A stretch of DNA of 55,750 bases from contig JAHFED010000045.1 of assembly GCA_023248635.1 (NCBI GenBank), forward strand, positions 1 through 55,750, read 5' to 3'. The notes below the pieces were generated by a model, which was not told the origin of the DNA, did not search any database, and saw only the letters and a list, made by a program, of their open reading frames with translations. Positions 1 to 55,750 of the stretch are shown here, piece after piece (the first letter of the stretch is position 1; each line of letters starts with the position of its first letter). A program made the position numbers and the translations under genes. The stretch comes from Myxococcales bacterium (GTDB taxonomy: Bacteria > Myxococcota > UBA727 > VGSZ01).

Positions 1-66
1 GAAGAGCATCCCCGACGGAGCTGAACGAGACCGTTCCGCGGTCGAAGTTCAGCGAGATCGGGGATC
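1..66. repeat. 66-bp nested palindromic repeat, copy 1
   Basis: The unit folds on itself in three nested stems: ATCCCCGA (8-15) with TCGGGGAT (58-65), GCTGAAC (20-26) with GTTCAGC (47-53), and GACCG (29-33) with CGGTC (39-43), leaving a five-base loop. Two more copies follow at 77-142 and 260-325. It lies downstream of the minus-strand gene ending at 365. The copy may begin before the window edge. Function unknown; an RNA structure, a terminator-like element or a DNA cruciform are all possible. Confidence 0.9.
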
Positions 67-76
67 AGACCTCCCA

Positions 77-142
77 GAAGAGCATCCTCGACGGAGCTGA
101 ACGAGACCGCTCCGCGGTCGAAGTTCAGCGAGATCGGGGATC
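77..142. repeat. 66-bp nested palindromic repeat, copy 2
   Basis: Nearly identical to copy 1. The outer stem reads ATCCTCGA here, so one C-G pair has become a T-G wobble and the stem is kept. The apical loop differs by one base (CTCCG instead of TTCCG). Confidence 0.9.
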
Positions 143-259
143 ATCCCCTGTCCGCTTGATGTTCGACCGCGTTCCGAGAAGGGAAGGCGCGGGATGATGC
201 GCGTGAAGCGTGCCCGCGGAACGCGGAGTTGGTCGGGGGGGAGGTCTGCATCCGACCCA

Positions 260-325
260 GAAGCGCATCCCCGAGGGAGCTGAGCGAGACCGCTCCGCGG
301 TCGAAGTTCAGCGAGATCGGGGATC
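260..325. repeat. 66-bp nested palindromic repeat, copy 3
   Basis: Third copy, ending 39 bp before the stop codon of the convergent-side gene at 365. The middle stem reads GCTGAGC, an A-to-G change that converts A-T to a G-T wobble and again preserves pairing. Copies 2 and 3 are separated by about 117 bp of unrelated GC-rich sequence in which no gene was recognised. Confidence 0.9.
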
Positions 326-364
326 ACGAGCTCGCGGCACGGCTGGGTCCAGCTGCAGAGAGGG

Positions 365-1684
365 TCAGCGAGGCCGCTTCACGGTCAGGTAGCCGACGCA
401 CATCTCTTGCTCCTCACCCCAGTTGAGATCCCGCGGCTCTTCGGGGGCGCCGTCGACGATGCGCTGATGGGCCAAGCTGTTGTCGAATTCGCATTCGACG
501 TAGGCGTGGTCGCCGTGCTGCAGGGTGACTGGCTCTTGCAGCACATAGTCGCCTTGCCAGGCGTGGTCGTAGGCGTCGATCTGCACCAGGCACTCTTGGC
601 TGCCGTCTTGGCGCTTGATGCCCAGCACCCCGCTGCTGCCGCGCTCGTGCATGTGCAGGTTCACACCGACGACCTCGACAGGCTGGCCCCAGTTGGAGTC
701 CGTGGGATCGAGCTCGGCGTCGAAGAGGACCGAGGGATTGTCCTTGGGGATGGGCAAGCCGCCGAAGACCCAGGCGCTGTTGATGACCGGGACCGCCGTC
801 AGGGTGCTTCCGACATCGTCGGCCAACATGAAGTCCACGCTGGTCTGATCAGGCAGAGCCGCACTGCCGTCGTGGGGCCGGGTGTAGTGCACCGTCAAGA
901 TGACGACGTCGTCGCCGTCGACCTGATGGCCGGTGCCAGGGGGCGTCGCGGCTCCCTCCCATCCTGGTGACCAACCGCCGACGTAATCATCGATGCCAAG
1001 CACAAGGCCACCGGGACAGGACCAGCCGGCCTTGTCGTCGTCGTCGTCGAGATCCCGAAAGCCATCGCGGGCGTAGCCAGGGGCCAACACGACCAGAGCG
1101 TGGTGCACCTGTTCGCGCACGCCGGGGGTGACGCCGAAGCCGACGACGAATTTCTGCTGGCTGAAGGGCCAGTCGAGCAGGAAGCAGCGGGTGTCGTCGT
1201 GGCTATCGACGTCGGGCAGATAAGGCTCGGACATGATCAGGGTCTCATCGACGCGGGGGAGCTCGCCAACCAGAGGCAACGCGGGTCCGACGTCGGCGGG
1301 GTCGCCTTCGGGGGCGCCGTCGTCGACCCAGCGCGCGATGGTCGCGATCTGCGCGGGGGTCAGGGAGGGATCGTCGCGGTAGCCCTTGCCGCAACAGCGG
1401 GCCGGCATGAAGGGTGGCATGAGACGGGCAACGACGGTGTGCTGGATGCCCGCCAGGTGCTCCTTCACGTCGCTGAAGGCGGTGAGAGCAAAAGGAGCGA
1501 GCCCGCCCTCTTGGTGGCAACGCGTGCAACGGGCTTCGATGATAGGCCGCACATGCCGGTGCCAAACGACGGCGTCGACGGTGGGCAGGGCCTCGTCTTC
1601 TTCGCAGCGCTCGAAGGGCACGGTGCCGCACTGACACCCCGACAGTGTCAACAGCGCGAGGATCAGGGTGCTGCGCGGGCCCAT
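365..1684 (-). CDS. Secreted cytochrome c / copper type II monooxygenase-like lipoprotein
   Basis: 439-residue exported protein. A short hydrophobic segment ends at a lipobox-like Cys (LTLSGC, residue 17). A single c-type heme site CTRCH lies at about 53-57 in a short cytochrome domain followed by a MPPFMP segment that could supply the Met ligand. The rest resembles the PHM/dopamine-hydroxylase-type fold: HH in QVHHALVV, VHYTRP, and LHMHERG near the C terminus, which look like copper-ligand His clusters. Such cytochrome/Cu-monooxygenase-like fusions are common in Myxococcota and Planctomycetes, and their substrate is generally unknown. The start is the only ATG before the signal, preceded by AAAGGG. 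Hydroxylase activity is inference. Confidence 0.75.
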   Translation of the reverse strand: MGPRSTLILALLTLSGCQCGTVPFERCEEDEALPTVDAVVWHRHVRPIIEARCTRCHQEGGLAPFALTAFSDVKEHLAGIQHTVVARLMPPFMPARCCGKGYRDDPSLTPAQIATIARWVDDGAPEGDPADVGPALPLVGELPRVDETLIMSEPYLPDVDSHDDTRCFLLDWPFSQQKFVVGFGVTPGVREQVHHALVVLAPGYARDGFRDLDDDDDKAGWSCPGGLVLGIDDYVGGWSPGWEGAATPPGTGHQVDGDDVVILTVHYTRPHDGSAALPDQTSVDFMLADDVGSTLTAVPVINSAWVFGGLPIPKDNPSVLFDAELDPTDSNWGQPVEVVGVNLHMHERGSSGVLGIKRQDGSQECLVQIDAYDHAWQGDYVLQEPVTLQHGDHAYVECEFDNSLAHQRIVDGAPEEPRDLNWGEEQEMCVGYLTVKRPR

Positions 1685-1773
1685 GGCCCTTTAAACACCA
1701 CAGCGCACCAAAAGCGAAATCAGGCGTTCGCCGGATCTCAGCACTCAGCGGGTGACGACGTCAGCCGGTTTGG

Positions 1774-2640
1774 TCAGACGGCGGCGGGTGAGCGCTTCCT
1801 CTTGCACCAAACAGCGCTCGGGCCGCCGCTGGATCTTGCGCTTTGCCGTCGCGCGGGCGCTGTTGGCGTAGACGTAGCCGCCGATCCACTGCACGAAGCG
1901 TCCCGACACCGCAGGGCTGAGCCCTCGCCGCTGCAGCCCCCGGATCGCGCTGATGTTGGTCTGCAGATCTTTGGGTAGGCGCACCGAGGTCGGCATCGCG
2001 ATGGGCACCTGCTCGTCGACGACGCGGTGGTGGCGACGTCGTCGATGCTGCCCAAAAAGAGCACCCGCGGGACCTCCGGCAAGCGCTGGGCCATCACGCC
2101 CAGCGCTTGTTCGTCGAAGGAAGAGACCACGACCCGGGCCCCCTCGCCCCGGCGTGTCAGGAAGGCGGCGACGTCGTCGACCACGTCGGCGTTCACCTGA
2201 TCGATGTCGATGAGAGCAGGAGTGGGGACGGCGTCGAAGACCTCATCAAGGGTGGGGATGCGGGTGCCGGCGAAGTCGTCGCCGAAGCCGATGCCGGCGT
2301 CGAGCTCGCGCAGCTCAGCGAGGGTCAGCTCGGCAACGGGACGGTCATCGGCGTCGTCGGTGGTGCGGCCGGTGGTGCGGTCGTGCAGGGCGACCAACAC
2401 CCCGTCGCGCGTGCGCTTGACGTCGAGCTCGATGCCGTCGGCGCCGTGGTCCATGGCCCACAGGAAGGCCGGCAAGGTGTTCTCGGGCGCCTGCAAGGTG
2501 GTGCCGCGGTGGCCAAAGACGATGGGCTCGTCGCAATCGATGACCGCCTGGTAGCGATCGGGGTCCTCGATGGCGATGTCGACGTCGACGCCGACGCAAG
2601 ATCCGAGGGCAACGACGACGCACGCCAGCCGGGTTGTCAT
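1774..2640 (-). CDS. Glycerophosphodiester phosphodiesterase-like lipoprotein, probably frameshifted at its 3' end
   Basis: The ATG at 2640 gives a lipoprotein signal (VVVALGSC). The GDPD core is clear: FGHRGTTLQAPENT, GIELDVKRTRDG and LHDRT carry the expected His, Arg, Glu and Asp residues for metal-dependent cleavage of glycerophosphodiesters. Homology-like sequence continues to about 2045 (RVLFLGSIDDVA), then becomes Cys/Arg/Ser-rich as if read in the wrong frame. A neighbouring frame reads protein-like sequence (QVPIAMPTSVRLPKDL) to a stop at 1745, but it does not restore the usual WTVN ending. Either the gene is decaying or the assembly has an indel near 2010-2060. Coordinates follow the undisturbed frame. 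Confidence 0.6.
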   Translation of the reverse strand: MTTRLACVVVALGSCVGVDVDIAIEDPDRYQAVIDCDEPIVFGHRGTTLQAPENTLPAFLWAMDHGADGIELDVKRTRDGVLVALHDRTTGRTTDDADDRPVAELTLAELRELDAGIGFGDDFAGTRIPTLDEVFDAVPTPALIDIDQVNADVVDDVAAFLTRRGEGARVVVSSFDEQALGVMAQRLPEVPRVLFLGSIDDVATTASSTSRCPSRCRPRCAYPKICRPTSARSGGCSGEGSALRCRDASCSGSAATSTPTAPARRQSARSSGGPSAVWCKRKRSPAAV

Positions 2641-2685
2641 GCCTTTGGGTGCGCCCGAGGCCCGCCACCGTTCAGGCACGGCCCA

Positions 2686-2777
2686 TTTGAGCCGTGCCAA
2701 CGGCTCAAACATCGGCACTTTGCGCCGTGCCAACGGCGCAAAGCAGGAAGCACTTTGAGCCGTGCCAACGGCTCAAA
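2686..2777. repeat. Three tandem hairpins with GCCA tetraloops
   Basis: Hairpin 2686-2709: stem TTTGAGCCGT, loop GCCA, stem ACGGCTCAAA. Hairpin 2718-2743: stem CTTTGCGCCGT, loop GCCA, matching 11-base arm. Hairpin 2754-2777: same stem as the first. All stems are perfect. The middle copy differs from its neighbours at two stem positions on both arms, so the changes are compensatory. The array sits between divergent genes (2640 minus, 2981 plus). Confidence 0.9.
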
Positions 2778-2793
2778 CATCGGCACTTCAAAT

Positions 2794-2922
2794 TCATCGC
2801 CGCCAGGCGATGAGCTTGTAGACAATTCACCGACACGCGAAGCGCTGCCGGTGAATTCATCGCCGCCAGGCGATGAACCTGTAGACAATTCACCGACACG
2901 CGAAGCGCTGTCGGTGAATTCG
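2794..2922. repeat. Tandem composite repeat of two hairpins, two copies
   Basis: Each copy of about 64 bp has a small hairpin with a GCCA loop (TCATCGCC/GGCGATGA at 2794-2813; TTCATCGCC arms at 2856-2877) followed by a longer hairpin with AATTCACCG and CGGTGAATT arms around a CGCGAAGCGC core (2824-2857 and 2888-2921). In the second copy the long stem extends by three more pairs (ACA/TGT). With the upstream array this fills most of the 340-bp gap; no gene was recognised in the gap. Confidence 0.85.
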
Positions 2923-2980
2923 TGGCCGTGCACGACGCGCCTTGCTTCGCGATGATGTGCGACCGTCAACACGGTGCAAG

Positions 2981-4495
2981 ATGACGCCGAAGCGCATTGA
3001 ACCCAATCCAGAAGCTGCGCCGTCAGATGAAGCGGAGGCGCCCCAGACCGCGGTGCAGGCGGAGATCGAGGCGACCTGGACGCGCGCCTCGGCCCTGGCC
3101 GAGCGTCAGCGCGCCCAAGCCGCTCTCGAGCAGGCCCAGACCGAAGCAGCAGCCCAAAAGCAGGAGGTGGCTGCCCAGGCCCAGCGCAGCATCGAAGCCG
3201 CCTGGGAGCGGGCGTCGACGTCTGCCGAGCGCCAACGCGCGGAACAGGCGGCGATGCTCCGACAGCAGCAGGCCCAAGATCTCGACGCGCGGTGGGACCG
3301 CGCCACCGCCGCCCAGGCCCAGCGCGCGGACGCCGAGAAGGCACGGTTGGCAGCACGGGCCGCCGAGGCCGCCGCCGCCGCCAAAGCCCAAGAGAAGGCC
3401 GAGGCCCAAGCCAAAGCGCAGCGAGACATGGACGCCGCCTTCGCTCGAGCCTCGTCGATCGCCGCCGAGCAGCGCGCGCCCGGCCCCAGAGTCAAGCCAA
3501 CGTCGTCGTCGGCGGAGACGGAGGCGCGCAAGCAGGCCTTCGCCGCCCGCTTTCGCCAAGAAGAAGAAGAGCGCGCCCAAAAAGCAGCGGCCTACGAGCT
3601 GTTGATGGCCACGGCGGGAATCCGAAACTGCAACACCCGCACCCTGCTCGGCAGCAGCCCTTGGGGAGGGCGCTTCGACGTCGTCAGCGTCTTAAGCAAG
3701 AGCGCCCAGGGCAGCACTTTCGCAGTCGTGGATCGCAGCACGGGGGCCTCGTGTGCGGCGCGGGTCCTCGACCTCCAGGGCGCGCGCGACTGGAATGCGC
3801 TGGGCCTCGCCGAACGGGAATCGGAGGCTTTGAAGCGGGTACGTCATCCGCTTTTACCTGAGTATGTAACGACGATGGTTGACCAAAATACAGGCGATCA
3901 AATTGTCGTAACGAAACGCATCGATGGGACGACATTGACGGCGGCGTCCGCGCATTTTCCAGTGATGCAGCGGACCGCGGCGGCCTTGCCTCTGGTGTGC
4001 GATCTGCTCGACGCGCTGGCGGCCCTCCACAACGCCGCCCCGCCCTTGGTTCATCGGGATGTGAAGCCCGATCATGTGATCGTATCCCGTTGCGCCGCTC
4101 TACGTGATGCCAAATTTTACCTTATCGATCTGGGCGGCGTCGGATTGCTTCACCACGATGGCAGTGAACCAGTTGGAATTGGAACAATTGAATTCATGGC
4201 GCCAGAACAGCTCCATGGAAACTATTCCCCGGCGTCCGATCTCTTTTCCTTGGCCATGACCGCGATCGCTTTCGTCAGCAACCAAGAACCCATCGCTGGC
4301 CGCGCCGTCGACGTCGACGTCATCGTTGGCAGCCTGGGCAAGGGGCTGCGTCGCTTCCTCGCCCAGCTCCTGCGTCCAGACCCCGCAACACGGCCGGCGT
4401 CGGTCGAGGCCGCCCGACTCGAGCTCGCCAAAGCGGTGCGCGGCGACGGCGTCGACTTCGACCAGTTCAAAAGAGAGCGCGAGCGCCGGCGCTGA
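2981..4495 (+). CDS. Coiled-coil protein with degenerate Ser/Thr protein kinase domain
   Basis: 504 residues from the ATG at 2981; an upstream TTG would extend it into the repeat patch. Residues 1-210 are Ala/Gln/Glu/Arg-rich and probably helical, with four imperfect repeats of the form W-x-RAS-x-x-AERQRA near 32, 74, 105 and 154. The kinase-like domain runs from about 231 to 490. HRDVKPDH (358-365), DLG in place of DFG (383-385) and APEQ (407-410) are present. The VAIK position reads CAARVL, so the ATP-anchoring Lys is Arg261, and the glycine loop keeps one Gly. The RESEAL glutamate of helix C is present. It may be a pseudokinase or a low-activity kinase; no transmembrane segment is seen. 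Role unknown, scaffolding or signalling inferred. Confidence 0.75.
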   Translation: MTPKRIEPNPEAAPSDEAEAPQTAVQAEIEATWTRASALAERQRAQAALEQAQTEAAAQKQEVAAQAQRSIEAAWERASTSAERQRAEQAAMLRQQQAQDLDARWDRATAAQAQRADAEKARLAARAAEAAAAAKAQEKAEAQAKAQRDMDAAFARASSIAAEQRAPGPRVKPTSSSAETEARKQAFAARFRQEEEERAQKAAAYELLMATAGIRNCNTRTLLGSSPWGGRFDVVSVLSKSAQGSTFAVVDRSTGASCAARVLDLQGARDWNALGLAERESEALKRVRHPLLPEYVTTMVDQNTGDQIVVTKRIDGTTLTAASAHFPVMQRTAAALPLVCDLLDALAALHNAAPPLVHRDVKPDHVIVSRCAALRDAKFYLIDLGGVGLLHHDGSEPVGIGTIEFMAPEQLHGNYSPASDLFSLAMTAIAFVSNQEPIAGRAVDVDVIVGSLGKGLRRFLAQLLRPDPATRPASVEAARLELAKAVRGDGVDFDQFKRERERRR

Positions 4496-4514
4496 CAGCC
4501 GCCTTCGACCGAGT

Positions 4515-4559
4515 CTGCCGCCGAGCGCTTTGGCTCGGCTTCCTCGTGGGGGGCGGCAG
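4515..4559 (+). terminator. GC-rich stem-loop after the kinase-like gene
   Basis: CTGCCGCC at 4515-4522 can pair with GGCGGCAG at 4552-4559, and an alternative inner stem pairs CCGAGC (4521-4526) with GCTCGG (4533-4538). There is no T-run, so intrinsic termination is uncertain. A further CTCATG/CATGAG hairpin follows near 4568. Confidence 0.35.
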
Positions 4560-4619
4560 CAGCCGAGCTCATGCCTGGCATGAGACTCGCTACACCCCAG
4601 GAACCATCTCGGAGGCCCC

Positions 4620-5156
4620 ATGACCGCAGCTTCGACGACGACGACCAGCGCTTCCCCTGGATTCGCCACGACCGTCCCCCGCCACCTCTTGGTCTGCGTT
4701 GACGTCCATGATGAGAGCGGCTGCGCCTTGGCCCATGGGCTCGTGCAGACGGCCGCGGCGCTGGCGCTGGCCTTGGGCGCACGCATCACCGTCTTCTCGG
4801 TGGTGCCGCCGTTGACGACGCCGGCGGTGCCGCCGAGCGGTGCTGCCAGCCCCGCCTACAAGTCCTTGCTGCAAGCAGCCGTGCTGCAGAGCGAGGGCTG
4901 GCGGCGCATCATCGCCAGTCTCACCGAGCGGGTGCAAAAGAGCGGAGTGAAGGTCGAGTCTCGCGTCTTAGAGGCCGACGGCCGCCCCGCCGACCTCATC
5001 GTCGCCGCCGCTGCCGACGTCGGCGCCGACGTCGTGGTGCTGGCGAGCCACAGCCGTCGCGGCCTCGCACACGCGCTGCTCGGATCGGTGGCCGAGCGCA
5101 CCGCGGCCCAGTCGCTGGTGCCGGTGTTGATCGTGCCGCGCGCCGCGTTGGGGTGA
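4620..5156 (+). CDS. Universal stress protein (UspA family)
   Basis: 178 residues, preceded by GGAGG at a good distance from the ATG. After a Thr/Ser-rich leader of about 20 residues it has the Usp fold: strand VPRHLLVCVDV, a long helix, then VVVLASHSRRG and LLGSVAERTAAQS followed by VPVLIVPR. The Gly/Ser pattern matches the ATP-binding subgroup (usually G-x-x-G-x9-G-S/T), with the first glycine partly replaced (ASHSRRG). Cytoplasmic stress protein; ATP binding is inferred from the family. It is transcribed after the kinase-like gene with a 124-bp gap and converges on the SCO gene. Confidence 0.85.
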   Translation: MTAASTTTTSASPGFATTVPRHLLVCVDVHDESGCALAHGLVQTAAALALALGARITVFSVVPPLTTPAVPPSGAASPAYKSLLQAAVLQSEGWRRIIASLTERVQKSGVKVESRVLEADGRPADLIVAAAADVGADVVVLASHSRRGLAHALLGSVAERTAAQSLVPVLIVPRAALG

Positions 5157-5188
5157 AGCGCAAGCGATCACAAGGCGCTTTCTGCTTT

Positions 5189-5206
5189 GCGCCGTTGGCA
5201 CGGCGC
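5189..5206. repeat. Intergenic hairpin with TGGC tetraloop
   Basis: Stem GCGCCGT, loop TGGC, stem ACGGCGC, a perfect 7-bp stem. It is the reverse-complement form of the GCCA-loop hairpins at 2686-2777. It lies between the convergent uspA and SCO genes. Confidence 0.8.
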
Positions 5207-5246
5207 GGCGGCATCCCTGTGGGTCCGCGCCCGCGGGCGGGCGGGC

Positions 5247-5810
5247 TCAAGGGCCGGTGGGGGACGCGGGCCGACGAGCAGCGTCGACGACGGCGGCGAC
5301 GAAGCTCTCGAGGGGTGCGCTCAGGTCCCCGCGCACGGCCACGGTGCGCCCGACCCGATCGAGCAGTGCGATCTGCGAGCTGTGATCGATGGCCCCACCC
5401 GCGCCCGCGCGATAGCGAACGCCGAGCAGGGCGGCCAAGGTGCGGGTGGCTTCAGGATTCGATCGCAGCAGGGTCCACCGCCCCGGGGCCAGGGAGCGGC
5501 TCGTCATCGTCTGGCGGAGAAAAGCCGGTGTGTCGCGCACGGGATCGAGGGTGACGAGCACGACTTTGACGATGTCGCGCTCGGCCGGGGGGAGGGCGGC
5601 CAACACCCGCTTCACCTCGCTGATCAACAGCGGACAAGCCTGAGGGCAACGCGCGTAGAACATCGCCAACAAGACGGGCTCTCCACGGAACGACACGAGT
5701 TGAAGGGCGCGGCCGGTCTGGTCCTCATAGCGATCTTCGACCAGATACAGGCTGTCGTCGGGCAGGGTCGGTGCCAGCGCGAGCAGAGCGGCGACGGACA
5801 GGGCGATCAT
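5247..5810 (-). CDS. SCO1/SenC-family copper chaperone
   Basis: 187 residues. The N-terminal hydrophobic stretch (ALSVAALLALAPT) is a signal or anchor. The SCO copper site is complete: CPQAC in FYARCPQACP (CxxxC) and a distal His in IDHSSQ. The thioredoxin-like fold is indicated by LVSFRGEPVLLAMFYARC and VTLDPVRDTP. SCO proteins deliver copper to the CuA site of oxidases; here the gene's ATG overlaps the stop of the upstream gene (ATGA at 5807-5810) in an operon with a copper nitrite reductase. It may serve NirK, the nearby oxidase CuA, or both. Confidence 0.9.
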   Translation of the reverse strand: MIALSVAALLALAPTLPDDSLYLVEDRYEDQTGRALQLVSFRGEPVLLAMFYARCPQACPLLISEVKRVLAALPPAERDIVKVVLVTLDPVRDTPAFLRQTMTSRSLAPGRWTLLRSNPEATRTLAALLGVRYRAGAGGAIDHSSQIALLDRVGRTVAVRGDLSAPLESFVAAVVDAARRPASPTGP

Positions 5811-6535
5811 GGCAGCACATCCTTCGCGCAGCGAAAGCCGAGCACCGGCAACGCGAAGCGCGCTTCGAGGGACGATCGGAAAGCGAGACGCATGAAGCCC
5901 GCGTAGTCGGCGGGATCGGCAGCCGAGGCCCCGGCTCCGCAGAAGAGCGCGCCGCCGTCGCCGCTGCGCCCATCCTTCACCAGCGCGAAGTTGAAGTCCT
6001 CGACCCACTCCCACACGACGCCGTGCAGGTCACGCACGCCCCAGAGGTTCGCTTGGGTGCGGTGGTTGGCGCGCAGCGGTGCTGGCGGTCGCCCGTACCA
6101 GTCGAGGATGGCAGCGACGAAGCTCGGGTCGGCGCGAGCATCCTTCTTCGTCGTCGACGCCGCCGCCGCCAGCTCCCACTCCGCGCTGGTCGGCAATCGC
6201 TTGCCCTGGGCGCTGCAGTAGGCGCGGGCGGCGAACCAGGACACCAGGGTCACGGGCGCGGCTGGGTCGACGTCCTCACCGGGTGCGCGCGCCGACGCCC
6301 AGTCTGCGAGGTAGCGCTCATCGACAAACAAAGCTCGGGCGCGATCCCGCCGCCACAGCGGATGATCCCCCACGAAGGCGGCGAAGTCCGTGCGCGAGAC
6401 CAGGTCGACATCGAGGAGGAAGCGGCCGACGTCGACGTCCACGGGCCCACCGTTCTTGGCCACAGCGGGGCCCGGACCGATGGTCACCATCTCGGGCGAC
6501 GCAGCGAGTGCGATGATGAGGAGGAAGGCAAGCAT
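5807..6535 (-). CDS. NirV-like formylglycine-generating-enzyme-family protein
   Basis: 242 residues with a signal peptide (LAFLLIIALAAS). SUMF1/FGE-like fold: DVDLVSRTDFAAFV, PVTLVSWFAARAYCSAQGKRLPTSAEWELAA, LWGVRDLHGVVWEWVEDF and a C-terminal GFRCAKD. Known family fact: nirV, which lies beside nirK in several denitrifiers, encodes a protein of this family whose exact job is unsettled. The active-site Cys pair of true formylglycine enzymes is not evident, so sulfatase activation is unlikely. It lies 9 bp after the nitrite reductase gene and overlaps the SCO gene by four bases, which suggests a role in NirK maturation or function. Confidence 0.75.
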   Translation of the reverse strand: MLAFLLIIALAASPEMVTIGPGPAVAKNGGPVDVDVGRFLLDVDLVSRTDFAAFVGDHPLWRRDRARALFVDERYLADWASARAPGEDVDPAAPVTLVSWFAARAYCSAQGKRLPTSAEWELAAAASTTKKDARADPSFVAAILDWYGRPPAPLRANHRTQANLWGVRDLHGVVWEWVEDFNFALVKDGRSGDGGALFCGAGASAADPADYAGFMRLAFRSSLEARFALPVLGFRCAKDVLP

Positions 6536-6544
6536 GCAGCCAGC

Positions 6545-8101
6545 TCAGCGGGCGGCGCCGGCGGGCCGGGGTGTGCCGCTGCGTCTCTCCTTCACCTGGG
6601 CGCTCGAGATTTGGCCCCCGCTGTTTCCCCAGCTGTTGACGACGAAGGTGAGGAGGTTGGCGATTTCGTCGTCGTTGAGTTGGCTCATGGGCGGCATGAC
6701 GGAGTCGTAGGCGCCGCCGTTGACGCTGACCTTGCCGCTCAGCCCGTTCAAGAGCACGCCGATGGCGCGGCTGGGATCGGCATTGAGGAAGTCGCTGCCA
6801 GCCAGCGGTGGGAAGACGCCGGGCAGCCCTTTGCCCTCGCCGCCATGACAAGCGCTGCAGGTTCCGGCGAAGAGGGCTCTGCCAGCCTCGACCTGTTGCT
6901 CGCGCGTCAGGGTCCCGGCGCCGAGCGCGCTGCTCGCCCTTTGGATGGCCCCGGCGTCAGAGGCCGCTTTGTCGGCGAGATAGACGCTGTCGACCTCTTT
7001 GCCCGAATAGACGTCCTTGCGCTCCGCGCCGCTGACTTTGATCATGCCGACTGCACCCTTGTTGAAGGCGCGAAAAATGGAATGATCTACAAGGATATAG
7101 GTCCCAGGAACTTCGAGCTTGAAATCAACAATCGCACTACCCCCCGCAGGGACGAGCGTGGTCTGCACGTTCTCTTGGACATGGGTGCCGCCCTCGGTCC
7201 ACACATGGTCAAAGACTTCGCCGATGACGTGAAAGGACGAAACCAGGTTCGGGCCGCCGTTGCCGACGAAGAGGCGCACGCGCTCCCCCACCGCCGCTTT
7301 GAGCGCGTTGTTGTCGAGCAACGACCCCTCGGCCCCGTTGAAGAGGACATAGGTGGCGTTTTCTTCGATGGCCTTCTGCATGTCGAAGGGCTGGTGTCCC
7401 TTCTCGCGGTACTTTCCAACCGTGTAGAAATCACCCTGCATCACATAAAATTCCCTGTCGACTTTTGGTAGTCCTTCGGGGGGCTCCACCAAAATAAGCC
7501 CGTACATCCCGTTGGCCACGTGCATGCCAACGGGTGCCGTGGCGCAGTGGTAGACATAGAGGCCCTGGTTGAGCGCCTGGAAGGTGAACTGAGAGCCGTG
7601 ACCGGGGGCCGTGAACGTCGACGCCGCACCGCCCCCGGGGCCTGTGACCGCGTGCAGATCGATGTTGTGGGGCATTTTCGACGAGGGATGGTTCAAGAGC
7701 TTGAGCTCGACAGTGTCGCCTTGGCGAACCCGAATGAACTTGCCCGGCACCTTCCCGCCGAAGGTCCAAAAGCTGTAGCTGACGCCGTCAGAGATCGGCA
7801 GCTCGGCTTCGATGACTTCGATCTCGACCTTGACCTTCGCCGGAACCCGCCGGGTGATCGGCGGGGGCACCAAAGGCGCATCCGTCAAGATGGCGACCTC
7901 TTCGAGCTGGGGAGGGCCGAGCCCACCGGCGGCGGACCCACCGCTGTCGCGCACCGGGCCCGGATCTGGCGGCGAAAGCGTGGTCGCCGTCGTCGACGCC
8001 GGTGCCGGGCAGCCGACCGATGCAACAAGCAAGGACAACAAAAGGGTCCTGCGCGCCCCCACCCCAACCCGCGCCTGGGACTCATCATCGACAAACGTCA
8101 T
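6545..8101 (-). CDS. nirK: Copper nitrite reductase with C-terminal cytochrome c domain
   Basis: 518 residues, lipoprotein-like signal ending at Cys31. Two cupredoxin domains follow. Type 1 copper ligands are His145, Cys186, His194 and Met199; type 2 ligands are His150, His185 and His340; the catalytic Asp and His are Asp148 (HNIDLH) and His291. This is the full nitrite-reductase ligand set, distinguishing it from plain multicopper oxidases. After a linker rich in Ala and Gly a cytochrome c domain carries CSACH (415-419) and VMPPM as Met ligand. Such NirK-cytochrome fusions are known and reduce nitrite to NO with the heme as built-in electron entry. First gene of a minus-strand operon, divergent from the act cluster. 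Confidence 0.9.
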
Positions 8102-8697
8102 TTCGACCTCGCCGTCGACAAAGCACGCCGCGGACCAGCTTCCTCGTGGCGGCCAGAGCGCATCTCACCACCCCGCCGTGTGCCCGGCGCTGCGCCCTTG
8201 CGTCGAGGACGGCCCTCTCCCTTGACACCGCGCCTCTTGGTCTGGCCGACGAGGTGCGAGACTCGTTTCAGAGCCGAGTTGCTCACGGAGCTGGGCGAAA
8301 CCGCTCGGGGGTGTGCGCAAAGGCCCACTGGACCAGACGCAGGGCCGCCGCCGAAGCACGCTGCCGACGACGGCACCGGCCACGGAACAGCGAAGGTGCG
8401 ACCGAGCGGCCCTCGGGCGAGCGTGAAGGCCGCCGCGCAATCGTGCAAGCCGCGGCAGCCCGACGCAGACGACGTCTTCGGCGCCGCACCGGACCACCGC
8501 GTGGCAATTTGTCGCAACAAAAAAAAACCCAGCCCGATGCGGAATCGTCGTCGACAAACGCGGGAACGCTTCTGGCTTGTCCTGTCTCGCCCGCATTATG
8601 GGTTGTGGCGCAGCGGGGCTTCAGGTTACTTCCGGCGCGCCAGCGCCGGAAGCAATCAACGCTGCGGCGCCGTCAAGAGACCCTGTTGAGGTCAGCA
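8102..8697. other. Long divergent intergenic region between nirK and actA
   Basis: About 596 bp without a convincing gene on either strand. It must hold the promoters of both operons, but no clear -35/-10 pair or FNR-type box was seen. It contains a run of A near 8520, a stretch at 8284-8306 that resembles the core of the 66-bp repeat at 1-325 (GGAGCTGggCGAaACCGCTC), and the GCCA hairpin at 8629-8652. Confidence 0.5.
8629..8652. repeat. GCCA-tetraloop hairpin upstream of actA
   Basis: Stem CTTCCGGCGC, loop GCCA, stem GCGCCGGAAG: perfect 10-bp stem, ending 45 bp before the actA start. The stem sequence is unlike those at 2686-2777 but the loop is the same. Confidence 0.85.
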
Positions 8698-9429
8698 ATG
8701 GCTTTGATTTTCCCGAAGTGGACCAACGACATCCCGCGCATGGGCGCGCCCCTCATCGCGCTGCTCGGCGGGTTCACCGTCTTCGCGGTCTGGTACTGGA
8801 TGTCGCCCCTGCACACCGACGTCGGCTATGCCCCCCAACAGCCCATCCCCTACAGCCACAAGCTGCACGCGGGTGAGCTCGGTTTGGACTGCCGCTACTG
8901 CCACAACAACGTCGAGCGCAGCCCCAATGCGGGCGTGCCGCCGACGCAGACCTGCATGAACTGCCACAAGCAGGTCAAGGTTGGCTCCCCGCGCCTGCAG
9001 CTGCTGCGCGACAGCTGGGGCGACGGCACCCTGGCCAAAGACGGCGGCCCCATCCCCTGGAAGCGTGTCCACAAAGTTTCGGACTACGCCTACTTCACGC
9101 ACTCGGCCCACACAGCGATCGTGCACAAGGGCGTCGCCATCGGCTGCAAGACCTGCCACGGCCGCGTCGACGAGATGGTGGTCGTGCACCAGGTCGAGCC
9201 CCTCTCGATGAGCTGGTGCCTCGACTGTCACAACAATCCCGGGCCCAACCTCCGGCCCATCGCCGAGCTCACCAACATGACCTGGGAGCCCGATGCTGCC
9301 TGGCTGCAAAAGGCAGCAGAGATCGCCCTCGATCTCGAGCCGCCGGGAAACAAGCACGCCAGGACCACACTCCCCGATGGACAGGTCATCGTGCGCTCCA
9401 CCGCCGGTTGCACCGGTTGCCACCGCTGA
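8698..9429 (+). CDS. actA: Alternative complex III pentaheme cytochrome ActA
   Basis: 243 residues from the ATG at 8698; the frame stays open upstream but that part looks non-coding. One N-terminal membrane anchor (LIALLGGFTVFAVWYW) then five CxxCH sites: CRYCH, CMNCH, CKTCH, CLDCH and CTGCH, with distal His residues in PYSHKLHAG and FTHSAHTA. The pattern is that of ActA, the multiheme subunit that takes electrons from the iron-sulfur subunit of alternative complex III. First gene of actABCDEF. Confidence 0.93.
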   Translation: MALIFPKWTNDIPRMGAPLIALLGGFTVFAVWYWMSPLHTDVGYAPQQPIPYSHKLHAGELGLDCRYCHNNVERSPNAGVPPTQTCMNCHKQVKVGSPRLQLLRDSWGDGTLAKDGGPIPWKRVHKVSDYAYFTHSAHTAIVHKGVAIGCKTCHGRVDEMVVVHQVEPLSMSWCLDCHNNPGPNLRPIAELTNMTWEPDAAWLQKAAEIALDLEPPGNKHARTTLPDGQVIVRSTAGCTGCHR

Positions 9430-9482
9430 CGTCGTCGTCGCCTTCTTCGACCCTTTGAGACTGTTTCGAGCCTGAGGCACCC

Positions 9483-12400
9483 ATGTCCAAGCACGATCGC
9501 TTTGCCCCCTTCCGCGCCGCCTACCAGGCCGAGGCTTCGAAGCACGACGGTCCGAAGTACTGGCGCTCCCTCGAGCACAAAGCCCAGGGCGACGTAGACG
9601 GCGATGAGCTGGAGTTTCCCTCCGGCACCGCCGAGCTGCCCGAGCTCCAACGCCGTGAAGTGCTCAAGATCGCGGGGGCCTCCTTGGCTCTGGCCGGGCT
9701 CTCGACAGCCTGCGTGCGTCGGCCCGAAGAAGAAATTCTCCCCTACACCCACCAGCCCGAGGAAGTGATTCCGGGCATCGCCCTGCGCTACGCCAGCGCG
9801 CATCCGCGGGCCACCGGCGCTGTCGGCGTCGTCGTCACCGCCTACGAGGGCCGGCCGGTCAAGATCGAGGGCAATCCCCTGCACAAAAGCAGCGGCGGCG
9901 CCGCCGACATTTGGGCCCAGTCCGAAATTCTGCGCCTCTTCGATCCCGATCGTTCGCGTGCCCCCCGAAAGAACCTCGTCGCCGGCCACGTGGGCCACCA
10001 CGGCGAGGCCGCGACCTGGGCGGATTGGGACACCTTCCAAAAGGCCCACTTCGACGGCGTCGCGGGCAACGGCGGCAAAGGCCTGGCCTTCCTCGTCGAC
10101 GGCACCGACCGGCCCACGGTCTCGCGCTTGCTCGCGCAGGCCACGGCCAAGTGGACCAACGCCAAGGTCTACCGCTGGGACTCGGTCTCGGCAGATCGAT
10201 CGGAGCAGGGCGCCGCCGTCGTCTACGGACCTGGGGCGCGCGTTCACCACGATCTGACCAAGGCCTCGGTGGTGGTCGCTCTCGACAGCAATTTCCTGGT
10301 CGAAGGCGCCGACAGCCTCAAGATGGCCCGCGCTTTTGGCACCGGCCGCGAGGTCGTCGACAAGAACAACACCGGCGCCATGAACCGGCTCTACGTCGTC
10401 GAAGGCGTGTTCTCGTTGACCGGCGCCAACGCCGACCACCGCTTGCGCCTGGCCCCGAGCCTCATCCCCGCCTTCCTCGCCGCCGTCACCGCCGAGCTCG
10501 GCAAGCTCGGCATTGCCACGGGCGACCTGCCCACCGGCACAGCACCGGCGGGCAGCGAGGCTCTGGCCACCGCCATCGCCAAAGATCTCGCCGCCAACCG
10601 CGGCAAGGGCGTCGTCGTCGTCGGCGAACGCCAGCCCGCGGCCGTGCACGCCTTTGCCGCCGCACTCAACGCCGCCCTGGGTGCCGGTGAAAGCCAACTG
10701 CAGACGGTGACCACGTCGTCGGTTCCCCAGACCGCCCTTTCCCAATCGGTGCAGGACCTCGCGACGGCGCTCGCGGCCGGCGAGATCGAGACCCTGGTGG
10801 TCGTCGACGTCAACGTCGCCGCCACTGCGCCCGGCGCCCTCGAGATGGGCGCGCTGCTTGGAAAAGTGAAAACGCTGATCCACGCCGGTCACATCGCCGA
10901 CGAAACCGCTGCCAAGAGCCACTGGCACCTGCCGCTGGCCCACTGGCTCGAGAGCTGGGACGACGCCTGCGCCTTCGACGGCACCGCCGCCGTCGTGCAA
11001 CCGCTGATCGTGCCCATCTTTGGTGCCCGCTCGGTGGTTGCCCTGCTGGGGGCCATCGTGGCCGGCAAGGGTGACGACAAAGAGCTGGTCGAAGAGACCT
11101 GGGCCGCGGCCGGACTCACGGGCAAAGCGTGGCGACGGGCCCTGCACGACGGCGTCATCACCGCGCCTGCCAGCTCGGGGCGCTCGCCCGTCGCTCCCGG
11201 CACCGCTCCCCAAACCGCCGCCATCGCCGCCGCTGTCGCCGCTCTGCCGACGAACAAAGGCAGCATCGAGCTCGCGCTGACCTTCGGGCCCATCCTCGAC
11301 GGCCGCCTGGGCAACCTGCCGTGGAACCAAGAGCTCCCCGACTCGATGACCAAGCTCTGCTGGGACAACGCCCTCGTCATCTCGCCGGCGTTGGCCAAGG
11401 ACCTCGGCATCCGTAGCCGGGTCGATCGCAACAAGTACGACTCCGACGTCATCTCCATCGACGTCGACGGCCGCAAGATCGATGCGCCGACCTTCGTGCT
11501 GCCCGGTCTCGAAAAGAACACAGCCTTCTTGCACCTGGGCTACGGGCGCAGCGCGGGAACGGTGGCCACCAACGTCGGCGTCGACGGCTATGCCCTGGTT
11601 CCCAAAGACGGGGCCAAGCTGGTGTTTGCCAAGCTCACGCTCGCCGGCAGAAAGACCGAGCTGGCGTCGACGCAGGACCACTTCTCCCGGCCCGGCAACC
11701 CCTTCAACGACGTCAGCTTCGCCGAGGCTACGACCTACACCAAAGACGCCAGCGAGCGGGTCTTGGGCACGGCCTTCAACGGCCACAAAGAGCAATCGCC
11801 CGTGGTGCGGATGGGCAAGCTCACCCTCTACAAGGAAAAGGGCGGCGCCTTCGCCCACGAAGGCGACATCCCCGAAAACCTCGTCGCCCACGGCACGCCG
11901 GACAACCGGCCCAAGCGGCCCTACCAACCGCACCGCGACGTCAACTACGACGGCCAGCAGTGGGGCATGGTCATCGACCTCACCGCTTGCATCGGCTGCA
12001 ACGCCTGCGCGGTGGCCTGCCAAGCAGAGAACAACATCCCCTCGGTCGGGCGCAAGCAGGTGCTGCTGGGCCGCGAGATGCACTGGATGCGGATCGATCG
12101 CTACTTCCACGGTGATGTGGAAAATCCAGAATCGATGCATCAACCGATGAATTGTATGCACTGCGAAAATGCGCCCTGCGAGCCGGTCTGCCCGGTGGCT
12201 GCGACGGTCCACGACGAAGAAGGCATCAATTCGATGGCCTACAACCGCTGCATCGGCACGCGGTACTGCGCCAACAACTGCCCCTTCAAGGTGCGCCGCT
12301 TTAATTATCTCGACTTCACGGTCACCGGAAATGTGTATCGTGATCCCGAGCAGGTCAAGCGCGCGGACATCTACAAGCTGCAGCGCAATCCCAACGTCAC

Positions 12401-12716
12401 GGTGCGCTACCGCGGCGTGATGGAGAAATGCACCTACTGCACGCAGCGGGTCGAAGCCGCGAAGATTGCGTTCAAGGCCACGGGCGGCGACCGCAAGAGC
12501 CTCCCCGATGGCGCCGTGACGCCAGCCTGCGCGCAGACGTGCCCGACCAACGCCATCACCTTCGGCAACATCAACGACGACAGCTCTCGTGTGCACGCCT
12601 TGAAGAAGAGCGATCGCAACTACGAGCTGCTCGAAGAGCTGAACATCCGCCCGCGCACGACCTATCTGGCGCGCCTGAAGAACGACAACCCCGCGCTCTC
12701 GTCGAAGGAGGGCTGA
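9483..12716 (+). CDS. actB: Alternative complex III subunit ActB (molybdopterin-like plus Fe-S)
   Basis: 1077 residues. The N terminus carries a Tat-like signal ([17 protein letters not shown]) after a leader of about 56 residues, typical of ActB. Residues about 90-790 are a degenerate molybdopterin-oxidoreductase-like (B1) domain. The C-terminal B2 part is ferredoxin-like: [37 protein letters not shown] and CTYC with CAQTCP, ligands for several Fe-S clusters. In characterised complexes the molybdopterin domain has no cofactor and the clusters carry electrons between quinol and hemes. Periplasmic, membrane associated. A short run of A/T-ending codons occurs near 12116-12166. Confidence 0.95.
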
Positions 12717-12720
12717 GCCC

Positions 12721-14193
<1,473 letters not shown>

Positions 14194-14195
14194 AC

Positions 14196-14741
14196 ATGGC
14201 CAGCACCAACGCTCCCAAGACCTGGGGTGTCCTCGCCCAATACGAGAACACCAAGATTCTCTACAACGCCTGCGAGCGGGTGAGAGACGCCGGCTACTCC
14301 CGCTGGGATGCCTGCACTCCCTTCGCGGTGCACGGCCTTGACAAGGCCATGGGCCTGCGGGCGTCGACCTTGCCCTGGTACGTGTTGCTCATCGGCATCG
14401 GCGGCAGTCTCTTTGGGCTGTGGTTCGAGATGTGGTCGATGGGATATGACTATCCCATCATCGTGCAGGGCAAGCCGCTCAACTCACTGCCAGCCTTTGT
14501 GCCTGTGTGGTACGAGATGACGGTGTTGTCGTCGTGTCTGACGGTCTTCTTTGGCAATTGGGTCCTCAACCGATTGCCCCAGTATTACCACCCCGCCTTC
14601 AAGTCGAAGGCCTTCGATCGCGTCACCGACGACAAGTTCTTCATCCTCATCGAGGCGGCGGACTCGCGTTTCGACCTCGTCAAGACCAAGGCGATGCTGA
14701 AGGACACCGGTGCATCCCACATTGAAGAGCTCGAGGACTGA
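14196..14741 (+). CDS. actD: Alternative complex III subunit ActD (DUF3341)
   Basis: 181 residues, two bases after the actC stop. The N-terminal soluble part (WGVLAQYENTKILYNACERVRDAGYSRWDACTPFAVHGLDKAM) is the conserved DUF3341 start, followed by two membrane helices (WYVLLIGIGGSLFGLWFE and MTVLSSCLTVFFGNWVLN). ActD is a structural membrane subunit without cofactor. Length and position fit the standard act order. Confidence 0.92.
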   Translation: MASTNAPKTWGVLAQYENTKILYNACERVRDAGYSRWDACTPFAVHGLDKAMGLRASTLPWYVLLIGIGGSLFGLWFEMWSMGYDYPIIVQGKPLNSLPAFVPVWYEMTVLSSCLTVFFGNWVLNRLPQYYHPAFKSKAFDRVTDDKFFILIEAADSRFDLVKTKAMLKDTGASHIEELED

Positions 14742-14744
14742 GAC

Positions 14745-15695
14745 ATGAAGAAGTCAGTCAACAGTCAACAGTCAACCGTCAGCGCGCTCCTTGCGCTGGG
14801 TCTTTGTGGCGTGCTCGTCGCCGGGGGCTGCCGCGGTTGGCAGTCCGAAGACCCGCCGGTGCACCTCAATTGGAACATGGACACCCAAGAGAAGGGCAAG
14901 GCCTACCGGCGCTCCACGCTCTTTTCCGACGGCCGCTACATGCGCACCCCGCCCGCGGGCACGGTCGCTCAGGGTTGGCTCAAAGACGACGACCACGCCG
15001 CTTTGGGGGTGGTGGAGCACAAGAACGAAGACGGCAGCGTCGTCGTCGTCCCCGCCACCTCCTTGCCCCCGGGTTTCGTCGGTGGTGATGCGGCCGTGCG
15101 GCGCGGACAACAGCGCTACGGCATCTACTGCTCCCCCTGTCACGGCATGGCCGGCGACGGCGGTGGCACCGTGGCTCCTCGCCTCACCGTGAAACCACCC
15201 AGCTTTCACGACGCCCGTCTGAAAGAGATGCCGGCGGGCAAGATCTATCAAGCCATTCTCAATGGTGTGAACGACGGAAACATGGGCTCCTATGCAGCAC
15301 AGATTTCTCAGGAGGATCGCTGGAACGTGATCCTCTATGTGCGCGCGCTGCAGAAGTCGAAGGATCCAAGCGTCACCATCGGCGGCACCAACGTCGTCGT
15401 CAACAGCTCCGATCCCCCGGAGAAAAAGGGCGAGGCTCTCTTCAAGGCCAAGGGTTGCAACGCTTGCCACAGCCTCGACGGCACGCGCATCGTGGGACCG
15501 AGCTTCCAGGCTTTGTTCGGCAAGACCGAAAAGACAGACAAAGGCGAGTTCGCCGTCGACGACGCCTTCTTGAAGGAGTCGATGCAGACCCCCACTGCGA
15601 AGATCACCGATGGCTTTCCCCCGGTCATGCCGGTCGTTGGCCTCTCTGACGACGACATCGCCAGCTTGATCGCCTTCATCAAGACCGTGAAGTGA
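14745..15695 (+). CDS. actE: Alternative complex III cytochrome ActE with two heme domains
   Basis: 316 residues; lipoprotein signal (LCGVLVAGGC). Two c-type heme motifs: CSPCH in YGIYCSPCHGMAGDGGG and CNACH in KAKGCNACHSLDGT. The first domain, with the preceding DPPVHLNWNMDTQEKGK and STLFSDGRYMRTPPAGTVAQG, is the usual monoheme ActE. The second domain adds about 110 residues, so the subunit looks like ActE fused to a second cytochrome c that could pass electrons to the downstream oxidase. Just after the start codon the DNA is a tandem AGTCAAC repeat (14756-14776), which forms the n-region of the signal. Confidence 0.9.
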   Translation: MKKSVNSQQSTVSALLALGLCGVLVAGGCRGWQSEDPPVHLNWNMDTQEKGKAYRRSTLFSDGRYMRTPPAGTVAQGWLKDDDHAALGVVEHKNEDGSVVVVPATSLPPGFVGGDAAVRRGQQRYGIYCSPCHGMAGDGGGTVAPRLTVKPPSFHDARLKEMPAGKIYQAILNGVNDGNMGSYAAQISQEDRWNVILYVRALQKSKDPSVTIGGTNVVVNSSDPPEKKGEALFKAKGCNACHSLDGTRIVGPSFQALFGKTEKTDKGEFAVDDAFLKESMQTPTAKITDGFPPVMPVVGLSDDDIASLIAFIKTVK

Positions 15696-15702
15696 GGAAC
15701 TC

Positions 15703-17004
15703 ATGAGCCACGACATCGAGAGACCCACAGACATCACGGTGCCGGCCACGAGCCTGTGGGCCAAGATGCCCCTCTTCGCCGGCGTCGCTGGCGTTGCGGG
15801 CACCGGCTTCACGGTGGCCATGATGTTTGGCGAGCACAAGGAGCGGGCCTTCTTCTCTTACCTCTTCGCCTTTGCCTTGGTGCTTTCCATCGTCTTGGGC
15901 GCCCTGGCCTTCGTGCTCATCCAGCACGCGACCCGCGCAGGATGGTCCGCGGTGGTCCGGCGCGTGGCCGAGACGGTGATGGCGACGGTGCCCCTCTTTG
16001 CGCTGCTCTTTTTGCCCATCGCCTTGCTCGGCTTTCACGACCTCTACCCGTGGAGCCACGAGACCGACAAGTTCCTCGAGGCCAAGCGTTGGTGGCTCGG
16101 CGGCGACATGGGCAACGGCTCGGGCTCCAAGTTCTACTTCCGCGCCGTGATCTTCTTCGGCATCTGGACGCTGCTGTCCCAGCTGCTTTACCGCTGGTCC
16201 CTCCAGCAGGACACGCTCGGTGACAACAAAGAAGCTCGCAACGCCATCACCCGCAAACTGTGGGTTCTGTCCGCCGGCGGCATTTTCCTTTACGCTTTGT
16301 CGCAGTCCTTTGCCGCCGTCGACTGGCTGATGTCCTTGCAACCGCACTGGTATTCCACCATGTACGGCGTCTACTTCTTCGCCGGCTCGATGATTGGTTT
16401 CTACGCCTTTCTCGCGCTGGTCTGCATGTCGCTGCAGAAGCACGGCATGATGGCGAAGGCGATCACCGCCGAGCACTACCACGACATCGGCAAGTTCTCC
16501 TTCGGACATACGATCTTTTGGGCCTATATCGCGTTTTGTCAGTTCATGCTGATTTGGTATGCGAATATTCCCGAGGAAACTGAATATTACATGATGAGAA
16601 TGGAGGGTGGCTGGAACCGGATTTCGCTGATCTTGCCCCTGGTGAATTTCTTCATTCCCTTCTTTGTGTTGTTGTCGCGCCACGCCAAGCGCAACCGCAC
16701 CGTCCTCATGGTCGCGTCGATCTATTTGCTCTTCGTCCACGCGCTCGACCTCTATTGGGCCGTGATGCCCAACGTCGGCGCGCACGGCGAGGAACCTGCT
16801 ACCGCGGCCGAAGGAGCCCGCCAGATTGGTGAGGCCGTCGCCGTCCATGGGCCCCACTTCAGCATCGCCCTCGTCGACGTCACCGCCTTGGTCGGCATCG
16901 GCGGCTTGTTCCTGGCGGCCTTCGCGTTCTTGCTGGCGCGCAACAAGGTCATTTGCATCGGTGATCCGCGGCTCGACGAGTCGCTGCGTCACGAGAACTA
17001 CTGA
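15703..17004 (+). CDS. actF: Alternative complex III membrane subunit ActF
   Basis: 433 residues, multi-spanning: MPLFAGVAGVAGTGFTVAMM, FSYLFAFALVLSIVLGALAFVLI, VPLFALLFLPIALLGF, then further helices including SFAAVDWLMSLQPHWYSTMYGVYFFAGSM written here in part as the conserved WLMSLQPHW segment typical of ActF. It is the second NrfD-like subunit of the complex, a candidate proton path. Starts seven bases after actE. A/T-ending codons cluster at 16501-16640. Confidence 0.92.
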   Translation: MSHDIERPTDITVPATSLWAKMPLFAGVAGVAGTGFTVAMMFGEHKERAFFSYLFAFALVLSIVLGALAFVLIQHATRAGWSAVVRRVAETVMATVPLFALLFLPIALLGFHDLYPWSHETDKFLEAKRWWLGGDMGNGSGSKFYFRAVIFFGIWTLLSQLLYRWSLQQDTLGDNKEARNAITRKLWVLSAGGIFLYALSQSFAAVDWLMSLQPHWYSTMYGVYFFAGSMIGFYAFLALVCMSLQKHGMMAKAITAEHYHDIGKFSFGHTIFWAYIAFCQFMLIWYANIPEETEYYMMRMEGGWNRISLILPLVNFFIPFFVLLSRHAKRNRTVLMVASIYLLFVHALDLYWAVMPNVGAHGEEPATAAEGARQIGEAVAVHGPHFSIALVDVTALVGIGGLFLAAFAFLLARNKVICIGDPRLDESLRHENY

Positions 17005-17047
17005 GGAGGACGCCGATGGACTCCAATGCTGCAAGCAGAGCTCCTCT

Positions 17048-17099
17048 CAGCCGCGCCAACGGCTGGCACACCCACATTTCAGGCGCGCCAGCGACTGAA
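17048..17099. repeat. Two GCCA-tetraloop hairpins between actF and the diheme cytochrome gene
   Basis: Hairpin 17048-17065: CAGCCG(C), loop GCCA, (A)CGGCTG. Hairpin 17078-17099: TTCAGGCGC, loop GCCA, GCGACTGAA with one G/A mismatch. They occupy the 182-bp gap and argue that the frame open across it is not coding. Confidence 0.75.
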
Positions 17100-17186
17100 G
17101 CAACGCACACTGTGGCCGCGACAAAGCGCCGCACGACGACCTCGTGGGGTTGCGTCGCAGGCGACAAGAGCGCAACGAGCGAGACG

Positions 17187-17927
17187 ATGACGACCCTCCC
17201 GAAGTGCCTCTCCTTCTTCGCCGTCGTCGTCGTGGTCGGGCTCTCTGCCTGCGTCGCCCCCACCGAGGCGTTGCCCAGCGCGGCCGCTCATTGGTCGCAG
17301 TGCACGCCCTGTCACGGTGCCAACGGCGAGGGCAACGTCGTTCAGCTGGCCCCCGCCATCGCTGGCCTGCCCGCCTGGTACGTCGACGCCCAGCTGCTGA
17401 AGTTCCGGGCCGGCGCCCGCGGCTCCCACTTCGACGACATCGCTGGACTGCGCATGCGTCCCATGGCTCTTTCGCTGCTGCGCGACGCTGACGTGAAAAA
17501 CATGGCCGAGTACGTGGCCCAGCTGCCGCCGGCGCCGTCGCCGCCTTCCCTTGCTGGCGACACCACAGCCGGCAAAGGGCTCTTTGCCACCTGCGCGGCG
17601 TGCCACGGTGCCGACGGCGGCGGCAATGAGCTGATGAACGCACCCCCCATCGCTGGGCGTGACGACTGGTATCTTTATGCCCAACTCCAGAAGTTCAAGT
17701 CGGGCGTGCGCGGCACCAACGCCAAAGACGCCACTGGACCTGCGATGCGGGCCATCGCCATGAGCCTGCCCGATGACAAGGCCCTGCACGACGTCGCCCG
17801 CTTCGTGGCCGAGCTGCCGCCGGCCAACAGCAGCAGCGCCAAGGTCCACGTCGACAAAGGCGCGCCCCCGGCGGACATCGAAGCGGCCATCAAAGCAATC
17901 GCGACCGAGTCTCAGCTTCCCCATTGA
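17187..17927 (+). CDS. Diheme cytochrome c (c4/c553-like)
   Basis: 246 residues from the ATG at 17187. The frame is open from 17016, but that part runs through intergenic hairpins. Signal with lipobox-like Cys (VVVVVGLSAC). Two similar cytochrome domains: CTPCHGANGEGN with LRMRPMALSL, and CAACHGADGGGN with PAMRAIAMSL; both give a CxxCH and a Met ligand. This is the layout of cytochrome c4. Its position between alternative complex III and the oxidase genes suggests it shuttles electrons between them. Confidence 0.85.
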   Translation: MTTLPKCLSFFAVVVVVGLSACVAPTEALPSAAAHWSQCTPCHGANGEGNVVQLAPAIAGLPAWYVDAQLLKFRAGARGSHFDDIAGLRMRPMALSLLRDADVKNMAEYVAQLPPAPSPPSLAGDTTAGKGLFATCAACHGADGGGNELMNAPPIAGRDDWYLYAQLQKFKSGVRGTNAKDATGPAMRAIAMSLPDDKALHDVARFVAELPPANSSSAKVHVDKGAPPADIEAAIKAIATESQLPH

Positions 17928-17978
17928 TGTAGAGAACCGACCCAGCATTCAACAGCGCAAGATGGTTGGAGAATCGAT

Positions 17979-18089
17979 ATGAGCGGAGCCACTCCTGATC
18001 CTGAAGAGCTTGCCAGAACCGCTTTCCGGTACTCCGTTGCCGGTGTGATCGCCTGGGTGCTCGCCGTCGCTGTCTACGTCCTGCGCTGA
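17979..18089 (+). CDS. Small single-span membrane protein of the oxidase cluster
   Basis: 36 residues: MSGATPDPEELARTAF then a hydrophobic span (YSVAGVIAWVLAVAVYVLR). A clear ribosome site GGAGAA lies 8 bp before the ATG. It sits 51 bp after the cytochrome gene and 19 bp before coxB. Not matched to a named family here; size and place suggest an accessory oxidase subunit analogous to the tiny fourth subunits of bacterial aa3 or cbb3 oxidases. Confidence 0.7.
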   Translation: MSGATPDPEELARTAFRYSVAGVIAWVLAVAVYVLR

Positions 18090-18108
18090 CTTTGCCTTCG
18101 GAGCACCT

Positions 18109-18786
18109 GTGCCCACGACGTTTCTTCCCCAAGCCTCGTCCTATGCTGGCGACATCGACTTTCTGATCGGCCTCGTGGCGGTCATCGTCATGGGCTGGTT
18201 CTTCGCGGCGCAGGCGTTGTTCTTCGGCTTCATCATCAAGTTTCGCGCGAAGCCGGGTAAGAAGGCCATGTACATTGATGGCCTCAATCCGCTGCACAAG
18301 CGTTGGGTATCTTATCCGCACTATGCGGTGCTGATTTTTGACGTCATCATCCTCGTATTTGCACTCAAGGTGTGGACACACGTCAAGATCGAGCTTCCGC
18401 CAGCCAATGATACAGTCGGTGTCGTCGCCCAGCGCTGGTCTTGGACCTTCGTGCACTCGGGCGCCGACGGCAAGCTCGACACCGACGACGACGTGAAGAC
18501 GGCGGACGAGCTGCACGTGAAGGTCGGCGACGTCGTCCACTTCGAGGGGAGCTCGCGCGACGTGCTGCACAGCTTCTCGATCCCCGCGTTCCGGCTCAAG
18601 CAGGACCTCATCCCCGGTCGCATCACGACGGGTTGGTTCAAGGCCGAGCAAACCGGCACCTTCGACATCCAGTGCGTGGAAATCTGCGGCATCGGCCACG
18701 GCATGATGGTCGCCCGCGTCGTCGTCGAGACGCCCGAGCAGCACACAGCCTGGTTGGCCACCAACGCGCCGGCCGCCGCGCACTGA
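18109..18786 (+). CDS. coxB: Cytochrome c oxidase subunit II
   Basis: 225 residues, GTG start at 18109 preceded by GGAG. Two membrane helices (GLVAVIVMGWFFAAQALFFG and HYAVLIFDVIILVFALKVW), then a cupredoxin domain. The dinuclear CuA site is complete: His in DVLHSFSIP and Cys189, Glu191, Cys193, His197, Met200. No C-terminal cytochrome c domain is fused, so it is aa3- rather than caa3-like. The soluble cytochromes encoded upstream would dock here. Confidence 0.95.
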   Translation: MPTTFLPQASSYAGDIDFLIGLVAVIVMGWFFAAQALFFGFIIKFRAKPGKKAMYIDGLNPLHKRWVSYPHYAVLIFDVIILVFALKVWTHVKIELPPANDTVGVVAQRWSWTFVHSGADGKLDTDDDVKTADELHVKVGDVVHFEGSSRDVLHSFSIPAFRLKQDLIPGRITTGWFKAEQTGTFDIQCVEICGIGHGMMVARVVVETPEQHTAWLATNAPAAAH

Positions 18787-18834
18787 ACCGCTTTCTTGTT
18801 GTGTTTTTATTGATTTAGAAGTCACGAGGACGCG

Positions 18835-20601
18835 ATGTCCAACGCTGCACCGACCGCTACCGCACCGCACGCGCACGAGCCGGGACACGCTCCCGACGGG
18901 CACAGCCACGATCATCACGATCATCACGCGCCGCAGAGCTTCTTCCAGAAGTATTTGTTTTCGACCGATCACAAGATGATCGCTCAACAATACATGTGGA
19001 CCGGCGTCGCGATGGCCCTCATTGGCGGCTTCCTCGCCTACGCCTTCCGCATGCAGCTCGCTTTCCCGGACAAATGGATTCCCGGCTACGGCTATATGTC
19101 ATCGTTGGAGTACAACACCGCCGTCACGAACCACGGCACCATCATGATCTTCTGGTTCGCGATGCCGGTGCTGATCGCGGCTTTCGGCAACCTGCTGATC
19201 CCGCTGATGATCGGTTGCGACGACATGGTGTTTCCCCGCATCAATCGACTCAGCTACCAGATCTTTCTGCTGTCGGCCATCATACTCATCTCTTCTTTCT
19301 TCGTCAAAGGCGGCGGCTTCAATGGTGCATGGACCGCCTATCCGCCGCTGTCGGCCAACGCCGAGTACAACATGGCCGGCACCGGCTCGACCCTGTGGGT
19401 TCTCGCCGTCGCCTTGGAGTTCGTGGCCTTCCTGCTCGGCGGCATCAACTTCATCACAACGGCCATGAGCGCTCGAGCTCCGGGCATGCGCCTGTGGGAC
19501 ATGCCCCTGGTCGTTTGGATGATCGTCATCGCCAGCATCCTCTTCATGGCCTCCGTGGGACCGCTGATCGCCGGCGCCGTCATGCTCTTGTTCGATCAGA
19601 ATTTCGGCACCTTCTTCTTCAACCCCGAGCGCGGCGGCGACCCGGTGCTCTGGCAGCATTTGTTCTGGTTCTTCGGCCACCCCGAGGTCTACGTCGTGCT
19701 GCTGCCGGCCATGGGCATGTCGGGGGACATCATCGCCGTGTTCTCGCGCAAGAAGATTTTCGCCTACAAAACGCTTCTTTATACGGTGTTTGCGACGGGC
19801 ATCATCAGCTTCTTCGTCTGGGCTCACCACCAGTTCATCGCTGGCATCGATCCCCGCATGGCGAACATCTTCACGGTGACCACGCTGATCATCTCAGTCC
19901 CAATCGCCGAAATGTGCTTTCTTTTCATCGCGACCCTGTACGGCGGCTCCATTCGTTTGACGGTTCCGATGTTGTGGGCCCTCTCGTTCGTCGCCGAGTT
20001 CCTGCTGGGCGGCGTGACGGGCATCTTTCTGGGTGCATCTGGGGCCGACATCTATTTCCACGACACCTACTTCGTCATCGCCCATTTTCACTACACCTTT
20101 GTCCCCATTGCGGTCATCGGCTTCTTTATGGGCTTCACCTTCTGGTTTCCCAAGATGTATGGGAAAATGCTGAATGAGACTCTCGGAAAGATCCATTTTT
20201 GGATCACGATTCTTGGGTTCAACATGATCTTCATTCCGCTCTTTTTTACGGGCATGTGGGGAGATCACCGCCGCATCTACAACTACTCCCACTTCCCCGA
20301 GCTGCATCGCGTCGCGCTGCAGGACCTGCGCATCGTCGCCACCGTCGGCCTGCTCATCATGATTTCAGCGCAGGCCATCTTCCTGTTCAATGTCATCAAG
20401 ACGTTCCGGGCCAAACAGGAAAACCCGGGCCCCAACCCCTGGCACAGCAACACCCTCGACTGGTCGGCGCCGTCGCCGCCGCCTCATGGGAATTTCGCGG
20501 AGCTGCCTACGGTCTTCCGGGGACCCTATGAGTACAGCCATCCCGAGCGGGAGAGCGATTTTTGGCCCCAGAACGAACCGCCGCCCGGCTCTTCTACTTG
20601 A
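18835..20601 (+). CDS. coxA: Cytochrome c oxidase subunit I
   Basis: 588 residues with GAGG before the ATG. An N-terminal His-rich tail (about residues 11-32) precedes twelve expected helices. The heme-copper core is intact: His in TNHGTIMIFW, HPEVY (282-286, with the D-channel Glu and the cross-linked Tyr), HHQF, and HDTYFVIAHFHY. The helix VIII segment that usually reads VPTGIKxF reads VPIAEMCF (356-362), so the K-channel Lys is Met360. An AT-rich stretch (18795-18822) lies between coxB and coxA and may contain a promoter. This subunit reduces oxygen to water and pumps protons. Confidence 0.95.
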   Translation: MSNAAPTATAPHAHEPGHAPDGHSHDHHDHHAPQSFFQKYLFSTDHKMIAQQYMWTGVAMALIGGFLAYAFRMQLAFPDKWIPGYGYMSSLEYNTAVTNHGTIMIFWFAMPVLIAAFGNLLIPLMIGCDDMVFPRINRLSYQIFLLSAIILISSFFVKGGGFNGAWTAYPPLSANAEYNMAGTGSTLWVLAVALEFVAFLLGGINFITTAMSARAPGMRLWDMPLVVWMIVIASILFMASVGPLIAGAVMLLFDQNFGTFFFNPERGGDPVLWQHLFWFFGHPEVYVVLLPAMGMSGDIIAVFSRKKIFAYKTLLYTVFATGIISFFVWAHHQFIAGIDPRMANIFTVTTLIISVPIAEMCFLFIATLYGGSIRLTVPMLWALSFVAEFLLGGVTGIFLGASGADIYFHDTYFVIAHFHYTFVPIAVIGFFMGFTFWFPKMYGKMLNETLGKIHFWITILGFNMIFIPLFFTGMWGDHRRIYNYSHFPELHRVALQDLRIVATVGLLIMISAQAIFLFNVIKTFRAKQENPGPNPWHSNTLDWSAPSPPPHGNFAELPTVFRGPYEYSHPERESDFWPQNEPPPGSST

Positions 20602-20670
20602 CACTTTTCGGCCGGGCGTCATGCCCGCGTCTTGAGCATCAGAACTTGCTGGCCTGACGAGGACTACTGC

Positions 20671-21249
20671 ATGGCATTCGCCAAACCCATCGCCACCTTG
20701 CGCTCTGCGACCGGCGTCCCTGTGGGACGACTCGCGATGTGGTGGCTGCTTGCCTCGGAGATCGTGATCTTCGGCGGCCTGCTGATGAGCTACATCATGC
20801 ACCGCATTGGCCATCCTGAATGGGCCGCCGAGGCCGCCCACACCAACACGGTGGCCGGGGCGATCAACACGGTGGTGCTGCTGTCGTCGTCGTTGTCGGC
20901 GGTGTTGGCCCACCAGGCTGCGCAGATGGGCAACGGCAAGCGCGCGGCGCGTTTTCTGTGGATTACCATTGGCGGCGCAGCCACCTTTCTGGTCGTCAAG
21001 TCTTTCGAATGGACCCACGAGATCCACGAGGGCTTCGTACTCACCCGCTCGGGGTTCTGGTCCTTTTATTACTGCGCCGCCGGTCTGCATGCGTTGCACG
21101 TGATCGCCGGATCCATCGCCATGGGGTTCGTCGCCGTCGACGCCGCCAAGGGTCGCGAGCTGCAGCGGGTCGAGTACGCTGGAATCTACTGGCACTTCGT
21201 CGACGTCGTTTGGATCTTCCTCTTCCCCCTCCTCTACATCGCCAAGTGA
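20671..21249 (+). CDS. coxC: Cytochrome c oxidase subunit III (first copy)
   Basis: 192 residues from the ATG at 20671, GAGG about 9 bp upstream. Helices start with LAMWWLLASEIVIFGGLLMSY and the family signature is visible in VKSFEWTHEIHEGF, FWSFYYCAAGLHALHVIAGS and YWHFVDVVWIFLFPLLY. Subunit III stabilises subunit I and the D-channel. A second, shorter-related gene follows at 21711. Confidence 0.9.
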   Translation: MAFAKPIATLRSATGVPVGRLAMWWLLASEIVIFGGLLMSYIMHRIGHPEWAAEAAHTNTVAGAINTVVLLSSSLSAVLAHQAAQMGNGKRAARFLWITIGGAATFLVVKSFEWTHEIHEGFVLTRSGFWSFYYCAAGLHALHVIAGSIAMGFVAVDAAKGRELQRVEYAGIYWHFVDVVWIFLFPLLYIAK

Positions 21250-21256
21250 GCGCGCC

Positions 21257-21709
21257 ATGACTTCCCACGCCCCAGCCGCAGCCGTCGACGGCGCTCATGC
21301 CCACGAGGGCGAGCACATCCATCCGCCCATCTATTATGTGAAGATCTGGGGCGTGCTCCTGGCGCTGTTGACCGTCTCGATCATCGGCCCGATGATTGGC
21401 ATCAAAATCCTGACGCTCATGACCGCCTTCGGGATTGCCGTCGTCAAGGCCTATCTGGTGTGCTCGAAGTTCATGCACCTGAACATCGAGAAGAAGTTCG
21501 TTATCTATTTTCTCACCATCGCGCTGTGCCTGATGGCCATCTTCTACTTCGGCGTCGCTCCCGACGTGATGAAGCACGACGGCGCGAACTGGCGCAACGT
21601 GGGCGCCCAGGCGGAGGTCGCGCGGGGCCTCGAAAGAGCCAAGCACCCCGAAGAACACGGCGAGCACGGGCACAGCGAGCACGGCGCCAAGCCTGCTGGC
21701 GAGCACTGA
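21257..21709 (+). CDS. Cytochrome c oxidase subunit IV-like membrane protein
   Basis: 150 residues. His-rich N terminus (HAHEGEHIHPP) then three helices (IYYVKIWGVLLALLTVSII, LTLMTAFGIAVVKAYLVC and KKFVIYFLTIALCLMAIFYF), with the conserved VKAYLVCSKFMHL segment of prokaryotic subunit IV (COX4_pro). The C terminus is again His-rich (EEHGEHGHSEHG), which could bind metal. It is eight bases after coxC. Confidence 0.85.
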   Translation: MTSHAPAAAVDGAHAHEGEHIHPPIYYVKIWGVLLALLTVSIIGPMIGIKILTLMTAFGIAVVKAYLVCSKFMHLNIEKKFVIYFLTIALCLMAIFYFGVAPDVMKHDGANWRNVGAQAEVARGLERAKHPEEHGEHGHSEHGAKPAGEH

Positions 21710-21710
21710 C

Positions 21711-22304
21711 ATGCCCGACGGCATGGCCCCAACTCCGACGCGGGCGCCGGTGCAGCGCGCTCCCTTTGACGCCGCTGTGTTCGGCGTCGTCGTCTTTATT
21801 ACGACGGAGTTGATGTTTTTTGCCGGCTTGCTTTCAGCTTATAATATTGCGCGGGGCCGGGTGCCGATGTCGATCTGGCCACCGCCCGATCAGCCGCGGT
21901 TGCCCATCGAATCGACGGCGGTGAACTCGAGCTTCTTGCTGGTCTCGGGCGTGCTGATCTGGCTGGCGGTGCGGTCCCTGCGCGGACGCTCTTCGTCGGC
22001 GCTGCGCCTTGCCGTGGCGGGTTGGCTCGCCGGGGCCCTCTTTGTCGGGCTGCAGGGACGAGAGTGGGTCTCGCTCCTTGCCCAGGGTCTGACGATGCAG
22101 AAATCCACGCACGCGTCGTTCTTTTATTTGATTGTGGGTACTCACGGTCTGCACGCCGTCGGCGGGCTGTTGGCCTTGGGCTGGGTGGTTCAGCGCCTCA
22201 TGCGGGGCACCGCTACCTTGTCCCAATTGCGCGCCGCGAGCGTTTTCTGGGCCTTTGTCGTCCTCATCTGGCCGATGATCTACGTGATGGTCTATCTGGG
22301 GTGA
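21711..22304 (+). CDS. Second cytochrome c oxidase subunit III-like protein
   Basis: 197 residues, starting one base after the preceding stop. Signature segments: FDAAVFGVVVFITTELMFFAGLLSAYNI in part, LQGREWVSLL, ASFFYLIVGTHGLHAVGGLLALG and WAFVVLIWPMIYVMVYL. It has the E and H residues of subunit III (TELMFF, THGLH). Having two subunit III-like genes around subunit IV is common for oxidases tied to alternative complex III; both may be needed to build a seven-helix subunit III. Confidence 0.85.
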   Translation: MPDGMAPTPTRAPVQRAPFDAAVFGVVVFITTELMFFAGLLSAYNIARGRVPMSIWPPPDQPRLPIESTAVNSSFLLVSGVLIWLAVRSLRGRSSSALRLAVAGWLAGALFVGLQGREWVSLLAQGLTMQKSTHASFFYLIVGTHGLHAVGGLLALGWVVQRLMRGTATLSQLRAASVFWAFVVLIWPMIYVMVYLG

Positions 22305-22309
22305 TCAGA

Positions 22310-22537
22310 ATGCTGCAGCGTGCCCACCCCTGGTTGGTCGTCGTCGCCGTCACGCTCTTGGCTCGGGCCGCCGAGGCTTGTCCGAGCTGCGTCGACCCGC
22401 GCGACAGTGCTCGCAGCGCCATGATCGGCTCGACCATCGTCTTGTCGCTCTTGCCCCTCGCCTTCATCGGCGCCGTCGTGACCTGGGTGGTGCGCCGCGA
22501 GCGGGCCGCCGCCGTTGCTCGGTTGCAGGCGCCGTAG
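22310..22537 (+). CDS. Small CPSC-motif membrane protein
   Basis: 75 residues: signal peptide (WLVVVAVTLLARAAEA), the exported motif ACPSCVDPRDSARS, then one membrane helix (STIVLSLLPLAFIGAVVTWVV) and a short basic tail. The ATG is five bases after the preceding stop; an in-frame GTG at 22301 overlaps that stop. Not matched to a named family. A CxxC pair facing the periplasm at the end of an oxidase operon suggests copper handling or disulfide chemistry, which is inference. Confidence 0.7.
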   Translation: MLQRAHPWLVVVAVTLLARAAEACPSCVDPRDSARSAMIGSTIVLSLLPLAFIGAVVTWVVRRERAAAVARLQAP

Positions 22538-22664
22538 CCTGACCGCCTTTGGCGTCGAAGTACGACGACCGGTTTGACACGCACCCCTCCCCACCGTAGC
22601 CGCTGCTTGTTTGCAGCGCTGCGTCAACGCTTGCGGACCACGGGTCCATGTCGTCGGGTGGGTC

Positions 22665-25600
22665 ATGATTTTCTCTGGCATTTCTCGGGTCGGCCTTTGT
22701 TCCTCCACGGCTCTCGCGGTCGCCCTCTTGGCCGCTTGCCCGGCGCCTGACCTCAAGGTCCCCGGCGCCCAGTTGGCCGGCACCGTACGCATCAACGCTG
22801 GGCTCAAGCCTCTGCTTCCGCCGCCCGCAGGGGCCTCGGGTCGAAACGTCGCCGAGGTCGAGCCCAACACCGTCGCCCCCGAGAAGTTCGACGTCGGCGA
22901 AGTGCTCCCCGACGTCGAACCGCTCATCATCAGCGGTTCCCTCGCCGAAACCACCGACGTCCGCGATCGCCTGATCTTTCGCGTGGGCGGCGACGAAGAG
23001 GTCTCGGTGGCCTTCACCTACGACGTGCTCGAGGGTGGCGGCGGCAGCTTCTTTACCGTCGCCGACGGCGAGGCCATCGCCGACGACAACAGCAACGTGC
23101 TGGTGCCCTTCGAGCCCGCCAACGCCAAGACCCAGACCTTTTCAGCAGTGGTCAAGCCCAACCGTCCGTTGCTCATCAATATCAAGTTCAATGGTACGGG
23201 CGAGCTGAAATACCGGACGACGGTCACCGCGATCTCCGGGACGGTGGTGGGCAAGGTCTTCGTCGTCGCCTTCCGTGCCGGCGCCGAGCACCCCGCGCTG
23301 TTGCTCGATCCGGTCAAGAGGCCCAACAACCCCATTGGCGCCGTCTCGGTCGACAAGAACATTCGACTCGACGCCGACGGCAACTGGATCGGCGAGTTCG
23401 GCGGCCTGGCTCTCATCGACGCCGATCCGACCACGCCCGTGGCCGAGGGCGACGCCATCGTGCTCTTTGCCTACGCCGACAACGACGGCAGCGCGTCCTC
23501 GGCGCCAGCCAATTTCGTGCTCGGAGCGCCGACGCCCGCCGACTTCGTGGCCGGTGCGCTGCTCAACATCGACGCACCCAAAGACGGCGACAGCCGCAGC
23601 GACCTCGAGCTCAACATCGATCAGCCCAACATCGATCAAGACTTCGACGGTGTCGCCGATGAAGACCGCGATGGCGACGGCCGCAACGACGACAACTGCC
23701 CCACCAAGGCCAACGTCGACCAAGCAGACGTTGACGAAGACGGCGTCGGCGACATTTGCGATGTGTGTCCCGACGTCTTCGATCCCGATCAGAAAAACAG
23801 CGATGGCGCAGGCCGGGGCGACGCCTGCAACCGCATCGGGTCCTCGCGCTGCCCCTTCTTCGGCATGTACCCGCGGACCTCGTGCGCCGTCGACACCGAC
23901 GACGACGAAATCGACGACAACGCCATCGCCTGCAAAGACGTGAACCCCGTGTGCCTGCCGCAAGACGCCGCCGACGGCGACTTCCCCATCACCGGTCCGG
24001 CCACCGCGCTCGACAATTGCGTCGACGACGCAAACGTCGACCAGGCCGATCTCGACAACGACCTCGCTGGCGACGCCTGCGACGCCGACGATGACGGCGA
24101 CGGCACCGGCGACGACGTCGACAACTGTCCCGCGGCGGGCAATGGCGGACAGCAAGACGGCGACGTCGACGGCGTCGGCGATGCCTGTGACGATTGCGCG
24201 ACGCTGACCAATGACGATCAAGGCGACGTCGATGGCGATGGCGCCGGCGATGCCTGCGACGACGACATCGACGACGACCTGCTGCTCAATGCCGACGACA
24301 ATTGCCCCGCCGTCGCCAACCCCCTGCAAAATGACAGCGACGGCGACGGCGACGGCGACGCCTGCGATCTCTGCCCCGCCCGCTTCGGCGACTTCGCCGA
24401 CGCCGACAACGACGGCATTGGCGATGAGTGCGAGCCCGCAGCGTGCCTGGCCGTGCCCTCGCCCCAAGCGGCCTGTGTCGACGACACCGACTGCGTCGAC
24501 GCCGGGGGCCTCTGCCTCGAAGGGGGCCTCTGCCTCCTGCCCGGTGACAGCGATGGCGATGGCCTCCCCGACGCCTGCGAAGACGACGACGACGGCGACG
24601 GCGTGATTGACACAGCCGACAACTGCCCCGGAGTCGCCAATCCCGTCGTCGCTCCAGCTGCGGCCCAGGCCGACTCGGACGACGACGGTTTCGGCGACGC
24701 CTGCGACCTCTGCCCCGAGGCTGCCGACGCCGACCAACTCGACAGCGACGGCGACGGCCTCGGCGACGCCTGCGACCTCTGCCGCCTGGTCGCCTCCGCA
24801 CCGGTGGCCTGCACCGACGACGAGGACTGCGAGCTCGCGGGCGGCAGCTGCGGCGCCGGTGGCCTGTGCTTGACCGACACCGACACCGACAGCGATGGCA
24901 ACGGCGATGCCTGCGACGCCGACGACGACGCCGACGGCATCTGCGATCCCTGCGGAGACGCAGCGCCGCTGCCGGTGTGCAAAGGCACTGTGAGCGGCGA
25001 CGGCTGCACCGGCGCGGACAATTGCCCCGCCGACGCCAACCCCGGCCAAGAAGACGTCGACGACAGCGGCTTCGGCGATGTGTGCGAAGACAAAGACGGC
25101 GACGGCACCCCTGACAGCAGCGATGACTCCGATGGCGATCTGGTCTTCGACATCGTCGACAACTGTCCCGACCTCGCCAATCCCATTGCCGATGGTGCCA
25201 CCGCTCAGGCAGACACCGACGGCGACGGCCTCGGCGATGCCTGCGACAACTGCGCCGCGGTGACCAACATCGGCCAGGAAGACGCCGACGGCGATGGCGT
25301 CGGCGACGTCTGCGACAACTGCGCGGGTGCCGCGAACCCCGGCCAGGAAAACAGCGACACCACCGATACCTTCGACGACGGCCTCGGCGACGCCTGCGAT
25401 CTCGACGCCGACAACGACGGCCTCGCCAACGACGATGACAACTGCACCAGCGTCGCCAACCCTAGCCAAGAAGACGGCGACGACGACGGTGCCGGCGACG
25501 CCTGCGATGTGTGCAACGGTTTCAGAAACCCCAACCAGGCCGACGCCGACAACGACAGCCGTGGCGACGCTTGCGACAACTGCCCCAACGTCGCGAACAA

Positions 25601-27977
25601 CAACCAGGCCGACGGCGATGCCGATTTCGTTGGCGATGCCTGCGACAACTGCGTGGCCGTCTCCAACCGCGACCAACAAAACAACGAGGGCGATCTCCTC
25701 GGCGATGTGTGCGACGACGACGACGACAACGACCTCGACCTCGACGTCGCCGACAATTGTCCCCTCGATGCCAACGCCGCGCAGACCGACACGGACGACG
25801 ACGAGATCGGCGACGCCTGCGACGACGACATCGACGGCGACGGCCTGTGCAACGACGCCACGATCGAGAGCGACGACTGCGCGGGCGTCGACGCCTGCGC
25901 GCTGGTCGTCAGTGATTTCACTCCGCTGGCCAACAACGACCGCACCGGCACCGACCTCTCCAACGACGCCCTCAATCCGACGATCATCGACGGGACCGGC
26001 GTGGCCAACGAGATCAGCGAAAACGATCAATTGGTGATCACGGGTTCGGTCGGTGGGGCCGACGCCGCCGACGCCTTCGTCGTCACCCCGGCAGCCCTGG
26101 CCGGTCGGGGAGCGCGGGTCGAAGTCACCGGCCTCGACGACCTCACCCTCGAGGTGAACGGCAACGAAGTCACCGCCGACACCTTCTCTCTGGGTCTCAA
26201 CGGCGCCGCTCGCACCTTCGTGTTGGCCTCTGGCGATGCGGATGCCCACAACTACACCATCACCATCAGCGTGGGTGGCGACGTCGACAGCGACGGCGAC
26301 GGCGACGCCGACCTCTGCGACTCCTGCGTGGCCGACCCGAATCTTGGGGACCGCGACGACGATGGCGTCGACGACGCCTGCGACGTCTGCATCGTGGCCG
26401 CGGGCTCTTGCGACAACATCGACGTCGACAACGACACCATCTGCGACGTGGCCGACGGGCCGTCGACCTGCGGCGCCGACGGGGCCATCGACAACTGTCC
26501 CGCCGACGAAAACACCGACCAGGCCGACGTCGACGACGACGGCCTCGGCGACGCGTGCGACGACGAAGACGGCGACACGGTCAGCGACGCCGACGACAAC
26601 TGCTTCAACACCGACAACCTCGACCAGGCCGACGCCGATGGCGACGGCCTCGGCGACGTCTGTGACAATTGTCCCGACGACGACAACCTCGACCAGCAAG
26701 ACGGCGACCTCGACGGCGTCGGCGACGCCTGCGATCCCTGCCCGGTCCTCGACGGCGCGGACTGCAGCGTCATCGATCCCGACGGTGACGACGCCTGCGA
26801 TGTCGCTCCCCCTGCAGGCATCAACAACGCCTGCGGCGCGGCGCTCGACAACTGCCCCGGGCTGCAAAACGACCAAAGCGACGCCGACGACGATGGCCAA
26901 GGCGACGCGTGCAACGACGCCAACGACGTCGACGGCGACGAGTTCTCCGACACCCTCGACAATTGTCCCGCGCTCGGCGACGCCAACCCCGATCAGGCCG
27001 ACGCCGACGACGACGACATCGGCGACATCTGTGATGACGACCGCGACGGCGATGGGTCGTGCAACGACGCCGCGGCGCGCGGTGCCGACGCGCCAACCTG
27101 CACAGGCATCGACAATTGTCCCGACGACAACAACGTCGACCAAGCCGACAGCGACGACGACGGCATCGGCGACGTGTGTGACAACGACGTCGCTCCGCCG
27201 ACGCTCTTCTTCGAAAGCGCCGAGCCCAACGACGACGTCCCGCAGTCCATCGGGTTGGCTCCCAATGCCGCAGCCCGCATCATCGGCGCCCTCGACCAAG
27301 GCAGCGACGCCGACGATGTCTTCACCTTCACCGCTGCGCGGGCCGGCACCTTCGTTTTCCAGCTCGACTTCGATGGACCCGACTTCGATCTGATCGTGCT
27401 CCCTGGTGCCAGCGAGGCCGACTTCGAAGGCGCCCAAGCGGGCAACCCGGAGTTGGCCAGCGTCGTTGCCCTCGCCGGTGACGTCGTCAGCATCGACCTC
27501 AACGCCTTCGAGGGCGCTGGGGCCTATGTGCTCGAGGCTCTGTTTGTGGCCGACGTCGAAGGGGCCGATCCGCTGGCCGCCATCGATCTCGGCGGGCTGC
27601 GCCGCGGTGACTTCCTGCCGGCCCAACCCATCGTCAACGACTACGTCGGCGCCTTCGACGCCACCGAGCGCGGCGGCGGCGCCATCGAAACGGCCTTTGG
27701 GGCCACCGACACTGACGAGTACGTCTTCGAAGTGCTCTCGACGGGAACCCTGGTGTTCGCCCTCACGGGCTTCAGCGGCGACCTCGACGCCATCTTCCTG
27801 GATCGTCCGGCGGCGCAGGCCGCCTTCCCGCTCGGTGTGACCAACGTCGATGCGGCGACGGTGGCAGCCATCGAACGGGCATCCTTCGCGGTCACCGTTG
27901 GCGACGTGATCTTCCTCGAGATCGCGCGCTACGACGCCGCCCCGACCCCCTACTCCTTCTCCCTCACGATCGAATGA
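22665..27977 (+). CDS. Giant thrombospondin type 3 repeat lipoprotein with C-terminal PPC-like domains
   Basis: 1770 residues from the ATG at 22665, lipobox LLAAC. The first 300 residues are beta-rich. About 23640-25900 and 26280-27200 encode dozens of Asp-rich repeats of the type DNCP..NPxQxDxDxDGxGDxCD, the calcium-binding thrombospondin type 3 unit with disulfide Cys. Two repeat blocks are separated by a beta-rich domain (about 25915-26270). The C terminus has a PPC-like domain ([15 protein letters not shown] onward) and a second related domain. Expected role: calcium-stiffened surface stalk. Its stop overlaps the TonB receptor start (ATGA). A TTGACA at 22566 could be a -35 box, but the -10 is poor. 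Confidence 0.9.
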
Positions 27978-30898
27978 CCGAGTCCATCATGAACACCAAA
28001 AAAGAAGCCCTCAAAAACAGGACCCGTTCTCTTGTGGTGTCTCCGTCGGAGCTGATGGGGCCGCTCAGCGATCCCGCCGAGTTGGGGCGCGTGCGCGCGC
28101 GTCGTCGACGTCGTGCCTTCCGCTTGCTCGATCTCGCGCGCACCTCCGTCGCTGTGGGCGTCGTTCGCCTGCTGCCGCGGGTGGCCCTGACCCTGGCTTT
28201 GGCAGCACCCTTCGCCGCCGTCTCGGCCCGCGCTGCGCAGACCGGTGAGCTTGGTGGCTATGCCATCGACGAGGCCGGCAATCCCATTCCCGGCGTTCGC
28301 GTCGTGCTCACCTCGCCGCAGATGATCGGCGGCGCCAAAGAGACCGTCACCGACGTCGAAGGACAGTTCCGCTTCCCCAACCTCGATCCCGGCAACTACA
28401 CGGTCGCGCTGACGTCCGCGGAATTCGTACCCTTCGAGGAGAAGGCCATCTACGTCGGCCTCAACGCCACCGTCGATCGCGAGTACCTGCTCGAAAAGCC
28501 CAGCGACGCCAGCGACACCCGGGTCATCAAGGTGACGGCGACGCGGCCGATGGTCGACACCACCCGCATCTCGCGCGGCGCCTCGATCACGTCGGATCTC
28601 ACCGATCGCACGGCAACGGCCCGCACCTACCAATCCGTGGCTCGCCTCACCGCCGGCACCGTCAACGGCGGCGCTGCCCCGGGCAATCCGTCCATCCACG
28701 GCGGCAGCGCCCAGAGCAACGTCTACCTGCTCGACGGCATGAACATCACCGACCCGGTGACCCAGACCTTCTCGACCAACTTCAACTTCGACGCCATCGG
28801 CGAATTGGAGGTCATCACGGCGGGCATGGACGCCGAGTACGGCCAGACCAACGGCGGCGTGATGAACATCGTCACCAAGTCCGGCGGCGACGAATTCAGC
28901 CTCGACGGCTCGGTGTACTGGGCCCCCAAAGAGCTGCAATTCCTCGACGAGGGCGAGGTCAACGACAGCAACGAAACCATCGCGAACCTCTCCGTCGGCG
29001 GTCCGATCATTCGTCAAAAGCTGTGGTTCTTTCTCTCGGGCCAATACAGCGACTCGATCACGACGACCCCGGTGGTCGACTCGCCCTTTGGCGCCGGCCT
29101 GGTGCTGCCGCCCGAGCGCTTCAACTCTTTCTATGGCCTGGGCAAGCTCAAGTGGCAGGTGACGCCCTGGGAGAAGCTGACCGTGCTCATTCAGGGTGAC
29201 CCCACCTGGATCACCAACGAGCAACAGGACATCACCATCCATCCCGATGCCGAACGCCAGCGCTTCCAGGGCGGCGCCAAGATCGTGACGTCGTCGGAGA
29301 CCACGCTGAGCGACAGCCTCTTTCTCAAAAGCCAAGTCGGCTACGGCGCCGACGAGATCTACGTCTTCCCGATGAGCTGCGACGGCGACTTCGACAAGTG
29401 CGCCAACGAGAGCAAGCCCGGCCACACCAACCAAGCCACCGGGACGTCGACGATCAACGACACCGCGCTCAGCGACGATCGCCGCTACCGCCTTATGGCA
29501 TCGACGGCGCTCTCCTATTTTCTCGACGGCTTCCTCGGCGACCACGAATTCAAGGCCGGCCTCGAAGGCACGGTCACCTGGGACACGTCCAACGACTGGG
29601 TGCCGGGCAAGCAGACCTTCACCGACAACGGCGTCGAGCTGGCAGGCTCCACCGTCGACGGCATCGGCGATCCCTTCCAGCGCACCGATTTTGCCGCGCC
29701 CCTGCAAAAGCTGGTGAGCGCCAACGTCGTCTCCGCCTACGTGCAGGATGTGTGGCGTCCCCTCAAATCGCTGACCATCCGTCCCGGCCTGCGCTTCGAC
29801 TCTTCGCGCGGCTACAACGATCCCGAAGACGGCGGCGACGAGATCTTCAATTTCAATTCGCTGTCGCCGCGCATCGGCATCGCCTGGGACCCCTTCGCCG
29901 ACGGCAAGACCGTGGTGCGCGGTGGATACTATTACTACAACGAAACCGGCCTCTTGACCGTGCCTTCATTTGTCGGACGTGGCCTGGCTTCGAAGACATT
30001 TCAATTCAATCCAGCCACCGAGAAGTACGACATCTTCTTCAGCGAGCAAGGTGGCGACAACGCCGTCGTCTTCAAGGATGGCATGGTGCCACCAAACATG
30101 CATGAGTTCGTCTTCGGCGTGCAGCGCGAGATCGTTGACAATGCGTCCTTGGCCGTCGACTTCACCTATCGCCACACCCAGAACCAGTTCGAAGACGACG
30201 AGACCAACATCATCTGGAACGAACGCGGCGACGACGCGGTCGGCTTCCGCAACGGTCAGTCCCGTTTCATCTTTTCGGTGGGAACGCCCGATGAAGCCAC
30301 ACGTGATTATTTGGGCGTTGACTTCGTGTTCGAGAAGCGCCTGAGCAACGACTGGCAAGCGCTGTTCACCTACACGCTGGCGACCCTGCAGGGCACGGCC
30401 GAAAATTATGTTTCATACACGCTCGACAACCCGACCCAGCGTCCGTTCGAATACGGCTTTCTGGGCGACGATGTGCGCCACGCCGTCGAGGGCACCCTGA
30501 CCTACGATCTGCCGCTCGGCTTTCAGATTGGCGGCACCGGCAGCTTCACGACGGGTCGCCCCCTGTCGAAGTTCTTCCTGAACAAGTTCTACGGCGACTT
30601 CCTCGACAAGCGGGCCCCGGCGGGCTTCGATCCCAAGGACGTCAACAACCCCGACGACGACGTCGAATTTCGTCGGCCTGACACCTTCTTCCTCGACATG
30701 CGCTTGGCCTGGCGTCTCAAGGAGCTGACGACGCAGGACATCTGGCTCATCGCCGACGTCTTCAACGTCTTCAACTCGCGGCCGCCGTCGGACTTCGAGG
30801 AGCGCAATCTCGAACCCGGCAGTCCCACCCAGTTCGGCCAACCCCTGAGCCGAGGTGGTCCGATGAATGCCCAGGTGGCGGTGCGCTACGAGTTCTGA
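27974..30898 (+). CDS. TonB-dependent outer-membrane receptor with carboxypeptidase-regulatory-like domain
   Basis: 974 residues. A long basic leader precedes a signal-like helix ([18 protein letters not shown]). Then a carboxypeptidase-D regulatory-like domain ([38 protein letters not shown]), a TonB-box-like [10 protein letters not shown], a plug domain ([36 protein letters not shown] split by residue) and a long barrel ending in RYEF with terminal Phe. This is the OmpA/TonB 'oar'-like type found in Myxococcota. The start overlaps the stop of the giant lipoprotein, so the two are co-translated and may form a receptor plus surface lipoprotein pair. Substrate unknown. Confidence 0.9.
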
Positions 30899-30987
30899 CG
30901 ACGTCGGCCCGAGGGCGATCACGTCTCGCTTTGGGCGGAGGCACCGGCGCACGGGCGCCGGCAGCGGAGGCGTGGCAGCGTTTCTTC

Positions 30988-32556
30988 ATGATGAAGAAAT
31001 GTTCAAGACGGCGCCTGCAGCAATCGACGCCCTCGGTGCTGGTGGCCGGCCTGCTCGCCGCCTGTCCCCTCCCGGCTGTCGACGTCGCCGATGCTGGCGT
31101 CGGCGTCGATGCGGGTCCTGAAGATCCCTTCGCACCTGCGCCGGGCGACTGGCCCATGTTCAAGCGAGAGCCGCACCACAACGGCAATGCCCTTGACCTC
31201 GTCGGCGAGATCACCGCCGCCAACGTGTGTGAGCGCTGGACGCGCCAGGTGTCGGGCGCCAACCGCGGTTCCAGCGGTCCAGTCATCGTGCGCATAGGCG
31301 GCGTCCCGCGGGTCGTGTTGGCGGCTCAGGGTTCCTGCGTGGACGGGACCTGCACGGGAGATGCGCCGGGAACGATGTGGATGCTCGATGGCAGCACCGG
31401 GGCCATTGCGCTTCAGACCCGCTTGCCCGCCGACGCCCAGGCCGATCCCTACGGCCCCGTGGCCCTCGATGTCGACGGCGACGGGGCGCGAGAGCTGGTG
31501 GTGCCCTCGCTCGACGACAACCGCCTCTTTCTCTTCCGCCTCGAAGACGAACCCGACGGCGTCGCCGGCAGCCTGCAGTGGACCTTCACCTACGACGCCG
31601 ACGGGAGGTCCGAGACCGGGCCGGTGGCCGTCAACCTCGATGACGATCCGGCGCTGGAGATCGTGTTCGGCACGGACTTCGACCCAAACCCAGGCATCTT
31701 CTTCGTCGTCGACGGCGCGACCGGTGAGGAGCAGGCGCGCTTGGCCGTGCGTCGTCGCAGCACCGTGAGCGCGGCCTGTGACACCGAGCCCGGCAGCGGC
31801 AACAGCAAAGCGGACTCGGCTTCGCCGGCCGCGGCGCTCATCGACGGTGAGATGCGGGTCTTTGGCGGCGCCTGGGACGGACGCCTGTACAGCCTGGCCT
31901 TGCGCCAAGGAGAATTGGTTGCCGCCGACGTCGACGAATTGCCTCTCGATGGCCCCGAGCCTTGTCCGGTGCGCAAGGTCAGAAACGGACCCGTGATCGC
32001 GCCGCTGGGGCCGGGGGGCGATTTGGTGGTCGCCTTTGGCCACATGGCCGAGCTCGACGGCGACGCCCAATTCGAAAGCGCCCGTCTGCGCGTGGTGAAC
32101 GCGGGCGATCTCTCCCTCATTGGCGAGCTCGATCAGGACATCTGGAAGTCGAGCCTCTCGGTCGGACCGCTCTTGCAGCCCGGCAACCAGGACCAGGTGC
32201 TGGTGGCCGGACGCTACCGCGGGGCCTTTGCGGCTCGCGTCGATGGCGGGGCCGTCGTCGAGCAATGGAGCGCCGACATCGGCGACGGCACTCCCTTTGG
32301 GTCCAACCGCAGCTCGCCAGCCGTGGGTGATCTGGACGGCGACGGTGACGTCGAAGTCGTCGTCGGCGTCGAAGGCAACGATGGATCCGGCTTGCTCATC
32401 TTGCAGGGAGCAACGGGCGAAGAGTTCCTGCGTCGAGAAGGCGCCGACGTCGCTGGAGCCCCCGCCCTTGGTGACGTCGACGGCGACGGCCGTTTGGAGA
32501 TCGTCTACTTCGACACCGCCGGCTTTGTGCACGTGCTCGACTCCAGCTGTCCGTAG
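30988..32556 (+). CDS. FG-GAP/VCBS-type beta-propeller lipoprotein
   Basis: 522 residues from the ATG at 30988 (an ATG also follows at 30991); lipobox VAGLLAAC. The body is a repeated pattern typical of integrin-like propellers and PQQ-like folds: ALDVDGDGARELVVPS, AVNLDDDPALEIVFGTD, AVGDLDGDGDVEVVVG, ALGDVDGDGRLEIVYFD. An early DWPMFKREPHHNGNA resembles the start of PQQ-propeller proteins. Calcium binding by the DxDxDG loops is expected. Surface or periplasmic. A GC-rich hairpin (CCGGCGC/GCGCCGG near 30938) lies after the TonB receptor gene. Confidence 0.8.
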   Translation: MMKKCSRRRLQQSTPSVLVAGLLAACPLPAVDVADAGVGVDAGPEDPFAPAPGDWPMFKREPHHNGNALDLVGEITAANVCERWTRQVSGANRGSSGPVIVRIGGVPRVVLAAQGSCVDGTCTGDAPGTMWMLDGSTGAIALQTRLPADAQADPYGPVALDVDGDGARELVVPSLDDNRLFLFRLEDEPDGVAGSLQWTFTYDADGRSETGPVAVNLDDDPALEIVFGTDFDPNPGIFFVVDGATGEEQARLAVRRRSTVSAACDTEPGSGNSKADSASPAAALIDGEMRVFGGAWDGRLYSLALRQGELVAADVDELPLDGPEPCPVRKVRNGPVIAPLGPGGDLVVAFGHMAELDGDAQFESARLRVVNAGDLSLIGELDQDIWKSSLSVGPLLQPGNQDQVLVAGRYRGAFAARVDGGAVVEQWSADIGDGTPFGSNRSSPAVGDLDGDGDVEVVVGVEGNDGSGLLILQGATGEEFLRREGADVAGAPALGDVDGDGRLEIVYFDTAGFVHVLDSSCP

Positions 32557-32627
32557 CCGACGAGGAAACGGCCGCTTTCTCGCTGGCGGTTGAGCTGCGG
32601 GCTACACCGAGGAGGTATGGAGGACCC

Positions 32628-33131
32628 ATGAAGCTCGCGCGTCTCCTCGTCACCTCAGCGGCCATCATCGCCGTCGCAGCCTGCGAAAGCGGCGATCCAC
32701 CTTTGGGCCCCTGTGAACGCAGCTTCACCGTCGAGGCTCCCGATGGGACCGTGACCCGCGAGCTCACCGAGCCCGACGACAACAACAACATCTGCATCGG
32801 CGGCGACGACGGCGTCATCTGCGGCACCGCCGGCCTTTGCGACGACGGCAACGCCTGCGAAATTTCCCTGGTGCTGCCCAACGCCGGCGGTACGGGGAGC
32901 TACCAGGCGGGCGAAACCGGCGACAACGACAACGCCGTCTTCACCGTCGGCTGGGGCGACACGCCGAGCGGCATCACCAAGCGCAGCTCCTCGATCTCCG
33001 GCACCGTCGTCGTCGTGGAATTCGACACCCAGGCCACCGGGACCTTCGAAGGCGTCGGCGGCCTCGAGGGCACCGCCGACACGGCCCCGACGTCGGCCAA
33101 GTTCTGCACGCCGAGCGACCTCGTTCGTTGA
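32628..33131 (+). CDS. Small secreted lipoprotein, unrecognised
   Basis: 167 residues with strong ribosome sites (GGAGG twice, the nearer just before the ATG). Lipobox IIAVAAC. The mature protein is acidic with several Cys (GPCERSF, NNICIGG, GVICGTAGLCDDGNACE) and a beta-rich Gly/Thr C-terminal half. No family recognised. It is transcribed with the propeller lipoprotein and ends seven bases from the convergent barrel gene. Confidence 0.75.
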   Translation: MKLARLLVTSAAIIAVAACESGDPPLGPCERSFTVEAPDGTVTRELTEPDDNNNICIGGDDGVICGTAGLCDDGNACEISLVLPNAGGTGSYQAGETGDNDNAVFTVGWGDTPSGITKRSSSISGTVVVVEFDTQATGTFEGVGGLEGTADTAPTSAKFCTPSDLVR

Positions 33132-33138
33132 CGCGGGG

Positions 33139-34173
33139 TCAGAAGTTGAAGGTCGTGTCGACGTAAACCGAGGAGAAATTGTTGAAGGGCGACACGAAGT
33201 CCCACAGGGGAAAGCGGGGTGTGGTGCCGTTTTCGGCGAAGGCGCCCTGGAAGCTGGAGATACCCGCCGTGAGCAAGAACCAGGTCGCCGGCGCGTAGGT
33301 GGCCGAGAGGTTGCCCGACGTCGACTGGCGCAGCCCCGCCCCGGGGACAGCCCGCTCGGCGGTGAATTCGTCGTCGGGGCTGACGAAGATCGAAAAGGCC
33401 TGGCCGTAGCCGAGGTCGAGGTTGACGGCCAGCTGGTCGTTGAAGCCCGACCATGAAGCGCCGAGGCCGGTGCTCCAGCGAAAGCCGCTCGTGAGACCGC
33501 CGCAAGCGTAGTTCAGGAGCTCGGCGGGGTTGCGGGTGTTGCAGCCATCGGTGGCCACCGTTCGCCCGAGATCGTCGGTGAAAGGTTTGGACGGCTGGTT
33601 GGCAAAGCGCGTTGCCAGCGCGGGCACCAGAATGGTGTAGCCGGTGGACCCCTTCACGTAGAAGGCGAAGCCCTGTTCTGGCAGACGCCAGCTCGCCCGG
33701 GCCGCGAGGCTGGGGGTGCCGAGCGATCCCGCTTGGCGTGCCGCCAACGAGACCGGCAGCTGCAGACCCAGAGAGGGCGCGAGGCTGAGGTTGAGGTCGT
33801 CGAGGGCCCAACCAGCAGAACCAGCGCTGAGACCGATGTCCGACATCTCCACCTGGTGGGCGTAGGTCGTCCCGTCCGACTGCGTCCACTCCATGCCCAG
33901 GGTCTGGCTGAGGCCGAAGTTGAAGCCTTGCCAGGACAGGGAAGGGGCCATCGTCAGCTGCGTGCTCACGGTGGGATTGAAGGGGCTCGCCACGAAGGTG
34001 CCCGAGCCGATGTTCTGCGTCAGCGAGACACTGGCATGCAGGGGGAATCCGGCCTTCTGATCGGCGGTGGCCTTGGTCTGCTGAAGCTGGGGCGCGCCCT
34101 GGGCGTTGGCGGGCACCGACAGCCCTGCGATCACCCCAAAGCAAAGGACGACGACGTGGAAAGGGCTTCGCAT
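33139..34173 (-). CDS. Outer-membrane beta-barrel protein, unrecognised
   Basis: 344 residues from the ATG at 34173, chosen because GGGAG lies six bases upstream; an ATG at 34185 is inside that ribosome site. Signal peptide (VVVLCFGVIAGLSVPANA). The rest alternates polar and hydrophobic residues in short strands (ASVSLTQNIG, SFNFGLSQTLGMEW in part, SSVYVDTTFNF) and ends in Phe, the usual barrel ending. Resembles transporter-like barrels of the FadL/OMP type only loosely. Divergent from the DUF4215 gene. Confidence 0.65.
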   Translation of the reverse strand: MRSPFHVVVLCFGVIAGLSVPANAQGAPQLQQTKATADQKAGFPLHASVSLTQNIGSGTFVASPFNPTVSTQLTMAPSLSWQGFNFGLSQTLGMEWTQSDGTTYAHQVEMSDIGLSAGSAGWALDDLNLSLAPSLGLQLPVSLAARQAGSLGTPSLAARASWRLPEQGFAFYVKGSTGYTILVPALATRFANQPSKPFTDDLGRTVATDGCNTRNPAELLNYACGGLTSGFRWSTGLGASWSGFNDQLAVNLDLGYGQAFSIFVSPDDEFTAERAVPGAGLRQSTSGNLSATYAPATWFLLTAGISSFQGAFAENGTTPRFPLWDFVSPFNNFSSVYVDTTFNF

Positions 34174-34332
34174 CCAGACTCCCATCGCCGGTGTGTGCAG
34201 CAGCCGCACGCTCCACCCAGCGCGTGCCCGGTCTCAGCAAGGACCGTGCACAGGTACGAGCTCTGGCTACCTGTCGGCGGCGGTGGTGGCAACGCGTTCC
34301 GGTCGAGACGCAGCCCCTGTTGCGGCGGGGCG

Positions 34333-35067
34333 GTGGATGGCACGGTGCCGCGGGTGCGCCCCCTCCTCCTGGCTTTGCTGCTGCTGCCGGCCTGCGTCCG
34401 CATCGAAGCCGGCGATGCCTGCGACAATGACTTCGATGACGACGATGACGGCCGCATCGACTGCGCCGACGAGAGCTGTGCCTTCTCGGTGTCGTGCAAC
34501 GACTGCGGCAACGGCCGCACCGATCCCGGTGAGGGCTGCGACGACGGCAACGACATCGACGGCGACGGCTGCGACGGCCGGTGTCGCAACGAGAGTTGCG
34601 GTGACGGTGTCAAAGACGACGACGAGGAATGCGACGACGGCAACGACGTCGGCGGCGACGGCTGCCAGGATTGTCGCCGCGGCACCTGTGGCGATTCGAT
34701 CCTCGAGCCCGATGAAGTGTGTGACGACGGCGGCGTCGACGACGGCGACGGCTGCTCGTCATCGTGCACGGCGGAGTTCGAGCGCTGCGATCCAGAGATC
34801 ATCCCCTTTCTGCAGTGCAGCGATGGCAACCTCGACAGCGGCGACGGCTGCTCGTCCACCTGTCTGTTCGAGTTTTGTGGCGACGCCATCGTGCAGCCGA
34901 GCCGCGGGGAGCGCTGTGACGATCAGGCCCCGGGCGCCAGCGCGGTGGGCTGCTCGAACTGTCAGATCCCCGTGTGTGGCAACGGCCTGTTCGAGGGCCT
35001 CGAGCAATGCGACGACCGCAACACCGTCGACGGCGATGGCTGCTCCTCCGAGTGCCGCGTCGAGTAG
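34333..35067 (+). CDS. DUF4215 cysteine-rich repeat lipoprotein
   Basis: 244 residues from a GTG at 34333; GTGs at 34345 and 34354 are alternatives and no ATG is available. Signal with lipobox (LLLALLLLPAC). The body repeats the Myxococcus-type unit CGNGxxDxGExCDDGNxxDGDGCxxxC about six times (CDDGNDIDGDGCDGRC, CDDGNDVGGDGCQDC, CDDGGVDDGDGCSSSC, CDDRNTVDGDGCSSEC). DUF4215 units occur in surface and adhesion proteins and probably bind calcium. It belongs with the other repeat lipoproteins upstream. Confidence 0.8.
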   Translation: MDGTVPRVRPLLLALLLLPACVRIEAGDACDNDFDDDDDGRIDCADESCAFSVSCNDCGNGRTDPGEGCDDGNDIDGDGCDGRCRNESCGDGVKDDDEECDDGNDVGGDGCQDCRRGTCGDSILEPDEVCDDGGVDDGDGCSSSCTAEFERCDPEIIPFLQCSDGNLDSGDGCSSTCLFEFCGDAIVQPSRGERCDDQAPGASAVGCSNCQIPVCGNGLFEGLEQCDDRNTVDGDGCSSECRVE

Positions 35068-35126
35068 CGCCGTCGACGTCGCAAGCCGATCTTGACAGCC
35101 GTGTCCGTCTGAACGACGACGCCGCC

Positions 35127-35951
35127 ATGCTCTTTGATGAACGGCGCGACACCTTTGCCCCGGGCTTGTTTTCCGGCGTCAGCGTCGCCATCACGGGGGG
35201 AGGATCGGGCATCGGTCGGCACACAGCGCTGCGTTTTGCCCAGCTCGGTGCACAGGTGAGCCTCTGTGGTCGTCGGCGCGACGCCCTCGACGAATCCAAG
35301 GCGCTGGTCGACGCCGCCGCCGCCGCTGCTGGCCTGTCGACCTTTTGTTTGGTGCAGACCGCTGATGTGAAGAAGCCCGATGAGCTCGTCGCCTGGCGCG
35401 ATGCCACCCTCGAGGCCTTTGGCGCCGTCGACGTCCTGGTCTGCAATGCGGGGGCGAACTTCCTCGCGCCCGCCGCTTCGATATCGCCCAATGGCTTTGC
35501 GACCGTCATTGGCACCGTGCTCTTGGGAACGTGGAACACCGTGCACACCTGGTTTCCCCACCTCAGCGAGCGCCCGCGCTCGTCCATCGTGATGATGGCG
35601 GCGACCAACGGTTTCACGGCGTCGCCCTTGATGGCCCACTCTGGCGCGGGCAAGGCCGGCATGCTGAACCTCACCCAGACCCTCGCCGTCGAATGGGCCC
35701 ACGCAAAGATCCGCGTCAACGCCGTCGCCCCCGGGCCTGTCGACACCGAAGGCGCCAACGCTCGCTTGTGGTCCGACGCCGACGCCCGCGCCCGCGTCGA
35801 ACGCGCCATTCCCCTCGGGCGCATGGGCACGGTGCGCGATTGCGCCGACGCCGTGCTCTTTTTGTGCTCGCCCGCCGCCAGCTTCATGACGGGGACGGTG
35901 CTGACGACCGACGGCGGCAACTTCTTGAAGCCGCTCAGCGACTTTCTTTGA
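35127..35951 (+). CDS. Short-chain dehydrogenase, 2,4-dienoyl-CoA reductase-like
   Basis: 274 residues. Rossmann motif TGGGSGIG, then CGRRRD (NADP-type Arg pair), CNAGANF (NAG) and DGGNF. The usual catalytic YxxxK segment reads HSGAGKAG, so the Tyr is absent and the Lys is kept. This is the pattern of 2,4-dienoyl-CoA reductases (peroxisomal DECR type), which also read AGxxKA before the helix (here GAGKAGMLNLTQTLAVEW). Likely role: NADPH-dependent reduction of dienoyl-CoA in unsaturated fatty-acid breakdown. The start ATG at 35127 has no strong ribosome site. Confidence 0.85.
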   Translation: MLFDERRDTFAPGLFSGVSVAITGGGSGIGRHTALRFAQLGAQVSLCGRRRDALDESKALVDAAAAAAGLSTFCLVQTADVKKPDELVAWRDATLEAFGAVDVLVCNAGANFLAPAASISPNGFATVIGTVLLGTWNTVHTWFPHLSERPRSSIVMMAATNGFTASPLMAHSGAGKAGMLNLTQTLAVEWAHAKIRVNAVAPGPVDTEGANARLWSDADARARVERAIPLGRMGTVRDCADAVLFLCSPAASFMTGTVLTTDGGNFLKPLSDFL

Positions 35952-36317
35952 GCGTAGGCCCCTCGCGAACTGCCGAGGTGAGGCCTTGGCACCGCGCAGA
36001 AACGGGCAGCAGATGGCCAACGCAAGTCGCAGGGCCTCGAGCGCAGCGTCGGCGCAAGTGTGCACCACCCGCGCGGGAGGCGGGGCAGGGCTGTCGGGCT
36101 CCTGACCCGAGGCGCGGCCCCAGCACCAGCCAGCTGTGACGACGACGACGTCCGCGCTGGCCCTCGCTTTGCTGTTCATGCAGCTGCCGGAACTTCAAGA
36201 CGCGCCAGCGTCTTGAACCGTCGGAACTTCAAGACGCGTCAGCGTTTTGGACCTTCAGAACTTCAAGGCGCCGGAGCGTCTTGAACCATCAGAACTTGTC
36301 GTCGATCGGGGCAGGTC
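35952..36317. other. Intergenic region before the glycosyltransferase gene
   Basis: About 366 bp without a convincing gene. The first 235 bp show nothing recognisable; the last part carries the tandem GCCA-loop hairpins at 36188-36298. Confidence 0.6.
36188..36298. repeat. 34-bp tandem repeat, three copies plus a partial fourth, each a hairpin
   Basis: Units at 36188-36221, 36222-36255 and 36256-36289, then CAGAACTTG. Each unit carries a stem TTCAAGACGC, a four-base loop and its complement. Loop and stem of copy 1: GCCA, perfect 10 bp. Copy 2: loop GTCA with G-T wobbles. Copy 3: loop CGGA with one G-T wobble. Same architecture as the dispersed GCCA hairpins. Confidence 0.9.
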
Positions 36318-37562
36318 ATGGTCCCTTCTCTCGATTCCTTGGCAGAGCTCGACGCCGGCGTTGACCTCGTGTGCTGGTCGCACTTGCGCTGGAGCTTCGT
36401 CTTTCAACGCCCCCAGCACCTGATGCAGCGTTGGGCCCGGAGCCACCGCGTCTTCTTCGTCGAGGAGGCTCTCGACGCTGACCCCGGTGCCCCCGCGCAT
36501 CTCGAGGTGCGCGAGGTCGCAGCCGGCGTGGCTGGCGCCGGCGGAGGGCTCTTCGTCGTCGTCCCGCGGCTGCCGCCCACGGTGGTCGACGCAGCTCGCG
36601 TGCTCGAGCTCCGGGGCTTGTTGAGCGCCTTCTATCTCGAGCGCGGCGTCGTCGATCCCATTGCTTGGTTCTACTCACCCATGTTTCTCGAGGTCGCCCG
36701 CGAGCTGCCGGCCCGGGTCGTCGTCTATGACTGCATGGACGAGCTGGCCGCCTTCGCCGACGCGCCCCGGGAGATGCAAGAGCGGGAACGCGAGCTCCTC
36801 GCCTGCGCCGACGTCGTTCTCACCGGTGGCTGGAGCCTCTATGAGGCCAAGCGCGCCCAACACCCGCACGTGCACGCTTTGCCCAGCAGCGTCGACGTCG
36901 AACACTTCGCCCAGGCCCGCGTTGCCCAGCTCGAGCCAGTGGATCAGGCGCTCATTCCGCGACCCCGCCTGGGCTTTCATGGCGTCGTCGACGAGCGCAT
37001 GGACACGGCCCTGCTCGACGGCATCGCCCACGCCCGACCCCATTGGCACATCGTCGTCGTCGGGCCGGTGGTGAAGATCGATCCGGCGTCGTTGCCCCGG
37101 CGCGCGAACATCCACTGGCTCGGCAAGAAGAGCTACAGCGAGCTCCCCGCCTTTCTCTCTGGCTGGGACGTCGCGCTGCTCCCCTTTGCTCTCAATGAGG
37201 CGACGCGCTTCATCAGCCCGACGAAGACGCCGGAGTACATGGCGGGCGGCTGCCCTGTGGTGTCGACGCCCATCGCCGACGTGGTGCGACCCTACGGTGA
37301 AGCAGGCCTGGTGCGCATCGCCAGCGACGTCGACGGCTTCGTCGCCGCCATCGAAGCAGCCTTCGACGAAGACGAGGTCCAGCGGCGGCAGGCCCACGAC
37401 GCCTTCCTGAGTCGGATGTCGTGGGACCTGACCTTTGCGCAGGCGGCGGACCTCACAGCTCGCGCTCGACGGCGTCGCCGGGCCCGCGCGGTCCTTCCTC
37501 TCCGCGCTCCCACCGAAGCCGGCGAAGGGGCGCCTGGTGAAAAACCATGTACGACTTTCTGA
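36318..37562 (+). CDS. Glycosyltransferase (GT-B type)
   Basis: 414 residues. N-terminal half: DLVCWSHLRWSFVFQRPQHLMQRWA, IAWFYSPMFLEV, VVVYDCMDELAAFA; C-terminal half: PRLGFHGVVDERMD, WHIVVVGPV, IHWLGKKSYSELPAFLSGWDVALLPF and PTKTPEYMAGGCPVVST, which is the donor-binding pattern of GT-B enzymes with the Glu of EYMAGG. It overlaps glf by 16 bases, so galactofuranose donor or acceptor use is plausible (inference). Last residues are a low-complexity Arg/Ala tail. Start: GTCATG with a weak GGGGCAGG upstream. Confidence 0.85.
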   Translation: MVPSLDSLAELDAGVDLVCWSHLRWSFVFQRPQHLMQRWARSHRVFFVEEALDADPGAPAHLEVREVAAGVAGAGGGLFVVVPRLPPTVVDAARVLELRGLLSAFYLERGVVDPIAWFYSPMFLEVARELPARVVVYDCMDELAAFADAPREMQERERELLACADVVLTGGWSLYEAKRAQHPHVHALPSSVDVEHFAQARVAQLEPVDQALIPRPRLGFHGVVDERMDTALLDGIAHARPHWHIVVVGPVVKIDPASLPRRANIHWLGKKSYSELPAFLSGWDVALLPFALNEATRFISPTKTPEYMAGGCPVVSTPIADVVRPYGEAGLVRIASDVDGFVAAIEAAFDEDEVQRRQAHDAFLSRMSWDLTFAQAADLTARARRRRRARAVLPLRAPTEAGEGAPGEKPCTTF

Positions 37563-38665
37563 TCGTCGGCGCCGGCTTTTCGGGGAGCGTGCTCGCTGAG
37601 CGCCTCGCCGCTGCCGGCAAAAAGATCCTGCTCGTCGACAAGAGATCGCACATCGGCGGCAACGCCTTCGACCGCACCAACGAGCACGGCATCCTCATCC
37701 ACCAATATGGGCCGCACATCTTTCACACCAACTCGACCGAGGTCTTTGAGTACCTGTCGCGTTTCACGGCCTTTCGCCCCTACGAGCACCGTGTCCTGGC
37801 CAGCGTCGACGGCAAGCTGCTGCCGATCCCCATCAACCTCGACACGGTCAACGGCCTCTATGGTTGGCGACTCTCCAGTGAAGAGCTCGAGCGCTTCTTT
37901 GTCAGCGTCGCCGAGCCGCGATCGGTTGTGCGCACGTCCGAAGACGTCATCGTGAGCAAGGTGGGACGATCGCTCTACGAAAAATTCTTCCGCGGTTACA
38001 CGCGCAAACAATGGGGCCTCGATCCCTCCGAGCTGGACGCCTCGGTCATCGCTCGCATTCCCGTTCGCACCGATCGCGACGACCGCTATTTCGGCGACAA
38101 ACACCAGGCGATGCCAGCCGACGGCTATACGTGCATGTTTGAAAATATGATCGATCACAAAAACATCTCTACTGTGCTGGGAGTAGATTACAGAAACATT
38201 GCAGATGATGTGCATTATCGAACGATGATCTACACCGGACCCGTCGATGACTACTTCGACTGCTGTTACGGCAAGCTCCCCTATCGCTCGCTCAGGTTCC
38301 AACACGAGACCCTCGACACGCCTCTGCACCAGCCGTGCGCCGTCATCAACCACCCCAACGACCATGCCTACACCAGGGTCACTGAGTTCAAGCACCTGAC
38401 GGGTCAGGAGGGACCGCGCACGAGCATCGTCTACGAATTCCCACAGGACGACGGCGATCCGTACTACCCGATTCCTCGAGCAGAAAACACCGAAATATAT
38501 CAGAGATATCAAACACTGACTGAACGAACACATGAGGTCCTATTTTGCGGACGTCTTGGGACATACAAGTATTACAACATGGACCAGGTCGTCGCCCAGG
38601 CCCTGGCGCTCGCCGCGCGCATCGTAGGCGTCAATCGCCAAGAGCTGCTCGCTCTCAGCGCCTGA
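37547..38665 (+). CDS. glf: UDP-galactopyranose mutase
   Basis: 372 residues, usual length for the family. FAD-binding start MYDFLIVGAGFSGSVLAERLA with GxGxxG, VDKRSHIGGNAFD, QYGPHIFHTNS, and further conserved YTRKQWGLDPSEL and GRLGTYKYYNMDQ (the C-terminal FAD site). The enzyme interconverts UDP-galactopyranose and UDP-galactofuranose. Codons near 38100-38240 and 38480-38580 switch to A/T-ending. Confidence 0.95.
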   Translation: MYDFLIVGAGFSGSVLAERLAAAGKKILLVDKRSHIGGNAFDRTNEHGILIHQYGPHIFHTNSTEVFEYLSRFTAFRPYEHRVLASVDGKLLPIPINLDTVNGLYGWRLSSEELERFFVSVAEPRSVVRTSEDVIVSKVGRSLYEKFFRGYTRKQWGLDPSELDASVIARIPVRTDRDDRYFGDKHQAMPADGYTCMFENMIDHKNISTVLGVDYRNIADDVHYRTMIYTGPVDDYFDCCYGKLPYRSLRFQHETLDTPLHQPCAVINHPNDHAYTRVTEFKHLTGQEGPRTSIVYEFPQDDGDPYYPIPRAENTEIYQRYQTLTERTHEVLFCGRLGTYKYYNMDQVVAQALALAARIVGVNRQELLALSA

Positions 38666-38764
38666 TCCATTGGTTGCTTCGGGTGACTTCTTGCTGACGC
38701 GGAGCTGGCAGTCACAGAGAAGCGCCCCTTGCGCGACGGATCGGTCGGAGGTCGGGAGGAAGAG

Positions 38765-41107
38765 ATGACCAGCCCAGGGCAAGCAAATCGACAACCAGCA
38801 GGCGATCTGGAGCTCTGGGCGGGCATCGAAGGCACCGTGAACCGCGTTGGCGATCGTTTCTTCGATCAGATGGAGCGCTCCGGGCATCTGCACCGCGTCG
38901 ACGACGTCGATCGCATCGCCGCGCTCGGCGTTCGCACGGTGCGCTACCCCTTCTTGTGGGAGCACGCCGACCCCCAAGGCGAGGCCATCAGAACGGGCCA
39001 AGGGTGGTGCTGGGACTTCGCCGACGAGCGGGCCGCGCGCCTGCAGGCCTGCGGGTTGCGACCCATCGCTGGGTTGTTGCACCACGGCAGCGGTCCACCG
39101 GGGACCAGCCTCCTCGACGACGCCTTCCCCTCCCTCTTTGCCCGTTACGCCGCCGCCTTTGCCCAACGCTTTCCGTGGATCGACGACTACACCCCGATCA
39201 ACGAGCCCCTGACGACGGCGCGCTTCTCGGGGCTCTACGGGTTGTGGTTTCCCCACCGCCGCGACGACGTCAGCTACTTGCGGGCGCTCACCAACCAGGT
39301 CGAGGGCACCCGCCTGGCCCTGCAGGCCATCCGTCAGGTCAACCCGAGCGCGCGACTCGTGCAGACCGAAGACCTCGGCCACACCACCTGCTCCGAAGGC
39401 CTCGAGGACCAGGCGGCCTTTCAAAACGAGCACCGCTGGCTCACCTTCGATCTGCTGTGCGGACGAGTGACGCCCACGCACGCGCTCTACCGCTGGCTCG
39501 TCGACGTCGGCCACATTCCTGTGGCCACCCTGGCCCGTTTCGCCGCCGAACCTTGTGCTCCCGAGGTCGTCGGCCTCAACCACTATCTGACCAGCGATCG
39601 CTTTCTGGATCTCGATCTCTCGCGCCATCCCTCCGACACCTGGGGCGGCAACGGGCGCGTGCGCTACGCCGACGTCGAAACGGTGACCGTGGCCCCCGTC
39701 CGCGGCCATCAGGCGGTGCTGCGGGAAGCCTGGGAGCGCTACCGCCGGCCCACGGCTCTCACCGAAGTGCACCTGGGCTGCGAACGCGAAGAACAACTGC
39801 GCTGGTTGCACGAGGCCTGGGGCGCGGCGCAACAAGCGCGGGCCGAAGGCGTCGACGTCGTCGGCGTCACCGTCTGGGCGCTCCTGGGCTCCTTTGACTG
39901 GGACAGCCTCGTGACCCGACAGGACGGGCACTACGAGCCGGGGGCCTTCGACGTCCGAGGTCCCAGGCCCCGCCCCACGGCGCTGGCGCACATGACCCGC
40001 GAGCTCGCCGTCGCCGGATACAGCGATCATCCCGTGCTCGCGAACACTGGATGGTGGCGTCGTCGTTTCGTGGTCGATCACCCGCGCCCCGACGTCGGCG
40101 CGCGCCCCATCCTCATCACCGGTAAGCACGGCACGCTGGGCGCAGCCCTCGCCCAGGCCTGCGTGAGGCGCGGCTTGGAGCACCGGCTGGTCTCCAGGGC
40201 CGAGCTCGACATCACCTCTCGCAGCGATGTAGAGCGCGCGCTCGAAGACCTGTCGCCGTGGGCCGTCGTCAACGCCGCTGGCTACGTGCGCGTCGACGAC
40301 GCCGAAGGCGAACCCGAGCGCTGCTTCGCCGACAACACCCACGGGGCGGCGTTGCTGGCAGCGGGTTGTGCGGACCGCGGGCTCCCCTTCTTGATGTTCT
40401 CGTCGGACCTCGTCTTCGATGGCGCCCAGCGGCAGCCCTATCTCGAAGAGCACCAGCCTGCGCCCCTGAGTATCTATGGCCGGAGCAAGGCCCTCGCCGA
40501 AGAGCGCGTGCGGAAACGTTGTCCCCGAGCCCTCATCGTGCGCACCAGCGCCTTCTTCGGCGCCCACCGGGCCGAGAGCTTCGTCTCCCTCGTGCTGCGC
40601 TCGCTGCGCGCCGGCCGATCCTTCCGCGCCGCCGCCGACCTCACCGTGTCCCCCACCTATGTGCCGGCGCTGGTGCACGCCTGTCTCGACCTGCTCATCG
40701 ATGGCGAAGAGGGCATCTGGCATCTCGCCAACGACGGCGCCGTCACTTGGGCCGAGTTTGCCCGCCAGGTCGCTCGCCTCACCGACAACGACGACGGCCT
40801 CATCGAGCCCTGTGCGAGCGCTGAGCTGGGGCTGCGCGCGTCTCGTCCTCGCTACTCGGTGCTGGGGAGCAGTCGTCACTGCCTCATGCCGGCGCTGGAA
40901 TCGTCGTTGACGGCCTGGCTGAGTACCCAGGCCCTGCGAGCTCTGTCGGAAGCGGCCGTCGGGCCGGAACCGGGCGCGGAGTTCTGTGCCCTCAAGTCGG
41001 GAGGCCAAGTCCGCGGCCCCAGCCTTGGATGCAACGAGCTTTTGAACGACGGGCCGGGCCTGCAGCCCTCAGCCCGCCAACGCCGACGCGGGATGGCGGT
41101 GTTGTGA
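38765..41107 (+). CDS. Fusion of a GH1-like glycosidase and an RmlD-type reductase
   Basis: 780 residues; GGAGG five bases before the ATG at 38765. Residues 1-440 are GH1-like: NEP motif with the acid Glu147, LTEVH with possible nucleophile Glu334, and WALLGSFDWDSL. About 446 onward is a dTDP-4-dehydrorhamnose reductase-like SDR: ILITGKHGTLGAALA, LDITSRSDVERAL, VVNAAGYVRVDDAE, DLVFDG and the catalytic YGRSK. Such fusions are known in other bacteria; the substrate is not established. The last 45 residues are extra, low-complexity. The gene lies 99 bp after glf. Confidence 0.85.
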   Translation: MTSPGQANRQPAGDLELWAGIEGTVNRVGDRFFDQMERSGHLHRVDDVDRIAALGVRTVRYPFLWEHADPQGEAIRTGQGWCWDFADERAARLQACGLRPIAGLLHHGSGPPGTSLLDDAFPSLFARYAAAFAQRFPWIDDYTPINEPLTTARFSGLYGLWFPHRRDDVSYLRALTNQVEGTRLALQAIRQVNPSARLVQTEDLGHTTCSEGLEDQAAFQNEHRWLTFDLLCGRVTPTHALYRWLVDVGHIPVATLARFAAEPCAPEVVGLNHYLTSDRFLDLDLSRHPSDTWGGNGRVRYADVETVTVAPVRGHQAVLREAWERYRRPTALTEVHLGCEREEQLRWLHEAWGAAQQARAEGVDVVGVTVWALLGSFDWDSLVTRQDGHYEPGAFDVRGPRPRPTALAHMTRELAVAGYSDHPVLANTGWWRRRFVVDHPRPDVGARPILITGKHGTLGAALAQACVRRGLEHRLVSRAELDITSRSDVERALEDLSPWAVVNAAGYVRVDDAEGEPERCFADNTHGAALLAAGCADRGLPFLMFSSDLVFDGAQRQPYLEEHQPAPLSIYGRSKALAEERVRKRCPRALIVRTSAFFGAHRAESFVSLVLRSLRAGRSFRAAADLTVSPTYVPALVHACLDLLIDGEEGIWHLANDGAVTWAEFARQVARLTDNDDGLIEPCASAELGLRASRPRYSVLGSSRHCLMPALESSLTAWLSTQALRALSEAAVGPEPGAEFCALKSGGQVRGPSLGCNELLNDGPGLQPSARQRRRGMAVL

Positions 41108-41114
41108 ACCCGAG

Positions 41115-41132
41115 CGTTGCCCCGCGGCAACG
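41115..41132 (+). promoter_or_regulatory. Hairpin abutting the ribosome site of the M24-like gene
   Basis: CGTTGCC (41115-41121) pairs with GGCAACG (41126-41132) around loop CCGC. The stem ends at the first base of the GGAGG (41132-41136) that serves the ATG at 41141. The structure could limit or protect ribosome access. Confidence 0.5.
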
Positions 41133-41140
41133 GAGGCACC

Positions 41141-42271
41141 ATGAGCGAGCATCCCCTCTCACACATCGGGCGACCCAACGAGCTGGTGACGCCCGAGCAG
41201 GCGGTCAAGCTCGACCGCATACGCGCGCTGCTGCAGCGCCGGGGCTTGAACGCCCTGCTCTTGACCCGCGCCGCCAACATCGCCTGGCTCAGCGGCGGCG
41301 CCCGCGTCTACGTCGACGTCGCCACCGACCAGGGCATCGCTGCCCTTTTGGTGACGCCCGCCGGGCGCCTCCTGCTCACCGACAACATCGAAGCGCCGCG
41401 CCTGCGCGACGAAGAACCACTCGCGCCCTTCGGATTGGTGGCCCACCCCTGGTACGAGGCCGACGACGACATCGCGGCCCTGAGCGCGGGCCTCCTGGTG
41501 GGCGCGGACGGTCCTGGGCCTCACCGGCTCGACGTCTCGGCCGATCTGATGGGCCTGCGCAGTCCACTGCTCGCAGTTGAAGTCGACCGCCTGCGATCGC
41601 TGGGGAGCGACGTCGGACAAGCGATGCTGCAGGTCGCACGCACCGTCGAGCGCGGCATGAGCGAACACCAAGTCGCCGGCCTGCTGGCAAAGGCCATCTA
41701 CGACGTCGGCGCCGTTCCCGTCGTCGTTCAGGTTGCCGCCGGGGGGCGCGCCGAGCGCTTCCGCCACGCCCTGCCCACCGATGCTCGCCTCGAGACGACG
41801 TTGTTGTGGGGCGTGTGCGCGCGCCGTCACGGTCTGATCGTGAGCGCCAGTCGCCTGCTGTGTTTCGGACCCGTGCCCAACGAGCTGCGCAGGAAGCTCA
41901 GGGCGACGGTCGCCGTCGAAGCCGCCGCCCTTGCCGCCACCCGGCCCGGGGTGCCTCTGGCGGAGGTCTTCGCGCGCATCCAAGAGGCATGGACCACCGC
42001 CGGCCATCCCGAAGCGTGGCGCCAGCACCACCAAGGCGGCCCGTGCTCCTACAGCACCCGCGACGCCTTCGCCGCACCAGACAGCACCGAACGGGTGCAG
42101 GCACCGCAGGCCTTCGCCTGGAATCCCAGCCTGCCGGGCGCCAAATCGGAAGATACGGCGCTGATCACGGACTCCCGCATAGACTTCCTGACTCGATCGC
42201 CGAACTGGCCAATGATAAAGATTATTATGAACGGCGAAGATATTATTGGAAACGATGTATATGAAAGGTAA
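41141..42271 (+). CDS. M24 (creatinase/Xaa-Pro peptidase-like) protein with altered metal site
   Basis: 376 residues; GGAGG before the ATG. N-terminal creatinase domain (LNALLLTRAANIAWLSGGARVYV) and C-terminal pita-bread-like domain (VERGMSEHQVAGLLAKAIYDVGAVP, VPLAEVFARIQEAW, HHQGGPCSYSTRD, LPGAKSEDTALI). The first two metal-binding Asp positions read WGVCAR and IVSASR, so the usual dimetal site looks incomplete. It may act as a non-peptidase. Its stop shares a base with the GH2 start (TAATG), so the two are coupled. Confidence 0.75.
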   Translation: MSEHPLSHIGRPNELVTPEQAVKLDRIRALLQRRGLNALLLTRAANIAWLSGGARVYVDVATDQGIAALLVTPAGRLLLTDNIEAPRLRDEEPLAPFGLVAHPWYEADDDIAALSAGLLVGADGPGPHRLDVSADLMGLRSPLLAVEVDRLRSLGSDVGQAMLQVARTVERGMSEHQVAGLLAKAIYDVGAVPVVVQVAAGGRAERFRHALPTDARLETTLLWGVCARRHGLIVSASRLLCFGPVPNELRRKLRATVAVEAAALAATRPGVPLAEVFARIQEAWTTAGHPEAWRQHHQGGPCSYSTRDAFAAPDSTERVQAPQAFAWNPSLPGAKSEDTALITDSRIDFLTRSPNWPMIKIIMNGEDIIGNDVYER

Positions 42272-44103
42272 TGATGACGTACACATTCAAACACATGATG
42301 TCGCCGGTGACTGGTCACGGATATCCGCGGCCGCAGCTGGTCCGCGAACAGTGGGAGTCCCTCAACGGAGCCTGGCGCTTCGCCCTCGACCCCGACGCCG
42401 CATGGATCGGGCCCGAGCAGGTGAAGTGGAACGGCGACATCGTCGTTCCCTTCGCCCCTGAGACTTCCCACAGCGGCGTCGCCGACAACGGCCTCTACCG
42501 TTGCTGCTGGTATCGCAAGGACCTGCCGATGGCGCCCCCGCGCTCGGGCGAGCGCGTCTTGCTGCACTTCGGCGCCGTCGACAACCGCGCGACGGTTTGG
42601 ATGAACGGTCGATACCTGGGTGCGCACGATGGTGGATATACTCCATTTTTCTTTGATGTTACTGATTTCATCAACACTGAAGCAATGCAGCAGATCATTG
42701 TGCGAGCCTATGATGATCCGGCAGATTTGACCGTGCCTCGCGGCAAGCAGGATTGGTTGCCTGAGCCCCATTCCATTTGGTACCCGCGCACCACGGGCAT
42801 CTGGCAAACCGTGTGGACCGAGCGCGTGCCCTCGACCTACGTCGGCAGCATGCGCTTCACGCCCAGCTTGCTGCGCTGGGAAATCGGCTTCGAAGCCTGG
42901 CTCTTGGGCGACCTGCGCGACGACCTTTTTCTCGACGTGCGGCTCGAAGCCGGTGGCCGCGTCTTGGTCGACGATCGCTACGCCGTCATCGCCGGCGAAG
43001 TACACCGGCGCATCGCCTTGTCCGATCCTGGCATCGATGACTCGCGCAACGAGCTGCTCTGGTCGCCGACGTCGCCGCGCATCATCGACGCCGCCATCAC
43101 CCTGCGCGCTGCCACCGGCGAGGCCCTGGAGAACATGGGCAGCTACACCGCTCTGCGCTCGGTGGCCATGCAGGGTGACCGCTTCTTGCTCAACGGCCGC
43201 CCGCTCAAGCTCGAGATGGTGCTCGATCAAGGTTTGTGGCCCGACACCGGCATGACAGCCCCCGACGACGCCGCCTTACGCAAGGACGTCGAGCTCGCCA
43301 AGGCCATGGGCTTCAACGGCGTCCGCAAGCACCAGAAGATCGAAGACCCGCGCTACCTGTATTGGGCCGACGTGCTCGGGCTTTTGGTGTGGGAGGAAAT
43401 GCCGAGCGCCTACCGGTACAACAAAGACTCCATCGCGCGCCTCACCGCCCAATGGCACGAGGTCATCGACCGCGACTATTCACACCCCTGCATTGTCGTT
43501 TGGGTGCCCTTCAACGAATCGTGGGGCGTGCCCAACCTCCCCAACAGCGCCGCCGAGCGCCACTATGTGCAAGCCCTCTATCACCTGACCAAGACCCTCG
43601 ATCAGACCCGTCTCGTCGTCGGCAACGACGGCTGGGAATCGGTGGCCACCGACATCATCGGCGTCCATGACTACGACGAAGACCCGGCGCGCATCGGGCA
43701 CCGCTACGGCGCCGATCGGCTCAAACCGCGCCTGCTCAAGAGGGAACGGCCTGGGGGGCGCGAGCTCATCGTCGGCGAGCAGAAAGTCGCCGATCATCCG
43801 ATGGTGCTCTCGGAGTTCGGCGGCATCGCCCTCGCCGGCGACAACGTCTGGGGCTACTCGACCTGCAAGACGCCCGCGGAGCTCCAGGCTCGCTACGAGG
43901 GGCTGATGGAAGTCGTGCGCGACCTCGGGATCTTCTGCGGATTTTGCTACACGCAATTCGCCGATACCTACCAAGAGGCCAACGGACTTCTGCGCCACGA
44001 TCGGCAGCCGAAATTTCCCATCGAGCACATCGCTCGCGCCACCCGCGGTCGCCGTGCCGATCGTCCCGCGCTCCCCGACCCCGTCCCGGCGCTCATCCCC
44101 TGA
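42271..44103 (+). CDS. Glycoside hydrolase family 2 protein (beta-galactosidase-like)
   Basis: 610 residues. Sandwich domain with LYRCCWYRKDLPM and RATVWMNGRYLGAHDGGYTPF, then the TIM barrel: GFNGVRKHQKIEDPRYLYWADVLGLLVWEEMP, VVWVPFNESWG (acid Glu416) and MVLSEFGG (nucleophile Glu515). Family 2 enzymes cleave beta-galactosides, glucuronides or mannosides; specificity cannot be read here. Shorter than LacZ because the C-terminal domain is missing. No signal peptide, so cytoplasmic. Confidence 0.88.
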   Translation: MMTYTFKHMMSPVTGHGYPRPQLVREQWESLNGAWRFALDPDAAWIGPEQVKWNGDIVVPFAPETSHSGVADNGLYRCCWYRKDLPMAPPRSGERVLLHFGAVDNRATVWMNGRYLGAHDGGYTPFFFDVTDFINTEAMQQIIVRAYDDPADLTVPRGKQDWLPEPHSIWYPRTTGIWQTVWTERVPSTYVGSMRFTPSLLRWEIGFEAWLLGDLRDDLFLDVRLEAGGRVLVDDRYAVIAGEVHRRIALSDPGIDDSRNELLWSPTSPRIIDAAITLRAATGEALENMGSYTALRSVAMQGDRFLLNGRPLKLEMVLDQGLWPDTGMTAPDDAALRKDVELAKAMGFNGVRKHQKIEDPRYLYWADVLGLLVWEEMPSAYRYNKDSIARLTAQWHEVIDRDYSHPCIVVWVPFNESWGVPNLPNSAAERHYVQALYHLTKTLDQTRLVVGNDGWESVATDIIGVHDYDEDPARIGHRYGADRLKPRLLKRERPGGRELIVGEQKVADHPMVLSEFGGIALAGDNVWGYSTCKTPAELQARYEGLMEVVRDLGIFCGFCYTQFADTYQEANGLLRHDRQPKFPIEHIARATRGRRADRPALPDPVPALIP

Positions 44104-44119
44104 CGAAGGCACCAAGGCG

Positions 44120-46681
44120 TCAAAGCGCCACAGCGACGACGTCGGTGATCTCCCGCAGGCCATCAACGGCCTCGACCACGGTGAAGGTCGGGCTGAAGCC
44201 AGTGGCGCTGCGGTAGGGCGCGTCGACGGCGTCGATGACGGCCTCGACCGCGGCCCTGCGCACCAGGCTGAGCACCGACCCGCCGAAGCCGCCACCCATC
44301 ATGCGTGCCCCGAGCACGGCATCACCACACCCCTGCAGGCGCTCGACCAGCGTATCGAGCTCGAAGCAGCTGACTTCGAAGAGGTCCCGCAACGAGACAT
44401 GGGCGGCGTTGAGCAGCTGCCCAAAGTGAGCGAGCTCGCCCGTCTTCAGGGCGCTGACCGACTGCAGCACACGCGCATTGTCGTCGAGAACGTGACGGAC
44501 CCGCCGGCGCAGCGGAGCAGGTAGGGCGGCGCCGTGTCGTTGCAGATCGACGGCCGTGACATCGCGCAAGCTGGCGAGGGGTCGGCCAGCAGTGAGACCC
44601 AACAAGCGCACGGCCTCGACGCACTCCGCACGCCGACGGTTGTAGCCGGAGTCGATCAGCGAACGACGCCTGCCAGTGTCGGTGACGACGAAGACGCAGT
44701 CCCTCAGGCGCAGGGGCACGTGCTCGGTGGCCATGCTGCGGCAATCGAGCAACATCGCGTGCCGCGCTCGCGCATGTGCGATGACCCACTGATCCATGAT
44801 GCCGCAGTCGACGCCGACGATGTGCTCGGCTCGTTGGGCCAGCCAGGCGAGCTCAGCGGGGGGCAAGGGCGTCGCCGACAGCGCCGATAGGGCCGCCGCG
44901 ATGACCAGGCACAGCGCCGTCGACGACGACATCCCGCTGTTGGGGGTGAGGTCGGAGGTGAGCACCAATTCGAATCCACCGACGTGCAGGCCGCGCTCGG
45001 CGAAGGCGTCGATGACGCCGCGCGCGTAGCGTGACCAGTCAGCGCGCGAGCCCGACGGACCCGGCTCGTGCAGCGCTGCCGTCGGAGTCGGGGTGAAGCC
45101 TGGCTGCTCCAGACGCTGGGGCATCGTGAACGAGATGGGCGCGCCGACCTCGAGCGAAAACAGGACGCAGTCGTCGTCGGCGCGGGGACGGACCCAGGCC
45201 ACGATCCCCCGATCGATGGCGGCGGGGAGCACGAGGCCTTCGTTGTAGTCCGTGTGCTCGCCCATGAGATTGATGCGCCCCGGCGCCGAAAAGAAGCGGG
45301 GCTCGCCGACGCCTCCGTCGCGCAAGGTCGTCGAAGCCGCCTGCAGCCGGGCGATGCGAGAGGCGTCGCTTTCTCGCTCGCGAGCGAAGGGTCGCGTCGT
45401 CGCCGGTGCTGGGCGGGTTGACTTCGGCGCGGCTCGGGTCGCTGCCGCCAGCAGCCTGCGTACGGGCTCCAGGTCCTCGCGCGTTTTCACGGGGTAGAAA
45501 CGACCGGCGAAGAAGTCCCCCGGTCCTCCCTCCCGCCTCACATGGACGGCCGACCAGGGCAGGATCGCTCGGCCGTCGTCGTCACGGGCGCTGGTGGCTT
45601 CACCGGTGATGGTCTCTGCCTGAAGGGCCGCGCGTCCGCCGATGGCTTTGATCACCGCGTGGGTTTGCAGGGGAATGTTCCGGTCGAGAGCTTCGAGATC
45701 AAAGAGGAAGGTGTTGATCGAGACGTCGGTCAAGGCGCGTTGGTCAACGTCATCGGGTACGCGAAAGCCCTCGAGAAGGCACAGCGCGCCGTCGGCCCGC
45801 ACGACGACGCCGACCTTGGATCCATCGGCGGGCGTGCGCGTTACCGTCTCTGCGAGCATCGAGACCCCGCTCTCTCGACGTTGCAGAAAGAGGCCGATCA
45901 GCGTGGCGTCGACCGTGGCGCCGAGGTTGTCGACGTTGGAAAACAGCAGCGTCTTGACGCCGCTCGCGCGCAACTCTCGCAGGACTCCCGTGGCCCGCAG
46001 CGAGGGAAAGAAGTCGCCATGGCCCGGCGTCGCGTAGCTCTCGCGCGGCAGCAACGCCCGTGCTGCGGCTGGCGCTGCGCCAAAGACGGCGCCTTCGGGC
46101 GTGAGGCGCACCGAGATGCTCTGGGAGAACAAGCGCACGTCGTCGTCGAGCAACCTGCGCTCGCTGAGATGCCGCTCCAGACCCTGGGGTCCGGGCAAGG
46201 TCGCGAAGGAGCCCATGACGCAAAAAGGCAAGCGGCGGCCGACGCGCCGTCCGACCTCGCGGGCGTTGTCCAGCTTCAGCTCGATGAAGCTCTTGCCGTC
46301 GATCACCTCGACGCTGCCCTTGACAACGGGCGGTCCTCCGCCTCCAAAGCGCGTGGCCATGCCGCCAGCGACGACGACGACCGCGACCTCACCGGCTGCG
46401 AGCGCGATCTGGCCTCGTTGCTCGAGCTCCCTTGCTTCGGCGCTTTCAGGGGGAGGCAGCTGGACGATCTCGTCGCTCTGAGGTGGCGCGATGGGCCCGC
46501 GGTAGAGGGACGACAACGGCGTCAACACACCGCTCCGGACGGCCCGCCGAAAAGACAAGAAAGCGGCGAGGTCGAAGCGGTGTGCCAGCAACAAGTCGAC
46601 GTCGGCGCCGGGGATGTGCGCTCGGATCTGGTCGGCGAACGTCGACACATCGTGTGATGCGGGGCCGATGTTGGTGCTCAT
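44120..46681 (-). CDS. Fusion of UDP-sugar pyrophosphorylase-like and galactokinase domains
   Basis: 853 residues from the ATG at 46681 with GAGG upstream. N-terminal domain (about 1-430) is UTP-glucose-1-phosphate uridylyltransferase-like (eukaryotic UGP/UAP type): VVVAGGMATRFGGG, SYATPGHGDFFPSL and FSNVDNLGATVDATLIG. The C-terminal domain (about 455-853) is a galactokinase: GRINLMGEHTDYNEG, TSDLTPNSGMSSSTAL (GHMP loop), GIMDQW with the catalytic Asp and MMGGGFGGSVLSL. Expected reactions: galactose to galactose-1-phosphate, then with UTP to UDP-galactose, bypassing galT. Arg/Pro/Ala-rich linker. Convergent with the GH2 gene. Confidence 0.9.
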   Translation of the reverse strand: MSTNIGPASHDVSTFADQIRAHIPGADVDLLLAHRFDLAAFLSFRRAVRSGVLTPLSSLYRGPIAPPQSDEIVQLPPPESAEARELEQRGQIALAAGEVAVVVVAGGMATRFGGGGPPVVKGSVEVIDGKSFIELKLDNAREVGRRVGRRLPFCVMGSFATLPGPQGLERHLSERRLLDDDVRLFSQSISVRLTPEGAVFGAAPAAARALLPRESYATPGHGDFFPSLRATGVLRELRASGVKTLLFSNVDNLGATVDATLIGLFLQRRESGVSMLAETVTRTPADGSKVGVVVRADGALCLLEGFRVPDDVDQRALTDVSINTFLFDLEALDRNIPLQTHAVIKAIGGRAALQAETITGEATSARDDDGRAILPWSAVHVRREGGPGDFFAGRFYPVKTREDLEPVRRLLAAATRAAPKSTRPAPATTRPFARERESDASRIARLQAASTTLRDGGVGEPRFFSAPGRINLMGEHTDYNEGLVLPAAIDRGIVAWVRPRADDDCVLFSLEVGAPISFTMPQRLEQPGFTPTPTAALHEPGPSGSRADWSRYARGVIDAFAERGLHVGGFELVLTSDLTPNSGMSSSTALCLVIAAALSALSATPLPPAELAWLAQRAEHIVGVDCGIMDQWVIAHARARHAMLLDCRSMATEHVPLRLRDCVFVVTDTGRRRSLIDSGYNRRRAECVEAVRLLGLTAGRPLASLRDVTAVDLQRHGAALPAPLRRRVRHVLDDNARVLQSVSALKTGELAHFGQLLNAAHVSLRDLFEVSCFELDTLVERLQGCGDAVLGARMMGGGFGGSVLSLVRRAAVEAVIDAVDAPYRSATGFSPTFTVVEAVDGLREITDVVAVAL

Positions 46682-46900
46682 GCCGCGCCTCTGCACCGCC
46701 GTGCAAAGAAACGTAGGCAAAGGGAGCACCCAGCGCAGGTTGCCCAAGGGAAAAAAAAGCGGCGATCCCCGACGACGACGGATCTGCAATGTGTCCGAAA
46801 CGGGACGTCAAAACGGTACGCCGGGGCCGTACTCGCGTCGACGATTCCGCGTGTGAAAATGAGTCGTGGACCAAGCCTCTGCCCGCCCGTTGAACAGACA

Positions 46901-46924
46901 CTCACGACGTTGGCGCGTCTTGAG
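46901..46924. repeat. TGGC-loop hairpin upstream of the histidine kinase gene
   Basis: Stem CTCACGACGT, loop TGGC, stem GCGTCTTGAG, with 8 Watson-Crick pairs, one wobble and one mismatch. It resembles the repeat unit at 36188-36289 in reverse. It lies 34 bp before the chosen start of the kinase gene. Confidence 0.6.
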
Positions 46925-46958
46925 AAAGCCGCCGTCGCGGCGCTGGCGCGTGCCCAGC

Positions 46959-48068
46959 ATGTCCTGGCAGGTCAAACCGACCACGGTGGGCCTCTTGGTC
47001 ATCGCTGGGTGCTTCGTCGTCGGCGTCGTTGGTCTCTATGTCGAGATGACGTGGTTGGCCCCCGTCGCCTGCGTCGCCATCTGCTGGACCATCTGGTGGC
47101 TTCGTTTTGGGCTGGTGCGGGAGATGCTGCAGGAGGGTGAGGCGCAGCGGAAGCAGCTCGCGGAGTCCCATGCCTCGCTGGCGGACGCCCACGCGCGTTT
47201 GAGGGCGGCGGTGGTCGCCCATTCACGCATGGGCAACGAGTTGCGGCAGGCGCACAAGCTCGAGGCGGTGGGCCGGTTGGCGGCCGGCGTCGCCCACGAG
47301 ATCAACACCCCAATCCAATATGTCAGCGACAGCCTGCATTTCGTTCGCGACGCCGTCGTCGATCTCACGGCCTTGGTGGAGAAATACCAAGCTCATTTCG
47401 CCAGCGGGGGCTCGGGGTTGCCCAAGGAGCTGCACGAAGCCGAGTCGGCGGCGGACCTCACGTATCTGCTCGCCAATGTTCCCCGCGCCCTCGATCGCGC
47501 CGTCGACGGCATCGCGCGGGTGGCGACCATCGTGCGATCGATGAAGCAGTTCGCGCATCCCGACCGCCTGGAGATGGAGTACGCCGACCTCAACCAGGCC
47601 ATCGAGAGCACTCTCGCCATCGCGCGCAACGAGTACAAATACGTCGCCGATCTTCTCACCGATCTCGGCGAACTCCCGCTGGTGCGCTGTCACCTCGGCG
47701 ACATCAACCAGGCGATCCTCAACAGCATCGTCAACGCCGCTCAGGCCATCGCCGTGAAGAACCAGGGCTCCAACGTCAAGGGGCGCATCGTCGTCAAGAC
47801 GCGCCGTGAGGACGACCACGTGCGGATCACGGTCGCAGACACCGGGACCGGGATCGCCGAGCTCGATCGCGAACGCATCTTCGAGCCTTTCTTCACCACC
47901 AAAGAGGTCGGCCAAGGCACCGGGCAGGGGCTCGCCATCGCCAGGGCCGTGGTGGCGGAGAAACACGCCGGGTCGATCAGCTTTGAAAGCGTGCTCGGAA
48001 AAGGGACCACTTTCCACATCCGCCTGCGCATCGACGGTCCCCCGCAAGCGCAGCAGGAGGCCGCATGA
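46959..48068 (+). CDS. Membrane sensor histidine kinase
   Basis: 369 residues from the ATG at 46959; an in-frame GTG at 46866 would run the coding region through the hairpin, so it is less likely. Two helices (VGLLVIAGCFVVGVVGLYV and LAPVACVAICWTIWWLRF), a short coiled coil, then the H-box AAGVAHEINTPIQYV with the phospho-His, N-box NSIVNAAQAI, G1 DTGTGI, F-box and G2 GQGTGQGLAI. No periplasmic sensor domain is evident, so the input is probably in the membrane or cytoplasm. The stop overlaps the next start (ATGA). Confidence 0.88.
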   Translation: MSWQVKPTTVGLLVIAGCFVVGVVGLYVEMTWLAPVACVAICWTIWWLRFGLVREMLQEGEAQRKQLAESHASLADAHARLRAAVVAHSRMGNELRQAHKLEAVGRLAAGVAHEINTPIQYVSDSLHFVRDAVVDLTALVEKYQAHFASGGSGLPKELHEAESAADLTYLLANVPRALDRAVDGIARVATIVRSMKQFAHPDRLEMEYADLNQAIESTLAIARNEYKYVADLLTDLGELPLVRCHLGDINQAILNSIVNAAQAIAVKNQGSNVKGRIVVKTRREDDHVRITVADTGTGIAELDRERIFEPFFTTKEVGQGTGQGLAIARAVVAEKHAGSISFESVLGKGTTFHIRLRIDGPPQAQQEAA

Positions 48069-49264
48069 GAGTGCTCTTCGTCGATGATGAGGTCGCGGTG
48101 CTGGAGGGACTCGAGAACCTCCTGCGCAAAGAGCGCCACCGCTGGGACATGGTGTTCACCACCAACGCCGACGCCGCGCTGGCAGAGATGGCCCGGTCAG
48201 ACGTCGACGTCGTCGTTTCGGACATGCGCATGCCTGGGATGCACGGCTCGGTGCTGTTGACGACGGTGCGCGATCAATATCCGGGCACTGCCCGCATCGT
48301 GTTGTCGGGCCACTCCGAGCGCGAGGCCATCGTCAAATCGCTGCCAGTGGCCCACCAATTCTTGAGCAAGCCCTGCGATGTGGGCGCCCTGCGCACCGCC
48401 ATCGAACGCACGCGCGAGCTGCAGATGGTGCTGGCCGACGAAGGCGTGCGACGCATCGTCGGAAAATTGCACGCGCTGCCCTCGGTCCCGCAGATGCACA
48501 TCGATCTCACCATGACGGCGGCGAAGCCGAGCTCGAGCATCGCCGACATCGCCAAGATCGTAGAGCGCGACCCAGCCATGAGCGTGAAGGCCCTGCAGCT
48601 GGTGAACTCCTCCTTCTTCGGCGTCGCCTGCCGCGTGACCTCGATCCAGCACGCGGTGAGTCTGCTCGGCATCGAGCTCTTCAAGGGCCTGGCGCTCACG
48701 GCACAGATCTTCGCCTCCAGCGATCTGCGTCCCGTCAAGGGCTTCTCCCTCTTGCGCATCCAGCAGTGCTCATTGGGCACGGCCCGGCTCGCCAAGCTCT
48801 TCCTCAGAGATCGAGAGCACCAAGAGGAAGCCTTCACCGCCGGCCTCGTTCACGACATCGGCAAGGTCATCATCGCCCTGGGGATGCCGGACCAGTACGC
48901 CGACGTCGTGCAGCGGGCCAAAGCCGAAGACACGCCGCTGCACATCATCGAGAAAGAGACCTTCGGCGTCAGCCATGCCGAGGTCGGCGCCTATCTGTTG
49001 GGCGTGTGGGGCCTCCCCTTCTCCATCGTCGAAAGCGTCGCCCACCATCACAACCCGAGCGCTGTCTCCACGGGCGAGCGCGAAGTGCTCGCCGCCGTCC
49101 ACGTCGCCGACGCCCTGCTCGACACCGCTTCGGCGGCCCCAGGTTCCCCGCGCGAGACGCGCCTCGACATGCATTTTCTCGACTCGGCGGGGTTTGCCGC
49201 GCGGCTGCCCCATTGGCGGGAGCTCGCCGTCGAAGAGGCCAAACGCCTGGAGAGCATGTCTTGA
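48065..49264 (+). CDS. Response regulator with receiver and HDOD domains
   Basis: 399 residues. Receiver domain 1-120: FVDDE acidic pocket, VVVSDMRMPG with the phospho-Asp, IVLSGHS and LSKPCD with the conserved Lys. Then an HDOD domain (about 140-340): LPSVPQMHIDL, VERDPAMSVKALQLVNSSFFG, VHDIGK retaining an HD pair and VAHHHNPSA. HDOD proteins are output or signalling modules for stress, cell-cycle or cyclic-nucleotide control. Co-translated with the upstream kinase as its likely partner. Confidence 0.9.
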   Translation: MRVLFVDDEVAVLEGLENLLRKERHRWDMVFTTNADAALAEMARSDVDVVVSDMRMPGMHGSVLLTTVRDQYPGTARIVLSGHSEREAIVKSLPVAHQFLSKPCDVGALRTAIERTRELQMVLADEGVRRIVGKLHALPSVPQMHIDLTMTAAKPSSSIADIAKIVERDPAMSVKALQLVNSSFFGVACRVTSIQHAVSLLGIELFKGLALTAQIFASSDLRPVKGFSLLRIQQCSLGTARLAKLFLRDREHQEEAFTAGLVHDIGKVIIALGMPDQYADVVQRAKAEDTPLHIIEKETFGVSHAEVGAYLLGVWGLPFSIVESVAHHHNPSAVSTGEREVLAAVHVADALLDTASAAPGSPRETRLDMHFLDSAGFAARLPHWRELAVEEAKRLESMS

Positions 49265-49325
49265 GCGGCGGGCGGGCTCGACCTGGGCACTGGCCACGGT
49301 CGGGCTGCTTCGCTAACGACGACAG

Positions 49326-50177
49326 ATGCGTCTCTCTCTCTCCGTGATCCTCCTGCTTTCCCTGGTGGGCCCGCTCTCGTGCAAAGGCTTTGAGACCAAT
49401 GTGCAAGACACGGCCGTCGATCAGAAAGAGACCGCGCGCCAAAACTACGAGGCCGCCGAGGCCGCCTTCGAGGGCGCGCGCTGGACCGAGGCTGTCAAGT
49501 ATTTCGAGCTGGTAAAAAACAAATATCCCTACTCCAAATACGCGGTTCTTGCGGAGTTGCGCCTCGCTGATACTCACTTTGCGCGAGAGAAATGGCTCGA
49601 GGCGGCCGATGGATATCGTATCTTTGTTCGCTTCCATCCGCGTCACGAGCAGGTAGCCTACGCGACCTTTCGCGTCGCGCTGAGCCATGCCCGCGCCATC
49701 GAGAACAACGTCTCCTGGCTGCCCTTCGTCGAAGCCAAAGAAAAAGACCAGGCCGCAGCCAAAGACACGATCCGGGCCTGCGACGAGTTTCTGACCCGCT
49801 TTCCCGACGACGAAAACGTCGCCGAGGCCAAGAAGCTGCGCGCCGACGCCCGCGGACGCTTGGCCGAGGTCGATCTCTACGCGGCCGCCTTCTATCGCCA
49901 GCGCGAAAAATGGCAGGGCGCCCTGTGGCGCTACCAAAAGGTCGGCAACGACTACGCCGACACCGAAAAAGCGCCTTGGGCCTTGCTGCAGGCCGGCGTC
50001 ATCGCCGAAGAAAAGCTCAACGACGATGAACAGGCCCGAGCAATCTTCCAGCAACTCCTGCGCGAGCACCCCGACTCCCCCGAGGTGAAAGACGCCAAAG
50101 AGGCCCTGGCTCGCCTGGGAGAACGCAGGCCGCAGGTGGAGAGCGACGCCGAGTCCGCGGCCTCCGCCGGCAAATAG
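49326..50177 (+). CDS. bamD: BamD-like outer-membrane assembly lipoprotein
   Basis: 283 residues. Lipoprotein signal ILLLSLVGPLSC with Cys at the lipobox. TPR-like helical repeats: ARQNYEAAEAAFEGARWTEAVKYFELVKNKYPYSKYA in part, AELRLADTHFAREKWLEAADGYRIFVRFHPRHEQ, ELDLYAAAFYRQREKWQGALWRYQKV split by residue. The length and repeat pattern match BamD/YfiO, which forms the essential barrel-assembly complex with BamA. Confidence 0.85.
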   Translation: MRLSLSVILLLSLVGPLSCKGFETNVQDTAVDQKETARQNYEAAEAAFEGARWTEAVKYFELVKNKYPYSKYAVLAELRLADTHFAREKWLEAADGYRIFVRFHPRHEQVAYATFRVALSHARAIENNVSWLPFVEAKEKDQAAAKDTIRACDEFLTRFPDDENVAEAKKLRADARGRLAEVDLYAAAFYRQREKWQGALWRYQKVGNDYADTEKAPWALLQAGVIAEEKLNDDEQARAIFQQLLREHPDSPEVKDAKEALARLGERRPQVESDAESAASAGK

Positions 50178-50220
50178 CTCGTCGTCGCGTCGGCGACAGT
50201 GTCCACTTGGCTCTGGTCCA

Positions 50221-51681
50221 TCACGAGAGCAAGAGCAGCCGATCGACGAAGACGCGCAAGGCCAGGGGGTCGGCGGCGTCGACGTCGGAAGTTGCCTCGA
50301 TGCCGTCGTCGACGATCCAGCGCCGACCGCCCACGCGCACCCAGAGTCGGGCTGGTCGATCCGCCGCCACTGCGCCGCGCTTCATGGCTCCCGGTGCGCT
50401 CAAGGGCGAAAAGACCACGCGGGAGCGCAAGGCCTGGGACAGGGCGACATCGTCGACGAGGGCCACCCGGCGGTGGGCGATGTCGGCCATCAACGAGGTC
50501 GCCAACAAGCCGCGTTCTTCTTCGACGACGACGGCATCGCCGCTCAGAGCAAAGGAGGTGTGCACCGCCAGAGGTCCCAAGGCCTGCGAGAGGTCGTGGT
50601 GGGCCCGCAAGCAGCAGGCGAGCACCAACACCAGGGTCTGCGTCGGCAGCGAGGCGGGCTTGAAGCGCAGGCGTTCGACGTCGACGATGACGAAGGCCAG
50701 CGCTCGGCGTTGCTCGAGCAGGGGGCTCTCGTCGCGGGTGTAATAGAGCAGGCCGCTCTCGACGAAGCGCAGATCGAAGAGGTCGGGCCCGGGCTTGCCC
50801 TCGTCGTCCACACTGCTGCCTTCGCCGACGTAGGCCACCTCGCTGCGCACCAGATTCTCGAAGGTGCCCTGGGTGCTCATGGCGTCGAAGCCACCCGCTG
50901 GAAACGCCGCCGTGTCGTCGTCGTCGACGGGCAAATCGCGGGAGCGCCGCGCCAGGCGGGCCAGCGTCGACGGCGAGGGCGGCCCGATCAGCGAGACCGT
51001 GCGATGCACCGTGCGCAGCGCGAGACGGGCGGCCTCCGAGGGCACGTCCTCGAGGTGCGCGAGCTCCCAGAGGTCTTCGTCGAACAGGAGTCGCTGGCCG
51101 GCGAGCAGCATCGTTGCCGTGTCGAGCCCGACCCCCACAGCCTGAAGGGCCTCAGCGCCCGGCACCAGACTGCGGCGCACCAGGTCGTCGTCGTCGACGA
51201 AGCGCTCTTCTCCGCTCAGGCGCTGCTGCAGCGTCCGCAAGCGTCCAACGTTGCCGGGCGCGAAGGTCCCCGCGGGCAAGGTGCGCGAGAGGGCGGCGGC
51301 AATGGCGTGCGCGATGGCATGTTCCTGCACCTGCTCGGGTAAGGCAGCGACGATGATGTGGGCGCTCAAGATGGCTGGGTCCTGCAGCCAGGGAGCAACG
51401 ACGCGATCCTCGAAAGCCAAACGCGCGGCCCGCAAGCCAGCAAAGGCGTCGTCGTCGTCGTCGCGCTCCTTGCTCCAGCGATCTCGGGTCGCCGCGAAGC
51501 GCACCCCGCGTCCACGCAAGAGCAAAAAACCGAGATCGTGGATCAACCACAAGGGCGCTTCATCGCAGCCCGCAGCCCAGACGCGCAGGGCCCACCGCAA
51601 GGCAAGGGGCAGAGCATCGGCCACTGGTTCATCGACGACAGCGGCAACGAAGGCGGCGGCGACGTCGCAGTCGCTCAACAT
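50221..51681 (-). CDS. MoxR-partner protein, unrecognised family
   Basis: 486 residues. The start ATG at 51681 shares its A with the MoxR stop (TGATG), so the two are coupled. The sequence is Asp/Ala/Leu-rich with an acidic cluster (ERDDDDDAF), two alpha-helical halves and a C-terminal beta-rich part (PDLFDLRFVESGLLYYTRDES, ALAFVIVDVERLRF, LWVRVGGRRWIV). MoxR ATPases usually act with von Willebrand A-domain proteins; a clear MIDAS motif (DxSxS) was not found, so a diverged VWA or a new partner is possible. No signal peptide. Confidence 0.7.
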   Translation of the reverse strand: MLSDCDVAAAFVAAVVDEPVADALPLALRWALRVWAAGCDEAPLWLIHDLGFLLLRGRGVRFAATRDRWSKERDDDDDAFAGLRAARLAFEDRVVAPWLQDPAILSAHIIVAALPEQVQEHAIAHAIAAALSRTLPAGTFAPGNVGRLRTLQQRLSGEERFVDDDDLVRRSLVPGAEALQAVGVGLDTATMLLAGQRLLFDEDLWELAHLEDVPSEAARLALRTVHRTVSLIGPPSPSTLARLARRSRDLPVDDDDTAAFPAGGFDAMSTQGTFENLVRSEVAYVGEGSSVDDEGKPGPDLFDLRFVESGLLYYTRDESPLLEQRRALAFVIVDVERLRFKPASLPTQTLVLVLACCLRAHHDLSQALGPLAVHTSFALSGDAVVVEEERGLLATSLMADIAHRRVALVDDVALSQALRSRVVFSPLSAPGAMKRGAVAADRPARLWVRVGGRRWIVDDGIEATSDVDAADPLALRVFVDRLLLLS

Positions 51682-52673
51682 CAGCGATCGGCCAGGCCCA
51701 GCAGGGTGCTCACCTTGGCGTGCACCGCCGGGACCTCGTGACGACGGTTGCCGATGTAGGCGCACAGCTTGAGATCGGGCGTGTCGACGGCGCCGCCATG
51801 GAACAAGAAGGCGCGGGTGCGGATGAGCTTGAAGAGCTTCACCAGCTTGCGATCCGAGACCAGCACCTTGTCTTCGGTCTCGAGCGTCCGCACCACCCGG
51901 CGCAGCTCGGCGAAGGCCCGCGGGGGAAAGAGCGCGTCCCGTCGTCCCGCCCCCTCGCCCTCCTGCGCAAACACGAGATCGAGCCAGCGCTTGGCCTTTT
52001 GGTAGTCCTCGAGGCTGACCGTGTTTCTCACCCAGGGTTTGCGCCCGGTGGCCTTGAAGGACTCGTTGCGCATGCCGGCGTCGATGAGCTCGGCGAAGTG
52101 CGTGTCCTTCACGGGCTTGGTCTCGACCTTCAAGATGAAGCGATCGGACATGGCATCGAGCTCGCTCTGCTCGGGGATGTCGTTGGTGGCCGCGAAGAGC
52201 ACCTGCAATTTGACGGCGACGGGTTCGCCGTCTTGGTAGAATTTTCTTTCGTTCAAGATGGTGAGCAACAGATTAAGAATTGCCGAGTTCGACTTGAAGA
52301 TCTCGTCGAGAAAGGCTACGCGACACTCAGGAAGCTTGCCCTTGGTGCGGCGAATGAAGCGGCCTTGCTTGAGCAAATCAATATCGATTGGACCGAGGAT
52401 CTCCGATGGCTCGGTGAACTTGGTCAGCATGTATTCGAAGTAGTCGTCGTCGTTCAGTCCGACGCTCTCGACCCACTTCACTACGAGGTCGGATTTGGCG
52501 GTGCCGGGGGGGCCGACGAAGAGCAGGGGCTCCTGCGCGATGGCGCAGATGGTCATGAGGTCGACTTCGCTTTGGCGGTTGACGAAGAAGCTGGCCAATT
52601 CCACGCGGTGGCGGTTGATGCGGGCTCTGACGTCGTCGATCTCGCCTTCTAATTGTTTGAAGGTCCAGTTCAC
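51681..52673 (-). CDS. MoxR-family AAA+ ATPase
   Basis: 330 residues from a GTG at 52673 with GGAGG five bases upstream; longer frames run into intergenic repeats. Walker A GPPGTAKSDL (about 48-57), Walker B VAFLDEIFKSNSAILNLL, sensor-1 FAATNDIPEQSELDAMSDRF. The order and size fit the RavA/MoxR class. MoxR ATPases remodel or activate protein complexes with partner proteins. A/T-ending codons cluster at 52230-52410. Confidence 0.9.
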   Translation of the reverse strand: MNWTFKQLEGEIDDVRARINRHRVELASFFVNRQSEVDLMTICAIAQEPLLFVGPPGTAKSDLVVKWVESVGLNDDDYFEYMLTKFTEPSEILGPIDIDLLKQGRFIRRTKGKLPECRVAFLDEIFKSNSAILNLLLTILNERKFYQDGEPVAVKLQVLFAATNDIPEQSELDAMSDRFILKVETKPVKDTHFAELIDAGMRNESFKATGRKPWVRNTVSLEDYQKAKRWLDLVFAQEGEGAGRRDALFPPRAFAELRRVVRTLETEDKVLVSDRKLVKLFKLIRTRAFLFHGGAVDTPDLKLCAYIGNRRHEVPAVHAKVSTLLGLADR

Positions 52674-52690
52674 TTTGCCCTCCACCGTTG

Positions 52691-52764
52691 AACATGCGCT
52701 TCGCGGAGAGAACGCGCCGGGCGCGGAGAACGCGCTTCGCGCGGAGAACGCCTCCGGCGGGGCC
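52691..52764. repeat. Four tandem 18-20 bp GC-rich units
   Basis: Units AACATGCGCTTCGCGGAGAG, AACGCGCCGGGCGCGGAG, AACGCGCTTCGCGCGGAG and AACGCCTCCGGCGGGGCC. Each has a small self-complementary core (such as CGCGC/GCGCG or CGCC/GGCG) and the cores differ between units, as in the other hairpin families. Confidence 0.75.
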
Positions 52765-53007
52765 AAAGGGGTTCCAGGGCAAACCCCTCTGGACTCCCTG
52801 CCCAGGTGTCGACGCGTCCCTCGAGCAGTTGCCCCCGGAGGCTGTCGTGGTTCGGGCCGCCTCGTGGCAAGTGCTCGAGGGAACGGGCTTCGATCGCCGC
52901 AGCGTGCTTTGCGTCTGGCTGTCGCCCTGCAAGCAGAGGCGCCTTGGGTTTCTTTGCCCTTGGGGGCGGCCACTTGTCGGTCGTCGGGCCGCCAATTCTC
53001 GACGTAG

Positions 53008-53028
53008 GGCGGGGGCTTGTCCCCCGCC
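53008..53028 (-). terminator. GC-rich hairpin just after phoH
   Basis: Perfect 8-bp stem GGCGGGGG / CCCCCGCC around CTTGT, 14 bases beyond the phoH stop on the minus strand. No T-run follows. It could be a terminator or a member of a common GGGGCGGG-type intergenic palindrome. Confidence 0.5.
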
Positions 53029-53041
53029 GTGACGCGGTGGC

Positions 53042-54478
53042 TCACAGCAGATTCGCGGCGATTTCAGCCAGCTCCGAACGCTCGCCTTTGGCCAGCACAA
53101 TGTGTGCTGCGATCTTCTCGGAGCGGAAGCGGTTCACCACGTGAATCAGGCCGTTGTTGGTCTGGTCTACATAGGGGTTGTCGATCTGGTAGGGGTCGCC
53201 CGTCAGCACGATTTTTGTGCCTTCTCCGGCGCGAGAAATGATGGTCTTGACCTCGTGGGGGGTCAGATTCTGCGCTTCGTCGACGATCATGTATTGGGCG
53301 GGGATTGATCGACCTCGGATGTAGGTCAAAGGCTCGATCTGCACGATCCCAAGATCGATCAATTCTTTATGGGAGCGGCCGCGCTTCTTCTCTTTTTGCG
53401 TCAAGCCCATCAGGAATTCGATGTTGTCGAAGATGGGCTGCATCCACGGATTCAGCTTCTCTTCGACGTCGCCCGGCAGGTAGCCGAGGTCTTTGCCGAG
53501 GGGAAAGATGGGCCGTGACACCAGCAGCCGCTGGAACACGTTCTGATCGGTGACCTTGGCCAGGCCCGCAGCGATGGCGAGCAGCGTCTTGCCCGAGCCG
53601 GCCTTGCCCACCAGCGTGACCAACTTGATGTTGTCGTCGAGCAGCGCGTCGAGGGCGAAGTGTTGCTCGCGGTTTTTGGGACGGATGCCCCAGACGCCGG
53701 CCTTGTAGGGATCGAGGGGCGTGAGGCGCGTGACCTGGGCTTCGGCGTCGAGGCGGGCCCGTCCGAGGGCGGTGCGGGTCGCCTTCTCTTTGTCGCGCAA
53801 CACCACGTACTCGTTGGGCGCGTAGTAGGGGTCGGGCAGGGTGATGGTGCCGTCGGCGTAGAACTGATCGACCTGCGGGCCGTCGACGTCGACCTCTTGC
53901 CAGCCCTTATAGATGTCGTCGATGACCACGCCGTCGGCGTCGAAGTCCTCGGTGTAGATGCCGATGGCGTCGGCGCGGATGCGCAGGTTGGTGTCTTTGG
54001 TGATGAACACCACCCGCGACGGACCCTTCTTGTTCAAGATGGTCAGCTCGAGAGCCACCGCCATGATCTTCGAGTCTTGGCCGCGGTCCATCGAGACTTC
54101 TTCGGGCAAGGCCAGGTGCGTCGTCGCCACCCGCAGCTTGCCGCCCCGATCGAGCTTCACGCCCATGGCCAGCGAGCCGTCTTGGCGCAGCTGGTCGAGG
54201 TAGCGCGACACCTGCCGCGCGTTTCGACCGAGCTCGCTCAGGTCCTTCTTGAAGGTGTCGATCTCCTCCACCACGTAGATGGGGATGACGACGTCGTTGT
54301 CTTCGAAGGAGAACATCGCGCGCGGGTCGTGCAGCAACACGTTGGTGTCGAGCACGAAGACCTTGTGCACCTTGCTCCCGGCGATGGGCGCTCGCGACGG
54401 CCCCGTCTTTTGAGCACCAGCCCTCGAACCGGCGGCCTTTTTCGACGACGACGACTTCTTTTTCACGCGCTGCTGCAT
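53042..54478 (-). CDS. PIN-PhoH family ATPase (PhoH2-like)
   Basis: 478 residues from the ATG at 54478. After a Lys/Ser-rich leader, the PIN domain starts at FVLDTNVLLHDPRAMF and has VVFITKDTNLRIRA. The PhoH domain has Walker A GKAGSGKTLLAIA (about 288-300), LPLGKDLGYLPGD-like RPIFPLGKDLGYLPGD, Walker B YMIVDEAQNLTPHE and VLTGDPYQIDNPYVD. PhoH2 proteins are RNA helicase/ribonuclease-type enzymes. Divergent from the terminal gene. Confidence 0.92.
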   Translation of the reverse strand: MQQRVKKKSSSSKKAAGSRAGAQKTGPSRAPIAGSKVHKVFVLDTNVLLHDPRAMFSFEDNDVVIPIYVVEEIDTFKKDLSELGRNARQVSRYLDQLRQDGSLAMGVKLDRGGKLRVATTHLALPEEVSMDRGQDSKIMAVALELTILNKKGPSRVVFITKDTNLRIRADAIGIYTEDFDADGVVIDDIYKGWQEVDVDGPQVDQFYADGTITLPDPYYAPNEYVVLRDKEKATRTALGRARLDAEAQVTRLTPLDPYKAGVWGIRPKNREQHFALDALLDDNIKLVTLVGKAGSGKTLLAIAAGLAKVTDQNVFQRLLVSRPIFPLGKDLGYLPGDVEEKLNPWMQPIFDNIEFLMGLTQKEKKRGRSHKELIDLGIVQIEPLTYIRGRSIPAQYMIVDEAQNLTPHEVKTIISRAGEGTKIVLTGDPYQIDNPYVDQTNNGLIHVVNRFRSEKIAAHIVLAKGERSELAEIAANLL

Positions 54479-54643
54479 ATGGGCCGCGTGATCCCACGAT
54501 GGGGATCCAGCGCGCAAGCTCGTGCCAAGGACATCGACGACACGATCCGCACCAAGCGAGACAGCCCGCCCCGGAAAAAAACCAAGAAGCGACGGCGGCG
54601 GCGCACTGCCGATAATCTGCCTGGCCTTTGCCAAGGGGTGGTC

Positions 54644-55750
54644 ATGAGCGAGATCAGAAACGGTCCCAGCCGCAACACAACGCCGCGGGACCAAGGCCCC
54701 GTCGATCGCACCTCCGGCAACACCGCCGCCAGCAGCGACGCCGATGGCCGCAGCGAGGGCGCCGCTGCGCCGCAGGAGATCTCAACCCCGCAAAATGCCG
54801 CCCCCAACCGCGGCGTGCTCGATCGCAATGCACGCAACGCCGCCCGCGCGGGCGCCAACGCCACCGACACCGCCCTGCGCAGCCGGCTCAACGTCGCTGA
54901 CCCGGTGCGTCAGAAGCTGGCCGGCGTCGTCGCCTCCCTCGAGGAGCGCGCCGCTGCCCGCGGTGCCACCGGCCCGAGCCCCGAAGCGTCGGCCAAGGCC
55001 CAAGAGATGGTGCAGACCCTGCTGCCCGACGCCGACAAGGACACCAAAGCCTTGCTCGAGCGTGCCGTGGGCTTCTTCCTGGACGAGGTGCAACACTTGG
55101 TCGCCGACGCCCAACGCTCCGCAGGCCGAGCCACCGCCGACGTCGCCGCCTCCCCCGCCAACGCCGGTGCGCCCAACGGTGCACCGAGCAACCCCGCGCC
55201 GGCCAATGCCAGCACCACCAAAGGCACACAGCAGAGCAATCCCAACGCCGCCGACGTCGACGTCGCCCGTCCCGAGGTGCGCCCCGCCAACGCGGGTGCC
55301 CAAAACGGCGCCACCCGCAGTCAGGCCAACGCCGCCGACGTCGACCTGCCCCGTCCTGTGCTCGTGGCCTCGACCAGCAACGCGGGCGCGAATCGCAGCA
55401 ATGCCCGGCCGCCCGATCTGCGCCTCGATGCCGAACGAGCCCGCAACAACGCCGCCGGACCCGCACGCCCCGGCACGTCGACGTCGACAGCGCCCGCTCG
55501 TGTGACTCCTGTGCCCAGTGCACCGACGCCCAGTGCGCCGGCGCCAACTGCTGCGCCCAGTGCTCCTCTGCGCGCCCCGCCGGCGCCAGCCGTTCCACCG
55601 CCTGCGCGTGCGGCTCCAGCGCCCGCGCCCACCGTCGTTGCGCCCGCCCGTCCGGCGCCAGCACCTCCCGTGGTCGTCGCGCCCGCTCGTCCGGCGCCCG
55701 CGGCGCCCATCGCGGTCGCTCCAGCGGCACCTGCACCGGCGGCACCTGTC
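54644..55750 (+). CDS. Ala/Pro-rich protein, 3' end outside the window
   Basis: An ATG at 54644 opens 369 codons with no stop before the window edge. Residues 1-85 are Asn/Ala/Arg-rich; about 85-165 look helical (VRQKLAGVVASLEERAAARG, AQEMVQTLLPDADKDTKALLERAVGFFLDEVQHLVADAQR in part); then Asn/Ala-rich repeats (ADVDVARPEVRPANAGAQNG, QANAADVDLPRPVL), and finally a long Ala/Pro tract. No signal peptide seen. Family not recognised. The gene is divergent from phoH with a 165-bp gap. Confidence 0.7.
   Translation, partial: MSEIRNGPSRNTTPRDQGPVDRTSGNTAASSDADGRSEGAAAPQEISTPQNAAPNRGVLDRNARNAARAGANATDTALRSRLNVADPVRQKLAGVVASLEERAAARGATGPSPEASAKAQEMVQTLLPDADKDTKALLERAVGFFLDEVQHLVADAQRSAGRATADVAASPANAGAPNGAPSNPAPANASTTKGTQQSNPNAADVDVARPEVRPANAGAQNGATRSQANAADVDLPRPVLVASTSNAGANRSNARPPDLRLDAERARNNAAGPARPGTSTSTAPARVTPVPSAPTPSAPAPTAAPSAPLRAPPAPAVPPPARAAPAPAPTVVAPARPAPAPPVVVAPARPAPAAPIAVAPAAPAPAAPV

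Follow-up and report, generated by a model that had tools for sequence, protein, structure and literature searches.

Constant-loop GCCA hairpins in a Myxococcales genome: probable non-autonomous, REP-like mobile palindromes

Hairpins in the window

The window, which is the whole stretch of DNA that was analysed, is 55,750 nt long, and the coordinates of the parts listed here refer to it. On the forward strand, a head-to-tail array opens with a hairpin of family F3, TTTGAGCCGT-GCCA-ACGGCTCAAA, at 2686-2709 (perfect, 10 bp), and continues with an F4 hairpin, CTTTGCGCCGT-GCCA-ACGGCGCAAAG, at 2718-2743 (perfect, 11 bp), a second F3 hairpin at 2754-2777 (perfect, 10 bp) and an F1 hairpin, TCATCGCC-GCCA-GGCGATGA, at 2794-2813 (8 bp). 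A different hairpin on the same strand, P (AATTCACCGACA...TG(C/T)CGGTGAATT, also written AATTCACCGACA...TGTCGGTGAATT), is found at 2824-2857 and 2887-2920 and alternates there with another F1 hairpin, TTCATCGCC-GCCA-GGCGATGAA, at 2856-2877 (perfect, 9 bp), as its partner in composite units of 63 bp. At about position 27490 of contig C18 of the same genome, P is replaced by a different palindrome, TTCTTTGCCCTCA-ACC-TGAGGGCAAAGAA, ahead of the same spacer.

Further units in the window are a decayed F4 unit on the reverse strand at 5186-5209 (7 bp perfect core at 5189-5206), a forward hairpin of the rare family F6, CTTCCGGCGC-GCCA-GCGCCGGAAG, at 8629-8652 (perfect, 10 bp), an imperfect forward F5 unit at 17077-17100 (2 mismatches), and a forward F2 hairpin, TTCAAGACGC-GCCA-GCGTCTTGAA, at 36194-36217 (perfect, 10 bp), from which two decayed F2 units (36228-36285) extend an array with a period of 34. 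A decayed F2 unit with 4 mismatches lies on the reverse strand at 46901-46924. The perfect hairpins (9-11 bp) are as an earlier note on this DNA had described them, and those that it placed at 2794-2813 and 5189-5206 are present with stems of only 8 and 7 bp. What it took for a single hairpin at 17048-17099 is a 6 bp hairpin together with the imperfect copy at 17077-17100, and its list lacked the decayed F2 units at 36228-36285 and 46901-46924 and both P hairpins.

An Rfam search of the window gave no match. A further palindromic repeat, GAGCATCCCCGA...GATCGGGGATC, is arranged in tandem at positions 1-330, and its exact core occurs 42 times in 1.9 Mb. A longer, MITE-like dispersed repeat, CATCCCGCGTCCGCTTGATGTTCGACCGCGTTCCGAG..., which hosts hairpin insertions, is found at 142-250 and elsewhere in the genome, its exact core occurring 38 times in the same 1.9 Mb. 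A very large predicted protein with Asp-rich repeats (DGDGxGDxCDNC-like) is encoded at 22665-27977.

Abundance and distribution

The data are one draft genome, with an assembly that is 96.7 % complete, and the analysis is by sequence comparison only. In the 1.90 Mb that were read directly, which were chosen partly for richness in matches, 228 of the 307 perfect tetraloop hairpins with a stem of at least 9 bp have the loop GCCA/TGGC. Five first-order Markov controls, matched in length, contained 19-26 such hairpins, with GCCA in 0-1 of them. The earlier note would have given up its hairpin family if GCCA/TGGC loops were no more frequent than other tetraloops; these counts show the opposite, both against other loops and against shuffled sequence. 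The next most common loops in the 1.90 Mb, GCAA (13) and GCTA (7), look like mutated GCCA.

Across the 6.53 Mb assembly, the core CCGTGCCAACGG occurs 289 times and its reversed control 0 times, and there are 371 copies of F2 and 234 of F1 at ≤1 mismatch, bringing the total to approximately 890 copies (289 + 371 + 234). Contigs C48 and C51 start inside hairpin arrays; as arrays thus seem to break the assembly, the copy number is probably underestimated.

The hairpins are species-specific, being essentially absent from the genomes of 57 relatives. No F2 or F3/F4 hairpin was found in these genomes, and the only F1-like sequence is a single orphan hairpin in one congener, G001 (GCTTCATCaCC-GCCA-GGCGATGAAGC, L130:228-253). 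It is without the usual spacer and is possibly an ancestral form. Searches of viral contigs, plasmids and phages gave no match.

Stem families

Stems that vary freely, as first proposed, were not found. There are 11 distinct 9 bp stems in all, and four of them, TTCATCGCC, TTCAAGACGC, TTTGAGCCGT and TTTGCGCCGT, cover 220 of the 228 GCCA/TGGC hairpins; the other seven, e.g. CTTCCGGCGC, CTTCAGGCGC and TTTTGGCCGT, are rare variants. Joint change of the two arms, as the earlier note described it, is true of differences between families and fails within them, where one-sided changes (138 + 78) far outnumber complementary double changes (9) and non-complementary doubles (8). In F3/F4 the fifth pair is mostly A:T (39) or C:G (37), but there are also 11 A/G hybrids. 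The stems are thus a small number of founder palindromes that were amplified and are decaying, rather than sequences that co-vary freely.

The earlier note also offered a copying mechanism that regenerates palindromes. There is no evidence for this as a continuous process, given that the changes within families are mostly one-sided, and ongoing correction of the palindromes is weak at best, with 9 complementary doubles where approximately 2 are expected by chance.

Unit structure and arrays

On the TGGC strand, a unit is made up of a spacer of 9-11 nt and then a hairpin of 22-26 nt, and a TTGAA-like site precedes it. The spacer takes the form GT...GATG(G), GTCTACAGG or GTGCTTCCTGC and is specific to the family, namely GTCTACAGG in F1, GTTTGGATG or GTTCTGATGG in F2, GTGCCGATGG in F3, GTGCTTCCTGC in F4 and roughly AGYGTTGATTG in F5/F6. 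Units occur singly or as head-to-tail arrays with a period of 33-35, or 63 where P alternates with F1. These are not CRISPR arrays, as the spacers are constant within a family and not unique.

Of 126 pairs of neighbouring units, 117 share a strand and 9 are on opposite strands, and similarity is higher inside arrays than between them (for F2, 0.885 versus 0.774). Both observations are what growth of the arrays by local tandem duplication would give.

Insertion sites

Two dispersed host repeats were found both filled and empty when copies within this one genome were compared. Insertion is precise: the insert is exactly 33 bp and nothing is lost. At C18:71202, GTTTGGATG and an F2 hairpin lie in a dispersed repeat for which 40 empty paralogs span the junction CCGCTTGAT|GTTCGACC. 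At C11:9835 and C18:55251, a unit lies inside the other repeat, with five spanning paralogs each (CAGTTGAA|GTTCGCTC), and these two filled copies may stem from one insertion. A further filled and empty case is probable at the retron (see below), where one ncRNA copy with an F2 hairpin is found beside two sister copies with no hairpin, though the alignment has diverged.

The site present at the filled loci before entry is TTGAA or TTGAT (F2). TTGAT is the insertion site of ISDra2, and F2 resembles the IS200/IS605 elements in inserting precisely beside a short fixed sequence. TTGAA is the reverse complement of the 5' foot of the hairpin, TTCAA. The left flank of F2 clusters ends in TGAA in 35 of 54 cases (background frequency of TGAA, 0.0027) and that of F1 clusters in AATT in 38 of 43. 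For F3/F4 it is looser (CAAA, TGAA, CGAA and others), so that site choice is well shown for F2 only. The right end is TTGAT in 5 cases, and in 3 of these T is also the last base of the left flank; no other properly parsed case shows such an agreement. This (p ~0.001, post hoc and worked by hand) is a hint that the target may be duplicated.

Search for a mobilizing enzyme

The Y1_Tnp profile found no match in the assembly at E 0.001, and one weak match, to a protein without HUH, at E 0.02. This protein is RAYT-like; it is encoded by a single-copy gene at C9:359453-360406 (reverse strand; L223) and matches REP_Tyr_transpos with E 1.5e-10, below the curated cut-off. It is fused to a DnaA-type helix-turn-helix. 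Compared by eye with the pattern of the family, it reads SEVR where the HUH motif should be and lacks the tyrosine at the expected place. Its gene adjoins one F1 hairpin lacking P. The protein is nevertheless conserved in congener G001 and in G003, both free of arrays, which argues against a role as the mobilizer; it is likely to be a domesticated transposase. The check that had been proposed, for a RAYT-like transposase, thus turned up no catalytically competent RAYT in the 96.7 % complete assembly, and the mobilizer is not a canonical Y1/RAYT transposase encoded there. No IS110-type transposase was found in the genome, and there are 11 tyrosine recombinases.

Relationship to known elements

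Like the GTAG and CGTC REPs (PMC3733652), the hairpins are palindromes of 20-40 bp with short loops that occur in hundreds of copies, mostly between genes, and with several families per genome, and CGTC REPs are also without a known transposase. The earlier note considered the hairpins unlike ordinary REPs on account of their stems, and this does not hold, since REP families already described also comprise sub-families whose stems carry alternative complementary bases (PMC3733652). A short palindrome in more than 100 copies, mostly extragenic, is what is expected of a REP. However, there is no unpaired GTAG or CGTC tag (the flank tables have GATG(G), ACAGG or CTGC preceding the foot), one loop is shared by families with different stems, and the period is a defined 33-35 bp with a family-specific spacer. 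REP pairs are mainly head-to-head or tail-to-tail and head-to-tail dimers are rare in the known families (PMC3733652), whereas the arrays here are almost all head-to-tail (same strand 117 versus opposite strand 9). With no tag, mostly head-to-tail arrays and a RAYT-like protein without catalytic residues, membership of the GTAG or CGTC superfamilies was rejected.

In group 3 TnpA-REP, certain loop positions tolerate no mutation (PMC8266576). The hairpins share with the group 3 TnpA-REP/RAYT system (PMC8266576) perfect palindromes with a short loop, whose bases the group 3 enzymes recognize, and a short motif 5' of the foot, although no catalytically competent Y1 transposase was found in this genome. 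The suggestion of a recognized fold has therefore fared well, a constant loop on different perfect stems fitting a recognized single-strand fold of this type. Since loop recognition of the group 3 kind would yield a constant loop with different stems, we class the hairpins as REP-like in the way they would act, and as a variant of the GTAG/CGTC superfamilies, not one of their members.

Insertion beside a short fixed site and a hairpin near the end are also features of IS200/IS605 ends (IS608, ISDra2). Here there is no tnpA and only a single hairpin, and the site is complementary to the foot of the hairpin rather than to a separate guide, as in the guide/target complementarity of IS200/IS605 (PMC8266576).

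Origin and spread of the hairpins

The explanation that we favour, and consider probable from these comparisons, is that the hairpins are non-autonomous REP-like mobile palindromes, placed by a putative hairpin-recognizing enzyme and then tandem-duplicated. The unit (a spacer of 9-11 nt, then a hairpin of 22-26 nt with a TGGC loop) enters a short pre-existing site. In F2 this is TTGAA or TTGAT, which the TTCAA foot on the 5' side of the same hairpin complements. Since TTGAA also closes the unit, an insertion is left with an entry site to its left and to its right, and arrays in head-to-tail order, with a period of 33-35, then expand by local tandem duplication. We infer that the enzyme would recognize the folded single strand (loop and foot), and that the site may be picked by base pairing of foot and target. 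A more specific version, which we hold to be unlikely, has the foot pairing with the target, the target duplicated into the outer 3' arm of the new hairpin, the constant loop as the sole fixed recognition feature, stems free to found families and a non-Y1 mobilizer.

Spread by replication alone, in which no dedicated enzyme acts, the polymerase slips and switches template at short homologies (TTGAA), and the hairpins stall it and favour strand switching, would account for the 5-9 nt that the sites share with the unit's own junction (CTTGAAGTT versus CTTGATGTT) and for the failure of the search of the assembly to give a candidate transposase, and local duplication clearly builds arrays. However, several hundred identical, bounded units at unrelated loci that are absent from congeners are hard to obtain without dispersal in trans, and such a process does not predict that one loop stays constant while the stems differ, making this origin rather improbable.

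Strong, intergenic hairpins could also be RNA or transcription elements (terminators, mRNA stabilizers or attenuators) selected at each locus, and such a role at the RNA level has been suggested for REPs of other genomes (PMC3733652). By the gene positions of a home-made gene caller, 71 of the 88 clusters in 819 kb are intergenic, though genes cover approximately 89 % of the sequence, so that the earlier claim that all the hairpins lie between genes was nearly right. There is no transcriptional orientation: in gaps between co-directional genes the GCCA strand runs with the genes in 18 cases and against them in 20, and gaps between divergent genes hold 17 of the 70 typed clusters. Among 369 units, 20 have a T-rich tail on one strand and a single one has it on the other. 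Intrinsic terminators were rejected on the rarity of T-tracts and the lack of orientation with the genes. The absence of strand bias, the use of divergent gaps and the small number of T-tracts make an element acting as DNA the better fit than one acting as RNA, and with stem mutations that are mostly uncompensated we regard selection as RNA as very unlikely.

The single reverse transcriptase in the genome, at C11:75268-76719, is that of a myxobacterial-type (type XIII) retron. Its locus, C11:74561-77142 (L060), has three msr-msd-like ncRNA copies, of which one lies upstream of the reverse transcriptase gene and the other two downstream. Their long hairpins have the apical part TCGCTGAGGCCACGACGCCGACCGCCGTGGA in common and outer stems that differ and stay complementary, and are a true case of a constant loop on variable stems; Rfam searches around the retron matched them only to sub-threshold microRNA families. 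Repeats of Nannocystis exedens, which are likewise dispersed hairpins in a genome that bears a retron of the myxobacterial type, have been proposed to be retro-inserted msDNA copies (Lampson and Rice 1997, as cited in PMC6868368), and, this genome having a type XIII reverse transcriptase, the same could be envisaged here, but it is most improbable because msd/msr sequences are confined to the retron's own three ncRNA copies (1.9 Mb), no repeated hairpin resembles the msd stem or is related in sequence to the retron, and the lone F2 hairpin at the retron has inserted upstream of a single ncRNA copy.

For mobile palindromes of the kind favoured here, a constant loop with a variable perfect stem need not mean selection as RNA, as a few founders amplified by a loop-recognizing process would give the same picture. 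For the CGTC REPs, the question has been raised of how REP-like palindromes spread when they have no transposase (PMC3733652). With approximately 890 copies, precise filled and empty sites, and entry sites that differ by family, this genome allows the rules of insertion to be read from sequence and tested on oligonucleotides.
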